Below, piece after piece: positions 1 through 64,000 of a stretch of 64,000 bases of DNA (positions are counted from its first letter, which is position 1; each line of letters begins with the position of its first letter). Source of the stretch: Telopea speciosissima (Eukaryota > Streptophyta > Magnoliopsida > Proteales > Proteaceae); contig NC_057926.1 in the NCBI RefSeq assembly GCF_018873765.1, positions 35,386,946-35,450,945 of the forward strand. Direction: 5' to 3'. The translations under genes and the position numbers were made by a program. Below the pieces are notes generated by a model that did no database searches, was not told where the DNA came from, and worked only from the letters and a program-made list of their open reading frames with translations.

Positions 1-400
1 GTCAAGGATCTGTCGATTGAGATCAGCACCTTGAAAATAAAAAATGAAGATCCCACTTTCTAAGCCAAACACCTCAACCCCCTCCTACGTGACTCCACTT
101 CTCAGTGACAAAACATTTCATCACTGAGAATGCTGGCTTAGGTCCAAAAACATAGCCAACAAGAGCACATTCCCATCGATCCTTTTCTTCAGTCAAATCA
201 TCCGTTGTACACACAGCAGCCTTTTCCCCCTCAATCACAGATGGTTCAAAGTAGGAAATATCCACAACCCCCTCCTTAACTTTCCCTCTGGAGAAGAGGC
301 TTGCCCAAGAATGCTGTGAATCACCCCACAGACCATTATGCACATTAATGGTGGGGGAGTCAACACCAGCAGGCACCGGACTACCAATCCCGATTGCCAT
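1..400 (-). pseudogene. DUF4283-type LINE ORF1 fragment, cut by window edge
   Basis: A minus-strand frame of 108 codons starts at 400 and stops at 74. It contains a motif typical of DUF4283, the N-terminal domain of plant L1 LINE ORF1 and related gag-like proteins: W-E-C-A-L-V-G-Y followed by a G-P-K-P-A-F-S-V-M-K stretch at about residues 76-95. Further DUF4283-like sequence seems to continue towards position 1 in another frame. The piece is therefore a decayed fragment that runs out of the window. No zinc knuckle or reverse transcriptase is visible. It could instead be a host DUF4283 gene, but the frame change argues for a LINE relic. Confidence 0.5.
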
Positions 401-1195
401 GACATCCGATAAATCTTACAGCCAACACCGTTTAATGTTCTTTCTCCTAAAAAATTATAGAGCCCATTAAAGAATTATCCATAATTTAGAGAAAATTTCT
501 TAGATCCATGGGATAAAAAAATAATTACAAGATAAGTATACTTAAAATTTGTTTTATATCCACAAATATAGAATTTGAAAAGATTTATCTAATCCCCAAA
601 TTAGTTAGTGGTCATCCCGCTAAACAAGAAAATAGAATTAAACTTCCTACAATATCTTTTGACATCATTTTTTTTCTACCAAAAAAAAAAAGTCTAAAGA
701 TAAGGCTTATTAACTTAACCGTAAACTCATATCACTTGCACAAGTTCCCCTTCGTTCCGTTTTTTCCCCTCCTCCATTCTTTTTTCCTTCCCTCTTTGTT
801 AGATTGGGTTCCCTCCTCGCCAGGATCGCATTGAGTATCTATTCTAAGATCAATGATGACCCGAAACAGGATGCCCACGATAGCCTAGATCATCATTCAT
901 TAATGGATTAAAACTTGTCTAAAACCAGTATTTTAACTTGAATTAAAATGCGAAAAGATTATAAGAAAATTGACATTTTCTTCCAAGAATCCACAATTGA
1001 TGATTTTATAAACAACCAGAACAGATTCTAACTCTGAAGGCAATGCATGAACAAAGTGTCTTTTAACCTTCATGTTCTCTCTCCTCCTTGTTCTCCCCTC
1101 TCATGGCTCACAGGCCAGACATGACTGTAGTCTAGAGCTTATATTTTAAGGGATTTTTCGGAGTGATTTCAATAAAATATATATAATAAAAAAAG
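401..1195. other. AT-rich intergenic stretch, no gene seen
   Basis: I see no protein with family character and no complete element. About 25 bp around 453-477 (centred on tagagcccattaaagaa) recurs at about 36076-36099, so part of this stretch is a dispersed repeat. Confidence 0.5.
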
Positions 1196-1819
1196 GATAA
1201 TTTATACATACCACTCTTGAGGTTTGACGAAAGTATAGTTTTACCCCCCAATTTTGTGTAATTCTGCATACTCCCTAAGGTTTACAAACATTAACAAGTA
1301 AATCCAATGTCATTTTATGACTAACAATGTTAAAAAAGGTTGAAATGGCAAATTGCCCTTGCAAAGAAAAAAAAAAAACCTACAACTCATCTTCCCCAAA
1401 TCGATTGGGGAAGATGAGTTGCAAGTATCATCTCAATCTCTCTTTTGGATACTCTGCGCCTTCTCATCTCAATCTCTCACTCTGCGTCTTCTCATCTCAA
1501 TCTCACGTTGAATAGTGGCAGCTTTTGTGCATGTCTCCCTCCTCTCTTCACTAATCTGTGCATAAAAAACAGGCGAGAATCATCAAATCCTCGGAGTTCC
1601 ATCTCATATTTCTTTTTTACCCTAAAATCAAAGCAGTCTAAATTAAATAAAAAGTCGATTCTGATGTTGTTGTTGTTGTTTGATCACCGAATCAATAAAA
1701 CAAAATAGACTAAAACCCTAATTTGTAGTATTAGATATAGTAAGGATTCCAGACTATAAACTTTTGCGTTCAGAAGATCAGAAAAGAGGATCAGAGTTTC
1801 AGAGAAGAAGAAGAAAAAG

Positions 1820-2209
1820 ATGGAAAGGCTAAGAAGCTCAGATATGGACGAAGGAATGTCAGGTTTTCATATTAATGGAGGGGGAGGTGGAGGAGGAGCA
1901 GGACCAGGTAGTGGTGGGAATAACAGAGTTATTGGTGGAGGAACAAAGTGTGGGCGTTGGAATCCAACTGCAGAACCGGTTAAAGTTCTGACTGATCTGG
2001 TCAGATCTGGACTTCGAACTCCAACCACTAATCAAATCCAAAAGATATGTTCTCAGCTTAGCTTTTATGTTAAGATCGAGAGTAAAAATGTCTTCTACTG
2101 GTTCCAAAATCATAAAGCCAAAGAAAGACAGAAACGAAGGAGAGTTTCCGTTGAAGAGATCGATCCATTCGACAAAGCAGAGAAAGTGTTCCTTGCAAAA
2201 CGTAAGTGA
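1820..2209 (+). CDS. WOX5-like homeobox segment (captured, 3'-truncated)
   Basis: An open frame of 129 aa. A Gly-rich N-terminus (about residues 20-42) precedes a T-K-C-G-R-W-N-P-T start and a WUSCHEL-type homeodomain at about residues 45-108. The recognition helix reads KNVFYWFQNHKAKERQKRR. The pairing of KCGRWNPT with LRTPTTNQIQKI and KIESKN is closest to the WOX5/WOX7 group, which maintains the root stem-cell niche by repressing transcription in the nucleus. Position 53 is Pro and position 84 is Val, where WOX5 proteins I recall have Gln and Gly. The protein ends soon after the homeodomain, so the C-terminal repression motifs (WUS box, EAR-like) are missing. The reading frame runs through a canonical donor, gtaagt at 2202-2207, which suggests that exon 1 plus the start of an intron was copied. 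It lies between the arms of the Pack-MULE-like element. It may be transcribed or may be an inert captured fragment. Confidence 0.75.
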   Translation: MERLRSSDMDEGMSGFHINGGGGGGGAGPGSGGNNRVIGGGTKCGRWNPTAEPVKVLTDLVRSGLRTPTTNQIQKICSQLSFYVKIESKNVFYWFQNHKAKERQKRRRVSVEEIDPFDKAEKVFLAKRK

Positions 2210-2460
2210 AACACAAACTCATAACGACTAGTATTCGTTGGAATCTTGAAAAGGGAGAGAGGGAGAGATGAAAAGGACTGACGTGATTGAGAGCTCTCAG
2301 TGAATCAACCATGGCTGCGTTGGTCATATTCGTTGGAATCTTGTTCTTCTTGCAGATGGCTTGGAGTTCCCTCCTTAGGAGACTGGAAATCCATTGCAGC
2401 CGATTTTAAAGATTGGGTATTTTGTAGCAGATTAACGAGAAAAGAAAGAATTCCCAGAAA
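2210..2460 (+). other. Interior of Pack-MULE: second captured piece?
   Basis: A 17-bp direct repeat (tattcgttggaatcttg) lies at 2232-2248 and 2327-2343. At 2311 an ATG opens a short frame reading MAALVIFVGILFFLQ, which resembles a signal peptide. It ends in a pyrimidine-rich run and cag at 2353-2355, like an intron acceptor. This could be a fragment of a second gene joined to the WOX5 piece, or WOX5 intron sequence. I do not recognise the donor. Confidence 0.3.
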
Positions 2461-2733
2461 ACACTACAAAGAATAGGTGGAGTATTCAGAGTGAGATTGA
2501 GATGAGAAGATGCAGAGTATTCAAAGAGAGATTGAGATGATACCTGCAACTCCCCCAATCGATTTGGGAAGTTTTTTTTTTCTTTACAAGGGCAATTTTG
2601 ATATTTCACCCCATGTTTATAAAGTTGTTAATCATAAAATAACAGAATGGATTTAAGTGTTGACATTTGTAAACCTCAGGGTATGCAGAATTACCCAAAA
2701 CTAGGGGTAAAACTATACTTTCGTCAAAAAAAA

Positions 2734-3183
2734 AACCGTAACCCCACTCGGGCAAGGGTGTCTTGGCACGCGATCTTATGTCTGCACAACACTGGCAACA
2801 ATGGCAAGACGGATAGCCACCCCACAGGATCAAAATCCTCTACAATAACGGCGGGACGGTAGTGCACGCCAATGCGCCATAGAGGATTCAAATCCTCAAA
2901 AAATGCACCGAACATGGACAATCAAGCCGAAATCCAAACCCATACCGACAAAAACTGATAAGAAACGATACCAACCCGTTAAACAAACATGTTTCCCTCG
3001 TAATAATGTGTGTATATATAATATATATACGTTGAAAATCGAACTTAAATCGGACCGAATCCAATATCAAACCAATAACAGAATACCGAAATAAGTTGAC
3101 ACCTAAACCAAACCTTCCCTTATTGGTTAGGATTCGAATTCTCCCATTCTCAATCTGAAATCGATTCCGTCCGATCGAAAATA
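2734..3183. repeat. Old hAT-like non-autonomous remnant, partly disrupted
   Basis: Sequence rich in accgaac/aatccaa motifs. After the nested element at 3192-3705 it resumes as ccaaccgattgacaccactg (about 3714-3733). That matches the reverse complement of the GGTGTCAAT-type ends common on plant hAT elements. The left end is not clear. No coding frame was recognised. Confidence 0.3.
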
Positions 3184-3191
3184 GGCTGAAC

Positions 3192-3705
3192 TAGGGTGCA
3201 AGTTTGGCCTGTCGCCCAAACGCCGGCCCGCCGAGCCCGACAGTGGGTTGAGATATTTGGCCCGAGGGCGGTTATGGTGGAAATTTCGACCCTGAGTCGG
3301 GTCGGTCGGGTTAGGGTTGAGGCTTCAAGCTAAGCTTGCCTGCCGGCGACCCGATTTAAGTTATACTATAAAATATATATTGATATAATACATACATTAT
3401 AAACTTTAAATGTCACCTACTTTTTTATATAATATATTATATATGACGACAATAAGTGATATAATACTTTTTATTATAGTGTTATTTTATGTAAATTTGA
3501 TAATGTTCTCCCCGGTCCATTCCAACCCATGCATTTCTTTCCCCTTCCCCATGATCAGGGCCAATCAGGGTCAGCCCGGCCCAACCTTGAGAGCGGGTTA
3601 GGGTTGGATTTTTCTGGCCCTGAGGTCGGGTCAAGCCTAAGGGGACTTAGGGTTGGGCTAGGGTTCTGTAAAGCCCGGCCCAACTCGACCCTGTTGTAGC
3701 CCTAG
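3192..3705. mobile_element. Non-autonomous hAT element, perfect 8-bp TSD
   Basis: The element is flanked by ggctgaac at 3184-3191 and at 3706-3713. The ends are imperfect inverted repeats: tagggtgcaag at the left, and tagggctacaac when the right end is reverse-complemented. The interior is GC-rich at both ends (cggcccg and cggcccaac motifs) with an AT-rich middle, and has no transposase frame. An 8-bp duplication with short inverted repeats fits the hAT superfamily. It has inserted into an older repeat. A truncated relative lies at about 6553-6769. Confidence 0.75.
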
Positions 3706-3713
3706 GCTGAACC

Positions 3714-5335
3714 AACCGATTGACACCACTGATTAACGTTTTCTTGGCAATTCAGGTTTTCAAAAAATACATATTTCTCTCTAAAACCCTAACGCAAGGC
3801 ATAAAACGGTAAAACCTTTGGGCTAGACGTACGCGACTGATCAACGTCGCCCTTCAGGTTCTCCATACGAAACCAAACACGGAAGTAGATCACTTAGAGT
3901 TGGATTTTGGAACCCTAGTGTGTTCTCTTCTTCTCCGGTTCCGTTCCCGGATGATTTCATTGGCAGCCAGCGATTGAAGCTCCAGATTGTAGAACTCCAT
4001 CGGCTATTGCAGCTGCGGAAAGGCGACCGGTGAGCCCCTGCCCCAATGCCCCCTTTTTCTTCTCTGTCTCCGTCAAGTCCATCAGGGCCTATCTCCTATA
4101 AGTTCTCAGATGGATGTATCTCTCTCTCTCTCTCTCTGACCAGCGATGCTCTATACTCAGTTTTGCAGCGCTTTATATTTTTTAGAGCTGCTACCCTCTT
4201 TGCCAGTTTTGGTGAATGGATGAAAAGTCCATAAAATGAAAAAATCCATGAATTTATTTGTTGGTTTCTCACTCTCTGTGCTCTATTTAAAAAAAAATAA
4301 AAAAAAATCAATTCATAGGTGAAGACTGAAGAAAGAGAAGGGAATTTTTAGTGTCTGATGTTATTTTTTTTGAGTGTTTGCACATTAATATCTGGTTGTA
4401 CCATGGCATGGACTTTGGAAATTCGGTGGACTGTACAGTGGTAGAACTTGAAAATCCAAAACATTGGAATTTGGAACTCACAAAAATTAAAAGCAACTCA
4501 AAGTTAATACAAAAAAACTGAAAAATATAAAAATAATAACAACTCAATTACTCAAATTCTCAAATCGAAATCCCTAACCAGCTAACCCTCACGGACCAAG
4601 TAGGCAAATACCAAAGACCAAAGTAATAAAAAAATTAAACAGCTCAACCGCAAGTTGGAATTCTAGCTAGCCGCTTTCCCTTCCTCTTCTCCGTCTCCAT
4701 TCCAAGACAAGTTCAGCGTCTGTTGAAGGCTTGAAGGCTTGAAGGCTTGAAGCAATACCCCATGTTATCTTCCTCTTCGTTTTTTTTCCAAAAACCCGAT
4801 TGATTGCCGAAATCCATCGAAAGCGATTGCAGCGGCAGGAGTTTCTCTCGGTTCGGCCAGAAATCTCCACCGGTCCTAGCCCTTGCCCTGGTGCCCTTTT
4901 CTTCTCCGGATTATATTTGGACTGTGAGTCTCTCTCTCTCTTTTCCCTTTAAGCTTTCCCTCTAAGCCTTGTATTTCTTTAGGTTTCGGTGATCTATTTG
5001 CATGGAACCGGGAAGGTGTTTTTCAGTTTTTCCCAATCGTCTTTACTCTTTAGTCCATACATCTTCCAATAGGAAGAAATAATTTGTCTTCTCTTTACAG
5101 GAAAAAATATTATTTCTGTTGGGTACCTTGGGAAAGCCCAATAATCCCTTGGTTTGCTATTAATTGTAATTTATGGTTGGTTTAGTTGTTATAGAAATTC
5201 GATTTCTTGGATCGAATTTTTTGAGATTCGAACAGGAAAACTGAATTGGGTTTAGTGTCTGATTCAGCGGATTGAGGGTCTTCTTTCATCTGATTTCAGG
5301 TAGAGATAGTGATTTTTTAATCTCTTACGTTAGTA
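3714..5335 (+). other. Possible 5' exons of an unrecognised plus-strand gene
   Basis: Two stretches look like plant 5' untranslated exons. About 3880-4030 is rich in CT/AAACCCTA-like sequence and ends at a gtgagc donor. About 4670-4922 carries three copies of gaaggctt near 4725-4751 and ends at gtgagtctctc. They may be alternative first exons of the gene whose possible last exon lies at 5587-5772. No long coding frame is present here, and the call is speculative. Confidence 0.25.
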
Positions 5336-5586
5336 TTGGTGGTGAAAAATCATTGGAGAAACTTGGGCATCATTTTGTTTTCCATGTACTACTTGAGAAA
5401 TCTGGATTTTCTTTTCTCTGTTCTATTTAGTTTCTACAATGTTAATGGATCTGCTATTGCTGATCTTTCCATGTTTACAGAGTCGATGTTGAAATTTTTT
5501 ATAGATTCAATGCTTACTTCTGAGAAGGATTCTATCAATTTTGTGCAATACCAGAATGTATCCGAAACAAGGCACACAGTATCCCA

Positions 5587-5772
5587 ATGCTTGGATCTGA
5601 TGATATTGTTATTTATAATAGTCATAACAGAAAGAAAACTGATAAGAAAGGATCTTGCATTGTGGAAGTTGTTGATCTAAAATGTGGAAGCCATGAGAGA
5701 GCATGGTCCAACTCAATCACCCACCAGTTCCGGAAGCTCTCTTTCTCAAAGCTTTCTCAAAGCTTTAGTTAG
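5587..5772 (+). CDS. Possible terminal coding exon, unrecognised gene
   Basis: The frame from 5587 to the TAG at 5770-5772 has a coding character unlike the surrounding noise: a basic NRKKTDKK patch, then IVEVVDLKCGS, then RKLSFSKLSQSFS at the end. I do not recognise the family with certainty. The frame is open a little upstream of the ATG. A neighbouring frame is open across about 5336-5680, so the true exon start is unclear. Its stop overlaps tail-to-tail with the stop of the minus-strand gene at 5769-6110. It may be a genuine last exon, a pseudogene piece or chance. Confidence 0.3.
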   Translation: MLGSDDIVIYNSHNRKKTDKKGSCIVEVVDLKCGSHERAWSNSITHQFRKLSFSKLSQSFS

Positions 5773-6110
5773 TGCTTTACATTTTTCACATCAGTCTTCA
5801 GGTTTCTGTAAGAGAAGTTAGGAACTCCATTGGGTCGATTACTATCAGCAGCCTCCACTAGAGAACAAATGCTGGGTAGAAGCCTAATGTTAGTTGTGCC
5901 CCCTTTCTTCTTCTTTGATGCCATGATCATAAACCCAAACTTGGGTTGGAAGCCATTACTGGTGGATGTGATGTCTGTAATCTGTGACTCAGGTTTCTTG
6001 GGGATTCCATTGCTGGCCAACTCAAGTTTGCTGAAGTAGTCAATCTCTTGTTGGATGAGGGATCCAACAGTGCCTCGTGCACCGACCTCGATTGGAAAGG
6101 GTACAGCCAT
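5769..6110 (-). CDS. Small plant protein of unknown function (113 aa)
   Basis: A complete frame from ATG at 6110 to TAA at 5769. The N-terminus begins MAVPFPIEVGARGTVGSL, followed by an acidic segment with QQEIDYFSKLE (about residues 20-30). A basic patch SKKKKGG comes next, then RLLPSICSLVEAADSNRP and NGVPNFSYRNLKTD near the end. The GARGTVGSL and SNRPNG segments resemble a family of small, uncharacterised plant proteins that I recall only loosely. There is no signal peptide or membrane segment. The frame needs no intron. Codon use and the complete open frame support a real gene. No function is proposed. Confidence 0.6.
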   Translation of the reverse strand: MAVPFPIEVGARGTVGSLIQQEIDYFSKLELASNGIPKKPESQITDITSTSNGFQPKFGFMIMASKKKKGGTTNIRLLPSICSLVEAADSNRPNGVPNFSYRNLKTDVKNVKH

Positions 6111-7560
6111 AGGTGCAGGAAAACTGGCAGCTGTGAGAAGATTCTTTAATACATAAGTTTAGGTTGGAATAGTTTGGGAAGAAGGCATTGTGGGAGAAGT
6201 GGAGAGGTGGGTTTGGGTCTGTCTTGGTGGGAGGATTGCTTTGGCCTTTAAGGTTTCCCCTGGGGGGGGGGGGGGCGCATGTATATAGTTAAAAGCGCTT
6301 TATCTAAAGTGGACAGAAAGGAGCGTCGCATTAATTTGGATGGTGAGTGATGAACATTTTTTTAGTGAATTTAGTTTTAATGTTCTTATTTGTTAATAAT
6401 CATGTATCCTTTTCATTCGAGGCCAGTAATCTGTTTCTTGTTTCTTTGTTGGGTTAATAAAATGAGAGAGTGCTACTTGCTTGTGTGAAAGCATGCGTGG
6501 TCATGGCTTATAGATATAGTCTGTTTGTACATTGAAAGCATATAGTCTGTCAGGGTCAGGGTCAGGGTCAGGGCTAGGGTCAATAGACCAAGCCCGGTCC
6601 AATCAGGGCGGGCTTGGGCTGGGCTTGGCCCAGCAGGGTCAGGGTCAGGGTCAGGGTTTTTAGGCCTTGAGTCAGGGTCAGGACGGGTCTGGGCTGAGCT
6701 AAGGGGACTCAGGGTTGGGCTAGGGTTTTAAAAAGCGCGGCCCAACTCGACTCTGTTGCAGCCCTAGGTAGAACTCTTGATAATCCTGTAAAATAATTCT
6801 TCTTGCTTTATTGTGACACCCATGACCCTATCCCCTGCTAGTGAACGAGGTTTATTGGTTTGGTTTAACTTGTTTTCTCATCCTTTTAATAGAGATGTCT
6901 TCATTCTTTATGCTTTGTTTCTTTTGTTATTGAAAATTATAACCAGTGTCAATGGAAAATCATGTTCTTCTGGCTGTTATATTGGTCAAAATTGGTTGGG
7001 TCGCTGGTCCTTTTTCATGTTGTTCAAAATGACTGTTTTTTCCCCCAAGATTCTAACCATGGAACTTTTTTCTGCTGGGTCTGTTGACAGTGACCTTGTT
7101 AAGCCAATAGTTAGGCAATGTATGGTTGTCCATTTTTAGGTCAGCAAACACACTTAGTAGAGAAAAATTAGAGCATCCCACACCAATAAACAAATTTGAT
7201 TTTGTTTATTAGAATTTCTTATAACAAGTTACAAACTTCCACCAAACTCTTAAGATAATAAACAAATAATTGCAGCATGATAGAGTAGAGATCATAGCTG
7301 ACATTGGTGGATGTAAGTCTGCCTTGGGTCTTCTGTCTTTATCATTGTGTTTATTAGGTGTACATGCCTGTTGCATAGTGAATATATGCCCGTATTTTTT
7401 GCTCCCAGATTTTTACTGAGCAACCATATTAAACATGTACCGTATCATTGCCGTACATGTTTTATTAGTCCGGATTTTTTTTAAAGTATTATTGCTGTTT
7501 AGTCCGTTTAATTTCCGTATGTATCCGTACCTATATTATTGCCATTCCCGAACTTACTAA
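6111..7560. other. Intergenic: G-run, truncated hAT repeat, no gene
   Basis: A run of 14 G lies at about 6262-6275. A truncated relative of the hAT element at 3192-3705 lies at about 6553-6769; the two share a right end containing gggttgggctagggtt and cggcccaactcgac, and this copy has extra agggtc units. About 7385-7560 is rich in short ccgta motifs just upstream of NRPAC1. No convincing coding frame. Confidence 0.4.
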
Positions 7561-7646
7561 CTATGGTCTCATACTCTTCACTTAAAGCAAAACCCATTCA
7601 ACTCTCCACGACTCTGAAGTTTGCTTAATTTGCGGAGGAGTCGATC

Positions 7647-10600
7647 ATGCCTAGGGTCTCCGCTCTCGACTTGCCTGATTTGCCCAAGGGGCAGCTCCCT
7701 CCGCACCTTGAGCTTCAGCGGACTCGTGTCCACTGTGCAGCTGATGCTCCAACGCATGTATGTTTTCCCCACTCATGATGGTTGTACAGTTTTCATTTTT
7801 GGATTCTTGTGGATGCTCTATTGAAGTTTTTTCCCCATCCCTTTTCACGAAGTTATTGTTTTCTACTGCCTTCTTCTTCTTCTTCTTTTTTTTTTCACGT
7901 TTTGGGAGTCTTTATGTTTGAAGACAGATAATATTCAATACTCTGGTGCCTATGCAATGATGGGAGTTGATAATGGTTCTCGGTTGGATGAGTTCTGCAA
8001 AAAGTTCAGAGTCGAAGTGATTCGACTGACGGAGGACGATATGGAATTCGATATGATTGGTATCGATCCTGCCATAGCCAACGCGTTTCGGAGGATCCTC
8101 ATAGCAGAGGTATGATTTTTACGAGGTCCATCGATCCTCATTCACTACATTAGCTTTTTAACATTTTCCTTGTTCCCCATAGCATTGAGAATTGACTTGT
8201 CTATGTGTGTTGGATTAACCCTCCCTTTTTTTATCCATTCTATTCTTCAGACATTTGGTTTTTTAAATTGAAGTTTTTTAAACGATGGGCGTTCATGTTG
8301 ATTCGATTTTATGTTTTTTTCTTCATCCTGTTACTTGCTATTTAATGGGTTTTTTCTGTTACTTGCTGTTATTTAGTTTGAAAGTGACTTGGGAAAAAGT
8401 GATGAGAAAGATATTGAGGGCTTTGGGTAACGTATATAGATTGAAACAACATTAAATGGCAAAATAGTATCTGTGGGGCCAACCCTATTTAGCTGGGAGA
8501 AGAATTAGATGAATTGAGAACCCAATTTGCACCATCCATTCAAACTATACACCAATCGCATGGTGGTAAATTTTCAAAAAAATTATTATTTAGTGTGTAA
8601 CTTCTTTAACAAAAAGGATTAGTTGGGCTGACTGCTCATTTGCATGCTCCATTCTAATTGTGCACTGACAGTATGGTGTAAAATTTTGAAAACAACATTT
8701 TTCCAGTGCCTAACTTCTTTTAACTAAAGTAGAAGGTAAAAAATCTTAAAGTAGGTCCTTGCGACAAAGTTTCAGTGATCCCATGTATTTCAATAATTCA
8801 TGAACAGGAAGCCATGTTATGTAGGGCTTTTGTCAAGGTTGAAGTGTTGGTGATGAGTATCGAACTTACAGTGATTAACATGGTCTTAGATAGGTTTGGA
8901 AAATTGGTCCTAGTAGTCATCTCTTCTATAGATGGGAATGGATAACTCATATGCAATTGTTCATGTGAGCCATCAAGCGAGCAATTGCTTCTACCGTGAA
9001 TGGGTATAGGATCTGACTTAAGGTTCTAAATCTCGATGCCAAGGCTGGTTTCGACCAGCCAAGAAACTGAGATTTTCCAAGTTTCGACTGAAACCAGGTC
9101 AAAACCTGGTATTTTCTGGCAAAGCTCGACATTTCGTGTGCTGTTGAAACTGGTCGAAACTAGGCTGGGCAAAACTTGGTATTTTTCGGTCGAAACTGGT
9201 TGAAACCTGACTTGTGCCAAGTTTTGTCTCAGTTTCGCTGGGTTCTTGAACCATGATCTGACTGCCAAACCTCATCCATTCTTGATTGGGTTGCCTTTTT
9301 CTTTGTCCAGCAGGGTAATGTTTTAAGTTCTCTCTCTCTCGTGGTTGTTTCCATTTTATATTCAAACCCATTTTCATTGTTACAGTATCACACTGTGATG
9401 GTATGTTCGTTAGTTGGCATTCAGTGCTCTCTTTATGTTTGTACCCTTTCTGTTGTAATTGTTGATGGGGTTGGCTTTTCATTTGATGTGTTTTAAATTG
9501 GTAACTACTATTGCATGCAGCTCCCCACAATGGCTATTGAGAAGGTCCTGATTGCTAATAATACATCAATTATCCAAGATGAAGTGCTAGCTCATAGGTT
9601 GGGACTCATTCCTATAAAGGTCGACCCAAGGCTGTTCGAATATATGTCAGGTTTAGATGAATTCACCATGTGTTACAATACCATGTCTCTTTAACGTCTT
9701 GTCATCCTTCTTACTAATTATTGGCAACTATTAATTTGTAGAGAACGATACCCCGAATGAAAAGAATACATTAGTATTCAAGCTTCATGTTAAATGTAAA
9801 AAGGGTGACCCCCGTCTTACAGGTAAAATTATTTTTTTTTCTTTCTAAAGCTCTGTTGTGTGTGTGTGTGTGTTTGTTGGGGGTAATTGGTAAATGCGAT
9901 GCATTTTGCAGTGAAAACAGATACTCTTAAGTGGTTGCCCAATGGGAGTGAATTTCTACTCGCATCTGAAAACCCAGCATCAAATCCAGCTTCGAAACCG
10001 AAAACTTATACATCATTCACTTGTAGCCAAGACTCATTGCCAGAATTTTCCGACCAACCAATTGCCCCTAAGCATAATGATATTATTCTCGCTAAGCTTG
10101 GACCAGGCCAGGTAACTGTGTTGTCTATTTCATCTTCCTATTGGTTATTTTTCTACAACTAGGTTGTTTATGTTTTTTATCTTGAACAGATTGTTACTAT
10201 AAGACATTACAGTATAAAGGCATTTGAATAATTATGTTTGTGACCCTTTAAATTCTTCCTTTGGATTCTAGTTTATTTGCATAAATAAATTGAACACCAA
10301 CTATAATATCTAGGGAAAATTACTGCCCTCTCCCCTGTACTTTGCCCTAATTACTCACTCCTCCCTTCGATTTTGCCCACTTACATGCGATTCCTTTATA
10401 GTTTCCACAAAATTACTAAAACCTCCCCTGCAGTTAGTTTCCGGCTGTTAAGTCGTGACGTGGCGTATTTATATTTTTTCTAATACCAAAACTAACCCTG
10501 GGTCCATGTAAATTAGACCCTTTTACCCTTTTGATTAAAAAGGATTCTTCTTTCTTGTTCTTCTTCGTCCTCCTGTAACCCTACCCACCCCCACCCCTCT

Positions 10601-13600
10601 GCAATCCTGCCTCATTATTGACAACATCGCTGACTTCGCTGCCAAACCCAATGCTAGAATTGTGAATGATTAACAGAAACCCATATCTATTGTGTTTTTA
10701 CCCCTTGCCTCTGCAACTTTGAGGCAATTGAAATGCAGTGATCTTTAGGTTGTTTTGCTAGTGAGAACCCAACTCCCACTGGAGATTCAACGAATAACAA
10801 ATTTGCTTCTACAACATCAAAAATAGAAAAGAATCTGAAGATTCTAGACTGATAAATCCCCATTATAAAAGAAATACAATATTTGGAAGAAAAAACCTAA
10901 TGCGGAATCTGTACTTCTGCAGGCACAAAATGAACTCAAGTCCAACTCCGTTTCTTTTAACACAACTAGGGCCCAATTCAACAGCAGCGTCATATCCTAT
11001 TGATGAACAACCAGGACCTAATACATAAAAGTGGAAATACAGAGGAAAGAAAAGGGTATTAAGTAGGAGAAGGAAACAGGAATGGATGAATTAATGAATA
11101 AAAAGGAAGGAGAAGGAGAAGAAGAAGAAAAATAAGAGGAAATGGGGGTAGGTGATTGATTGATTGCTACGGCCTACCTCCATTAAGCCAGAGAAGGAGA
11201 GGCCTCTTGGATGGTTGAGATTGAGCTTCAAAAAACCAGTAGAACAGAGCCCTACCTAGATGGACGGTGATGTAGCCTAAGAAGTGTGAGATGGGTGGGT
11301 TTGAGGGCTGACCTGGGAGAAGAGTAATCCTATCAGATTGCGGGGTTGCAGGTGGTGGGTTGGTGTAGGTTTACTGTGAAGCATTAATGCCTGTAACAAA
11401 GAATGATTCAAACCCAATAATAAACTCAAACAGTGAGAGTAGAAAGAAGAGAGGCGATGTCGCTGAGGCTTCAAAGCAGGGGGAGCAGGGCGGTTGTGGT
11501 GAGGGATTTTTAGTTATATGCTTGAGGGGTTTTCAGGCCATTGGATTTGACAGTGTTTTAATCGATTTGAGAACAAAGGCAGTGGAGGCGGCGGCGGTGG
11601 TGGTGGAAGAGGAAAGATAGAAATGGGTGATTGAGGTTGAAGATGAATGTTTGAGTTAAAATAAAACTGCAAGCGTACGGGTCAATCGTAGCTACGGGTC
11701 GAACACGAGGAGATATACGCTACTCTATTTAACTAATCTTAAAAGTAATGCAAAGTGAACCAAATTACTTAAATTACTAAATTAATGGTAATTAAATTAA
11801 CGGATCCTAACTCACAAGCATCTAACAAATTACGCATCTACGGGATTAAGTTGGCGTCCTAACATATGAACATCTAACCTATCAAACTAACGCAATTGGG
11901 AGTAATTAAAAATAAAATCCTATACTACCAAGTTGGAAGTAATAAAAATGCAGCCACACATCCGCATCCACATAAACAAAATAACCACATAAATAAAGTA
12001 ACCCATAAGAAAAAAAAAAGAAATAGAGGGAGGAGAAGAAAAAGAAGAAGGAGAAGGAGAGAATGAGATTGAGAGTTTAGAGAATGCAAACCTAGATGTG
12101 CTTGAACCGGATTAATTGAAGAAGCTTGAATGAATACTTGCATGAACTTACCATGGCCTCTTCTAAATCTCCAAGTCTTGTCATCACTATAGGAGCTTAG
12201 ACTAGGAAGCTTTAAACTAAAACTATTACAACCATATTGAAGACATTAAAGCATAAACTAATCCTATTACAACCATTAACTAATCTTATGAAAGCAAACT
12301 TAAGAACTTGAAAGAACTAAAGCCCAACATAGGAGAAGAAGAGAAAATTTCACTAAGTGAATGAATAATTTTTACAAGAGAGGTAGGGGTATTTATAGCG
12401 GGAAGAGAGGAGAAGAGAGAAGAGGGAAGTGTAGGAGAAATATTCCCTAAGAAAAGAGAATATTCTCTTCTCCTTCCTCTTTTACAATGTCTTGAATCCT
12501 AAGAAAAAAGAAAAAAATAGAAAGAAGAAGAAGAGAAGATTGTTTACATAGACCTTCTATTTCTAGAAAAGTAAACTTCCAATTCTAGCAAGTGCTTCAT
12601 TTTCTTTGTAGATATCTTCTCCAAGCAATAAAATCAAAGCATCTTTGATTTTTCAACCTTCCATAGATGAGAAAATATCTTTCAAAGTAAATCTATCCCA
12701 AGTAGAATTCCAGAAGTGCCCTTGGAAAGTTGGAGGGGAGAGAGAGTGATGTTAGGATTCCACTCATAATTAATGAAATGCCAAATCTATCCTTCAAAAA
12801 ACGTGGAGCACATTTATGTGTGAAATCTTAGGGCATAAAGCATATATTTTACCACATTGGACAGAATTACTCGGTGCTTTCTTGTGCTTTTCAGGGTTTA
12901 GGTGAATTCTTGTGAAAATGGAAGAGATGATGCTAAGGAAATGTTTTTAAGCTCTTTAGAGGTGTCAATAGTATGGATGCGTAGCCCATCGAGTTAGCTT
13001 CGCAACGGTTCAAACGGCGCTTGATTTCGAGTTGAAACGAAGAAGTTAAAGCCGTTTTAGTAACAACGCACGAAAATGGTATGCAGGGGTTTATTTATAA
13101 TTATTGACAGTCGATCGGGGACAAAGTAAAGCGGAAGTTTGGATTCGAGGGGTTTTAGCGCAATAATTAGAAGTTATCCTTTCTGTAGCCGAGAGATTCC
13201 GTTTGGAAGGCTCTGGATAGTCCAACTTCAACTTGAGATATCTTGGGCTCCCGAACTCCAAATTGGACAAAATTTGGGTCTATTTTGGGCGATTTTTCAC
13301 AAGGAACACAATGGTGAAGCCTACATAAGCACCCCATGCTCCACGTTTTTTGACGAACAGATTTGGCATTTCATTAATTATGAGTGGAATCCTAGTCATC
13401 ACTCTCTCTCCCCTCCAACTTTCCAAGGGCACTTCTGGAATTCTACTTGGGATAAATTTACTTTGAAAGATATTTTCTCATCTATGGAAGGTTGAAAAAT
13501 CAAAGATGCTTTGATTTTATTGCTTGGAGAAGATATCTACAAAGAAAAGGAAACACTTGTTAGAATTGGAAGTTTACTTTTCTAGAAATAGAAGGTCTAT

Positions 13601-16600
13601 GTAAACAATCTTCTCTTCTTCTTCTTTCTATTTTTTTCTTTTTTCTTAGGATTCAAGGCATTGTAAAAGAGGAAGGAGAAGAGAATATTCTCTTTTCTTA
13701 GGGAATATTTCTCCTACACTTCCCTCTTCTCTCTTCTCCTCTCTTCCCCTATAAATACCCCCTACCTCTCTTGTAAAAATTGTTCATTCACTTAGTGAAA
13801 TTTTCTCTTCTTCTCCTATTTTGGGTTTTAGTTCTTAGTTTGATTTCATAAGATTAGTTCTTTCAAGTTCTTAATTTTGCTTTCATAAGATTAGTTAATG
13901 GTTGTAATAGGATTAGTGTATGCTTTAATGTCTTCAATATGGTTGTAATAGTTTTAGTTTAAAGCTTCCTAGTCTAAGCTCCTATAGTGATGACAAGACT
14001 TGGAGATTTAGAAGAGGCTATGGTAAGTTCATTCAAGTTTCTTCAATTAATCCGGTTCAAGCACATCTAGGTTTGCATTCTCTAAACTCTCAATCTCATT
14101 ATCTCTTTCTCCTTCTTCTTCTTCTTCTCCCTCTATTTCTTTTTTTTTTCTTATGGGTTACTTTATTTATGTGGTTATTTTGTTTATGTGGATGCGGATG
14201 TGTGGTTGCATTTTTATTACTTCCAACTTGGTAGTATTGGATTTTATTTTTAATTACTCTCAATTGCGTTAGTTTGATAGGTTAGATGTTCATGTGTTAG
14301 GACGCCAACTTAATCCCGTAGATGCGTAATTTGTTAGATGCTTGTGAGTTAGGATCCGTTAGTTTAATTACCATTAATTTAGTAATTTAAGTAATTTGGT
14401 TCACTTTGCATTACTTTTAAGATTAGTTAAATAGAGTGGCGTATATCTCCTCGTGTTCGACTCGTAGCTACGATTGACCCGTACGCTTGCGGTTTTATTT
14501 TAACTCAAACAATGAAGAAAAGGGTAGCATTGTAATTTCATTTCTGATGTTTTAGTAAAAGGGTTAAATAGTCTTTTCAAGACAATAACTAACAGCAGGC
14601 TAACCCCGTCAGCCAGAGGGGGTCTAAATGTAAGTGGGCAAAATCGAAGAGAGGATTGTGTAATTAGGGCAAAGTATAGGGGAGGGGGCAGTAATTTTCC
14701 CTAATATCTAAAATCAAGGATTTGGGATGTTTTTATGTCGACCCAGCTTCAATTGGTATGTCCTAGTTATCATTGCTAGATGCAATGTTACAGATCTTTG
14801 GCAACCTCCCTGTGGAATCACATATCTATATGCGTAGACATGGATTTGACTACAATGTGGTAGTGATTCGGCTGGGTTGAGTCCTTTCATCTTTTTTTCT
14901 TTTCAAGAAAAAAGCTGCGACAAAGACTGGAGTTGCTGGAGGAGGAGGAAGAGGGGGAAGAAAAAGAAGTAGAGGAAGAGGGAGCAAAGGGGCTGGAAAT
15001 TCCAAGTAGGAAGAGAAGAATAAGAAGACGGAACAAGAGGAGGAATAAGAACGGGAAGGAGGAGGGAGTGGTGCATAACTGGTTTGAGCGTCTCTACCTT
15101 CGAACTCCGAGAAGCGTCTTTGACTGCCTCTGCCTTTCTCTCTAAAATTGCTAAGACTGGGTACTACATACGTAATATAGAATCCTTGGGTTCACAACCA
15201 AGGGTATGGACCCTAACTGGAAATTTTTATTCGACCCAAGTACTTTAGCCTAACGACCAAAGCCAGAAGTGTGTTCCCTAATTAAGAACCTCTATTCTAG
15301 AATATTCTTCCCTGTAAATGAAATTGAAAACAAAAATGCCTTACATTTCTGTAGTAATCATGTTTATCTAATTCAGATTATTTTTATGAGAAAAAGTTCT
15401 TTACATTTTATATTAAAGTTTATACACCTCCAGTCCCCAAATCCTAATTTTTTCAAATTTAAGGAGTCCAACACCCCATGCTTGTGTTGGATTCTGACTC
15501 GTGCACACACCCATATCCTGGTAACATGGGTGACTTGTGTCAATTATATGTTTGATGTTAATGTAGTAGAACTTGGCTGACTCTATTCTTTGTTGACCTT
15601 GTATTTGGATCAATCCAAGTTTTGCATTTCATGCTTGATAGTTTTACTAGCAAGGAATCTTCATTTTCTCCTTTGCTTCTTGTCCATATTAATGGTTCCT
15701 ACCTTCCATTTCTCTCTTTGTTTCCTCATTTTTTTTTTGTTTTACCATACTCCTTACTGTAGCAAACGTTCTCCTAGGGGTGCCACTTACATCCTGGGTT
15801 CTTGTTTTTGTTGCTTCTTCAAACATTCGTATCTCACAACCATAGTTCGAGGACTCGTTTCGTTTTGGTATTTCGGACTGACCGAAATATTCGAAATATT
15901 TGAAATTTCGGATATTTCGGTCGAAATATTGTATTTTTTCTGGTATGTTTCGATAGGTCATTCCGGTGGGTTTTAGGCCAAGTTAAGGCCTGAAACTTCA
16001 TGGAAACCTTATTTTAGGCTATATAAACACATTTAAATGTTCAAATTGCAAAAATAGTCACCAAAATGGTGTTTTGGATGTGCACCATTGATTGGCAACG
16101 TACGGTCGAACCCTAATGTATAACTTAGTTAATTACACATTTACACATACACATTGTACATTAAACAAATGAATTCACTTGGAACTAAGTTGGAAATATA
16201 ATGACTCATAAATTAAGTCATAAATCATAATATTAAGTACATAAGACATCAAGTCAATAACAAGTTAACAAATAACAACTTAAGAGTTAAGATTTAAGAA
16301 TATGATATCAAACATTCCAAATTAGAATATCCCCAATTGTCCCCTACAAGGCTAATTGTCCCCTACAAGGCTACAAGTCAAGTAGTCAACTAGTCATCAT
16401 TCATCTCAAATGTTTACAAATTTGCTAATAATAACTACTTTGCCGTCTAGGATCAACCCCACTCATGGTCTGCTGGAGTCGACGTGTATTGCTCTCCGAC
16501 TGTAGGACAAATGCATGCCACGTCATAGTCTAGGAGAAGAAGCGAGTGTAGTCATCCACAGTGGCCATGTAAATCGTATCATCAACATGTCAAGGTAACC

Positions 16601-19600
16601 TATCCTAGGATATAGGTCACCAAATCGTGAAGAAGTACTACCCATGATCCACTATGATATGAGTCATATGACGGTTCGGGAGCATATACGGGTCGACGGC
16701 TGCTGGTGGGTTGGGTAGCCAGGGTAGGAAAAGAAGTCATCTACAAAAGACGATCCACTATATCCCTGTGAGTGGGAGTCATACTCAAAACTGGGAATGG
16801 ATGGAGAAGATATAGGCGCTACCCCCAGGGTACGCGCCTGAATGCCCTTCGCCATATGGATGTGAATGAGATGAACCATGCTCGATTATCTTTGGAGATG
16901 GACTGCTGTCTACATGAAAAGATGGGGCACGGAAATGCCCCCCCCCAAACACTTGATCTCTTGTCTCTATCGCCAATACTCACCCACCAAATGAGCCAAA
17001 TAGGGCATCAATGTCCATAAGCTCGGCTTGCCTACTAGTACCACTACCACGACCACCAGGATGGGACTGGCCACGCCGCTTTCAGAGTAGTAGGTCGAGG
17101 TGGACGATGTGGGCCGTGTGGCTGGTGTGGGGGCATGGATTGCCTCTTGCTGCTCTTATACCACAAACGGGACTCGAGTTCCCTCATATGCTTGACCACC
17201 ATGACCATCATCATCACATCCATCATTACCTTCATCATCACCTCCATCATTACCATCTCCACCAGGACCACCACCACCATCTCCACCAGATGACGTAAAC
17301 CAATCTTCATCCTCCTCATCAACACCACCGAGGGTCGAACGGTATGGGTGACGCGTCCGTGCGTGTACCTCACCCTCTGCACCCATGAAGTCATCCACAT
17401 TAGCTTTATGTGTTCAGCTATCATGGGGCCAGGTCTACCTCCAGGCTGATCTAACACTGGCTCACCTCTATCCCTCACCCAATCAACAATAGGATCTTCA
17501 TCATCTGACTCCACCTGGAAAATGTCGGCGAGATCGATATTTTCCCTGATACCCTCTTGTCCCATGCGTATGTGTTGCATCTTCAACCTCAAATTATAAT
17601 GCACATACACTAAGTCAGAGAGACGTTCAGAACCCAATCTATTTCTCCTCTTAGAGTGGATGAGAGAAAATGTATTCCAATTCCGTTCACCCGGATCTTG
17701 AACATGTCAGGAGAGAACCTTGATTGCTATTTTTCTTAAATTGTCTGCCGAACCCCCATACAACACCCACCATTCAGCTGCATTACAACAAAAGAAACAT
17801 GTCATCTTCATTTCAAAAGAATAAGATATTGAATTGAGTAATGACTAATGAGTATCGGCATCACCGCGTGTCCGGCCTTGCTCTGCAGCATTGGTTCCAA
17901 AATTTCCCAATGCATTCCTAAAAGTCTTCAACTATAATCATTTGGAAAATATTTAAAATTTGTAATGACTCATTACTATTTAGTATTGAATTGAGTAATT
18001 CCAAATGAATTATAACTTATAAGACTCACCTCATTGTTGCATATCGCCTGTAATTTACTATTCGGCTTTAACTTGGCAACTATTTCTTTGACTGCGTCAA
18101 TAAGACTATTATTCAACCCAAGCCTATGATGTATTGATACTTGGGGTTCAAATAATATGCTGAAATTGACATTACATATTGACTAGTTAGTAATATATCC
18201 TTCAAATTAACTTTAAAAGATGTAATTGCATAAAAAACAAAGAGTGTACACTGACCAGCCTTATGCAGTGGATGCATAAGTTGATTTTCCCAACGCTCCT
18301 TGATAATTTTGAGAAAGAGTTTACTACCTCGTGGATTTGTATTGTAAACACCTTCATTCATCAAGTCTATTGCAGCATATAAATGTGGCATGGTTGGTCC
18401 CTTGAGAGCAGAATCAACTATATGCAAAACCTTGACCACTGGGTCCAGAAGTTGTACCACTTTATGCAATTTAGACCAAAAGTCATCTGATGAAATTGTA
18501 GCTTGTGCTTCCCTACCACCATGGGTATTGGACCTATTCCAGTTGAACCAGTCTTCAGAAGCAAACATTGATCTCAGTCCAGACTTCTTGGTCTCTATAC
18601 TCTTGAGTGCAATGTAGTTGGTGGCGAATCTTGTTTTGCCTGGCCTCACTAAGTCACCCCCACACTTCTCCCTCAAGAGGTTTAGTACAAACCCATGGTT
18701 GTAGACAAAGTTGGTCATTTGCCTTGCCTTTTCTACAACATGTTGTACCAATTTGATCTTTCCCATGTCCTTCAACATGAGGTCTATACAATGGGCAGCA
18801 CATGGAGTCCAAAACAACCGGTACTTCCTGTTTTGCATCAACCTCTCACCGACACTCTTGTAGTTGCTTCCGTTGTCCGTTACAATTTGGACAACGTTCC
18901 CCACTCCTACATCTACTACCACTTCCTTCAGCAATTTGTAGATATACTTTGCATCTTTTTTCTCCTTGGATGCATCAACAGACTTCAGTAAGACTGTCCT
19001 CCCATCACAATACACCATAAAGTTGATGATGGACTTTCTTGTAGAACCAGTCCAACCATCATATATTATGGTCACCCCATAGTTCTCCCACAGCCCCCTC
19101 ATTTCATTGATGTAGTCTTCAAGCTCTCTCTTCTGCTGGGGCAAATACACATTCATAATCTCATATGGGGTGGGCCCCTTATACCTTGGGCCAGCCTCAG
19201 CAATGGAATCTATCATAGTCTAATAAAAGGGGCCTTATGCTGTGTTTGCTGGGATGGTATGGTATAACATCCACTTAGCTATAGATTCCTTCACCATCCT
19301 CTTCAGATTTTTCCATGCTCCCTTGATTTTTGGTTGTTTGTTGCCTTTCTTTCTATAAACACCAGGTGCTTTGTGAAGTGCTGGGTCATCTTGTACTGGT
19401 GGAGGCGGAGGGGGAGCTGCCCTCATACTCTATGATCTCCTAAAGGGATTAGGCAACCCACCTCCTCCACTTGTGCCTGCTCCTCCATTACCACTAGCAC
19501 CAACTCTAGAGGTACCAGCTCCTCCACTACCACCTACTCTCTGTCTCTCCTGATCCTCATGATAACTGGCTCTGCTCATCATCTGTGCTCGTCTCCAATC

Positions 19601-22600
19601 CCTAGCCTCTCGCTCAGTCTCTATATCATCAGGAACATAGACATCATCACTGTCATCATCACCATCATCACAATGGCCTGATTGGCCTCCCGCTGTACAC
19701 CTCACTGCTTCCTCAAGATCTACTCTTGCCTTCTCCCTCTGAGCCTTCCTCTTACTCCCTCCCTTCATGTAATCAATGACAACCCTAGATACTTCCACAA
19801 GGACCATATGACATGCGACCACTTCAGGAGAATTCCCAGCTAGATGTTGTTTGAGCTTAGTGGCACCACCTCCCAAAAACTGCATGTGACAATAGTTGCA
19901 TTGGGATTTTCTTTTATCCCCATCAATTGGAGTGCCATGCAACCATGCAATGTCACTCCTAGTGCGCCTGAGTGTGCTCCCCTCCCCCTGGGTCTGGGCC
20001 GGCTGCCTCTGCCCCTCTTGCCTCTGGCTCTGTCGCCACGGTTCGCCATAATCGGACTAGTTTACTGTTGCATGAATAAAAGACAATACATTAATCGTTG
20101 AAGCACATCAATTCTTTTAGTTTAAATGTTTAAGAATTAAGATTTAAGAGCACTAACACAAGTATATAAGTATATAACTATTTAATATTTTTTCCCTAAC
20201 CCTCATTCTTCTCATATTTAAAAACAATTTTTAAAAATATTTTTCACATAAATATTGGCCTAGCACAACAAAACCGAAATTTTATGCAAATGGGCAGCAA
20301 TAAAACAACATGTAGAATTTACTTATAGCTATTTTGTATTTTTCCCCTAACCCTCATATTTTTCTCATATTCAAAAATGATTTTTTAAAATATTTTTCAA
20401 ATAATTATTGGCCTAGCACAACAAAATCGAAAAGATATGTAAATGGGCAGCAAATAAGAAGTATGTACAAATTATTTTGATATTTTTCAGTAATTTTAAA
20501 ACAGAAACCTCATATTTTTTCTTCTTTTTTGTTATTTTTTGAATTTTTTAAATATTTTTTATAATTTTCGAAAATTAAAATAATTAATTATTGGCAGAAA
20601 AATATTTTTGACACCATGAGGCCATAGATCGGCCAATGGTGTCTAACATATATTTAATTCATCACCATACAATATACATAACCCCTATTATTTTTTTTTA
20701 TTTTTGTTGTAAATAAATCCAATTTTTGAAGCAGAAAAATAAATAAATAATATATATACCAAAAAAAATTTCGACACTGTGAAGTCGTAGATCGGCTTCC
20801 GGGGTCTAACATATATTTATTGCATCACAAACAAACATGTTGATCATGCATTTCCCTAAAAAAAATCAATTTTGAGAATATGGTTTTACCTGGAATAGTG
20901 GAAAGGCTTCACAGATGTGCTAAGAAGTTTGTTCTCCAAGTGATTCCGGCGTAGATGCGGCAAGGATTCAAGTGGGAAGTGGAAGAATGGAGAAGAAATG
21001 AGCAAAAACCTTCAAAAATCAAGCAAAAGTGCAAAACTAGAGCTGTTTTTCAGTCTCGGTCGAAATTTCGACCGAGACTGACGAAACATGTTCATTTATA
21101 TAAAGCAATTTCTCGAGAAACTCGAAATCTCGCGAAATTTTGAAAAACTCTTGAGATATATCGAAATTTCGAGAATTTCAATCGAATTTTTGTATTTTTT
21201 ATATTCGAGGTGGCATTTCGTTTCGAGGAGGTCGAAATTTTCGAAATCTCGATCGAGATTTCGCGAGATTTTGAACTATGCCCACAACTAGTTACTGCCA
21301 TGATTTCATCATCATTTCTGTCTTTTGGGTTAAGGTTTCAGTTTCTGATTGTTATTAATAATCACAGTTTAATTAAATATTAAAAGTGGTCTTCGTGTAC
21401 TGTGTTATATTTCTAAGCTTTTGAGGGCAGCTTATTTCTGCTTGCTTAAGTTCCCTTCTGCAGGTCCACTTCTATGGTGAAAATTTCTCTTGGTAAGATG
21501 AAGTAATTTGATGCTTCTATGTAATAGAAGTTATAATAGGAAATGCTTAGTTAAATCTAAGATTGAAACAGACTTGAACCGCTGACATCCACCACAGGGT
21601 AAACCACCGCCTCTCAGGCCTCCCCATTTTATTCTACCATAGAGGCCAACAAACACAGCTTACACCTTTCATCGCACTATGCTCTCCAAAGAGCAACTCT
21701 TCTCAAAATCTCAGAAGGTGCTGAGTTGTAATCCCATTGTAAGGATTCTTGTGGTTCCGTAGAATCCAGCTATAGGAGAACCAGGAATGGAGAGCTTTCC
21801 CCCCATTTCTGCCCAACTCTTTGGTCTTAAGAATGTTGGTTTTAAGAATGAATGATTGCCCTTCTCCGACCCTTACTGCCCAATCTAAAAGCAGATGGTT
21901 AATGCGTTCCACTTATTGAACAAGGTTCTATGGTCAGTCCATGACCGCTCCGAATGAAGGTCATCATTGATATTGTCACTATCATCAATATCGTCACTAT
22001 CATCAATTAAATAACCTTTAGGCTTATCATCCAGGGACTTGTTCGGAAATACCGTAATGAAAGGAACATAGGAGTTTGTCCCTAGGTATAATCTAACTTT
22101 ACCTTTTTCTGCAGGAAATTGAACTTGAAGCACATGCTGTTAAAGGGATTGGTAAGACTCATGCAAAGTGGTCCCCAGTTTCCACAGCTTGGTATAGGAT
22201 GCTTCCTGAGGTAATAAAAAGATAAATATTTTATACTAACTTTTGTGCTTAATTTAAGAGCCAGGTTCTGTAGAAAGATATTGAGTTCAAGTTTGTTTGT
22301 TCTGAAGTAGGTTGTGTTATTGCAAGAAGTGGAAGATGAAAAGGCTGAAGAGCTTGTGAAAAAATGCCCAGTTAATGTATTTGACATTGAAGATTTTGCC
22401 AAGGGTAAGGAACCATGTTTTTTCAATTATGAAAGTCATTGTATATTTTCTTGGGTTGAACTAATTTGATCTGTTGTCGATGCAAATAACTATTGCTTTT
22501 AAAAATGTTGGTGCCACTTTCTTACTCTCCTACAGGGTCAATGAGTGGATCTATGTTAGGAGAGGTAGTGTCCAACACGTGAATTGGTTTGACAACTACA

Positions 22601-24878
22601 TCAATCATTCTACTTTTTTGTTTTTTTGAAATAGACATCTGTAGCTAATACCAGGGTGGCCATTTCTTTAATGGTAAAAAAACACTTAGTAGGCTAGTAC
22701 ATGTGAATCATATTTGATGGTTTCTGGGGAAGCTTGCTCTTTCACTTGTTCCCATGTGATTTCTGTTGTATATAGTTTTAACCTTCCCTCCCCCCAGACC
22801 ATTCCCATTGCTTCCTTCTTTATGATTGATGATTTTGATGACAAGCAGGTAAGAAGAGGGCAACTGTAGCCCGACCACGAGCTTGCACGCTGTGTAGGGA
22901 ATGCATTAGAGGGGAAGATTGGGAGAAGCGTGTGGCAATAAGGCGTGTTAAAGACCATTTCATCTGTAAGTAGTGATGTGTATGCATCAACAATTAACTA
23001 GGAAGATCTTTCCATTTTTCAGTGATCTATTTTTTGTTTATAAGCATCTGATGATACTGCCTGCAGAACAACATAGTGTCTACTAGTGCCTTTATCTGAT
23101 ACTTGCTACTTGGTATGTGCCCCCCCATCTGCGTCAGTCTAAACTATTTGGTCAGTCACCTATCTCTCAGGCAGCACGTGGTAGATGCATCATGTTTGAG
23201 TCTTACGTGAAACCTTGCATTGGTAGCATGGTGATTTAGTGTTGCCTTGGGTCGAGAAAGGGCATTTCACAGGGCATGAGGTTGTGAAACCTCCAAAAAG
23301 GCAGTCCCTCTATATTTCTTTAAAGACCAAGAGGAACTGGCTCTGTCCAAAATCACACCTGAGTCTGAGGTGCTGTCCAAGTTGTTCGTGATGTTGTCTT
23401 TGTTTTGACTTGTAGTAAGAAAAAAAAGATATGCCCTATTTCACTTTCTGGAACTTTCTTGACCATGCCATGAAGAGATAAAATGAAATGTTTTACAAAA
23501 TATTTATATATAGTAATGTTGGACAAAATCTGAGAAGAAATCAAGGGGGATAGAAAGAAGAAGGAAACAGTAGAAGAAGAAGAAGCAGGGGGAGAAGAAA
23601 CTAGAAAGAGGAGAACCCTTGAGAAGAAGAAGAGGAAGGAGAGGGGAGGGGGTGGGGGAGAAGGAGTGCACATGCTCTCAGCCTTGGGCTTCAATTCATT
23701 CTTCCATTCATTCTTCAAATAATCTTCCTTTCATTGTAGGATTACATGAGTATATAAAGAAAATTAAAAAAATGACTCTCGGACTCAAACATTAATCACC
23801 TAGAAACTAACTACAATAAAACATTAAATTATCTAGAAAAAAACAAAACAACTCATTTACTAAGCCTACGAAAATGAAAAGACACTTTAATGAAATTAAA
23901 CTCAGGTTTGGTGTCTCTTTGGAGTTGATTTCATGGGCCCCACCAGTAATAATATCGCAGGGACTAACCCTGGCCAGCTTAACCCATGGCTGGGTTTAAA
24001 TGGGGCTGTTTAATGAACCAAAATAACCAGAAAAATCTGGATCAACTGGGCTGATGTCCTCATTTTGGTGGGGAGGAGGGGGATTGCAATGTTGAATGGC
24101 GTAGTGGGCTTTTGGCTTACTTGACTTGGATTTGGTTGACTATAGTCTCTGTCCTATTCTGACACAGCCTAAGATAATGGGGACAGCGGAGAAGCTGAAC
24201 AAGTTACAAAATTAAATAAACCTAAAGGAAATATATTCTATTAACGATCAAAACCTTAGTGAAGGTCATTCATTGTTGTCACTTTCACCTGCCATTGGCC
24301 TACGCCATCTCAATGGACAAAATTTTGCGAAATATTTTGGTTTTCTCTAGACCTAGAAATAAAACCACATGGGAAATACACAGAGTGCAGTATTTCGTAG
24401 AAATTGTGGGGAAGTGATCTGAGTGTTAAATAGCTTAATACCAAATTTCGAGTTGAAATTGGGGAAATGGGTTGGAATAGTCGTAAATGAAGAATACTTC
24501 AAATTTGCTTTAGAACTTTCAAATCTTTGGATATTCAAACCTCTCCCAAACTCATCTAAGCTCCCACGATAAGGTTGGAAGGAGATTGAAGAATCTTTGC
24601 ACACATTTGGGTTGCAACTTTAATAAAGAACCAAGTTCCTTAAACTTGTCATCTTGGTTCAGTTTTTATTAGATTAAAGCAATGTTGGAATCCTAACTCA
24701 TGTCATTATTTTAGAAGTTTATTGGATTGTTGTAAAATTGAAGCTTCTTAATATCTGCAAAAAATTCTGTCCAGTTACCATTGAATCAACGGGGGCATTA
24801 CCACCAGATGTGTTATTCACCGAGGCTGTGAAGATCTTGGAAGACAAGTGTGAGCGTGTGATTACTGAACTTTCGTGA
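7647..24878 (+). CDS. NRPAC1: RNA polymerase I and III subunit AC40 (RPAC1), 9 exons
   Basis: Coding exons: 7647-7757, 7924-8109, 9521-9650, 9742-9822, 9912-10111, 22115-22210, 22311-22404, 22849-22965 and 24775-24878. They sum to 372 codons plus TGA, all joins keep frame, and all introns are GT/AG. An in-frame TAA at 7626-7628 fixes the start. The protein is the alpha-like AC40 subunit shared by Pol I and Pol III, which pairs with AC19 to begin enzyme assembly in the nucleus and nucleolus. Visible hallmarks are the alpha motif [15 protein letters not shown] (about residues 85-99) with a dimerisation region around it, [13 protein letters not shown], and [23 protein letters not shown] triad (C312, C315, C318) is reminiscent of the Fe-S insertion of archaeal RpoD. 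The C-terminal half of the dimerisation fold contains [11 protein letters not shown]. Length matches plant homologues (about 375-385 aa). Intron 5 (10112-22114) is enlarged by nested transposons, yet all its neighbouring exons remain intact. Confidence 0.92.
9019..9255. mobile_element. Short hAT-like MITE in NRPAC1 intron 2
   Basis: A 237-bp element flanked by atctgact at 9011-9018 and 9256-9263, a perfect 8-bp duplication. The left end is taaggttcta; the right end, reverse-complemented, is catggttcaaga. The interior repeats gtcgaaac/gtttcgac motifs. The ends resemble those of the large hAT at 15841-21280 (catagttc). It has no coding capacity. Confidence 0.7.
10313..14701. mobile_element. Mutator-like non-autonomous element, perfect 9-bp TSD
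   Basis: Flanked by taatatcta at 10304-10312 and 14702-14710, the 9-bp duplication typical of Mutator-like elements. The ends are inverted repeats starting gggaaaattactgccc, and are well matched for about 75 bp, through cgattttgcccacttac. The outer interior (about 10390-11640) is AT/GA-rich with no recognised protein. A second element (11648-14511) is nested near the right end. Without it this MULE would be about 1.5 kb. No transposase frame was found. Confidence 0.8.
11648..14511. mobile_element. Element with inverted LTR-like arms (LTR-retrotransposon kin)
   Basis: Two arms of about 1.16-1.17 kb (11648-12810 and 13337-14511) are reverse complements of each other along their whole length. 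They are separated by a 526-bp spacer. Read on the plus strand, the right arm starts TGCTCCACG and ends CTCAAACA; the left arm is its mirror image. Each arm therefore has TG...CA ends, and similarity stops exactly at those ends. A TATAAATA box sits in the arm (13751-13758). The whole unit is flanked by a 5-bp repeat, atgaa, at 11643-11647 and 14512-14516. These are LTR-retrotransposon features, but the two LTR-like units face opposite ways instead of the same way. The spacer has no recognised gag or pol. It sits inside a Mutator-like element within NRPAC1 intron 5. The alternative is a foldback-type element with long inverted repeats. Confidence 0.65.
14711..15832 (+). other. NRPAC1 intron 5 remainder, no gene seen
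   Basis: Intron sequence between the Mutator-like and hAT elements. A purine-rich run at about 14930-15070 gives an open frame rich in Glu, Lys and Arg, which looks like low-complexity sequence and not a gene. Confidence 0.5.
15841..21280 (-). mobile_element. hAT transposon with decayed transposase, 5.4 kb
   Basis: Flanking 8-bp repeats are ctcacaac (15833-15840) and cccacaac (21281-21288), differing at one base. The ends are inverted repeats: catagttcgagg at the left, and catagttcaaaatctcg for the right end reverse-complemented, with repeated tttcgg/cgaaat subterminal motifs. The transposase lies on the minus strand (about 16660-20049). Size, ends and domains identify a once-autonomous hAT element. 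One mismatch in the duplication and several nonsense changes show it is no longer active. Confidence 0.85.
16660..20049 (-). pseudogene. hAT transposase (BED finger, DUF659, hAT dimerisation)
   Basis: From the N-terminus: a basic [12 protein letters not shown] region with ATG at 20049; a BED-type zinc finger with C-N-Y-C and a following H (about 19880-19830); a Gly/Ser-rich linker; [13 protein letters not shown]; then a DUF659 block in 18113-19216 with [23 protein letters not shown] and [10 protein letters not shown]. The hAT dimerisation signature [21 protein letters not shown] falls at about 17610-17680, and an Asp/Gly-rich tail at about 17156-17400. Domain order is complete. The frame changes near 19940, at the BED finger. 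In-frame stops interrupt it at 19430-19432, about 19238 and 19217; all three look like CAG/CAA codons turned to TAG/TAA. Cells no longer make a full enzyme from this copy unless introns remove these sites, which looks unlikely. Confidence 0.85.
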
Positions 24879-25175
24879 ATATTTGATTGACAAAAAAGAA
24901 CCAAGGCTGTTCATCAGATGCAGAAAAGCAGGGGGCTGAGACAGAAATGGTCAGGTTTTTAATGAAATATTTAATTGTTTACCATTGTCTCTTACCTTCA
25001 TCTTCAAGAGATCTCAATAACTTTGAGCAGAAGCAAATATAAAAATGTTTTATATCAAATTTCAGGACTAGACCCTTTAACTTATTCATACAGGGAAGAA
25101 GTGCCTTTTGCATTTGGAGATCATGTGAATGAAAATTAGCCAGTTTTGGTTTACAAGACTGTGTTTATGATTTGG

Positions 25176-25212
<37 letters not shown>

Positions 25213-26875
25213 TGTTGCTTTGGTTGATTGGATTCCATCCTAGGATCAAAAGCACTTGATCATGTTGTACGATATGTTAGAGATAAAAGGTTTTGAGTAC
25301 TCAAGACCTTTCCAATTGATTAAACATGTTTGTGTAGGAATGAATGGATGGGCTGAGATGAGATTAAAGCGAAAGTAAGGACACAAATAACACTTTAGAA
25401 TAAATTTGGATGAAAAATTGGCTGTCCAATGTGAGAAATGTGGGTAGTAAGATCATTAGTAAGTTTTACAGCGATTTGATGGAGGGTTCAACTAGTATAT
25501 GAAGATACCGATGTGGGATTATTCCACCCCCATCATCTGTCTCATTATTTTATCTTTTTTTTGTTTTTTTGTGGGGGGGGGGGGGTTGTTGGGTTTGGTT
25601 TGGTTTGGTTTGGTTTGTTGTGTACAATCTTTTTATGGAAATCTAAAGCTTCAAAAATAGGGGGAGGGGAGGGTTTTGGTATTTTAAAGTGGCTTTATCT
25701 CCATCGAAGGGTGTTAAGTGCGATTGTGCACTCTGAATGTGAAACCTTTGCCTTTATCTTATGACAAATAGTCTTCATGTCACTGATTTTTTCTAGCCGT
25801 GATTTTGTCTAATGCAGAACCCAAGTATTTCCGTTAAGCCAATTATGTTGTATTATTATTTCAAAAAAGTATTTTTAGAGTCAAGAGAGTCCAAGTTTCA
25901 AAAAAGTATCTTTTTTTCGTTCCCTTTTTTTACCTTCTTTCTAATTTTTGGTTTGAATTTGTTGTGCACTCTTGTGTGCAAGAGGTAATATTGAGCTCAA
26001 GAATAGTCATACATTAGTTGTGGGAGAGTAACTTGAGGGATATATATATATATATATATATGGTTGGTTCCTTAAGGTGTGAGCTTTTTGGAGAGGTAGT
26101 CACCATTCTCTTTAGTGTGTGGGGGTCCTTAGGATTCTTTTGAATCACGTGTCGAGTCGGGCCGGGGTCGGGGCCGTGGTCTGATTTGTGGCTGTGGGTG
26201 TGGGCAAAACCATTTTTTTAGATACTAGAAGTTTTGCACTTTTGAGTTTTAATTTTCATTTTAAAACTTGATTTGGTTTACCCATGGTTCATCTATACGG
26301 TTGAATCGTATATGCCTATTTGTACACATATACAAATAGATACACCTTCTCCCTGTACATGAAAGAAATACGTACTGTTTCACTTGTATTCGTATGGATA
26401 TACCCCTTCATGAAAGGGTACTCCAGCACTATAAATATCAAGTTTTGCCTGTCATTTGACACACAACAAAAATGAATTGTTTCTGCAAAAGTCCATTCCA
26501 GAGACCAATCTTTTACTGTATTTTCTTTAAATTAATAGAGCGCTAGTATAGCCATTTGGTATCCACAGTACTCGTATCAGGTTCTGCAATCTATATGTTT
26601 AGTAGTTGTTTCATCTTGGAGGGTTAGATGCAAGGTCAACCCTATTGCAGAAGTGGGGGTATCTAAAACCTTAAGCAGAGTATCTGTCAGATACGACTCA
26701 ACTCACCTTCGTACTTGGTTCTGTTTGTGTTGTTCAGAGTTCTACTACCTGGTTCGCGTCTCGATGCCACTAACAGGTATTTTTCTATTACTGTGTTACA
26801 GATTAGTCTTACCGTCTTTACCTTATATAATAGATCCTAATTGGAATTCCACCATTGTGGTTGAATTTATATAGT
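24879..26875 (+). other. NRPAC1 3' flank: microsatellites, no gene
   Basis: The NRPAC1 3' untranslated region probably lies in the first few hundred bases. A (TC)n tract runs at about 25179-25209, a G-run at about 25572-25584, and a (TA)n tract at about 26040-26061. No recognised proteins. Confidence 0.45.
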
Positions 26876-29800
26876 TAGAGGATAATGATACTTGGACCCT
26901 TATTACTCTTCATCTTAACAAGGAGGCCATTGGCTCAAGTGAGTAATTATACAAATCTAATGCTACTGTCAAACATTATAAAGCCCAAATTGCCACTAAG
27001 AACTACAACCAAAAGGAGGGATTTTATTACAAAGAAACTTGTTTATATATATTAAAAAAAAAAGATTACAGAGCAATTTTTGCTTGAGTAGCTAAATTCT
27101 TATTGTTCAACTTTACCAAAAAAAAAAAAAAAAAACCTCTTATTGTTCGATGCCTCCTTATCATCGCCACTTCTTGTAATTAGCATCTTTATCAACTTGA
27201 TGTTAGTTATGCGGTTTTGCACCTAAAAGAGGAAGTCTATATGAGACTTCCACTTGACTTTTCTCGATAGAGAAGAAAAATCTGGTTTGTCGTCTTCACA
27301 ATTCCTTGAAGAATTTAAAGCAAGCTTCACAACAATGGTTTGTTAATCTTTCAGCTGGATTCATTGTTACTAGATAGACTCAATCTCAAAATGATTAATC
27401 TCTTTTTTTTAATTATTAAATCCACTAGGAAAACCTTGACAACTATCCTAGTTTATGTTGATGATAATGATGAGGCTGATATATATATATATTTTTAATG
27501 GAAAAAGGAAGATTTATAAAACTAAACAGTCAAATTTGTACAATCATCAAGACAAAAAGGGGTATGGGAAGCAGAATTAACACAATATTTAAACAAAGAA
27601 AATAGAAAAGGGTTAGCAAGTTGTTTAAATAAGACGCCACTTGTTCGATCCATAATCTTCAAAAAATAAGGAAGGACTTCAAAAGGCCAGGGAGAAAGGG
27701 ATGGAGTTAGAAGAAGTCCAGGTAGCACCTTATCAGAGCACCAGATTTCTTTCTGCTTCAAACCTCTCACGGCAGCAGAATATAATCCATTGAGTATGGC
27801 AGTCAACTCAGGTTCCAAAAAATTATTGTTTTTACATCGCCCAGCTGTCAGAAAACGAAGTTTCCCATCTATCAAAAAACCAAAAGCCCATCCATGTTTA
27901 CCTATTTCTCTGGAATCGAACCCTGCAGCGCATAACAAAACAGGAAAATCTAACGTAGGTAAATCAAACCTAGGATTAGGAGCAAAGTTAGTAATATCCA
28001 AATCAGGAGGAGAAAAAGCGTTCACTTTATAAAGAGGGAGTGAGAAAATGTTCATGTCCAATAACCACTGGTTTATTTTCCTCAGAATAGACCAGGGTTA
28101 GGACCAACAGAGTTAAATACAAAATCATTTTGAATCTACCAAATAAAATAACAAGTAATAATAAAAACAGAAAAAAACTAGATTAGAGAGGCCTCATCAA
28201 GTTGCCGGCCAAGCAACACAGAAGTGCAAAAATGTTTGATAGAGGGGAATTAAATGAGTTCAGTCCTCAAACCCAAATGACCAGCTACCCAGATGTGCTT
28301 AACCCAGTCTCAAGAGAGGAAGATATGCCAAAGGGTTTCATTACAAGTGCCACAGAGAGCACAAGTGGGATCAATTTGAATCCAATTAGAAAATATAATC
28401 CTTAACTAGAATCCCTACATGTAATACACGCCAGAACAAAAATTTTAATTTAGGATGAAGTTTGAGTTTCCAAAAAAATTTCCACCAAGCTATAGAAGCA
28501 AAATCACTTAAAGATTTACTCAAAAGAAAAGAAGCCGCAACTTTAGTTTTAAAGCGGCCATCCTTGGTTAAAGTGCACCACCAAGAGTCAGTAGTTTCAA
28601 AACAGAGGATAATTAAAATGTGATGCAAAAGAGAAAGAACAGTGTCCTTGAGAAGATTCTCCTTCCACCTGAGGTTCGAGAGGAACAGATCAACTTTCTC
28701 AAGGTACATCCTCTAAGACAAACCAGATTTAATTGTGAAGGAAGGGATTCAAGGAACCCAAGGGTCAGTCCAAAAGTACGTATGAGCACAATTACCAATC
28801 CTCCTAAAGCATATAGACTGGAGGGGCTTAAGGATCTTAGTAATACTGTTTCAGCACCAAGAACCTCTCTTCCGCATAGTTGTAAGATCAAAGAGGGAAG
28901 TTTGAGGGTAACACTTAGCCTTCAAAAGCTTAGTCCAGACCGATTGTGGCTCAGAGAGAAGTCTCCCTCCAAGTTTAAGCAGGAGGGCCATGTTTTAGGT
29001 TCGAGCAGGCCGAAAACCCAAGCCCCCCAAATGGAGAGGGGAACACATTGCTTTCCAAGAAACCAGCCCATTCTTCCTACAAGTCTCATTACCACCACAC
29101 CAAAAATTATAACTAACAGAATCAATTTTTTTGCAAACAGTATTAGGAAAGTAGAAATAGGTCATAAGATAAGCAGAAAGAGAACTTAAGACAGAATTAA
29201 TTAAAACAGTACGACCTGCAAAAGAGAGATGATTAGATTTCCAAGAACACAACCTAGACTTAATTCTTTGGACCAAAGGACGAAGGTGTTTAACTTTAGA
29301 CTTTTGAGAAAACAGTTTAGTCCCTAAGTGAGAGGAATTTGTCTTCATTTCTGAGATGCCTAGTATCTTACATAAGCGATTTTTGTTGGCCGAAGAGACA
29401 TTACTACTAAAATGCATACCACTCTTAACCAAATTAATCTCTTGCCCTGAAAGGTCAGAAAAAAAAGATCAAGAATGGCCTTGATGGTAAGCAAATCCTC
29501 AGAGGTAGCTCTGCAAAAAATAAAAATGTTATCAGCAAAAAGTAGATGAGTTATCTCAGGAGCTCCTCTAGCTACCTTAATAGCCCTGAAGAGATTAAGC
29601 TCCCTTTAAGTAGCAATCAATCGTGAAAGAGCCTCATTCCAATAATGAACAGGTAAGGGCTCAAAGGACAGCCCTGCCTCATGCCTCTTAAGCCATTTAA
29701 AAAACCCAAATGGGGTGCCCTCAAGTTTAATAGAAAGAGTTGTGGAGGAGAGAAGGTGCCTGATGAAGGTATACCAGTGCTGCTCAAAGCCCATATATTG

Positions 29801-30510
29801 AAGTATAGAGTAATAAAAGTAATTCAGCCAAAGACCATTACATTCAGCCACAGGTATCTTTTAGTCAAAGTGAATATGCCTTGAAATCTTGATGAATCAA
29901 TTTTGTTGGTCTCTCCTTCCTCCTTTCAATGGAGCAACTTGAAGCTCACCAAATCTGGTGGTCTTTAGATTATCCCTCTCATTATCTCTGATTAGTAGAA
30001 GGGCTAAATATCTTACTATTACTTATCTAACCTGGTTCACTTTATTCATATCCTGAGTCAATTTCTTGACAAACCACAAAAGCCATATCATGATGCTGCT
30101 AATTGGTTCATTCTCTACTTTAAAGCCACACCTTGCCATGACATTTACTTTCCCTCTTAAGGTGTTCTGCAACATCAAGCATACTGTGATGTATCACTGG
30201 GCTTCTTGTGCTGAAACCCACATATCCATCCTTTTGTTTTTTGGTGTTCTTTTAGGAGCCTGTCCCATTTCATGAAAATCTAAGAGACAGAGCACCTGTC
30301 TCGCTTATTGTGCAATAGCTAGAACTACTTGTGAAATTACTTAGCTTTCATATTTACTAAAAGATTTTAGTGTCAAGAATCGTCCACCATCTTATACTGT
30401 GACAATAAAACAACCTTACATATTACCGTTAATGTTGTCTTTCACGAGCGAACAAAACACATTGAACTTGAATGTCACCTTATGGGTGTTCACGCACCAA
30501 CTAGAAGGGA
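26876..30510 (+). mobile_element. Ty1/copia retrotransposon fossil, split by a LINE
   Basis: Plus-strand translation shows copia-type reverse transcriptase signatures at 26876-27478, including a DTWTLI-like start, a KASQQWF-like segment and YVDD near 27460. Copia reverse transcriptase/RNase H signatures follow at about 29845-30510, including LTKP, a YFKAT-like segment and the WASCAET region. The two parts are separated by a minus-strand LINE (about 27495-29842). The element is an old fragment with many interruptions. I see no LTRs, integrase or gag. Confidence 0.75.
27495..29842 (-). mobile_element. 5'-truncated L1-type LINE inserted in the copia fossil
   Basis: Minus-strand frames give a LINE polyprotein tail. 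Reverse transcriptase pieces lie at 29606-29842 (LQYMGFEQHW) and 28995-29432 (HLGTKL, CSWKSNHLSFAGRTVLINSV). A zf-RVT domain lies at 28386-28709 (WWKFFWKLKLHPKLKFLFWR). An RNase H-like domain lies at 27522-28061 (LLCAAGFDSREI, HGWAFGFLIDG). The endonuclease and N-terminal reverse transcriptase are absent, as is usual for 5'-truncated LINEs. The reading frame is broken between these pieces, so the copy is dead. Its insertion divides a copia fragment, which dates it as younger than that fragment. Confidence 0.8.
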
Positions 30511-31040
30511 AGTATTAGCATTACATGGCTTAATACCGTAAATAGCTTCAATCATCTGTGTCAATTATAGGGTTTAGTGTACATATGCTGTATTATTTCT
30601 TTGCCCAAAAATAGTATATGGGCTTGGGCTTGTGATTCTAACTTCCAACCCAAGCCCATCATAGATCGTTTCGTTACTTAGAATTTGTATGTCAAAATTT
30701 GGTTATTTATAGTGGGGAAGTGAAGAATAATTATATATATAATAATCCTATTTAGCTGCTATCAGTTCTATGGATCAGGCCGGACAATTTCCAACACAGC
30801 TCGATCATGCAAATGAAAAAAATGTTGTATGGGTTCTGAGTGAGCAGTTGGCCTTTCTTTCTTGCTGCAGGCTAAGGTCGCCTTTTCACAGGCTTTGTAT
30901 ATATAATTCAGTTGTGGAGGAGCGGTACAAAGCTTGGTTGGTTTGCCTGTCCAGTTTCGTAGGGTCACTCTTCTTGGTTTCTGCATATTTTAATCCTTCA
31001 GCTCTTTTATTTGTTCCAATTAGTCTCATTCCTTCTTTAG
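30511..31040. other. Intergenic, no recognised feature
   Basis: An open frame at 30770-31045 has no family character that I recognise. There is a short mirror of AAGCCCA/TGGGCTT at about 30613-30658. Nothing else is supported. Confidence 0.35.
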
Positions 31041-31048
31041 GTTGAAAG

Positions 31049-32069
31049 CAAGGTTCTAAAACTCGGGTTTCAATTAGGTTTCGATCAGCCACAAACCGAG
31101 TTCATCTCAGTTTCGATCATATCTCAGTCAAAACCTAGGACTTTCTTCAGGCTAACTCGAACCTTGATTTTGAGGCCCAGAAGTTGTTTTATTGTCATGA
31201 TTCTTGTTGTGTTACCTATTTTTGACGTTTTAAACCCAATCCATGCACTAGTTTCACATAGAGAACATAAAAAATATTACTTGTGGTTTTGATCTAAGTT
31301 TGATACTGCATATTGTTCTTGGACAAGGTACCAAAACATAACTCCTTCAATAAAAATGAGATTTAAGCAATCTTGGATTTGTTAGAAAGCTTTGTTTTGA
31401 TAGCTTTCCAACAAGTTTAAGATTGATTGCTTAAATCTGATTTATATTGAAGGAGTTATGTACCAGTCAAACTTAATTTGGTGTGTCCGAATGCTGTCAA
31501 AATTGCTCTGAATGCAAATACTTTTTTGTACATCAAAACAAATGAATATTTTACCGCACTTTTGATTTTTAACCATGTTTTACTATATTAAGATTTATGA
31601 AATTTTTAGATTTGAGAAAAACTCCAACATTAGAAAGTTGAAAATTGCACTCTACCGTCGAAAATCTAATTTTTGTTCTTGAATTGAGGGTTGACTTTTT
31701 TTTATTTGGAATTTGATTTTTTAACTATTTTTATTGGATTCAAATTGGGGGTATTTGCTTATTTATGAATAATACCTTAAGTAAATGAAATACAAATACA
31801 AAAACATTTACTTAAATGATATTAGACATAACTATCTGTGCTGGTTTCTAAAAGTTACTGGCATAAATACCTGTCTGTCCCAGTTTTGAGTCAAGTTTCC
31901 CTAGTTTCGATGGGCATATGTGTCGAAACCACTGAAATATGGTCGAAACCATCGAAACCCAGTCGAACCCAGGGATTTTATAAAATCCCCCTTCAACTCG
32001 TCTCGAAAACCTATGAAACCGAGTTAATTCGGTGGTTTCGATTGATTTCGATCGAGTTTTTCTTCCATG
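31049..32069. mobile_element. Non-autonomous hAT-like element, 1.0 kb
   Basis: Flanked by gttgaaag (31041-31048) and attgaaag (32070-32077), 7 of 8 bases alike. The ends resemble the local hAT family: caaggttctaaaactcg at the left, and catggaagaaaaactcg for the right end reverse-complemented. Subterminal regions carry many gtttcgat/cgaaacc motifs. It has no transposase frame. It contains a strong hairpin at 31338-31459. Confidence 0.6.
31338..31459. repeat. Imperfect inverted repeat (about 55-bp arms)
   Basis: Left arm from ataactccttcaat to ttagaaagct and right arm from agctttccaaca to attgaaggagttat are nearly complementary, with a short loop. The transcript would fold into one long hairpin. 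It lies inside the hAT-like element, so it is probably a transposon-internal palindrome. Confidence 0.6.
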
Positions 32070-32289
32070 ATTGAAAGACAATGTTTTAGGGGGATACTGA
32101 TAATTCTTTACGTGCAGATCAGCCACTGCAGCCTATCGGTAGAGGGCAGTTGTGTAGCTCTAAACTGTTGATTGCCTACTCTAGCTAGGGACATTAATGC
32201 ACATCTTGCTTCCTTAGCCATCTGATAAAAGTTTAGGTCCCTCTTTCTCGGCATGCATTCCTTGTACAGGACATCCTTCCCACCTATAC

Positions 32290-32530
32290 ATCCTTAACAT
32301 TTTAAATGGGTTCTAGTGATTCCGATTCTAACCAGTTCCTTATTGGGCTTTCAGTTCTGGCTGGACCCATTGGAAAATCCATTTCAGAACTGTCCCGACA
32401 CATTTAATAATCAGTCCCAAAATAGATCTCAGGATCGTCCGACTTACTAGCACAATGGGTCGGTTCCATGTTTTAGCAGGTTGGTTTTGGGACAATTCCT
32501 TATTCCGGCCCCAAATTGACACCGCTGTCT
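32290..32530. repeat. Probable hAT-type non-autonomous repeat
   Basis: Rich in ggttcc/gttccg and ccgattc motifs. It ends near ccccaaattgacaccgctg, whose reverse complement is a GGTGTCAAT-type hAT end. No convincing duplication was found. Confidence 0.3.
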
Positions 32531-32724
32531 CTCGGTCAGTTAAACCCGAGACACGGGATCCGGGTGCGAGTTGTTGAATCTTGTGAATCTCCTTTCAACT
32601 ACCTCACTAGCCAGTGAAGATTCTATGAGATGTACCAGTTACTGAAGCAGTTAGGCTGAAGAGATTTGTTTATCATGTTACTAACATTAGGCCTTTTGGT
32701 TGGGGTTTCTTCACACAGATTGAA

Positions 32725-35470
32725 GAACAATTGGATCCCTGGGACATGAACGGTATTATCTTTAGTAATCAAATAATTACCCAAAAATTGTCACATAAAA
32801 AAAAAAGAGTTAAATTGGCTGCTAATTTCTTAATTAGAAATAGAGGCAGCCCAACCAATCACATTAGATCACACTTTTCACCTCTTTCTATTCAATGGTG
32901 GAACTTTTTTTGGAAACTCTGCATCCATCCAAGCTTAAATTACATCTCTAGAGGGTACTCCATAATGATATTCCCGTTAGAGCCATTCTGGGTAGATGGA
33001 TGGATTTGAATACTTGCTGTCCCTTCTATAATACTCAGTAGGAAATAATTTGGCATGTCTTTTTCTCTTGCGATTTCACCAGAAGGGTTTGAGTTTTGGG
33101 ACCTTTTGGGGTTAAGAACTGAAAGGCTTCATTCTTCTGCATCTTCTATGTTATTTAATCTTACTCTATGTCCTTAAACCAACTTTTCTGTAAATGGGTT
33201 TTGTGCGATTATCATCACTTCTTATTTCATCTGGAAACACAAGAACCAAGTTGTTCTTTTGGATATTGCTCATAATCCAAGGGTGATCTTAGACAATGTT
33301 AATCGTTATCGCTGATTTGAGACTATCGCTATTCAAAATTGAGGATATGTTTTCCGTAATCAGTCATAGTGATAAAATTTCTTCCTCTTGTCTTGATTTT
33401 GATATTTCCTATTTAACATATCCTATATTAATTTATGCAGGACGTTCTAACAACTCTCTAAATAGATCAGGATGGGCTTTTGGCATTTTGTTTTGATTGA
33501 GTTCGATAATATTTTGACAAATAATACTATAAAGGCCGAAGTTAGTGTTGGACAAGTGTGTGTCCATCAAACTCGGTTCGATCCGGTTCAATCCGGTTCA
33601 TCTTTGTATTGAACATTTATACATTTTAGTTTAATACTGTCACATGCGATATAAACTTTTTGAGCATTATATGTCCGTAAGTTATACTTAAAATGGTAGT
33701 CACGACTAGGGTTTGGGCTGGGCACCCTTATCATATGGTCGTCGCATTGGGTATGCCTAGACATGTGATGTCAGGGTACGAATGCAAGTGCTCACATGCT
33801 TGATGTGTGCATTGGCGAAGAATCTACTTTGTCGATTCCCTCATGTATTCTTGCCGGATGTAGGAAGGGATAGACATGTGTCACCGCACTGTACTGAGGG
33901 AACCTGTCACTACAAAGTGTGATCGTATTCTTTGGTTCATCAATGGCTGAGACTCAAGCGAGTCAAAGCCGGTGTTCTGGGAATGCGTGAACACTTTGTG
34001 AGTGAAGGAGTTATTCAACACGGTCACCACTGCCCGATTGGGGAACACCAAGATAGAGACTGCCTGTGCATGGCCGGATCAGAATCTGGATCCAGTACAG
34101 TTTTGGAAATGGTTTTGCAAAATTTATTTTACATAAAATGATACATTATTTATAGTTATTTCAAATAAAGTGTTTTATTGAGTTTTGTGGGACCCAATCG
34201 GATGCACAGACGCTCTTATATGGACATGTACTATGAATTGGGGTTTGGCAGTACATGTGTACATGCCCTAGATTCCACAATGATGGTGTTGATTAGTGGG
34301 GGGGGGTTGTATATGATAAATTATTATCATATAGGGAGTTATTTGGAATTTGCTAATTTAATTGGTTCTTTATTTAATTAATGGATTTGGTACTAATTGT
34401 AATTATCCATTAATAATTAAATAAATAATCTAATTAATACTTTTCCTATTAGATTCTGTTTTTTCACCTGTGTAGCACTTTGAGTTTAAACAGAACTGCC
34501 AGACTGAGAGAGAGAGAGTCAGACTCTCACTAGTGCTCTATTAAATCTATCTAGGATTTAATTAAACCCTATTATTATAAATAGGGGACCATAAAACGCA
34601 GAAGAGAGGAGCTCTCCACGTTTTTGGAGCAGACACTCTCTCTCCTGAGTTTTTGGTTTCTCTCTCTCCCTCTTGTGATCTCTCTTCTTCTTCTTGCTTC
34701 TCTCACCTGTGTTTGAGAGTTAGGGTTTGTGAAACCCTAGATCTGTGTTGAGAAGTTTGAGGGCATCTGGGATTGGCGTGTAGAACATTGATAGCACCAT
34801 TGGAGGTTCAGATCTGTTTGCTTGGAGCGCTCACTTGAGGAAGAACCACTGTCTATTGGAGGAGCAATACTTGAGGCTCACCAGGTTAGCAGTTCTTTAT
34901 TAATTCCTTCAGTTTATTGATTATTAATATTTATGGGATGCGAAAGAAACTCGAATCGATTGATTTCCGCTGCGCATTCGAGTATGGGATGTATCCCTCT
35001 TGCCATGTGATGGACTAGAGATGAATTTCTCCGTCCCTATTATGATAATTAATTTTATGGGACGCAATAGGGAAGGAGAAATCCTAATAGGGATGCACCA
35101 GGGTTCTCATGGGTGACCATGGGAAACCCTAAAATTTATTAGGGGCACCCATGGGACACCATGGGATAACCCAGGGCATGCAATACCCTAATTGATTTAT
35201 AATTGGTTTCCCTAGGGAACCATGTTTTGGTCCCTGAACCGTTGTTTGACCAACAGTTAGAGGCCTACTTAAAGGGTTAAAAATTGCATTTAATTTTGGA
35301 TGGACTAATATTCACATTCAGAATGCCTCACAGGATTTGCAAAACTTGATTTTGACACCTCTCAATATTCCATGGCCTTAGAACTACACTCGTATTCTCT
35401 AATGGGGACAAGCGGTTTGTTCTTTTTTTTATATATGTTAGCTTTAAAGGCTAGTGGGAATAAGTCTTAT
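32725..35470 (+). mobile_element. Second L1-type LINE fragment, split by a solo LTR
   Basis: Plus-strand translation shows a zf-RVT region (about 32731-33260: WWNFFWKLCIHPS, a YFIWKHKN-like segment) and the start of an RNase H-like domain at 33296-33540 (SGWAFGILF). The domain continues after the LTR at 35256-35450 with ILTPLNIPWPLE-like residues. The parallel minus-strand LINE at 27495-29842 has the same domain order. The copy is 5'-truncated and has lost its frame in several places. Confidence 0.7.
33546..35255 (+). mobile_element. Solo LTR with perfect 5-bp TSD, inside a LINE
   Basis: A 1,710-bp unit starts TGTTGG and ends CCAACA. It is flanked by gttag at 33541-33545 and 35256-35260. A TATAAATA box sits at about 34577-34584, followed by CT-rich leader-like sequence. 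No gag or pol lies inside, so this is a solo LTR left after recombination between the two LTRs of a full element. It interrupts the RNase H region of a LINE, whose sequence resumes after the duplication. The LTR start resembles a partial LTR on the minus strand ending at 48051, so both may belong to one family. Confidence 0.8.
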
Positions 35471-36784
35471 ATTTCTTTATTTGGAACACTGAACGATGTA
35501 ATTTCTAATTTGCATTTGTTAAAATTCGTTTTTTTGGTCTATCCTATTTAGTTAGGCAATGAGACTTTAACAACAATTACAAGAGATTTTAACTAACAGC
35601 AGAAATTCAGTAGAGTTGATCACATGACCTAGTGGTGTTCATGCACTCTAGTAGCAAGCCACCAACCAACTGAGCAAGCAATTGTTCAGTTTGGTTGGAA
35701 ATCAAGTGAAATAATGTGAAACAAGGTCATTTCTCATCACTTAGAATGATCCTTTGTGATGATTCTTCCTTTAGTTTCATGATGCGCAAATGATGGAAGA
35801 TCCCATCCAGTTTGGTTAGAAGTCAAGTGAAATAAAACTATTTCATTACAATTTTCAAAACTAAAACAAAGGAAAAAAAAAAAAAAGGGCAAGAGATCGT
35901 TACTTGGTCATGTAGCGCTTGCACTAGCGTGGGGGCCAATGAGAGCACATGTAGGGATATTTATTTAGATTTTTTATTTCACTAGAGGTTGAGTGCTAAT
36001 TTTGCGTACTCCTGAGTCTGGGTCTTTTTCCAAAATAAATTAATTCTTAATTAATTCATAGATTTTATAAATAAAATAATAGAGCCCATTAAAGAATTAG
36101 AGATATATTTTACTTACTTTTATTGAAGCAAGGTCTACTTGTATAATGAACAATTTTATGTTTCTTTAAAAAAAATTTCCATAGAAAACAACAAATTAAA
36201 GATCTCAAGGTTTAAAAATTTTGGATTGGCTCCAAAGCATATATGAATCTGATATTTGTGAGCTACCTAAATTTTGGATTGGGTCCAAATCCTTTTTTAT
36301 TTGGGAGGGATCAACAATCCTTCCTTAGGGTACCTTTTAGATCAAGGTTGCAAAGCGAGATCATCTTCCAAAATCTGATGTTAGAAACTTCATTTTAAGA
36401 TTTCATGATTTTGTTGGCATGAGAAAGAAACAAATGCTTGTTTTATTGTTTCATAGAGTCCCACAAATAAATCCATGACTGGACTTGTATTAAGGTTCTT
36501 CCTCTTCTCTTTGTACCTACCTTATTTTGAAAGTTACTAAAAGCAAGGAGGAATCCCACATGATATTTCTTACAAGTTACAACCCTTTCCAATTTTGGGG
36601 GCTTAAATTTCTTTCCTTTCTCACCATTTCCTTTGGATATATTTATCTGTGTGGTAACCCTACACCACATCTATTGTGCTACTGTCTTTTTTCTTTCTTT
36701 TCTTTCTTTTTTCTTTTTTTTTTTATTTTATTTTATTTTAAAAACACCTTATTATATTAACCAAATAAAATGAGATAATTTTTT
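35471..36784. other. Repeat-rich intergenic DNA
   Basis: About 35885-36000 has sequence (gcgtgggggccaatgagagc) shared with the dispersed 190-bp repeat family at 36785, 48977 and 49927. About 36076-36099 repeats a segment found at 453-477. No gene recognised. Confidence 0.35.
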
Positions 36785-36972
36785 ATGGGAATACATTCTA
36801 CGTCCGGGAGCATGGCCTATGCGTCAACATGGGGGCCAGTGGGAGCATGCCTAGAAACATTAACAGGGGCGGTATTCTGCCTTTCATGGGGGCAGAGCGA
36901 TCATTTCATCTCCTTTGTATTTGGTTGCAACGCACACGCTCCTAGACAGTGTTTTTTTTTTTTCCTTTATTT
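36785..36972 (+). repeat. Dispersed repeat family copy A
   Basis: About 190 bp. It shares an ordered set of motifs with 48977-49170 (same strand) and 49927-50140 (opposite strand): a gggagcatggcc start, gggggccagtgggagcatgc, aggggcggtattctg, then a run of T. Family type is uncertain: SINE-like length and A/T tail, but no clear tRNA promoter boxes. Confidence 0.5.
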
Positions 36973-37984
36973 ATTTTGCTCTTTAACATAATGGCTCACT
37001 ATTTTGAGTCAAATCGTAAGATGATGAAGAGATTTGGCCATTAGATAGACAAGTCTAGGTTAGGTTGGATTAACCGCATGTCAAATTTAAATGCCCAATT
37101 CAATCATGACATCTCGTGTATTAGAATGCATCTTTGTTAGTCTATTTTTTTTTGTGTATCTGCTTTGACTATGCCCATGCACCCTCATGTAATCCCTAGG
37201 CATATGTTGTCACTTAACAAACTCCATTTGAATTGAAACTAAACATGTAAGCAAAGGGACCTTGGGATATGCGATTATGTCCATATATTTTAATCATTTA
37301 GATATAAACTTATCTAAATGAGCCTTTCAAATAGAGGCAGGTTTCCATTCTCATACGAGAATAGGTTCCAGCTATCTAGATGGCATCCACATGGATGGCT
37401 CGAACCCCTTCTCGTACGTTCTCGTACGATAATGGGATCCAAACTCTTCAAATGAGCTTTTTCCTAATAAAATTTTGTGAAGCCCATAATTTTGCAATAT
37501 CTTTTACACAACTAAGTATAGAATAATAGATAATGTGCTATTTGAATCGTTGGATAGACCTGTTACTGCTTGGATTGTCCACATATCAAACTTGATGGTC
37601 AAACTCGATCATATGATTTACATTATATTGGACTTCTCCATTTCTATTTTTAATTAGATTTTTATTTTTATTTTTTTTGCAAGAGATCCACTAGGAACCA
37701 TAAAATGGACCCACAAAAGAGTCAAGAAAAGGATCCATAGAGGGCCAAAATGGAAGTCCAAGAAGACCACGGAAATTTATAAGAGAATAGGAAAGATACT
37801 AATAATTCTATGCTAGCTACCTATGCATTAAACATGGAAAGTCAAAATAAGAGAACTGATTTAATGGACAGGTTGGGGTAACTTGCAGCTTTAAATTCCC
37901 ATCTTTTAGTCAATTGGTGAGTTGGATGACCATAATTTACCGTCAATAATTTTGCTTTTTTGGATAAACTACCACCAAATAACC
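36973..37984. other. Intergenic, no recognised feature
   Basis: AT-rich sequence with short palindromes (ctcatacgagaatagg and related around 37352-37430). No frames with family character. Confidence 0.35.
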
Positions 37985-38160
37985 AATAACTTTTTTCTGT
38001 TTATTTTCTTTTGGGCAAATGTTCTCTGCGTCGGGGCGCAGGCTGCGCTCAGATATATGGGGGTAGGTGAAATGACCATCCTATCTCTTGAATAGCAGAC
38101 CCATGTGTCTGGGCACAGGCTGCTGCTACACAGAGACATCAACCCCTTTTTTTTTTTTAT
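37985..38160 (-). repeat. Dispersed repeat, related to the 190-bp family
   Basis: On the minus strand an A-tract leads into ggggttgatgtctctgtg, tgcccagacacatggg and ggatggtcatttcacc, ending gcgccccgacgcagagaac. The gtcatttcacc and GC-rich motifs recur in the copy at 49927-50140. This is probably a relative or a different segment of the same family. Confidence 0.4.
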
Positions 38161-38845
38161 TAACAATGACCAACAATACCTTACAAAGCCCCCCGTTAAT
38201 GCCGTTAACTCAAAAGATCCAACTGGGGAAGAAACTAAAAAAAAGGATTTCAGGTTTTTAAATACTTAACCAACCAGAACAATTATCATGAAAATAAATT
38301 TAGAGATGACCTTTTTAGTTGGGAATTATATATTACCCAATGCTAAAAGGGGTGAAGAAAACATGAAAAACTGTATTGCCATCTTCCATCTCTTCTTTAT
38401 GTCATGTCATAGTTCATAGCTAAGCAAAACATGGTAAACTTTATGTTCTAAATGACAAAATCTCTTCTTTATACCATATCATAATCTATAACTCAGTATG
38501 GCAAATTTTCACGTCGGTAGTAATTCATATGCTATATGTAAAGAGATTGCTTGTTGAACCGTATGAATCATCTCAAAGTAGGATATTCCAAATTTGAGGT
38601 TTTAAGATCTTCATAAAACGTTCTTGGTGAAAAAAAAATATGAGTGAAAGATCACACAAAATAAAATTTGGTCCATGAATCTAAGAAATAGTGAGAATTC
38701 ATGATCTCTCCCAATATCTTTCTCAATTCGAAGATCCAAGATTTGAATTGGTGTCCTTTCATTGATTCATGTTTCATTGATTCGTCCTAAAGATTTCATT
38801 TCAATTGAAATTCAGTTATTCACAATGTATGATGATTTCTGTTAA

Positions 38846-38919
38846 GCATCCATAGCTGAATGGTTAAAATGCCCAACTCATAATTGGTAAATTCGTAGGT
38901 TCAATTCCCGTTGGATGCA
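38846..38919 (+). tRNA. trnI-CAU: Plastid-derived tRNA-Ile(CAU) copy, probably inactive
   Basis: 74 nt from gcatccatagctgaatgg to cgttggatgca. The acceptor stem pairs (gcatcca with tggatgc), the anticodon CAU lies in aactcataattgg, and the T-arm ggttcaattcc is present. Compared with the plastid gene there are changes in the D-arm/variable region (for example aaaatgcc where the plastid gene, as I recall it, has aaagcgcc). In plastids the C of CAU is modified to lysidine so that the tRNA reads AUA. In the nucleus this copy is probably silent. Confidence 0.8.
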
Positions 38920-38934
38920 CGTTAGTAAGAACAA

Positions 38935-39240
38935 TTCAATTCTTTCCTTTCCTTGGGTTACTGGCCATTTGCAGAGAATTTCGGGTTTAATACTGATATT
39001 TTAGCAACAAATCTAATAAATCTAAGCGTAGTGCTTGGTGTATTGATCTTTTTTGGGGAAGGTAGTATATGCGAGTGGTTTATTTCAAGACTAAGTTAGA
39101 TCCAACTAGTTGCACTACTTCTCGTTTTTTTGTTTTTTCAAATAAAAAACTAGGAAAGAAAGGTGTACAATCTCACGAATTACTTTTAAAAATGAAAAAA
39201 GAAAAATAGAAAAAGAAAAAATTCAAATCATATGTAAGAA
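38935..39240 (+). pseudogene. atpF: Plastid atpF exon 1 and intron start (NUPT)
   Basis: Translation gives SLGYWPF then [28 protein letters not shown], the membrane-anchor start of ATP synthase CF0 subunit I. The first few codons are missing or altered. Sequence after the exon (gcgagtggtttatttcaaga) matches the start of the atpF group II intron. Only exon 1 and part of the intron are present, so it cannot be functional. Confidence 0.75.
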
Positions 39241-39670
39241 CTATAACATTAATTTCATGACTCTTTGGTATTTACCATTATGATTCTCTATCAACCAATA
39301 CCAATAATGTGGAACCATTAACATAGACGTAGCTTGGTGTTCTTTCTACCACTATCTTAGAGCGTAGATGATTTTAAAATGAATAGTTGACAATTTTTTC
39401 AATATAGAACACTCATATCGATAAATTAACTTGAAAAAAGAAAAGTAGAAGGACTTTTTTATCCAATGGTTAATCGGTGACCTATTTATTATGTTTATGT
39501 AAAAAGATAAAGTAAGCATAATTTTTTGGATTAAAAAATTAATAATAATAAAAAATTAAAGAAACAACTTTGTTGATAATAACAAATTTCTTGTCTGATA
39601 AGAGATTCCTCCATCCAGAAATTTATATTGGAACTACCACCTCATTAGTTGAAGAAAACAAAAGGCTAAA

Positions 39671-39985
39671 CTAAATCAAATCACCAAACAAAGAAGTAAC
39701 AACAATAAAACGAAGGATGAACAATGAGACCATGATGCTACATATATCACTTGCAAAAAAAATGTTAAAATCCAAGCACAACAAATTAAGAAATATTTTG
39801 ACCATCACCAAAGCATCTAGGCTCCACATCATGCACATGTAGCTGGTGTCGTTCCAATTGTACTTCCGGGTCTCACCCAACCGCTCCAAATAGCCGAGGA
39901 GGTTGAGGCTCGCAATAGTGTTGTTATTGCTTAAGAGGGAGTTTCCCAATATGAACAAAATAAAACTCATTGTGACCTTGGACAA
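39671..39985 (-). pseudogene. Plant mobile domain (PMD)-like fragment
   Basis: The 104-aa minus frame has LGNSLLSNNNTIASLNLLGYLERL followed by KYNWNDTSYMCMMWSLDAL. This resembles the end of the transposon-derived plant mobile domain, which typically has a KY-W-G-A-L-W-L pattern after a strand-rich block. The frame then degrades into hydrophobic, low-quality sequence. It is probably a remnant of a PMD-bearing transposon. No ends were found. Confidence 0.4.
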
Positions 39986-40160
39986 GACTCATCCGTCACC
40001 TTCTTCTTGGTTTAGGGGTATTCAAATAATCCCATCAATGCGGTCATCTTCTCTGTCATGCTCTCTCATCCACTAAGGCAACGAATAATGGGCCTACCTT
40101 CAAACGGCAAGCTCGTGCAAAAATAAAAACATAGAGGGATGATGGTTATCTTCTCACAAG

Positions 40161-41449
40161 TAGAGATGTAAATGGATAGTCAAAATCCGAATTCGATTCG
40201 CATTTGTATTCGTTTAAAGATATTCGTATTCAAAAAACCACTATTCGAGAACTATCTGTATCCGTCCAATAGTTAATCGGATACAAATTCAGATATCCCA
40301 ATATCCGATCGGATATTATCCGATCCATTTAACTCTCCAATTAAATGTACATGTAATCGATTGATATATATTATATAATATATTATATATCATGATTACA
40401 GATATTTGACCATAATTCTCGCATTCTTGCCCCACCACATTACCTTTTATTCATGTTTTTTTCATTTAATAAATTACCCCCACAGCCTGACTACTTACTC
40501 TTAAATTGTTTTACAGCCTGTATAGTTTCAAAGGAGGTTTCTGGATTTCTCTTGCCTTCTATGGTTTTCGTTTTTTGTTGCTCCTCCTCTTCTTCAACAA
40601 TGGTTGCTGCATATGCTTAGATAGGTCGGATTGATGCAGTCTTTTTCGTAGATGCGTAGATAGGATCAGATCGATTCAGCCTTACACAGTCTCGTAGTTG
40701 CATCGTCTTCTTCGTAGATGTTCTCTGATATTGAATTGATTTCTTTCTCTGTTTGCCTTTTTCAACAAACGATGATTTCAATTCGGCGTTTTCAGAATCA
40801 TCGGTTATGGAATCGCGATCGACAAATTATGTTCGATGATACCAAAAGCACATTGTGATACAGACGAGAAATTAAAATGGGTCCCTATGCTCTACCTTTT
40901 ATCTGATTTTTTTTCCTTTTGATTCTCAATCTTAAGTCTCCTGATATTATCTCAAAAGGCCCCTAAAGCTTCTTTTTTATGACAAAACCCATCTTGGAAA
41001 TCTGGTTCTACTACTGATTTCGGTGGTGTTTAGTCTAAAACTGCGGTGGATTTTGACGATAAAACTGACCTCTGCCCTTTATCTGGTTTTCCAATCACTC
41101 TGTTTCTTTCTTCTTCGTTTTTTTTTTGTGGTTTTTAGCTTTCTAATCTTTTCTCAGTTTTGTTTTAGAAATTCTTATACGCAGAGATCAAGACTCTCAT
41201 TGTTGATTCAGTTCTTCAAGACTCTCGTTGTTGATTCAGTTCTTCATCTATGCTTCTAGGTTCTTCCTCTTTGTAAACGAATCGAACCGGATAATATCCG
41301 GATTATCGATTATTAAATGAATTCGAATTTGATCATAGGTTTTAGATATTCGACAAATAACTAACCGAATTCGGATAGTGTATTTGCTAAACGAATTCGG
41401 ATGCGGATACTGTCATATCTGTTCCAAATTCGATCCGTTTACATCTCTA
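40161..41449. mobile_element. Non-autonomous hAT element, 1.29 kb, perfect TSD
   Basis: Flanked by ctcacaag at 40153-40160 and 41450-41457, a perfect 8-bp duplication. Terminal inverted repeats are tagagatgtaaatggat at the left and tagagatgtaaacggat for the right end reverse-complemented. Subterminal regions carry many copies of gaattcg/cggat motifs on both sides, as is usual for transposase-binding regions of hAT elements. About 850 bp of interior (40430-41280) is not subterminal repeat and is unrecognised. It includes a 20-bp tandem piece (ttgttgattcagttcttca) near 41200-41246. No transposase frame. Confidence 0.85.
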
Positions 41450-41457
41450 CTCACAAG

Positions 41458-42520
41458 TGTGTTGGCTTAGATTGTTTAGCATACATATGGTTGAAGTCTG
41501 GTTTAACTAGCTGGACTAAGGTGCCTAATACCTTCCTTAGACCGTAATTTGATATGAGCCCGACCTTTGGTTGAATCAGTTTGGAGTGAAGTCAATAGTT
41601 TCTTTGTGTGCGGGTTCTAGACCCTAATCTAAGTGACGACTCCTTGTAAATTTGAGACCCTTTCAGGCTACAATCAACTCTGGTCCGATTTGAAAAACTT
41701 TTGGTCCTCACACCACCTGAGTATTATGTCTAGCTACTATTGGCTGACATATACTCAAGTCAGGTGCATACCTATTATCACAGAGTGAATCACAATATCA
41801 AGAGAGATGCCCACTATCGTAGTGCACTCCTACTATCTATGTCCACTACTTATCTCATGGGAGATGGACACAGACAATTTCACCAATCGATTGAGGCATT
41901 ATACTATTGCCATCTGCGAGAGCCAGTCAACGAAACCTCTACACCCATCAACAATAGAAGGCTATGGGTTCTATTGGTTAAAAATTTACATATAACACTT
42001 GCTTTATAACTGAGAGAATTAATAGAGAATTTAAATATTCATCACATATATAGCATCTCATGATAAAAAATTAAAACATATGACTCACATAACAAATATG
42101 AAAAAAAATAAAATAGTAGTTATGGAATGGCAGATTCAAAGATGGATGAGAGTAAGATATACTCCAAACATTATTTCCACTTATCAAAATAATTAATTAA
42201 TTATTGTAATATTATAGCCATGCATTTTTATTTTTAAGAAGAACTCTATTTCCCTTATAAAAAAATAAAAATAAAAATAACTCTATTTCCTTCTCGATGG
42301 CAATCTCCATCTCCATCTCCATTTTAAACTAAAACAAACCCCTAATTCTATATTATAACTTTATTAAAGCAATCTTGGGAAACCAACCCATCAATTGGTC
42401 TGCTAAAAAAGAGTATATTGATTTATAAATAAGAAAAAGGAGGAGAGAGATATGCAAACATCATCACATCATATTCCATCACATGTAATACCACACCTAT
42501 CATATCACATGTAATTTATA
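41458..42520. other. Intergenic with LTR-associated dispersed repeat
   Basis: About 41500-41700 shares ordered motifs (aataccttccttagaccg, ctttggttgaatcag, gaccctaatctaagtg) with about 62260-62400. Such text is common near plant LTR elements. No frame with family character; the 89-codon frame at 41740-42009 was not recognised. Confidence 0.35.
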
Positions 42521-42664
42521 TGAGTATTGGGGGCGGTCAAGTGCTATCGTGCGGTTGGGCATCACCCATGTGTGTACGGTGGGGCTCACTATGCACACAT
42601 GGGCGGTGCCCCAGCCGCATGATGTGAACTTGACCGCCCCCAATACTGGGGGCGATAATTTTCC
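42521..42664. mobile_element. Palindromic MITE, Mutator-type 9-bp TSD
   Basis: Flanked by taatttata at 42512-42520 and 42665-42673. The interior folds on itself: agtattgggggcggtcaagt at the left is mirrored by acttgaccgcccccaatact ending at 42647, with central arms around cacccatgtgtg and cacacatgggcg. The right end extends as ggcgataattttcc, the usual Mutator-like terminus, while the left end lacks that short tail. It has no coding capacity. Confidence 0.65.
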
Positions 42665-42991
42665 TAATTTATAATGCCATCCACATAAGAATCTTCTGAA
42701 GGGTTTCTTTTGGACCATTGGATTTGAACACCTAAATCTTATGTGTTGATTTGAAATAAAACAATATATGATTTTATGAAATATATATTGCAAGAAATAA
42801 CAATATACAATGTATATACGTATCACTCAAAATTAAAGAAATTGAAAAGAATCCACTTCTCCTCTTGAAACCCCATTCCTTTCTTAACTTGCATTTCACA
42901 CGGTTTTTCTTTCCTCATTTTTACAGCTTTCGTCCCAGACTCCCTTGCCCCTGTCATTTAGGCTCATTCTCTCACTCTCTCTCTTTGGAAA

Positions 42992-43179
42992 AAATTTTGC
43001 TGCTACACTTGTAGCAGGAATGTTCTTGCTTCAAGGCTAGCAGCCAAAGAAATGGAATAATTCACTTCCCCTTTGGGTTCATAAATACCTTCCTAGGTTT
43101 TAGTATTTTCTAAAATACCCCTTTAAGATCCCATTTCTTTGGCTGCTAGCCTTGTAGCAGGAACATTACAGCAAAATTT
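42992..43179. mobile_element. MITE with about 65-bp inverted repeats
   Basis: The left arm runs aaattttgctgctac to ggctagcagccaaagaaatgg. The right arm mirrors it, with ccatttctttggctgctagcc to cagcaaaatttc at the end. The central part (about 43060-43125) is AT-rich. No target duplication was clear. A (CT)n microsatellite follows at about 43188-43220. Confidence 0.55.
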
Positions 43180-43183
43180 CATC

Positions 43184-43223
<40 letters not shown>

Positions 43224-43346
43224 TAAATCCAAAGGACCCCTCATATGTGCCTTCTGAAGACAAAAACTCAATGTGGCGTAGTCCCTGCCTTCCCTCCACC
43301 TCGGCCTCACGCTTGTAGATTTATGAATAAAATGGTGAACTTAGTT

Positions 43347-43513
43347 AACCTCAAGGGTTTAGCGCAGTTGGCTTGGAGGGGACTTGGAGCCACCCGCCTG
43401 AGGCTCACTAGGGCCCAGAGTATCCCGATTCATAAGTGGCACGGGGGTCATGTACGAACCCAGGGGAGATTTAGTCGGCCTAAAGTCGGATACCCCTCCT
43501 ATCTCCAAAAAAA
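43347..43513 (+). mobile_element. SINE copy lacking its B box, perfect 16-bp TSD
   Basis: Starts aacctcaagggtttagcgc and ends in an A-tail. Flanked by aatggtgaacttagtt at 43331-43346 and 43514-43529. The A box (tagcgcagttgg) is present. Compared with the full copy at 61839-62129, the segment between ggaggggac and the gccacc region, which carries the B box, is absent. The body then matches again (gaggctcac, gggggtcatgtacgaaccc, gatttagtcggcctaaag). Confidence 0.8.
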
Positions 43514-43529
43514 AATGGTGAACTTAGTT

Positions 43530-44685
43530 GAGGAGGAGATTCTATCTAAAGAATTAGTCTCTCTCTTAGATTGATTTGATTTTCGGGAACTCAAATCTTC
43601 AACAAGTTGAGATCATTCTAGAGAGAGAGAGTTGTAGATTGGAATCCAGTGTGAGCTTCTACTAGCTGCCGGTGTCTCCCAACCATAGGAGTAATGTTAT
43701 ACCACTCTGAGTATCGCAAGTCGGAGTCCGAGTTGGAGAAGAATTTAGAAACTTTCGACCTTTCGTATTGGAGAAGTATACCGTAGATTGGAAGAAATTA
43801 CGAATTTCTGTATTTGAAGTTAGAAACTTTCGTATAACATGGGTATAAAAATCAATGATTTAGATTTCATTATTCTGAATAAAATGTTAGGATCATTGGC
43901 GACCACCAATAGGGTTAGCTGGTTTGCCGACCAGAAAACCTTTTGCCATATTTTAATTAACTCTTAGTTAATATAAAGTAGGATTTCCATCTCATATGAC
44001 AAAAGTAATTTTTACTTGTATAAAAAATATGCCCAAAATCACATCACATGTTTTAAAATATGCAAGCCCATTCAAAAGCCCAAATTTCAATTTTACATAA
44101 TACAATATTATGTGGGCCCCACCAAAGTCAAACTAGGGCTTTAAACATGGGCAAATTATAACTACAATAGACCCAAAACAATTTTAATATTGTTTTTAAA
44201 ATGGTCCATAAATAATTTCTAGAACTATTTTTAAAGTGATATGTAAACAAATTCTAAAAACTGTTTTTAGGATTTCAGGGGTTGGCCCATTCGGTATGGG
44301 CTGGACTTTCTTATTAATTTGAGGTCGATTATGGTAAAGGTCCACATGGGCTTTAAGTTAAATAGTTTTAATTTTAAGCCCACTTACACACCCAACCCCA
44401 CTAATAGATTAATAGACCCTTACACGAGACTGCCCGGGTGGGGTGATGTCGTCATTTTTGCCCCCCTATGAGAGGAACCTACAAACCTGACCTGTTAGGG
44501 AACCTAAGAATAGAAAAATTCGGCTTAGAGGGTGCGGGCTTACCTGCCTTAGCCATGAAGTCTAGCTTCCTGCAGTAGCTTCGGGCGATTGGCCCCTATG
44601 GATTGACTTCCTGATGCTATCATGAGCAGTACCTATAGGCCGACGGCAAAAACCTTAAAATAAATTTGGGAAGCAGCTTTCTGTA
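43530..44685. other. Intergenic, no recognised gene
   Basis: Stretch with gggcttta/aagcccaa motifs around 44040-44400 and a moderately GC-rich block at about 44420-44640. No protein or element ends were identified. Confidence 0.35.
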
Positions 44686-44818
44686 TGGGAGTGTGGCCTA
44701 CGCCAGCACTCCCATGAGTCTATCTCTCTCCTCCTTAAAACAAGGTGGCAGAGGTGTTATTTCACATGGGGAGGAGAGAGATTGACTCATGGGAGTGTTG
44801 GCGTAGGCCACACTCCCA
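44686..44818. repeat. Long hairpin of dispersed-family 5' ends
   Basis: Arms of about 50 bp are almost perfect mirrors: left tgggagtgtggcctacgcc through ctctctcctcc, right ggaggagagagat through ggcgtaggccacactccca. They enclose a loop of about 35 bp. The arm sequence resembles the start of the dispersed 190-bp repeat (gggagcgtggc...gcgtcagc), as if two such starts met head to head. Confidence 0.6.
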
Positions 44819-45062
44819 GACAAAGATCTTTTTCCTAATAAATTTTTTTTTAATGTGCAACAGAATCATGAAAGCCACAATATTGAATTCCAAATCAGAA
44901 TATTTCACACAGAAGAGATGCGCTCTGATATCATTGTTTGGTGGGCAATGCCCAATAAGATACAAAAGCGGGAAGAGGTAGAATACCATTAGGTAACTTA
45001 CCTAATCCGAATATCTACAATATCCATTAATTTAATGGTTGTTCTAATGATATATGGATAAG

Positions 45063-45735
45063 GGTGTCAAAATCAAACTAAAACCGTTTATCAAACTGTT
45101 AAACTGTTTAATAAATGGTTTAATTTTGGTTTTAAATTTGACAGCGTTTAGTTAAACGGTTTAAATCAAACCGAATCGAACTACTTGTGTAAACTGTTTA
45201 AAACCGATTAATGTATATAAAATAAGTTTAAGTCATACATGGTTAAAATAAATAACTATGGTAGGAAAAAACAAATCCCACAAAAAATTTAAGAGACATT
45301 CAAACCTTTTGAACAAAAAATTAAAACATATAAACAATTATAATCTTACAATTATTGCAAGAAAACATGTGAAAATAACCAATTCAATTTAATGTTAAGT
45401 TTACATCTATTTGAATAAAAAAATTAAAACACATAAACAATTGTAACGTTACAATTATTATAAGAAAACATATAACAATAACCAATTCAATTCAATGTTA
45501 AGTTTACACCTATTTCAATAAAAAAAAATTGGGTGTAAATGAAGCAATTGCTATTACGCACTTTTATCATCAATAGATTTTCTCGTTACAATATATATAT
45601 ATTTCAAATAAAAAATTAAAAGTGAAAGAAGCCGTCTGAATAAAGAATTAAAAAAATCGTTGAAAATTATTTATAACCGTTTAAAGCTATTTAAAATCGA
45701 AACCACTAAACCTAAACCATTCAAACCATAGTTGG
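45063..45735. repeat. hAT-like degenerate repeat rich in aaaccgt/acggttt
   Basis: Begins near aagggtgtcaaaatc, a common hAT-type start, and ends near gaaaccactaaacctaaacc. Both flanks are full of aaaccg and cggttt motifs. An internal tandem pair of about 100 bp occurs at 45320-45420 and 45430-45520 (acatataacaattg-like and caattcaattcaatgtta). The outer boundaries are not certain. Confidence 0.4.
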
Positions 45736-46636
45736 AAAACCAGGTTTTGACTTGGGGGAGTTACCCAAGTCAAGTAAATCATATTGGAAACCTAGTCAAG
45801 AGTCACGTAGACTCACCTAGGCATAAAAAGAGCAATACTTGATCCGAGTTACCCCAATTTTCTCTTAACTCGGAGTTTTCCCGTGTCAACTGAGAAACAC
45901 TTGATTCCAGTTACAATAACTCTCTTCCTTTCGCTCCCTTTGTTGTTGCTACTACTAATAAACCTTTGTTACTATGGTTACTCTGATGCTACAACCCCTC
46001 CCTTTGCCACCACTACTACCACTCTACTCAGGCTCATGTTTCCAACAACAAATTCAAGCTTTGGCTCATGATTCCAACTATAATTCAAGTTTTGACTCAT
46101 TATTCAAACGTCGATGCAATATAAACTAGAAGAACAAAATGTTGCAGAGTTGTAGATCAACATAAAAAAAAATAAATCTGATTATACTAATTCCCCTGGT
46201 AGTGCTAGGCAAAAACACTTCTTGCTAATCCCAATAGATCTCCTAGAACCCTCTAATGTCAATCAAGAAGGGGAAGCGGATGGCAGTCCACACCATGTTG
46301 GTGTAGTAATAGTGGGAAAAAGATCCTATCCAGCCGTGGCGGGAGCTGCACCTGTGCAGCACAGCTAAACGACAACAAAAACAAGGGTAAGGTAGTCATT
46401 TCACAGGTGGGTCCCACCTGGGCCCCACATGTGAAATGGCCACCTCCCCCCTGTATTTGGGGTGGGTTTTTGAGCTGCACAGCTGCACAAGAGCCACGTC
46501 CGTAATAGTGGGTGAGGGTCATCCAAATCTAACAGGGAATAACAATAGGATGGTACAAGACTTGCAGGAGCCGGAAAGTCCATGTGAATGATAATGTTGA
46601 GCACTTGTGAATCGGTTTCAGTTCTGGCGATTCATG
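45736..46636. other. Intergenic, no recognised feature
   Basis: A local palindrome around 46330-46500 pairs gagctgcacctgtgcagc with gctgcacagctgcac. Otherwise no recognised frames or ends. Confidence 0.35.
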
Positions 46637-46644
46637 TCTCTAAT

Positions 46645-46897
46645 TAGGGGTGTAGATGAATAGTCAAAATCCGTTTCCGTATCTGTGTCCGTATCCATTT
46701 AGCACTATCCGAATCCGTCAGAAAGCTAAATGGATACGGATAGGCTATAGCTATATTTATAATGTAAACGGATAAAATATCCGATCCGTATCCGTGTCCG
46801 TATCCGTTTAGCACTATCCGAATCCGTCCGATAGCTAATCAGATGCGGATGCGGATATAGCACTATCCGAGCCGAATCCGATCCGTTTACAGCCCTA
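46645..46897. mobile_element. hAT MITE, 253 bp, perfect 8-bp TSD
   Basis: Flanked by tctctaat at 46637-46644 and 46898-46905. The ends are taggggtgtagatgaatag at the left and tagggctgtaaacggat for the right end reverse-complemented. These are related to the 1.29-kb element at 40161-41449. The interior is made of cgtatccg/cggatac subterminal-type motifs, so this is essentially two element ends joined. Confidence 0.85.
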
Positions 46898-47399
46898 TCT
46901 CTAATAGCCAGCAAATTTTGGAAAATGTTGTGTCAATAGTGGGGTGGGGTCAGACCAGAGGGATCTTCATATGTGTGCATATGCATGTAAAATACTCTAT
47001 GTCAGGGCTGAGGCCTAAGGGTAGTACCTAGTGGTAGACTGGTATATGTGATGGAGTACAAAGTGTGTACTTATTCCGTGACTTACTATTACTAGCAGAG
47101 CTATGTTTCATGGATTATGAAAAAATAGATTCGTTTCAACCAGGTTTGACTCGTCCAAATCACTAGGTTTTGGAAAGGCGAGTAGAGTTGAAAAAACCTG
47201 GTTTTTTCAGCTATGGTTTAAACCGAAACCTGACCTTTTAACACCTTTATATATAGATTAAATGAGTTAATATATATACCACTAACTCTCCAAAGTAGTA
47301 ATGTTCGTAAGTTAATCAGATTAATTATATTTTAGTCCCTCCACCAAACAAATATCACATAATAGACTATGGGGCATGCAATTTTATTACAACCAAATC

Positions 47400-48051
47400 G
47401 TGGTCCGTCGAACATGCTAGTGTAGAGATTCTATGTCAGTGATTGGACTAAAACATTTTTTTTAAACATTTAATAATATTATACTATTATATTATTAATT
47501 ATCAAAATAATTTATAAACTCTTTACAAAATCGTTATTGGATCTGGATGGATTTTCATCTAATTATAGACATTATCTCTCATTGACATTCCCTAGTAGGG
47601 CAGTGAATTCCGTGTCGAGCGTCTCTCTTGTTCACGATCAAACACCATGAATCTAATACACTGGCGTATAGTTAAGAAGACATTAACCATTGGTGCGTTG
47701 AAACTCATGATGAGTAACCGCAACGACAATGACCTCTCAAGCCAAGAGACCAATAGAATTCTACTAGTGAGAATTTCATGCTTCATCAACTAGCAGTGAC
47801 AAATGTATGTCTCTCGTGTGATCCTGTACTATGCACATACTGTATGTGCACTCACACTTGTGTTTTGGAATCATCATTCTGAAGAACAGATAGCATGACA
47901 ACCATATAAATTGGATGTCCAATCGTAACCCTAGTTGAGAACTAATTTTAGGTGAAAACCTAATGATAACCATTACCATCAATTAATAATTGACCTTAAT
48001 TCAAATATTAAATAAAAATCAAGTTTGATGGACATATATTCCAACAACATG
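47400..48051 (-). mobile_element. Partial LTR, same type as the solo LTR at 33.5 kb
   Basis: Read on the minus strand from 48051 it starts TGTTGGAATATATGTCCATC, which resembles the start of the LTR at 33546 (TGTTGG, then GTCCATCAAACT). Further weakly similar blocks follow. The other end and a target duplication were not found, so it is probably a fragment. It is an old retrotransposon fossil. Confidence 0.45.
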
Positions 48052-48970
48052 AAAATTAGAGAGAACTTATACCATTTAAGAGAAGAAAAGAGAAGAGAGT
48101 CTTTGAGGAGAAAAACCTCAGAAAAAACCTTGAAGCCCATCATTGAAGTGATTGAACACTTATTTGAGAGAGTTTTTCGTTAAGATCACTATGTAGTTAT
48201 CAAGGGTTGTGAAGAAGGGAGGAGAAAAACTACTTAACAAACCTAGGGTTTGAGAGGAAGTCACAAGGAGGTTGAAACCCTAGTGCTTGTGTTGTATCTT
48301 GTGAGTGATTGTGAGGGAGTAGCAATTGGAGGTACTCTATTCTCTTTGCTCACATTTGTATACATGTGAGACTATAGGCTAGATGTTTGACAAAACACCA
48401 TAGTTGTAATTAACTTTGAGCAAACTATAAGTATTGGCTTTTACAAAAAAAAAAAAACTATTAAGTATTTGCGTATGCCGGTTTAGTTTATATTTTGTAA
48501 GTTATCAAGTGGGTGTTGATAAGAGGGGTAGGTGCTCTTTTATGGTGAATGCCACATAAATTTGGGGATTGGTGCTCCTTATAGTCTTTGCTACAAAATC
48601 TATATCATGTATTATACCCGGGCTGGATTTAAAACATAGTCCAAGCGGACATTTGCACCATGGACATAGCTACCTTGGCGAACCTCGTATATTTGATGTT
48701 GTGTGTTGTAGTTTTCTTCCCAGTGGTTTGCTTGATTTGAGATTTATGTAACTAGTATGGATATGTGTTTGATCGTAGTAGCACATTGCAAGTTTTTTAG
48801 TCCATTCTTTTGAGAGAACAATTTTGAGTGTCACTACTTCACCCCCACTCAGTGAGCCTATGAGTTCATCAATCATTTTATGCGGGGAGGAAAGAAAAAG
48901 AGGCACAAAGGTGCTAGTGTATTTTACCCTGGTGGCTCAGAGAATCGTTTCCCATATTTCATATTTAATA
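48052..48970. other. Intergenic, possibly retrotransposon leader sequence
   Basis: Purine-rich leader-like sequence (48060-48430) with aaccctag motifs could belong to an LTR element. Nothing diagnostic. 48430-48970 has no recognised feature. Confidence 0.3.
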
Positions 48971-48976
48971 AAAAAA

Positions 48977-49190
48977 TATATAGGGAGAGAGTTCCCTAAG
49001 AGGCAGTGTGGCTCTGCATCAGTGCGAAGGCCAATGGGAGCATGCATATATAGAAGCATCAACGGGGGCAGCATTTCTAACTTTTATGGGGCAAGGGCAA
49101 TTATTTCGTGCCCCCTGTGTCTGGGTGCTAAGGTCATGCTGCCTTTCATGGTTCTTCCCCTCCCCCCAAAAAAATTATATTCCATAAAAT
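48977..49190 (+). repeat. Dispersed repeat family copy B
   Basis: Starts with a tagggagagagttcccta-type end, then gcagtgtggctctgc, gaaggccaatgggagcatgc and a gggggcagcatttct block. It ends in tgctgcctttcatggttctt and an A-run. The mirror copy at 49927-50140 has the same ends (aaccctgaaaggcagtgcg; taaccctctccctata), which defines the element boundaries. Confidence 0.5.
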
Positions 49191-49319
49191 TTTTTCTAAT
49201 TTTATCAATATTATATATGACCTAATATATTGGCTAAAAAAAATCGTTTTAGGCTTAATTCAATGGTGTTTTGATCTTTGTACTGAATAAGAGTTGCAAT
49301 CGACTTGATCCATAAGTAA

Positions 49320-49600
49320 TCCAAGATATAGGATTGGTCTCGGAACCGTGGTTCGTGATCTCGGTATCGATTGGATCAGATTGGTCAATACGGATTGGGA
49401 TTGTCCAAACAAGGGCAAATATGACACTTTTGTCTCTGTTTTCTTATTAAAAAAATTATTATTTTTTATATTTTTAATCCTATTCGTATAACTGTATAGG
49501 ATCGGTATTAGAATCGATCTCGACCGATATCAATCCAATCCAACCAAAATCGACCGATCCAATCCGATACCTCAAACCATTCTCGGAACCAACTACGATC
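49320..49600. repeat. Degenerate hAT-like repeat with gatcgg motifs
   Basis: Both halves are built of ggatcgg/ccgatcc-type words. The outer parts mirror each other: gtctcggaaccgtggttcg at about 49343-49361 against tctcggaaccaactacgatc read in reverse at the right end. Probably a MITE. No duplication established. Confidence 0.4.
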
Positions 49601-49772
49601 AAGACTGATTTATTTATTTATTTATTTATTTTTTGGTGAAAAGACTGATTACCTAGAATCAGTATGATTGACACCCTTGCCTTCCAATGATGGCTTTTGA
49701 TGTGATACATGTGACACTCGGTATTGGTCATTCATTCATAAACTGTCCATTTTATCCAATGCAAAAAAATAT

Positions 49773-49928
49773 GATGTAGTTTTTCTACACCCACGGTGAA
49801 TGGGAATTCATTCAACGCAGGGCTTTCAATGGGTGTGGAAAGGTATCGCAAGGGTATTTTGAAAAAAATACTAAAATTTATAGGGATTTGTGAACCCTAG
49901 GATGATGTGGTGAACGAAAATTTTCTCC
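49773..49928. repeat. Probable MITE
   Basis: About 155 bp between two aaaaaatat stretches. Ends gatgtagtttttctacacc and gaaaattttctcc. The phrase about jumping from a coding-like end to a poly-A run does not occur, so it is a short non-autonomous element or a fragment of one. Weak support. Confidence 0.3.
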
Positions 49929-49939
49929 AAAAAAAATAT

Positions 49940-50136
49940 TGTATTTAACTAAAAAAGAACCCTGAAAGGCAGTGCGACCCCTATGCCTACCTAGACATAG
50001 GGGTGAAATGACCACCCGCCTCTCATAAAAGACAAAAATCTTGTCCCTATTGATGCTTTCACACGTGCTCCCATTGGCCCTTGGGCTGACGCATGAGCCA
50101 CGCTCCCTTTTAGGTAACCCTCTCCCTATATTTAAT
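49940..50136 (-). repeat. Dispersed repeat family copy C
   Basis: Opposite orientation to copy B. On the minus strand it begins tagggagagggttacctaa and gggagcgtggctcatgcg, continues ggccaatgggagcacgtg and ggtggtcatttcacccc, and ends cactgcctttcagggttc. Similarity to copy B at both ends makes this the best-delimited pair of the family. Confidence 0.55.
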
Positions 50137-50137
50137 T

Positions 50138-50543
50138 TAGGATGTTAACTTCAAACCAAAACCGAAATGGTATCAAATGGTTTAAATGAATCGGTAAACC
50201 AATTATTATTCGGTTTGATTTTGATTTTACAGATTGTAAAATAGTAATCGGGTCTCAGTTTTGAATCAATAAACTAGCAGTTCTGAACCGATTAGAACCG
50301 TTTAAAACCAATAGTGTTAACTGAATAGATTAATTAAACAAAATAACCAAACAACAAACCAAATAAAATCAATTAAATTGAATAACAAAAAACCAAAATC
50401 AAACCAGTAAAGATACTGTATTACCGAACCCAATTACTAATCTCTCTTCGATTTAGAAACTTGAACCAATTAATATTCGGTTCGATTTCTATCCATTGCA
50501 ATATGAACCGAACCAACTAAAACCGAATCGTTTAACAACTTTA
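50138..50543. mobile_element. hAT-like non-autonomous element (probable)
   Basis: About 400 bp rich in aaccgaa/ttcggttt motifs. The left end, near taggatgttaac, and the right end, gtttaacaactttа-like, are roughly mirrored. Flanks tatttaat and tatttaac agree at 7 of 8 positions. It abuts the dispersed repeat copy C. Confidence 0.45.
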
Positions 50544-51548
50544 TATTTAACTCCATTAATCCCATCTGGTGAAGTAGGAAGAGTCGAGTGGGACCCAGCT
50601 TCCAATGGTGACTTTTAACCTAAGCCTACTCTAATTTAAAGCTTAAAATAGAGTTTAAATTTATAGAATAAGCTAAAGCAACTAACCGTGTGGGGCACTT
50701 ATTTTCTTTAATTTTTTTTATATTAATTTTTTGTTTAAATAATTAGGCAAAAGTTTTCATACATTTGCACGATCTGCATTAAATGCAGTCGAATTGGCAT
50801 AAATGCCGTTTGAAATGACATAAAAGCCCTTGAATCCTTGTTTTATGGAGTTGATGAGAGAATCTCTCTAATTAAAAAAAGACAAAAAAGAAAGAGAAGA
50901 ACAGTAAGGTAAGTAACGTTGAACCAAAGCCGTTTACTCATTATTCCAAGACTCCGTCAACGACAAAATATCAATCCAACGGTTAGAAAAGTAAAATCGG
51001 TTTCGGATCCAACGGATAATAATTTTAAAAGTATTCAAATATAATTTAATCTAATATTTCTATGTAATCAACTAATCACAGGGCGAGACAAGAAGTAACG
51101 CATATGAAAAGGACTGAAGGCCGAGACGAACAGAAACTGAGACGTCGTCTTCGCTGTCAGCTTGCCTTCTATTCCAGGTTTCTATGGAAAATCTCTTTCG
51201 TTTTAATTCTTCTTACTATCCCCATTTCTAGATACCCAGAAAAATTTTCCTCAGATTCTTCTTTGTTGTAAGTTTTTATGTTATTGGTTTTCTGTTAATT
51301 TTAATATATATGTTTGTTTCAGTTAAATTTTTGGGGTTTAGTTGTTTTCTTTGGGTTTTTCGTGATTTTGAAGTAATGGGTATGGATTTTTTTTTTTCCA
51401 GCAACTTTGAGTGTTGATCAAGAATCACGTCACTGTGAGTTGTTGAATTTTGGGTTTCCGATCGTCTGAAACTTCAAAGGTGAGGTTTTTCGGGGGAGGA
51501 TTCGGGTTGGAGAACTGATTAGGATTTTGGTTGAAAAGGGTTTGAAAA
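50544..51548 (+). promoter_or_regulatory. TOL1: TOL1 upstream region and 5' UTR with likely intron
   Basis: Sequence from about 51085 looks like a 5' untranslated exon (gagacgtcgtcttcgctg). A T-run followed by cag at 51399-51401 looks like an acceptor, so a leader intron from about 51180 to 51401 is likely. No TATA box is assigned with confidence. Confidence 0.4.
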
Positions 51549-53807
51549 ATGAGTGACAATCTTATGGAGAAAGTCAGTGCGTTCGGAGAACGCCTGAAGA
51601 TCGGAGGAGCAGAAGTGGGGAGGAAGATGACTGCTGGTATGAGCTCTATGAGCTTTAAGATGAAGGAGCTTTTCCAGGGACCAAACCAGGTTGATAAGAT
51701 TGTCGAGGATGCGACTGCCGAGACCTTGGATGAGCCTGATTGGGCCACCAACCTTGATCTCTGTGACATGATTAATCATGAGAAGATAAACAGTGTTGAT
51801 TTGATTAGGGGAATCAAGAAGAGGATCATGCTGAATAACCCCAGGGTTCAGTACCTGGCTTTGGTCTTGCTGGAGACTGTTGTGAAGAACTGTGAGAAGG
51901 CATTCTCGGAGGTTGCAGCGGAGAGAGTCTTGGATGAGATGGTGAAGCTTATTGATGATCCTCACACTGTCGTAAACAATCGGAACAAAGCTCTCATGCT
52001 AATCGAAGCATGGGGTGAGTCCGCCAATGAACTGCGGTATTTGCCTGTTTATGAAGAAACTTACAAGGTAACTAAAGTTTTTCTCACTTTATTTCAGTGC
52101 AGACGTCGTTTTTTCGAACTGATTTAACCGCTATATGCACTGGATTAATCAGGGAAATAGTTGTACTTGATCCATGGATACAAGAGAGAATTTGTTCAAC
52201 TATAACTTTGACATGGGCTTCAATTTTTAATTTGGATTGTCATTTTCAGATTAATTTCTAACTGGAAGTAGAACTTCTAAAAGCAACGAACTGCAGAGAT
52301 AACTTGAAGAGATGAGGAAATTATGAGTGTCTAGAAATTTAACTCCAGAATCAAGGAAACTGTATTTGACTTGATAATCTTAGCAAGTTGAACTAACAAA
52401 GGATTGTAAAGGAATCACAAGTCATGGTTATACGAGCCAAATAAAAGGTAAAAGAATAATGCTCAACAAGTACCTTAACTAAAACAATGTGGCTAAGTAG
52501 GCAACTACTAGTTAGTCAACTCGTTTAGCCAAGACCTTATCCACTGCATTAAGGCAATACAGTCAATGTATCATAAGTTGTGGATGTGTTCTTGCCTGTT
52601 TGATTAGTTGCGAATCAATTAGTTATGCAGTTAGTGTTATTTTATGCTTTTCAAGTTTATATTAAGAGCCAGGGAACTATGATGGTAATTTATCATCTTC
52701 TTAGTTGGAAAGGGATAAATTAATATGTTGATCCCAATATCTGAAAATCCAATGATCCTTCCACTAAGGTTTTGATCTGTATATATAAAGGCACAAATTA
52801 TGTGGCTTTTGGTTTTGTTCTTCCTGAACGATGAACTGTATGAATACTAAACCTTAAGATGCTTACATTTGTTAATTTGATTGGAGCACTTAGTCATTCA
52901 CATGGGGATAAATTAACAGGCTGTGCATTTCTTAGAAGGGGGAAAATAAATAAATAAAGCCAAGGAAGTGAAATAAACCATGATATATGACCTTATTGGC
53001 TCAGAACAAATATTATGGGATTTGAAATATGGTTGGGAAAATGAAAAAAGAAAAAAGAGGAATTCTGAGTTAAGTTTTTGAAGAGATAGGGAAGAGAGAC
53101 AAAACTAATTGAACGGGGTGAAAGACGAAATCAATAATTCACTGTTGGAGCTCTACAGCCAACAACTCAATTTCCATTAGACATTCGTCGGCATGTAGAG
53201 TTCGTTGTAAAACACATACTTATTGAGAGCTAACTAAATGTTATGATTAGTTGGGTCTCTTAATATGACTGTAATACTTGAATTTAAAGTTGGGCTCAAA
53301 AACTTAGCTGGCAATTGAATAAAAACGGAATCGCTAGTATGGAAAAAGTGGAATCTTATTAAAAAGTAGTAAAAGCATGTGTCCACCCCCCTTGTTCTGG
53401 AATGCTGTAAAATCATATTTCCTATAAATAGTAAATTTTGAACTTAGTATAAGCAATAAAATTGAGATTTGCTGAAAATCATAATTTACTAAAAAGTGAA
53501 TTCTTAAATTCTAAAAAGCCTAAAAAAAATTGAATTTATTACAAATAATAGATTACGATGTAACCGTAAATAGTCTCATACGAACCAAATTACCCTTAGA
53601 AAAAAACTCTGATTTTTTATGGGCCCTGTTGACATGTGGAAATAGCCTTAAAATAAACCTATGACTATTTGGCATCCATATCCAACATATTAAGTCACAG
53701 ATTCAGATACTGACAGCATAGACACACATTTTGACTTTCAGTTTTCCACTTGATTGATCTCTCATCATCTTAACTTAGTAATGCTATGGTTTCACTCTCT
53801 CTCTTTC

Positions 53808-53841
<34 letters not shown>

Positions 53842-56800
53842 ATGCGCATGCTAATGCATGTGTGTATTGCTTAGAATGTAGATTAGAAGTTTCTATGAGG
53901 TTATAGAAATTGAACTTCTATTTAAAAGAAAATAAAATGCGGCATAAAAAAGGGGATTGCAGACACAGATATTTATATCCTGTCACACAACTGGAGCTAT
54001 ATATGCCATATGGCTGGTCCCATATTTCATTGTGGTGGGGCCAAATGCACTTTGCCCCATGTCAAATTAAATTGATAAAAAGTGATTAAAAATCACTTAC
54101 CCTTGAATGATTCTATAACATATAAAACACAAGAGCTATACATGGTGGGCCTTACGATTGAGTTAGGGCCCCAAATTTGTCACATGACCAATACATGGTG
54201 TCCTCAAAGGTGTCCGGTTTTTCCCAGTTGGCATGCAACATGGCTAAAAACAGGGGTCTCAGTCTTTCTTCTCGATCTGTAGAACTGTTCTACATTCTTT
54301 TTGTGACAGAAAAAAGGACATAACTTATGAATTTGTGATCAACTTACACTAATTTCGATAAACCATATAACCTGTTATAAGTTCATTGATTTCATTGTAA
54401 TAGAATCTGACTTAAAAAATTTAATGGCAATTATTTCTTAATTAGGAACAATTAATTTCGGTAAAAATTGAAACATAATTTTTGGCCCTATGGATCTTTT
54501 GGAAGTTCTTTGTGGATGGACATAGGCTTAAATGTTTGAGAAATAGAAAAAATATTCTAAAATATGGGTTTTAGAAATGGAAGGTGGGAGTTTTGAGGCA
54601 CTGATTCATGATACTGATTTGATCTTGATTCAGTGTGATTAAGGCAGTTTTATAACCTTTATGTAGTATGTACCTCATCTCTTGGATTTATATCTTAAAA
54701 AATGTAGTCGAGTTTTGAACCCAGACCCTGCCTGACTTTATGAATGTGGGTTAAAAGTTTAGAGCTTGTTTTGCTCTGACATGATTTGCTCTTTCTTTGT
54801 TTCTGTGTATTCCACGCCCATTTCCCATTTTAGAGTTTGAAATCCAGAGGTGTTCGGTTCCCTGGGCGTGATGATGAGAGTTTAGCTCCAATATTTACTC
54901 CACCTCGTTCGGTTGCGGAATCAGAATCGAATACAACTCTAGGACACCATATTCACCAGGGCATTCCAGAGCAAAATTTTTCAGCAGAGCAAACCAAGGA
55001 AGCATTTGATATAGCACGGAACAGTATTGAGCTGCTCTCAACAGTTTTATCCTCCTCTCCAGAACAAGATGTTTTACAGGTAAGTTTATTTTTGGTACAG
55101 TTTAACTACATGTGAAATTAGTAGTTTCTCTTTTTTAACCCTTTTATGAATCCCTAACCTGTGAAATCGTAAGTGTAAATCTAAATCTATTGTGTTTAAG
55201 AATTTGTAGGTCATTCAGTTGTTGGGAGCTTTGATTCTCAATTTTGAAAAGATTCGATGGACCTACCCTGCCATTCAATTGACTTATCTTTGATATTAGT
55301 TAAATAACTGTTTTGGATCTTCCAACTGAGTTGATATTTTTGCTCAGGAGATCTGTTAAGTGTTTCATCAATACCAGTATATGTTGTCTCTCTGGTACAG
55401 ATGCCTAGTATTAGGAACATATGATTATGGTAGTGTCTTCTCTGCTTTTTTGTTGTTGAAATTTAAAAGGAAGAAAGCTAAGCCAATGTACACTGATGTA
55501 TGTGTCAATCTGGTTATAGAGGAATCTTTTGTTGAACCATTCAGCCAGTGGCACTTCAGCTCTTAGAGAAGCTGTAGATCCCTTATATAAGGTATCTCCA
55601 CATTGTTTACTTGGCTTCTGCCATTCATCATCCTTTGCTCCTTGATAATATCTCCAGATTTTGCATTTAGAATGCTGTTTGCTTTTTCCCCCTTTGCAAT
55701 GTGGGCTGCCTAATGTTTCAAACACCAACCTGCTGTCTAATGGTACCATGGCTCAAATAAACTGTACAGCCAAATGATTGTTTATAATATAGAATTTGAT
55801 GTGAGATATTAAAGCCATTTAGCTAAGGTTGCTCCATTTCGACCTAGTGGTCGTCGATTCGAGTTGGGAAACAGCCTCTCTATGAAGCGGGGGTAAGGCT
55901 GCATACATTATGTCCCTCCCCAAATCCCGCAGTGGCGGGAACCTTGTGCACTGGGTAAGCCCTTTTTTTTGTTTTTAAATATATTAAAGCCATTTAGCTA
56001 ATAAAAAGGTCATGTTCAGCTTAGTTGTAAGACTTAAGACTCTTGTTAGCTGGGTAGGGATATGAGTGAGTCTTAGGCAATTTAAATTACAAACTGAAAT
56101 ATATGTTTTAAGACTTTTAACTTTGTTATGATTACAGTATGCTATGGACTTGTCATGTGATACTCTGATTGTCAGATTGTTCAAACCAGGTGGTCCACTG
56201 ACAATTGGCAAATCAACAGTACCGTAGAAATGAATCATTATGACCTAGGACTAAGTAGTTCTGGTGTGTTTCTATGACTTGATGTCTATGAAAACCTGTG
56301 CTCGTCATACTAAGGCTTCATTGATAGCTGTTTTTGAGATCTAGGATTCAAAGATTTTTAGTTTTGAGGAAGTGTATTAATTGTTGCAAGGATCTAGAGA
56401 TCCCTCATTCTGATCAGTGATGAATTAGAAATATTTGGTATCTGAATGGTAACATTTTGCAGATATGCTTTGTTTTCCAGTAACAATGTGGCAATGCCTA
56501 AATTGTTATATTGAACCTCTCCAGGAGGTGCAGGATGCTGTTGCAGGGTTAATTTAGTTGATACATAAAGAGGCTTTGAATTTTGGTAATCTGATTTTTG
56601 AGTGGGGGAACTTATTATTGAATGACTAATCTTAATCCAGTCATCCATGAGTTCAGGTACAACAGTCTATATTAAAGTTTATGCTTTTTTTTAGCTCTGA
56701 ATTGTTTATCCTAGATCTAGCCTTTGATGTCATGAAATAGTTCAATATTTGAGAGAGCATTTTGTGGAAGACTCGTTTCTCTATTTTTGGAAAAGTTATG

Positions 56801-59800
56801 AGTAGAAGTACAGAGCCAGCAGTTACCCAAATAGGGATACAGCCACAGCACGCAATTAACACTCCCTTACCCAGTTCATTTTGGTCCCATTCAGAAAATC
56901 TTCTCCCTTGTCTTTTGAACAAACTCCTGGGACAGTGACACCCTTTAAACTGTCTCCCATCATTTCCTTGCCACTGTTATGTCAAATATGTTCTGATTTC
57001 TTTCTTTCCAAATGATTGCAGAAAGTATGACTTCCCCAAACCCTTAAGCCATACCATTTCTTTCAAAATAATGGTTAAAATTATGACCTAAGTGCTGTCT
57101 AAGTGGTCGGGTCCAACCCTGTGAAAACGTCAATTTGATCAGTTATACATAGAGTCAATGAGGGATTTCCCCCTTTTTTTGGGTTTAATTAGTGTTCTTC
57201 ATTTTATTCTTGTTTATCCAACAATAAGAGTCATAGGAGATAGGGTTGTGGAGTCTGATTCCAACGCTACTTCAATGTTTGAGTTTGAGTGGGTTTATTT
57301 TTTGTTGCAAGTCTTTTAAACCTACCTTAGGGAGATTCTGTCTGTGGAGTCTGAGTGCTAAAGTTGGCTGTGAATGTGAACTGCAGAATCGTTTTCAGAC
57401 AAGGTTTTCCTTCCGCCATTCTCAGTTTAAGTTGTGAACAAATCATTATTTGTTAGTATGGATGCTTGTTGAGTTGTCGATTGTGATCAATAGACCCATG
57501 CATTGCAATTCCCTATTCCAAATCCTAGGTTGAATCATGATCTCATGAAGGAGCACCATTGATCGGTTGTAGGATCAGTTTTCGCTAAATTCGATTCAGT
57601 GAAACGTTGAAGATGATGTCTTCTTTTATTTACAATTAACCCCATACGCTGTAATTACATTGATACTCTCCTTTTATGAACTTTTGTTTTGTTTTATCCT
57701 CTCGTATAATTTCCAGAAACACCTCACCCCTTCAAATTTTATTTCCTATCTCGTCCTTGATTCTGTTTCTTACTTAAGAAGGGGTGATGCAGTTGCATGT
57801 TGGGTTTAGTCTTAGGTTTATCTTTAGTTATTATTCTTTTTTACTAGTTGCTTGTACAGGTGGGAAACTCTAGTAACAGTTCCACACCTTTTCAAATTCT
57901 GTTTGAAGAATTCTATTCTAGGATGAATGAACTCTTCCCTAACTTACGGTAGGAGTTCTTTTCTGTTTTGAAATATTTTTTCCATATATATGTAAGCACC
58001 GACAGAGCTTTTGGAATGAAATTGATTGAATTAATTTAAGCTTGGTGGATATTACCTTGGTGTGCCTGCTGGTCGTACTGTCTCTCCTCTTCCTTCTTCG
58101 ATTCATCTTTGGTTGCTTCCATCAGGTTAGTTTTTCCTTCCCTAACCTCTTCCTTTTCCCCATTCCCTCTTTCCTATTCAGTTCTTCTACCGTACTCTGT
58201 TTGGGCGATATCTCCAGCCAATTAATTAGGGATCGATCTCCGTTGTCCCTCTTCCTTTTATTCTGAAATTTTGTATGGTGAACATACTCCTAGGGGCGGC
58301 GGCTTAAACCCCTCAGTTTGGATTTGTGAGAATCAAACTCATCTTCTTGATTAGTTCAGTTCTTACCGCCCTACCAGATTTCTGCGAATTTGCTTGATGT
58401 ATTTATTTGATTATTGGATCCATTGTAGGTTGCTCTCAACTCTCAAGAGGTTTGTTAGTTAGAGATACCCTCCTGAATTTTCATATTGGTTGGAATTTGC
58501 AGGAGATAGTTATCTCATCCGGAACTGAATTTGGTTTCAATGGGTACTGGTTGTCATGAGGTTGAAAAAACCTCTCACAATATAGTTTAAAATCTTATTG
58601 CCCATAATTACAATAAACCCCCTCCTTTGGAACTTTAGCTCTATTTTGGCCCCTACTTCAATTTAATAACCAGAATACTCTCTTTCCAAATTCTATTTAC
58701 TGTTGGGTCTTTTCACTCGTTTAGTTACATATAAGGTGCTGAACTGCCCCATAAATTATGGAATTGCCATCATCATCGTTATTTGAGTTTGTCATCTGTG
58801 GGCCAATAGTGACCCTAATTTGGAGTTATTGAACCCACGATCCCATCACAATTCTTCTATATACAGTGGCATCGCCGATTTTGCTCGGAACCAGTATATG
58901 TATAACTTTCAGCAACTACACATAATCGAGCAGTGGAAGAACAAATGACAAGTATTTTCTTTCCTCTTCCATACTGCACATTACATGTCTGCAGGGAATT
59001 TTGAATCCCTTCCTTGCAGCATTCTCCACTGTCAGTTGCGTATTCAGTACTATTTGCCACATTAAGAAAGCCTTCTTAATTTTAATTAACAGGTGCCACA
59101 CAAATTTCCTGGAAATGCAATACCTATTAGCTAAATTGATTTGTACAAAAACCTTGCTGAGAAGTTGCCTGATTCACCTCTATATCATAGCCTTGTATCA
59201 CCAGCCTGACTTGTTCTACATACTCTTCCAGCTTCGCATTATGAGTGATTATATTATTAAGGCATCAACCTAACTTCCTCATCATCTAGATTTTGGCCCC
59301 GTACATTTCATACCCTCCTGGAGCTCCACATTTCTTTGCATTCACTCACTAGGGCTTCCTTGTTAGTTTAGGCTTCATTGGCATAGCTGTCAAGGCGTCA
59401 CCTAGGTGTTGCTTAGGTGACCGCCTTGGCATCCAGGCGCCTTGGTCACCTAGGCGGGCATTTTGGTCACCTTGCATCCAGATCTCCTCCAACGCCTTGG
59501 TTTGCCTTGACCCCGTGGCAGCTATGTTCATTGGTTCTTCATACACCAGAAATCGGACTGAAATCTGACAAGTTTTAATAATTAATACCTTTCTCAAATA
59601 ATGCATTCCTAACCTTTTGAGAAAAAGGCAAATAATATAAAGTCATCTTACCTTTGAATGTGAAAAGATTTAATTGGGTTCTTTGTCTGAATTTCTGCCA
59701 AAGGAGGGTCAAACAGTGAAAGGAAACTGATTTTTTTTTAAGAAATTTGATCTGAAGCTGTACCCAGTGCACAAGGCTCCCGCACTTAGCAAGGTCTGGG

Positions 59801-60860
59801 AAGGGTCAAATGTACATAGCCTTACCCCTGTTTCCAGAGAGGCTGTTTACGGGACTTGAACCTGTGACCAAAGTGTTCAGCAAGTGAGGACTTGACACGT
59901 GCCAAGCACGAATGCATGATGCATATTAATGTTGAATGTGACCAATCCGATCCGTTATATGTTGTTGATTTGACCCTTGTAATGTGGCATTGGCATTATG
60001 AGTGATTATAATCTACTTTATGGCTTTTGTTTCTTTTTGACGCTTCCATACCTGTATCAGCTGCCAAAACACAGACTCCATCCTTTAAAGGAAAAATGAA
60101 AAAGAAAAAGAGCACACACCCATACAGTAGTACTTACATACATTGCTTCTGCTTATTAGGTTTCTCATGCCTGCCACCTATGTTACTGCTGATGTGGTGC
60201 TATTAAACCTATATATATTCTCCATTTTGAGCAGTTTTGTTTCAGTTCCTGTTCCGCTGGTGCTAATTCTGGTATATGTATATATATATATATATAATTA
60301 ATTGTTTCAGTACTTACATACCATTTTTTTTCCATTAACCACCCATTCAATCTTTGCTAATCTATACGATACAGAGATTGTATGTTAACATGCTGTCTAC
60401 ACATTGATTTTTTATAATCCCTCCTGAATTCTATGCGCAGGATGACTTGACAACAACACTTGTACAGCAGTGCCGCCAATCCCAATATACTGTTCAGACG
60501 ATAATCGAGACATCTGGTGACAATGAAGCCTTGCTCTTTGAAGCATTGAACGTGAATGATGAGATTCAAAAGGTCCTCACTAGATATGAGGAGCTTAAGA
60601 AGCCTTTTGCAGTCCCACTTGTGCCTGAACCTGCCATGATACCTGTTGCCATTGAGCCTGATGAATCCCCACGGCTTGGCAAAGAAGATGCACTTATCAG
60701 AAAACCTGCCGGTTCTCGAGGTGGTGTCCGGGTTGGTGAGGATGATATGATGGATGATCTTGATGAGATGATATTCGGCAAGAAAAGTGGGGGCACATCT
60801 GAAGGTGGTCAGGATCCTAAGAAACATTCATCCTCGAAAGATGATCTCATCACTTTCTGA
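51549..60860 (+). CDS. TOL1: TOM1-like VHS/GAT protein, TOL1 orthologue, 3 exons
   Basis: Coding exons 51549-52067, 54834-55079 and 60441-60860 total 394 codons plus TGA; all joins are in frame with GT/AG borders. An N-terminal VHS domain (about residues 45-173) contains DLCDMINHEKINS, GIKKRIML, NCEKAFSEVA and NRNKALMLIEAWGES. After SLKSRGVRFPGRD, a GAT domain (about residues 205-290) has SAEQTKEAFDIARNSIELLS, LVQQCRQSQ and EALLFEALNVNDE. The tail has acidic DDMMDDLDEMIFGKK. Plant TOL proteins bind ubiquitinated membrane cargo and hand it to ESCRT for vacuolar degradation. The residues match Arabidopsis TOL1 (about 407 aa) closely. Introns 1 (2.8 kb) and 2 (5.4 kb) are long; intron 2 carries two SINEs and a hAT MITE. 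Confidence 0.92.
53812..53840 (+). repeat. (GT)n microsatellite in TOL1 intron 1
   Basis: About 14 GT units, followed by the mixed sequence catgcgcatgc. This is a simple repeat. Nothing else was recognised in intron 1 (52068-54833). Confidence 0.8.
55826..55980 (+). mobile_element. Au-type SINE in TOL1 intron 2, 20-bp TSD
   Basis: Flanked by a perfect 20-bp repeat, atattaaagccatttagcta, at 55806-55825 and 55981-56000. The tRNA-like head carries a B box (gattcgagtt) after gacctagtgg. The body has the Au-family text acagcctctctatgaagcgg, aaggctgcatacattatg and gtgcactgggtaagcccttt, ending in a T-run. Such SINEs are widespread in angiosperms. Confidence 0.85.
59382..59526. mobile_element. hAT MITE in TOL1 intron 2, perfect 8-bp TSD
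   Basis: 145 bp flanked by ttcattgg at 59374-59381 and 59527-59534. Ends are catagctgtcaaggc and, for the right end reverse-complemented, catagctgccacgg. The interior repeats ccttgg/ccaagg and cacctagg words. No coding capacity. Confidence 0.8.
59750..59890 (-). mobile_element. Second Au-type SINE in TOL1 intron 2, reversed
   Basis: On the minus strand it contains acagcctctctggaaac, ggggtaaggctatgtaca and gtgcactgggtacag, parallel to the copy at 55826. B-box-like sequence is ggttcaagtcc. Copies differ at many positions, so this one looks older. No clear target duplication. Confidence 0.65.
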
Positions 60861-61822
60861 ATTTTATCCTTACTGTGTGTTTTATGTTTTAGCCGAATAT
60901 GGGTCATATGATGTGTTGTTGATATCAAAAGTTCTCGTAGGTGATGAAGACTTCCAGATTGGTGATGTCTAGGCCGGATTCAGTTTTATTTTTTCCTTCA
61001 TTAATGCACATTTTATGTAATTGATTTACAGTTGACAGTGATAGTCTATCACTTGGACATAATCTAGAAGATTTCCATACAAATTTGTCTCCCATTAGTC
61101 CATTTGCCTGACTTGATTGGATGAACAGCTCAGAAGAGCTAAACTAAAGGCTTGCAATTGGCCTGGCCATGCTCTTAAGGCACTAGTGACACTACGCCGA
61201 TGACTGGTCGTGGTCCAGTTTGCAGCTCAGCTTTGGTTTCGCCCTGACCCTGTTTGTTCTTATAATTTTTCTTCTGTGTTCTTTTTATTTGCCTGTTGTA
61301 GTGTAATGTTTCATTTCTCCCCCAATCAACCTTTGCTGTTGAATGGAGTTAGCTTCAAGTTTTGTTTAAGGATATGATTATGATTTACTTTTTTCTTTGT
61401 GATGTAATCCCCTATCGAGGTTATAGAGCTAAAATATTAAATGAAATTTAAGATCTATTCTCTGCATGTGCCTGCTATTCCTACTACTCTGATCCTTTTC
61501 TTGAATCAGCTGTGAGCCTTCCCTTCTTTTGTCTTTTTATTTCTTTCAGTCATTCTTCCTCTTTGGCTCAACAAGAGAAATCAAACTCTGATATCTTCTT
61601 ATCTTAATCTTAAGTACTAGGTCTGATCCGAGTCCTTCCTTTGATCCGTGATCAAGGTAGTGGACGTAGGATTAGTTGGATCCAAACAATGCTAAATTAT
61701 TCTCCCTCTCTCTTACACTTTATTAAGTTCATCTATGGAATGTTGTGATAACTACCATTTGGTATCAACTATAGCACCTCTTTAAGTACACCATGTGGCA
61801 TGAAGATGGGAAGCCCACTTTG
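60861..61822 (+). other. TOL1 3' flank, no further gene seen
   Basis: Contains the probable TOL1 3' untranslated region (to roughly 61100 or 61460) and AT-rich spacer. No open frame of interest. Confidence 0.45.
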
Positions 61823-61838
61823 AAGATCAAAGTTTCCT

Positions 61839-62129
61839 AACCTCAAGGGGTTAGCGCAGCTGGTTTGGAGGGGACATGAGACTCCGTCTCAGAAAGCGAG
61901 GTCTCGTGATCAAACCTTCGCCGTTGTATAAATTCTTGGGGCCACCTGCCTAAGGCTCACTATGACCCAGAAACTCCTGATTTGTGCGTGGCGTGGGGGT
62001 CATGTACGAACCTAGGGGGGATTTAGTCGGCCTAAAGTTGGACACCGCTCTTGTCTTTAATATTATAAAAAAAATAAAAATAAAAAATAAAAATAAAAAA
62101 AAAAAAAGAAAGAAAGAAAGAAAGAAAGA
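61839..62129 (+). mobile_element. Full-length SINE, about 290 bp, 16-bp TSD
   Basis: Flanked by aagatcaaagtttcct (61823-61838) and aagatcaaagttccct (62130-62145), one mismatch. The head has an A box, tagcgcagctgg (61852-61863), and a B-box-like gtgatcaaacc (61906-61916). The tail is A-rich, ending in repeated gaaa units. It is the same family as 43347-43513, and differs from the Au-type SINEs at 55826 and 59750. Confidence 0.85.
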
Positions 62130-62145
62130 AAGATCAAAGTTCCCT

Positions 62146-63139
62146 TCAGTAAGACCATCTTGGAGATCATTAGAGCAACAAGTGGATATTCTTCAAAAGC
62201 AACATTCTCTAGACTTATGATTTTGACCAGTAAATAAAAAAATCGGTTTGATCGGTAGGCCGAGGTACTAATCCTTCCTTAGTCCGCAACCTGATTTGAA
62301 CCTATCCTTTGGTTTGATCAGGCTCTAATTAAGAGTTGTCATAAAATCGTGTATATTTTAATGTTTTATGTGGACCCTAGACTCTAATGTAAGTAGCAAT
62401 TTCATTTTTTATAGTCTCCCAAAAAAATGAAGATATTTTCTATTTTAAGAACAGATTTTTCTTATTGTTCTCATTTCTGTTATCCAAGGATCAATAAAAT
62501 GCTGGTATATGAGATTTCAATATATATCATTAGTGTGTAAATCATTTTTTCATTTTTTTAAGGGTATTTTTTTTAAAAGTTTTGTGGGGGAAGGTCGGTT
62601 TGTGAACCCTCTATCCCAAGGTTACTTAGGAACGAAGATAACCGTCCTCCACGACATCAAGTATTTGACATTTTATTTCCAAGATTGTCTTATACATGTG
62701 AGACAATTTGGCAGTTCTCTACTCCTTGGTTGTATAGTCTTTATAACCTTGACCACTTGTGTTGGTCACCCATAAAATAAAATAATCTTATCTTCTAATC
62801 TTCTAAACAAATAAAAAGAAGGTAACCTACCAATCCTAAATACTCAATTCACTTTTACTTTATTTTTCTTAATGGGTAGGCCCCTAGAAAATTCCAGCAC
62901 TTCAACTCATGGCCTCTTCTCTGCTCACTTTCATCAATTTTGATTCTTTTCCTTCTCTACTTTCTACTTTCCATACCGACATCATACCTAACAGTCAAAA
63001 CAACCCCTCAAACAGACTCCAAAGGCTCTCCTATAAGGATTTAAATCCTCCAGTTCCCTAATGGTGTAGTGAAACCCGACCAAGAGGAAATCACACCAAA
63101 ACGGATAGTGAACAAAAACACTGACTGACACAAGCAAAT
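62146..63139. other. Spacer upstream of the glycosyltransferase gene
   Basis: About 62260-62400 repeats text found at about 41500-41700 (ccttccttagtccg, ctttggtttgatcag), probably a retrotransposon-related dispersed repeat. No gene. The last 250 bp before 63140 should include the promoter and 5' UTR of the UGT; no motif is assigned. Confidence 0.4.
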
Positions 63140-64000
63140 ATGTCGAATGAGATCTTAGTAATCCCTTTCTTCGGGCAGGGCCATCTCTTCCCTTGCTCCG
63201 AGCTCTGCAAACACTTAGCAGCCCGAAATTACCAAATTACCCTCATTATCCCTTCTTTTCTCTCCTCCTCCATCACTCCTTCTCTTCGCAACCATCCTCT
63301 CATCAAAATCTCTGAGCTCCCTGACCTTCCTTCCTCGGCGGATTCCGGCGGACCGATGCATCACCACCACCACAATGTCCAACCCCTTTCCGATCTTCTC
63401 TCATGCCGAGTCAACAACGGCTTAGATTCTTCGATGCCCATCTGTGCGATTGTTGACGTAATGATGAGCTGGGGCAACGAAACCATCAAAAAGTTCCAGA
63501 TCCCGATCATCAGTTTCTTCACCTCCGGCGCTTGTTCCGCCGCCATGGAGTACGCCACGTGGAAGCTCCAGCCCCTCCCTGAGAAACCGGCACCTGGTTT
63601 GACTATAGCTCTTCCTGGCTTGCCGGAGGATATGAGTCTTACCTTCTCTGATCTGACTCAAAGTGATCATCCTCCACCCCCACACGATCATGGATCTCTG
63701 CCGCCACACCACCACCCTGGTGGTGGTGGTGGTGTCGGTGGCTTTCCGCCACCACCAGGCCCACCACCGACACCTGGTCACAGACCGCCGTGGGTCTCCG
63801 AAACGAAGGACTCTCTCGCCTTGTTGATCAACACGTGTGATGATCTGGAACGTCCATTCATTGAATATGTTTCCAATCAGATGGGGAAGCCGGTTTGGGG
63901 CGTGGGCCCACTTTTGCCGGAACAGTATTGGAAATCTGCTGATTCGACTCTTCACGACCGTGAGATTCGTACTCAACGGAAATCTAGTGTTAGCGAGGAT
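63140..64000 (+). CDS. Family-1 UDP-glycosyltransferase, N-terminal part (cut by window)
   Basis: An uninterrupted frame of 287 codons from ATG at 63140 to the window edge. The start MSNEILVIPFFGQGHLFP carries the conserved acceptor-site His (H15). ICAIVDVMMSWG (about residues 101-112) has an Asp (D106) where many GT1 enzymes keep the catalytic partner of that His. FFTSGACSAAMEYATWKL and PGLPEDM follow. DSLALLINTCDDLERPFIEYV and VWGVGPLLPEQ close the visible part. The C-terminal PSPG box, which binds UDP-sugar, lies beyond the window. Such enzymes attach sugars to small plant metabolites in the cytosol. The acceptor cannot be inferred. Unusual: a His/Pro/Gly-rich insert at about residues 177-217 and a run of five His at 74-78. 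Confidence 0.9.
   Translation, partial: MSNEILVIPFFGQGHLFPCSELCKHLAARNYQITLIIPSFLSSSITPSLRNHPLIKISELPDLPSSADSGGPMHHHHHNVQPLSDLLSCRVNNGLDSSMPICAIVDVMMSWGNETIKKFQIPIISFFTSGACSAAMEYATWKLQPLPEKPAPGLTIALPGLPEDMSLTFSDLTQSDHPPPPHDHGSLPPHHHPGGGGGVGGFPPPPGPPPTPGHRPPWVSETKDSLALLINTCDDLERPFIEYVSNQMGKPVWGVGPLLPEQYWKSADSTLHDREIRTQRKSSVSED

Follow-up and report, generated by a model that had tools for sequence, protein, structure and literature searches.

Complex insertions with duplications arise from template switching (PMC1950507). The complexes described by Sabot and Schulman in 2007 stem from abnormal reverse-transcription cDNA. Each entered its site in a single integration that duplicated 5 bp, and its outer LTR sequences are nearly identical; the complexes are large, consisting of three direct LTRs and two internal regions (PMC1950507). 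Inverted insertions are also formed from single-stranded DNA, when a 3' end anneals to an inverted microhomology, either on its own strand or on a different one, and yields an inverted duplication (PMC11724301). In that study, 16% of 342 such insertions had identical barcodes, so these came from one molecule; the setting was double-strand-break repair in yeast, with a 69-nt oligonucleotide and end joining.

The locus described here is an insertion in Telopea speciosissima. It shares with the Sabot and Schulman complexes the single integration, the 5-bp duplication, the near-identical outer LTR sequence and, probably, the origin from abnormal cDNA, but is inverted, contains LTR sequence only and has U5 ends on both sides. 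Set against the yeast inversions, it would involve LTR cDNA of about 1.7 kb, inserted in the manner of an integrase. The family's solo LTRs are likewise LTR only with a 5-bp duplication, but have the full TGAT...AACA LTR and no inverted copy. Foldback (FB-like) transposons and MULE-type transposons with long terminal inverted repeats share the palindromic outline; the LTR sequence, the 5-bp duplication and the occurrence as a single event set the insertion apart from them. None of the titles and abstract openings listed in searches of the open-licence literature describes a U5-U5 foldback LTR insertion, and a description may be in print elsewhere.

Structure of the insertion

The window is the whole stretch of DNA that was analysed, 64,000 nt of contig NC_057926.1, and coordinates refer to it. 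A single 2864-nt unit at 11648-14511, with inverted arms between outer ATGAA repeats, interrupts an older transposon. The features are:

10304-10312 and 14702-14710, no strand: 9-bp duplication of the host transposon, TAATATCTA (read from sequence)
10313-14701, no strand: older host transposon interrupted by the insertion, MULE-like, with terminal inverted repeats GGGAAAATTACTGCCC... (terminal repeats and paralogs)
11643-11647, no strand: target-site duplication ATGAA, left copy, 5 bp (outer repeat; target intact in 11/11 fetched paralogs)
11648-12810, minus strand: the final ~1175 nt of the LTR in inverted orientation, here 1163 nt long and carrying a private deletion of 26 nt, with the U5 end facing outward (arm alignment and other copies)
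12390-12397, minus strand: TATA box, inverted copy (sequence)
12806-12810, no strand: 5-nt microhomology GAGCA at the fusion, where the end of the inverted copy is also LTR nt 5-9 (LTR comparison)
12806-14511, plus strand: LTR copy from nt 5 to the 3' end, lacking only TGAT (L001 aligned in one piece to reference LTR 5-1706)
12811-13336, plus strand: 526-nt "spacer", the front (U3) part of the right-hand LTR (continuous with the arm in 38/38 other copies examined)
13337-14511, plus strand: "right arm", the last 1175 nt of the right-hand LTR, U5 end outward (arm and LTR alignments)
13750-13757, plus strand: TATA box TATAAATA (sequence)
14512-14516, no strand: target-site duplication ATGAA, right copy (outer repeat; host paralogs)

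The arms form the window's strongest repeat by blastn. They are 97.7% identical inverted copies, aligned over 1147 pairs (1121 matches and 26 substitutions) with 7 gap runs, and the sequences flanking them on the inside, CATTT (12811-12815) and CCCCA (13332-13336), differ from each other. A first, sequence-only reading had correctly recognized the arms as reverse complements with a TATA box in each. It had also given each arm LTR character of its own, with TG...CA ends at which similarity stops exactly. On the inner side similarity does end at TG/CA, yet the arms are not complete LTRs. In all 38 other copies the LTR extends past that point: its start, TGATGAGCA, lies beyond the arm edge, and 36 of the 38 copies reach LTR nt 1-3. 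Because "spacer" and arm run on without a break in those copies, the "spacer" is the front of the right-hand LTR, and the window holds one near-full LTR and an inverted partial copy. What was inserted is one LTR without its first 4 nt, to which an inverted copy of the final ~1.17 kb is fused via GAGCA. The TG/CA at the inner edges is coincidental and does not mark LTR ends.

At the fusion point, the chance of a microhomology of at least 5 nt is 0.0068. The minus strand of the LTR copy in the window holds a single GAGCA, and the break lies 4 nt from the LTR start, on the polypurine-tract side. No internal retrotransposon sequence was found between the window's LTR pieces, 12806-14511 aligning as one LTR. 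The window copy does not have direct LTRs with an internal domain; nor does it have the form of a solo LTR, which runs from TG to CA in full with the U3 end at one border and the U5 end at the other, because both borders here are U5 ends and LTR nt 1-4 are missing. The processed U5 end (CTCAAACA) is present at both outer borders.

The LTR family in the genome

The sequence-only reading had proposed a genome search with one arm. The search recovered ordinary direct LTR pairs, on the same strand and about 8.9 kb apart, as well as solo LTRs. The insertion derives from an LTR retrotransposon, as its sequence occurs in direct pairs flanking an internal region. A Pfam domain scan placed RT, RNase H and integrase domains between the family's LTRs; a primer-binding-site-like AGTTTTT follows the LTR in 14 copies and a polypurine tract precedes it in 13. 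The arm belongs to a genuine Ty3/gypsy-type LTR family. The lineage may be Athila/Tat, a guess from the primer-binding site.

Among the 38 copies are 8 solo LTRs, with 5-bp duplications that are exact in 7 and carry one mismatch in 1. In seven full-element LTR pairs the duplication is exact in 4, has one mismatch in 2 and is unmatched in 1. AGTTTT lies between the LTR end and the primer-binding site in 15 of 38 copies; it is absent from both outer borders of the window insertion, as expected for integrase-processed ends. A genome census found 746 exact copies of the 28-nt U5 end (363 + 383; control 0). No outward-facing pair of U5 ends within 100 kb was seen among 100 places listed of the 746, read by eye, the window's contig lying outside those 100. 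The window's U5-U5 foldback is the one event of its kind found.

Target site

In all 11 paralogs fetched of the host transposon, whose superfamily we take to be MULE, the target site is uninterrupted, and 8 have the exact sequence with a single ATGAA. The chance that two random 5-mers agree is about 0.0013. ATGAA is a true 5-bp target duplication of the integrase type, as the sequence-only reading had supposed. With the paralogs uninterrupted and carrying one ATGAA, the locus is a single insertion with U5 ends on both sides.

Origin of the insertion

The insertion is best read as an abnormal LTR-retrotransposon cDNA, made by snap-back or template switch and inserted once as a U5-U5 product, to which we give a probability of roughly 0.7. 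From the structure of the insertion we infer the following cDNA steps. Minus-strand cDNA synthesis would have halted 4 nt short of the U3 end, leaving a 3' end, TGCTC, that could pair with the sole GAGCA of the LTR strand, 531 nt back. That GAGCA may have been the strand's own (snap-back) or that of a sister cDNA sharing the particle (template switch), and the insertion fits either route. Plus-strand extension of the 3' end by reverse transcriptase would then have run through R and U5 up to the minus strand's 5' end, a position identical with the U5 end. Synthesis of the complementary strand would follow, perhaps starting from minus-strand strong-stop DNA, which has the very sequence needed at the 5' end. 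Integrase could insert the resulting linear duplex, U5-ended on both sides, in the usual way with a 5-bp stagger. The "spacer" and arm forming one LTR, the microhomology, the break near the LTR start, the processed borders, the single 5-bp duplication and the sister relationship of the arms all argue for such an origin, for which the template-switch complexes and the yeast inversions are precedents. A snap-back hairpin however has one free U5 end, and a two-ended duplex would need an extra priming step. The fuller proposal, that a self-primed snap-back minus-strand cDNA became a two-U5 linear duplex, perhaps by reuse of strong-stop DNA, and was accepted by integrase in a plant, is tentative and stands slightly below even odds.

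A single concerted integrase reaction could instead have joined two cDNAs to the target by their U5 ends, the inner ends being trimmed and sealed through microhomology-mediated end joining by the host. In vitro, integrases can work with two U5 ends. Such a reaction accounts for the two U5 ends, the single 5-bp duplication and the 5-nt microhomology, gives near-identical arms if both cDNAs share one source, and requires no hairpin-to-duplex conversion. By itself, however, it leaves a break just 4 nt from the LTR start unexplained, and all other sequence must have been lost from both cDNAs with no internal trace between the LTR pieces; it is unlikely, though not negligibly so. Far less probable are two independent solo LTRs in opposite orientation, fused later by a deletion. 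Microhomology deletions are common, and a chance head-to-head pair exists at C1:50081616-50086044, its left LTR with its own duplication TTTAA. Both LTRs would nevertheless have needed the same 5-bp site, the host paralogs show no target loss and exactly 5 bp duplicated, and the arms are sisters. In its ordinary form this origin, against which the sequence-only reading had argued, is refuted by the uninterrupted paralogs, which show one integration.

That reading had offered, as one explanation, an inverted-end cDNA of the kind known from self-integration. The host paralogs bear out the single integration of an inverted-end molecule, but the junction speaks against the route. Attack of an LTR end on the interior of its own cDNA or of a sister cDNA, with later insertion of the product, gives inverted LTR segments and is known for retroviral and Ty1 cDNA; integrase would however join an intact processed end, whereas here TGAT is missing and GAGCA lies at the joint, and the reaction would consume the ends needed for a second integration. 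Self-integration is very doubtful. A foldback or long-TIR DNA transposon that merely resembles an LTR, the look-alike once offered as an alternative, would supply long inverted ends around a middle part and a direct target duplication. It is scarcely credible for an LTR whose family has direct LTRs, a PBS-like stretch, a polypurine tract and RT, RNase H and integrase. Moreover, a genome search met the exact junction a single time, the other 99 among the matches listed (of 134) all having 3 mismatches, and none of the 38 other LTR copies has an inverted partner. Fold-back artefacts do occur in long-read data, and a palindromic chimeric read or misjoin could mimic the layout; the arms however differ by 26 substitutions, a separate deletion marks each of them (26 nt in the left arm, 12 nt in the right), and an exact target duplication flanks the whole structure, leaving an assembly artefact next to no probability.

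The abnormal-cDNA reading makes the locus a dated molecular fossil of a reverse-transcription error. It would show that a two-U5-ended molecule can integrate in a living genome and leave the normal 5-bp duplication, and that an LTR retrotransposon can give rise in one step to a palindromic locus, a kind of locus that may yield hairpin RNA and silence its own family. If the snap-back form is true, reverse transcription would have a distinct side path that makes foldback LTR loci in one step; RNA transcribed from such loci might fold into a ~1.17-kb hairpin directed at a family that has at least 746 exact U5-end sites. Inverted LTRs in an annotation may go back to a single event, not two, and a repeat that ends in TG/CA need not end at an LTR boundary.

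Predicted folding of the minus strand

In predicted folds of the window copy's minus strand, the 3' terminal bases pair with GAGCA at a probability of about 0.34-0.36; 5' of these bases the best partners lie elsewhere. L010 alone among 9 other copies folded is predicted to prefer the GAGCA pairing, and the minus-strand fold is not stronger than that of shuffled sequences (z -0.25). As modeled, folding lends weak and inconsistent support to the pairing.

Relationship of the two arms

The arms are sisters in a tree of copies with a support of 0.975. A state private among the copies accounts for 13 of their 31 differences, as against 123/271 in the seven within-element LTR pairs and 1231/4153 in random pairs. 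By this test the arms differ like the two LTRs of one element, 31 differences being few. States found in at least two other copies account for 12 of the 31. The 26-nt and 12-nt deletions are both absent from 18 other copies. Descent of the arms from two different parental elements is weakly disfavored by the tree and the private-state test. A mutation excess in the U3 part of the window copy (12/530 private sites compared with 12/1172 in the arm) was considered and set aside; L015 equals it and L016 exceeds it.

Structure of the insertion

The 2864-nt sequence at 11648-14511 is a real, single, inverted LTR insertion. Among products of aberrant reverse transcription, a class already known, it represents a new form. 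The two arms, 11648-12810 and 13337-14511, align over 1147 pairs with 1121 matches, 26 substitutions and 7 gap runs, bearing out the inverted arrangement proposed in the sequence-only reading. Their inner flanks are unlike each other (CATTT and CCCCA). Given the position and orientation of the TATA boxes, transcription from both arms would run outward.

Features of the insertion and its host transposon
10313-14701 (10304-14710 with duplications): older MULE-like transposon hosting the insertion, terminal inverted repeats of ~80 nt
11643-11647 and 14512-14516: ATGAA, target-site duplication outside both arms
12390-12397, reversed: TATA box of the left arm
12806-12810: GAGCA fusion, at which the inverted copy ends (ACGTG/GAGCA) and which the LTR start also contains (TGAT/GAGCA)
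13750: TATA box of the right arm

The LTR family

A search of the genome (822.9 Mb) with the right arm gave 5065 first-look candidates and 41 scored matches, many of them full length and many in same-strand pairs with a spacing of about 8.9 kb or 5 kb. Copies at 38 loci (L003-L040, the window's own place left out) were read one by one. In 15 of the 38 the LTR end is followed by AGTTTTT and then a primer-binding-site-like stretch; these are 14 called 5' LTRs and L018. Thirteen are 3' LTRs preceded by a polypurine tract, eight are solo LTRs, and three are others including L018. Seven of the eight solo LTRs have exact 5-bp duplications and the eighth, L022, has one mismatch. At seven full-element LTR pairs the duplication is exact in four and has one mismatch in two; L013/L010 is unmatched. 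The arm is LTR sequence, and the check on it, for direct LTR pairs or solo LTRs with 5-bp duplications, turned up both. In PMC11963269 the duplication flanking plant LTR elements is usually given as 5 bp.

The sequence between one LTR pair codes for RT, RNase H and integrase domains. Domain set and order assign the family to Ty3/gypsy, the group to which this order belongs; it may lean toward Athila/Tat.

L018 (G000:C8:34346969-34348222) has a polypurine tract in front and a primer-binding-site-like stretch behind the same LTR, and may be likened to the middle LTR that both halves of a three-LTR complex share. Four direct complexes of that kind, with 5-bp duplications, were attributed to template switching (PMC1950507). 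L020 and L039, which lie on that contig too, have one 3' flank in common, which suggests duplication. On G000:C6 the copies L013 and L017, and likewise L010 and L011, have flanks (5' or 3') in common, pointing to duplicated segments and not separate insertions.

LTR boundaries and the fusion

The arms had been read as LTRs with TG...CA ends. As a whole LTR the arm was rejected, the 526-nt "spacer" (12811-13336) being directly continuous with it in every one of the 38 other copies. The inner ends are not an LTR boundary: 36 of the 38 copies reach the true start (nt 1-3, TGATGAGCA or variant), beyond the "spacer". The "spacer" front is absent in L011 and L019, and a gap lies inside it in L016 and L026. 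Against the reference LTR (L004, 1706 nt), window 12806-14511 matches 5-1706 in one unbroken alignment and the left arm is an inverted copy of 535-1706. The inner TG/CA ends are due to the GAGCA fusion sequence. The chance of a microhomology of at least 5 nt at random joins of the window LTR is 0.0068, and in this copy the minus strand has a single GAGCA.

Each outer border is a U5 end that breaks off exactly behind CTCAAACA. The 15 copies that have a primer-binding-site-like stretch continue from this point with AGTTTT; neither border does, which fits integrase processing.

A single integration

The terminal inverted repeats of the host transposon match over 81 nt (92.6%) and it is flanked by a 9-bp duplication, TAATATCTA. 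A search with the host left flank found 39 matches besides the window, and the 11 with at least 194 bits that reach the insertion point were fetched, shorter reaching matches being left out. The point is uninterrupted in all 11. Eight read GAAGATGAA/GAAAAGG (slash, insertion point) with a single ATGAA, so the outer 5-bp repeat is indeed a duplication; three (L066, L069, L071) read GATGAT/GCAAAA or GATGAT/GTAAAA. Compared with these paralogs the target lost no base and exactly 5 bp were doubled. The inverted structure is one integration, and these sites, like the sequence-only reading, count against two independent solo LTRs.

Among 60 loci with LTR matches, both-strand matches occur only at the window's own place (L001, L002, L043), at L028, where one match is 40 nt, and at L050. 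At L050/L063 (G000:C1:50081616-50086044) two LTRs stand head to head by chance; the left one starts intact and carries a duplication of its own, TTTAA. This is the picture of two independent LTRs, the duplication being read at the left LTR.

Origin and age of the arms

The arms probably share one source: a FastTree phylogeny built from 40 sequences makes them sisters, with support 0.975. States in no other copy account for 13/31 arm differences, versus 123/271 in seven same-element LTR pairs and 1231/4153 in random pairs; states present in at least four other copies account for 6/31, 42/271 and 1346/4153, the random set possibly including a few same-element pairs drawn in reverse order. The comparison, weak with 31 sites, points to divergence after insertion. 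Private deletions of 26 nt and 12 nt (versus 18 other copies) speak against an assembly artefact, which was rejected. The Kimura distance of 0.023 corresponds to 0.9 My if the rate is taken as 1.3e-8, or to 2.9 My if it is taken as 4e-9.

Mechanism

An LTR and an inverted LTR part, joined over a 5-nt microhomology, entered in a single event with U5 at both borders and a 5-bp duplication. In the proposed pathway minus-strand DNA, after copying U5, R and U3, would halt 4 nt short of the U3 end. Its 3' end, TGCTC, would anneal to GAGCA on its own or a sister strand, and extension would proceed to the template strand's 5' end, the U5 end. Minus-strand strong-stop DNA, having the right sequence, could then start the complementary strand, turning a one-ended hairpin into a two-ended duplex. 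Annealing and extension, taken as one step, would account for a break that nearly coincides with the LTR start, for the microhomology, for an inverted copy that ends exactly at U5 and for arms that are nearly identical. Integration of two molecules followed by end joining is a fair rival. Folding models back the TGCTC/GAGCA priming weakly: in the window copy the 3' terminal bases are predicted to pair with GAGCA at probability 0.34-0.36, the pairing is preferred in L010 and not in the remaining eight of nine other copies (L014 outside the test), and the fold z-score is -0.25.

PMC11724301 describes inverted insertions arising from single-stranded DNA through inverted microhomology, with identical barcodes in 16% of 342 and the remainder between molecules. 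The portion of PMC4468133 consulted does not settle U5-U5 use. Titles and abstract starts in the open-licence literature searched yielded no report of an inverted LTR insertion of the U5-U5 type.

Sibling events and other features

When up to 3 mismatches were allowed, the 21-nt fusion pattern had 134 genome matches (control 14). Among the 100 listed, the window matches perfectly and the 99 others have 3 mismatches, most of these being ordinary LTR starts; judged from list order, none of the 134 has 1 or 2. The genome has 746 exact copies of the 28-nt U5 end (control 0), and 100 of these places, viewed by eye, held no outward-facing U5 pairs within 100 kb. The fusion is one event found; siblings may exist elsewhere in the genome.

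The window also holds frames typical of a hAT-like transposase, a probable host gene with a VHS domain, and what are perhaps small palindromic elements.

Other features in the window
18116-20056, minus strand: DUF659 and BED zinc finger reading frames
51546-52124, plus strand: exon-like frame with VHS domain
44657-44850, 31336-31461, 42523-42647: short self-reverse-complement stretches, 75-80% identity
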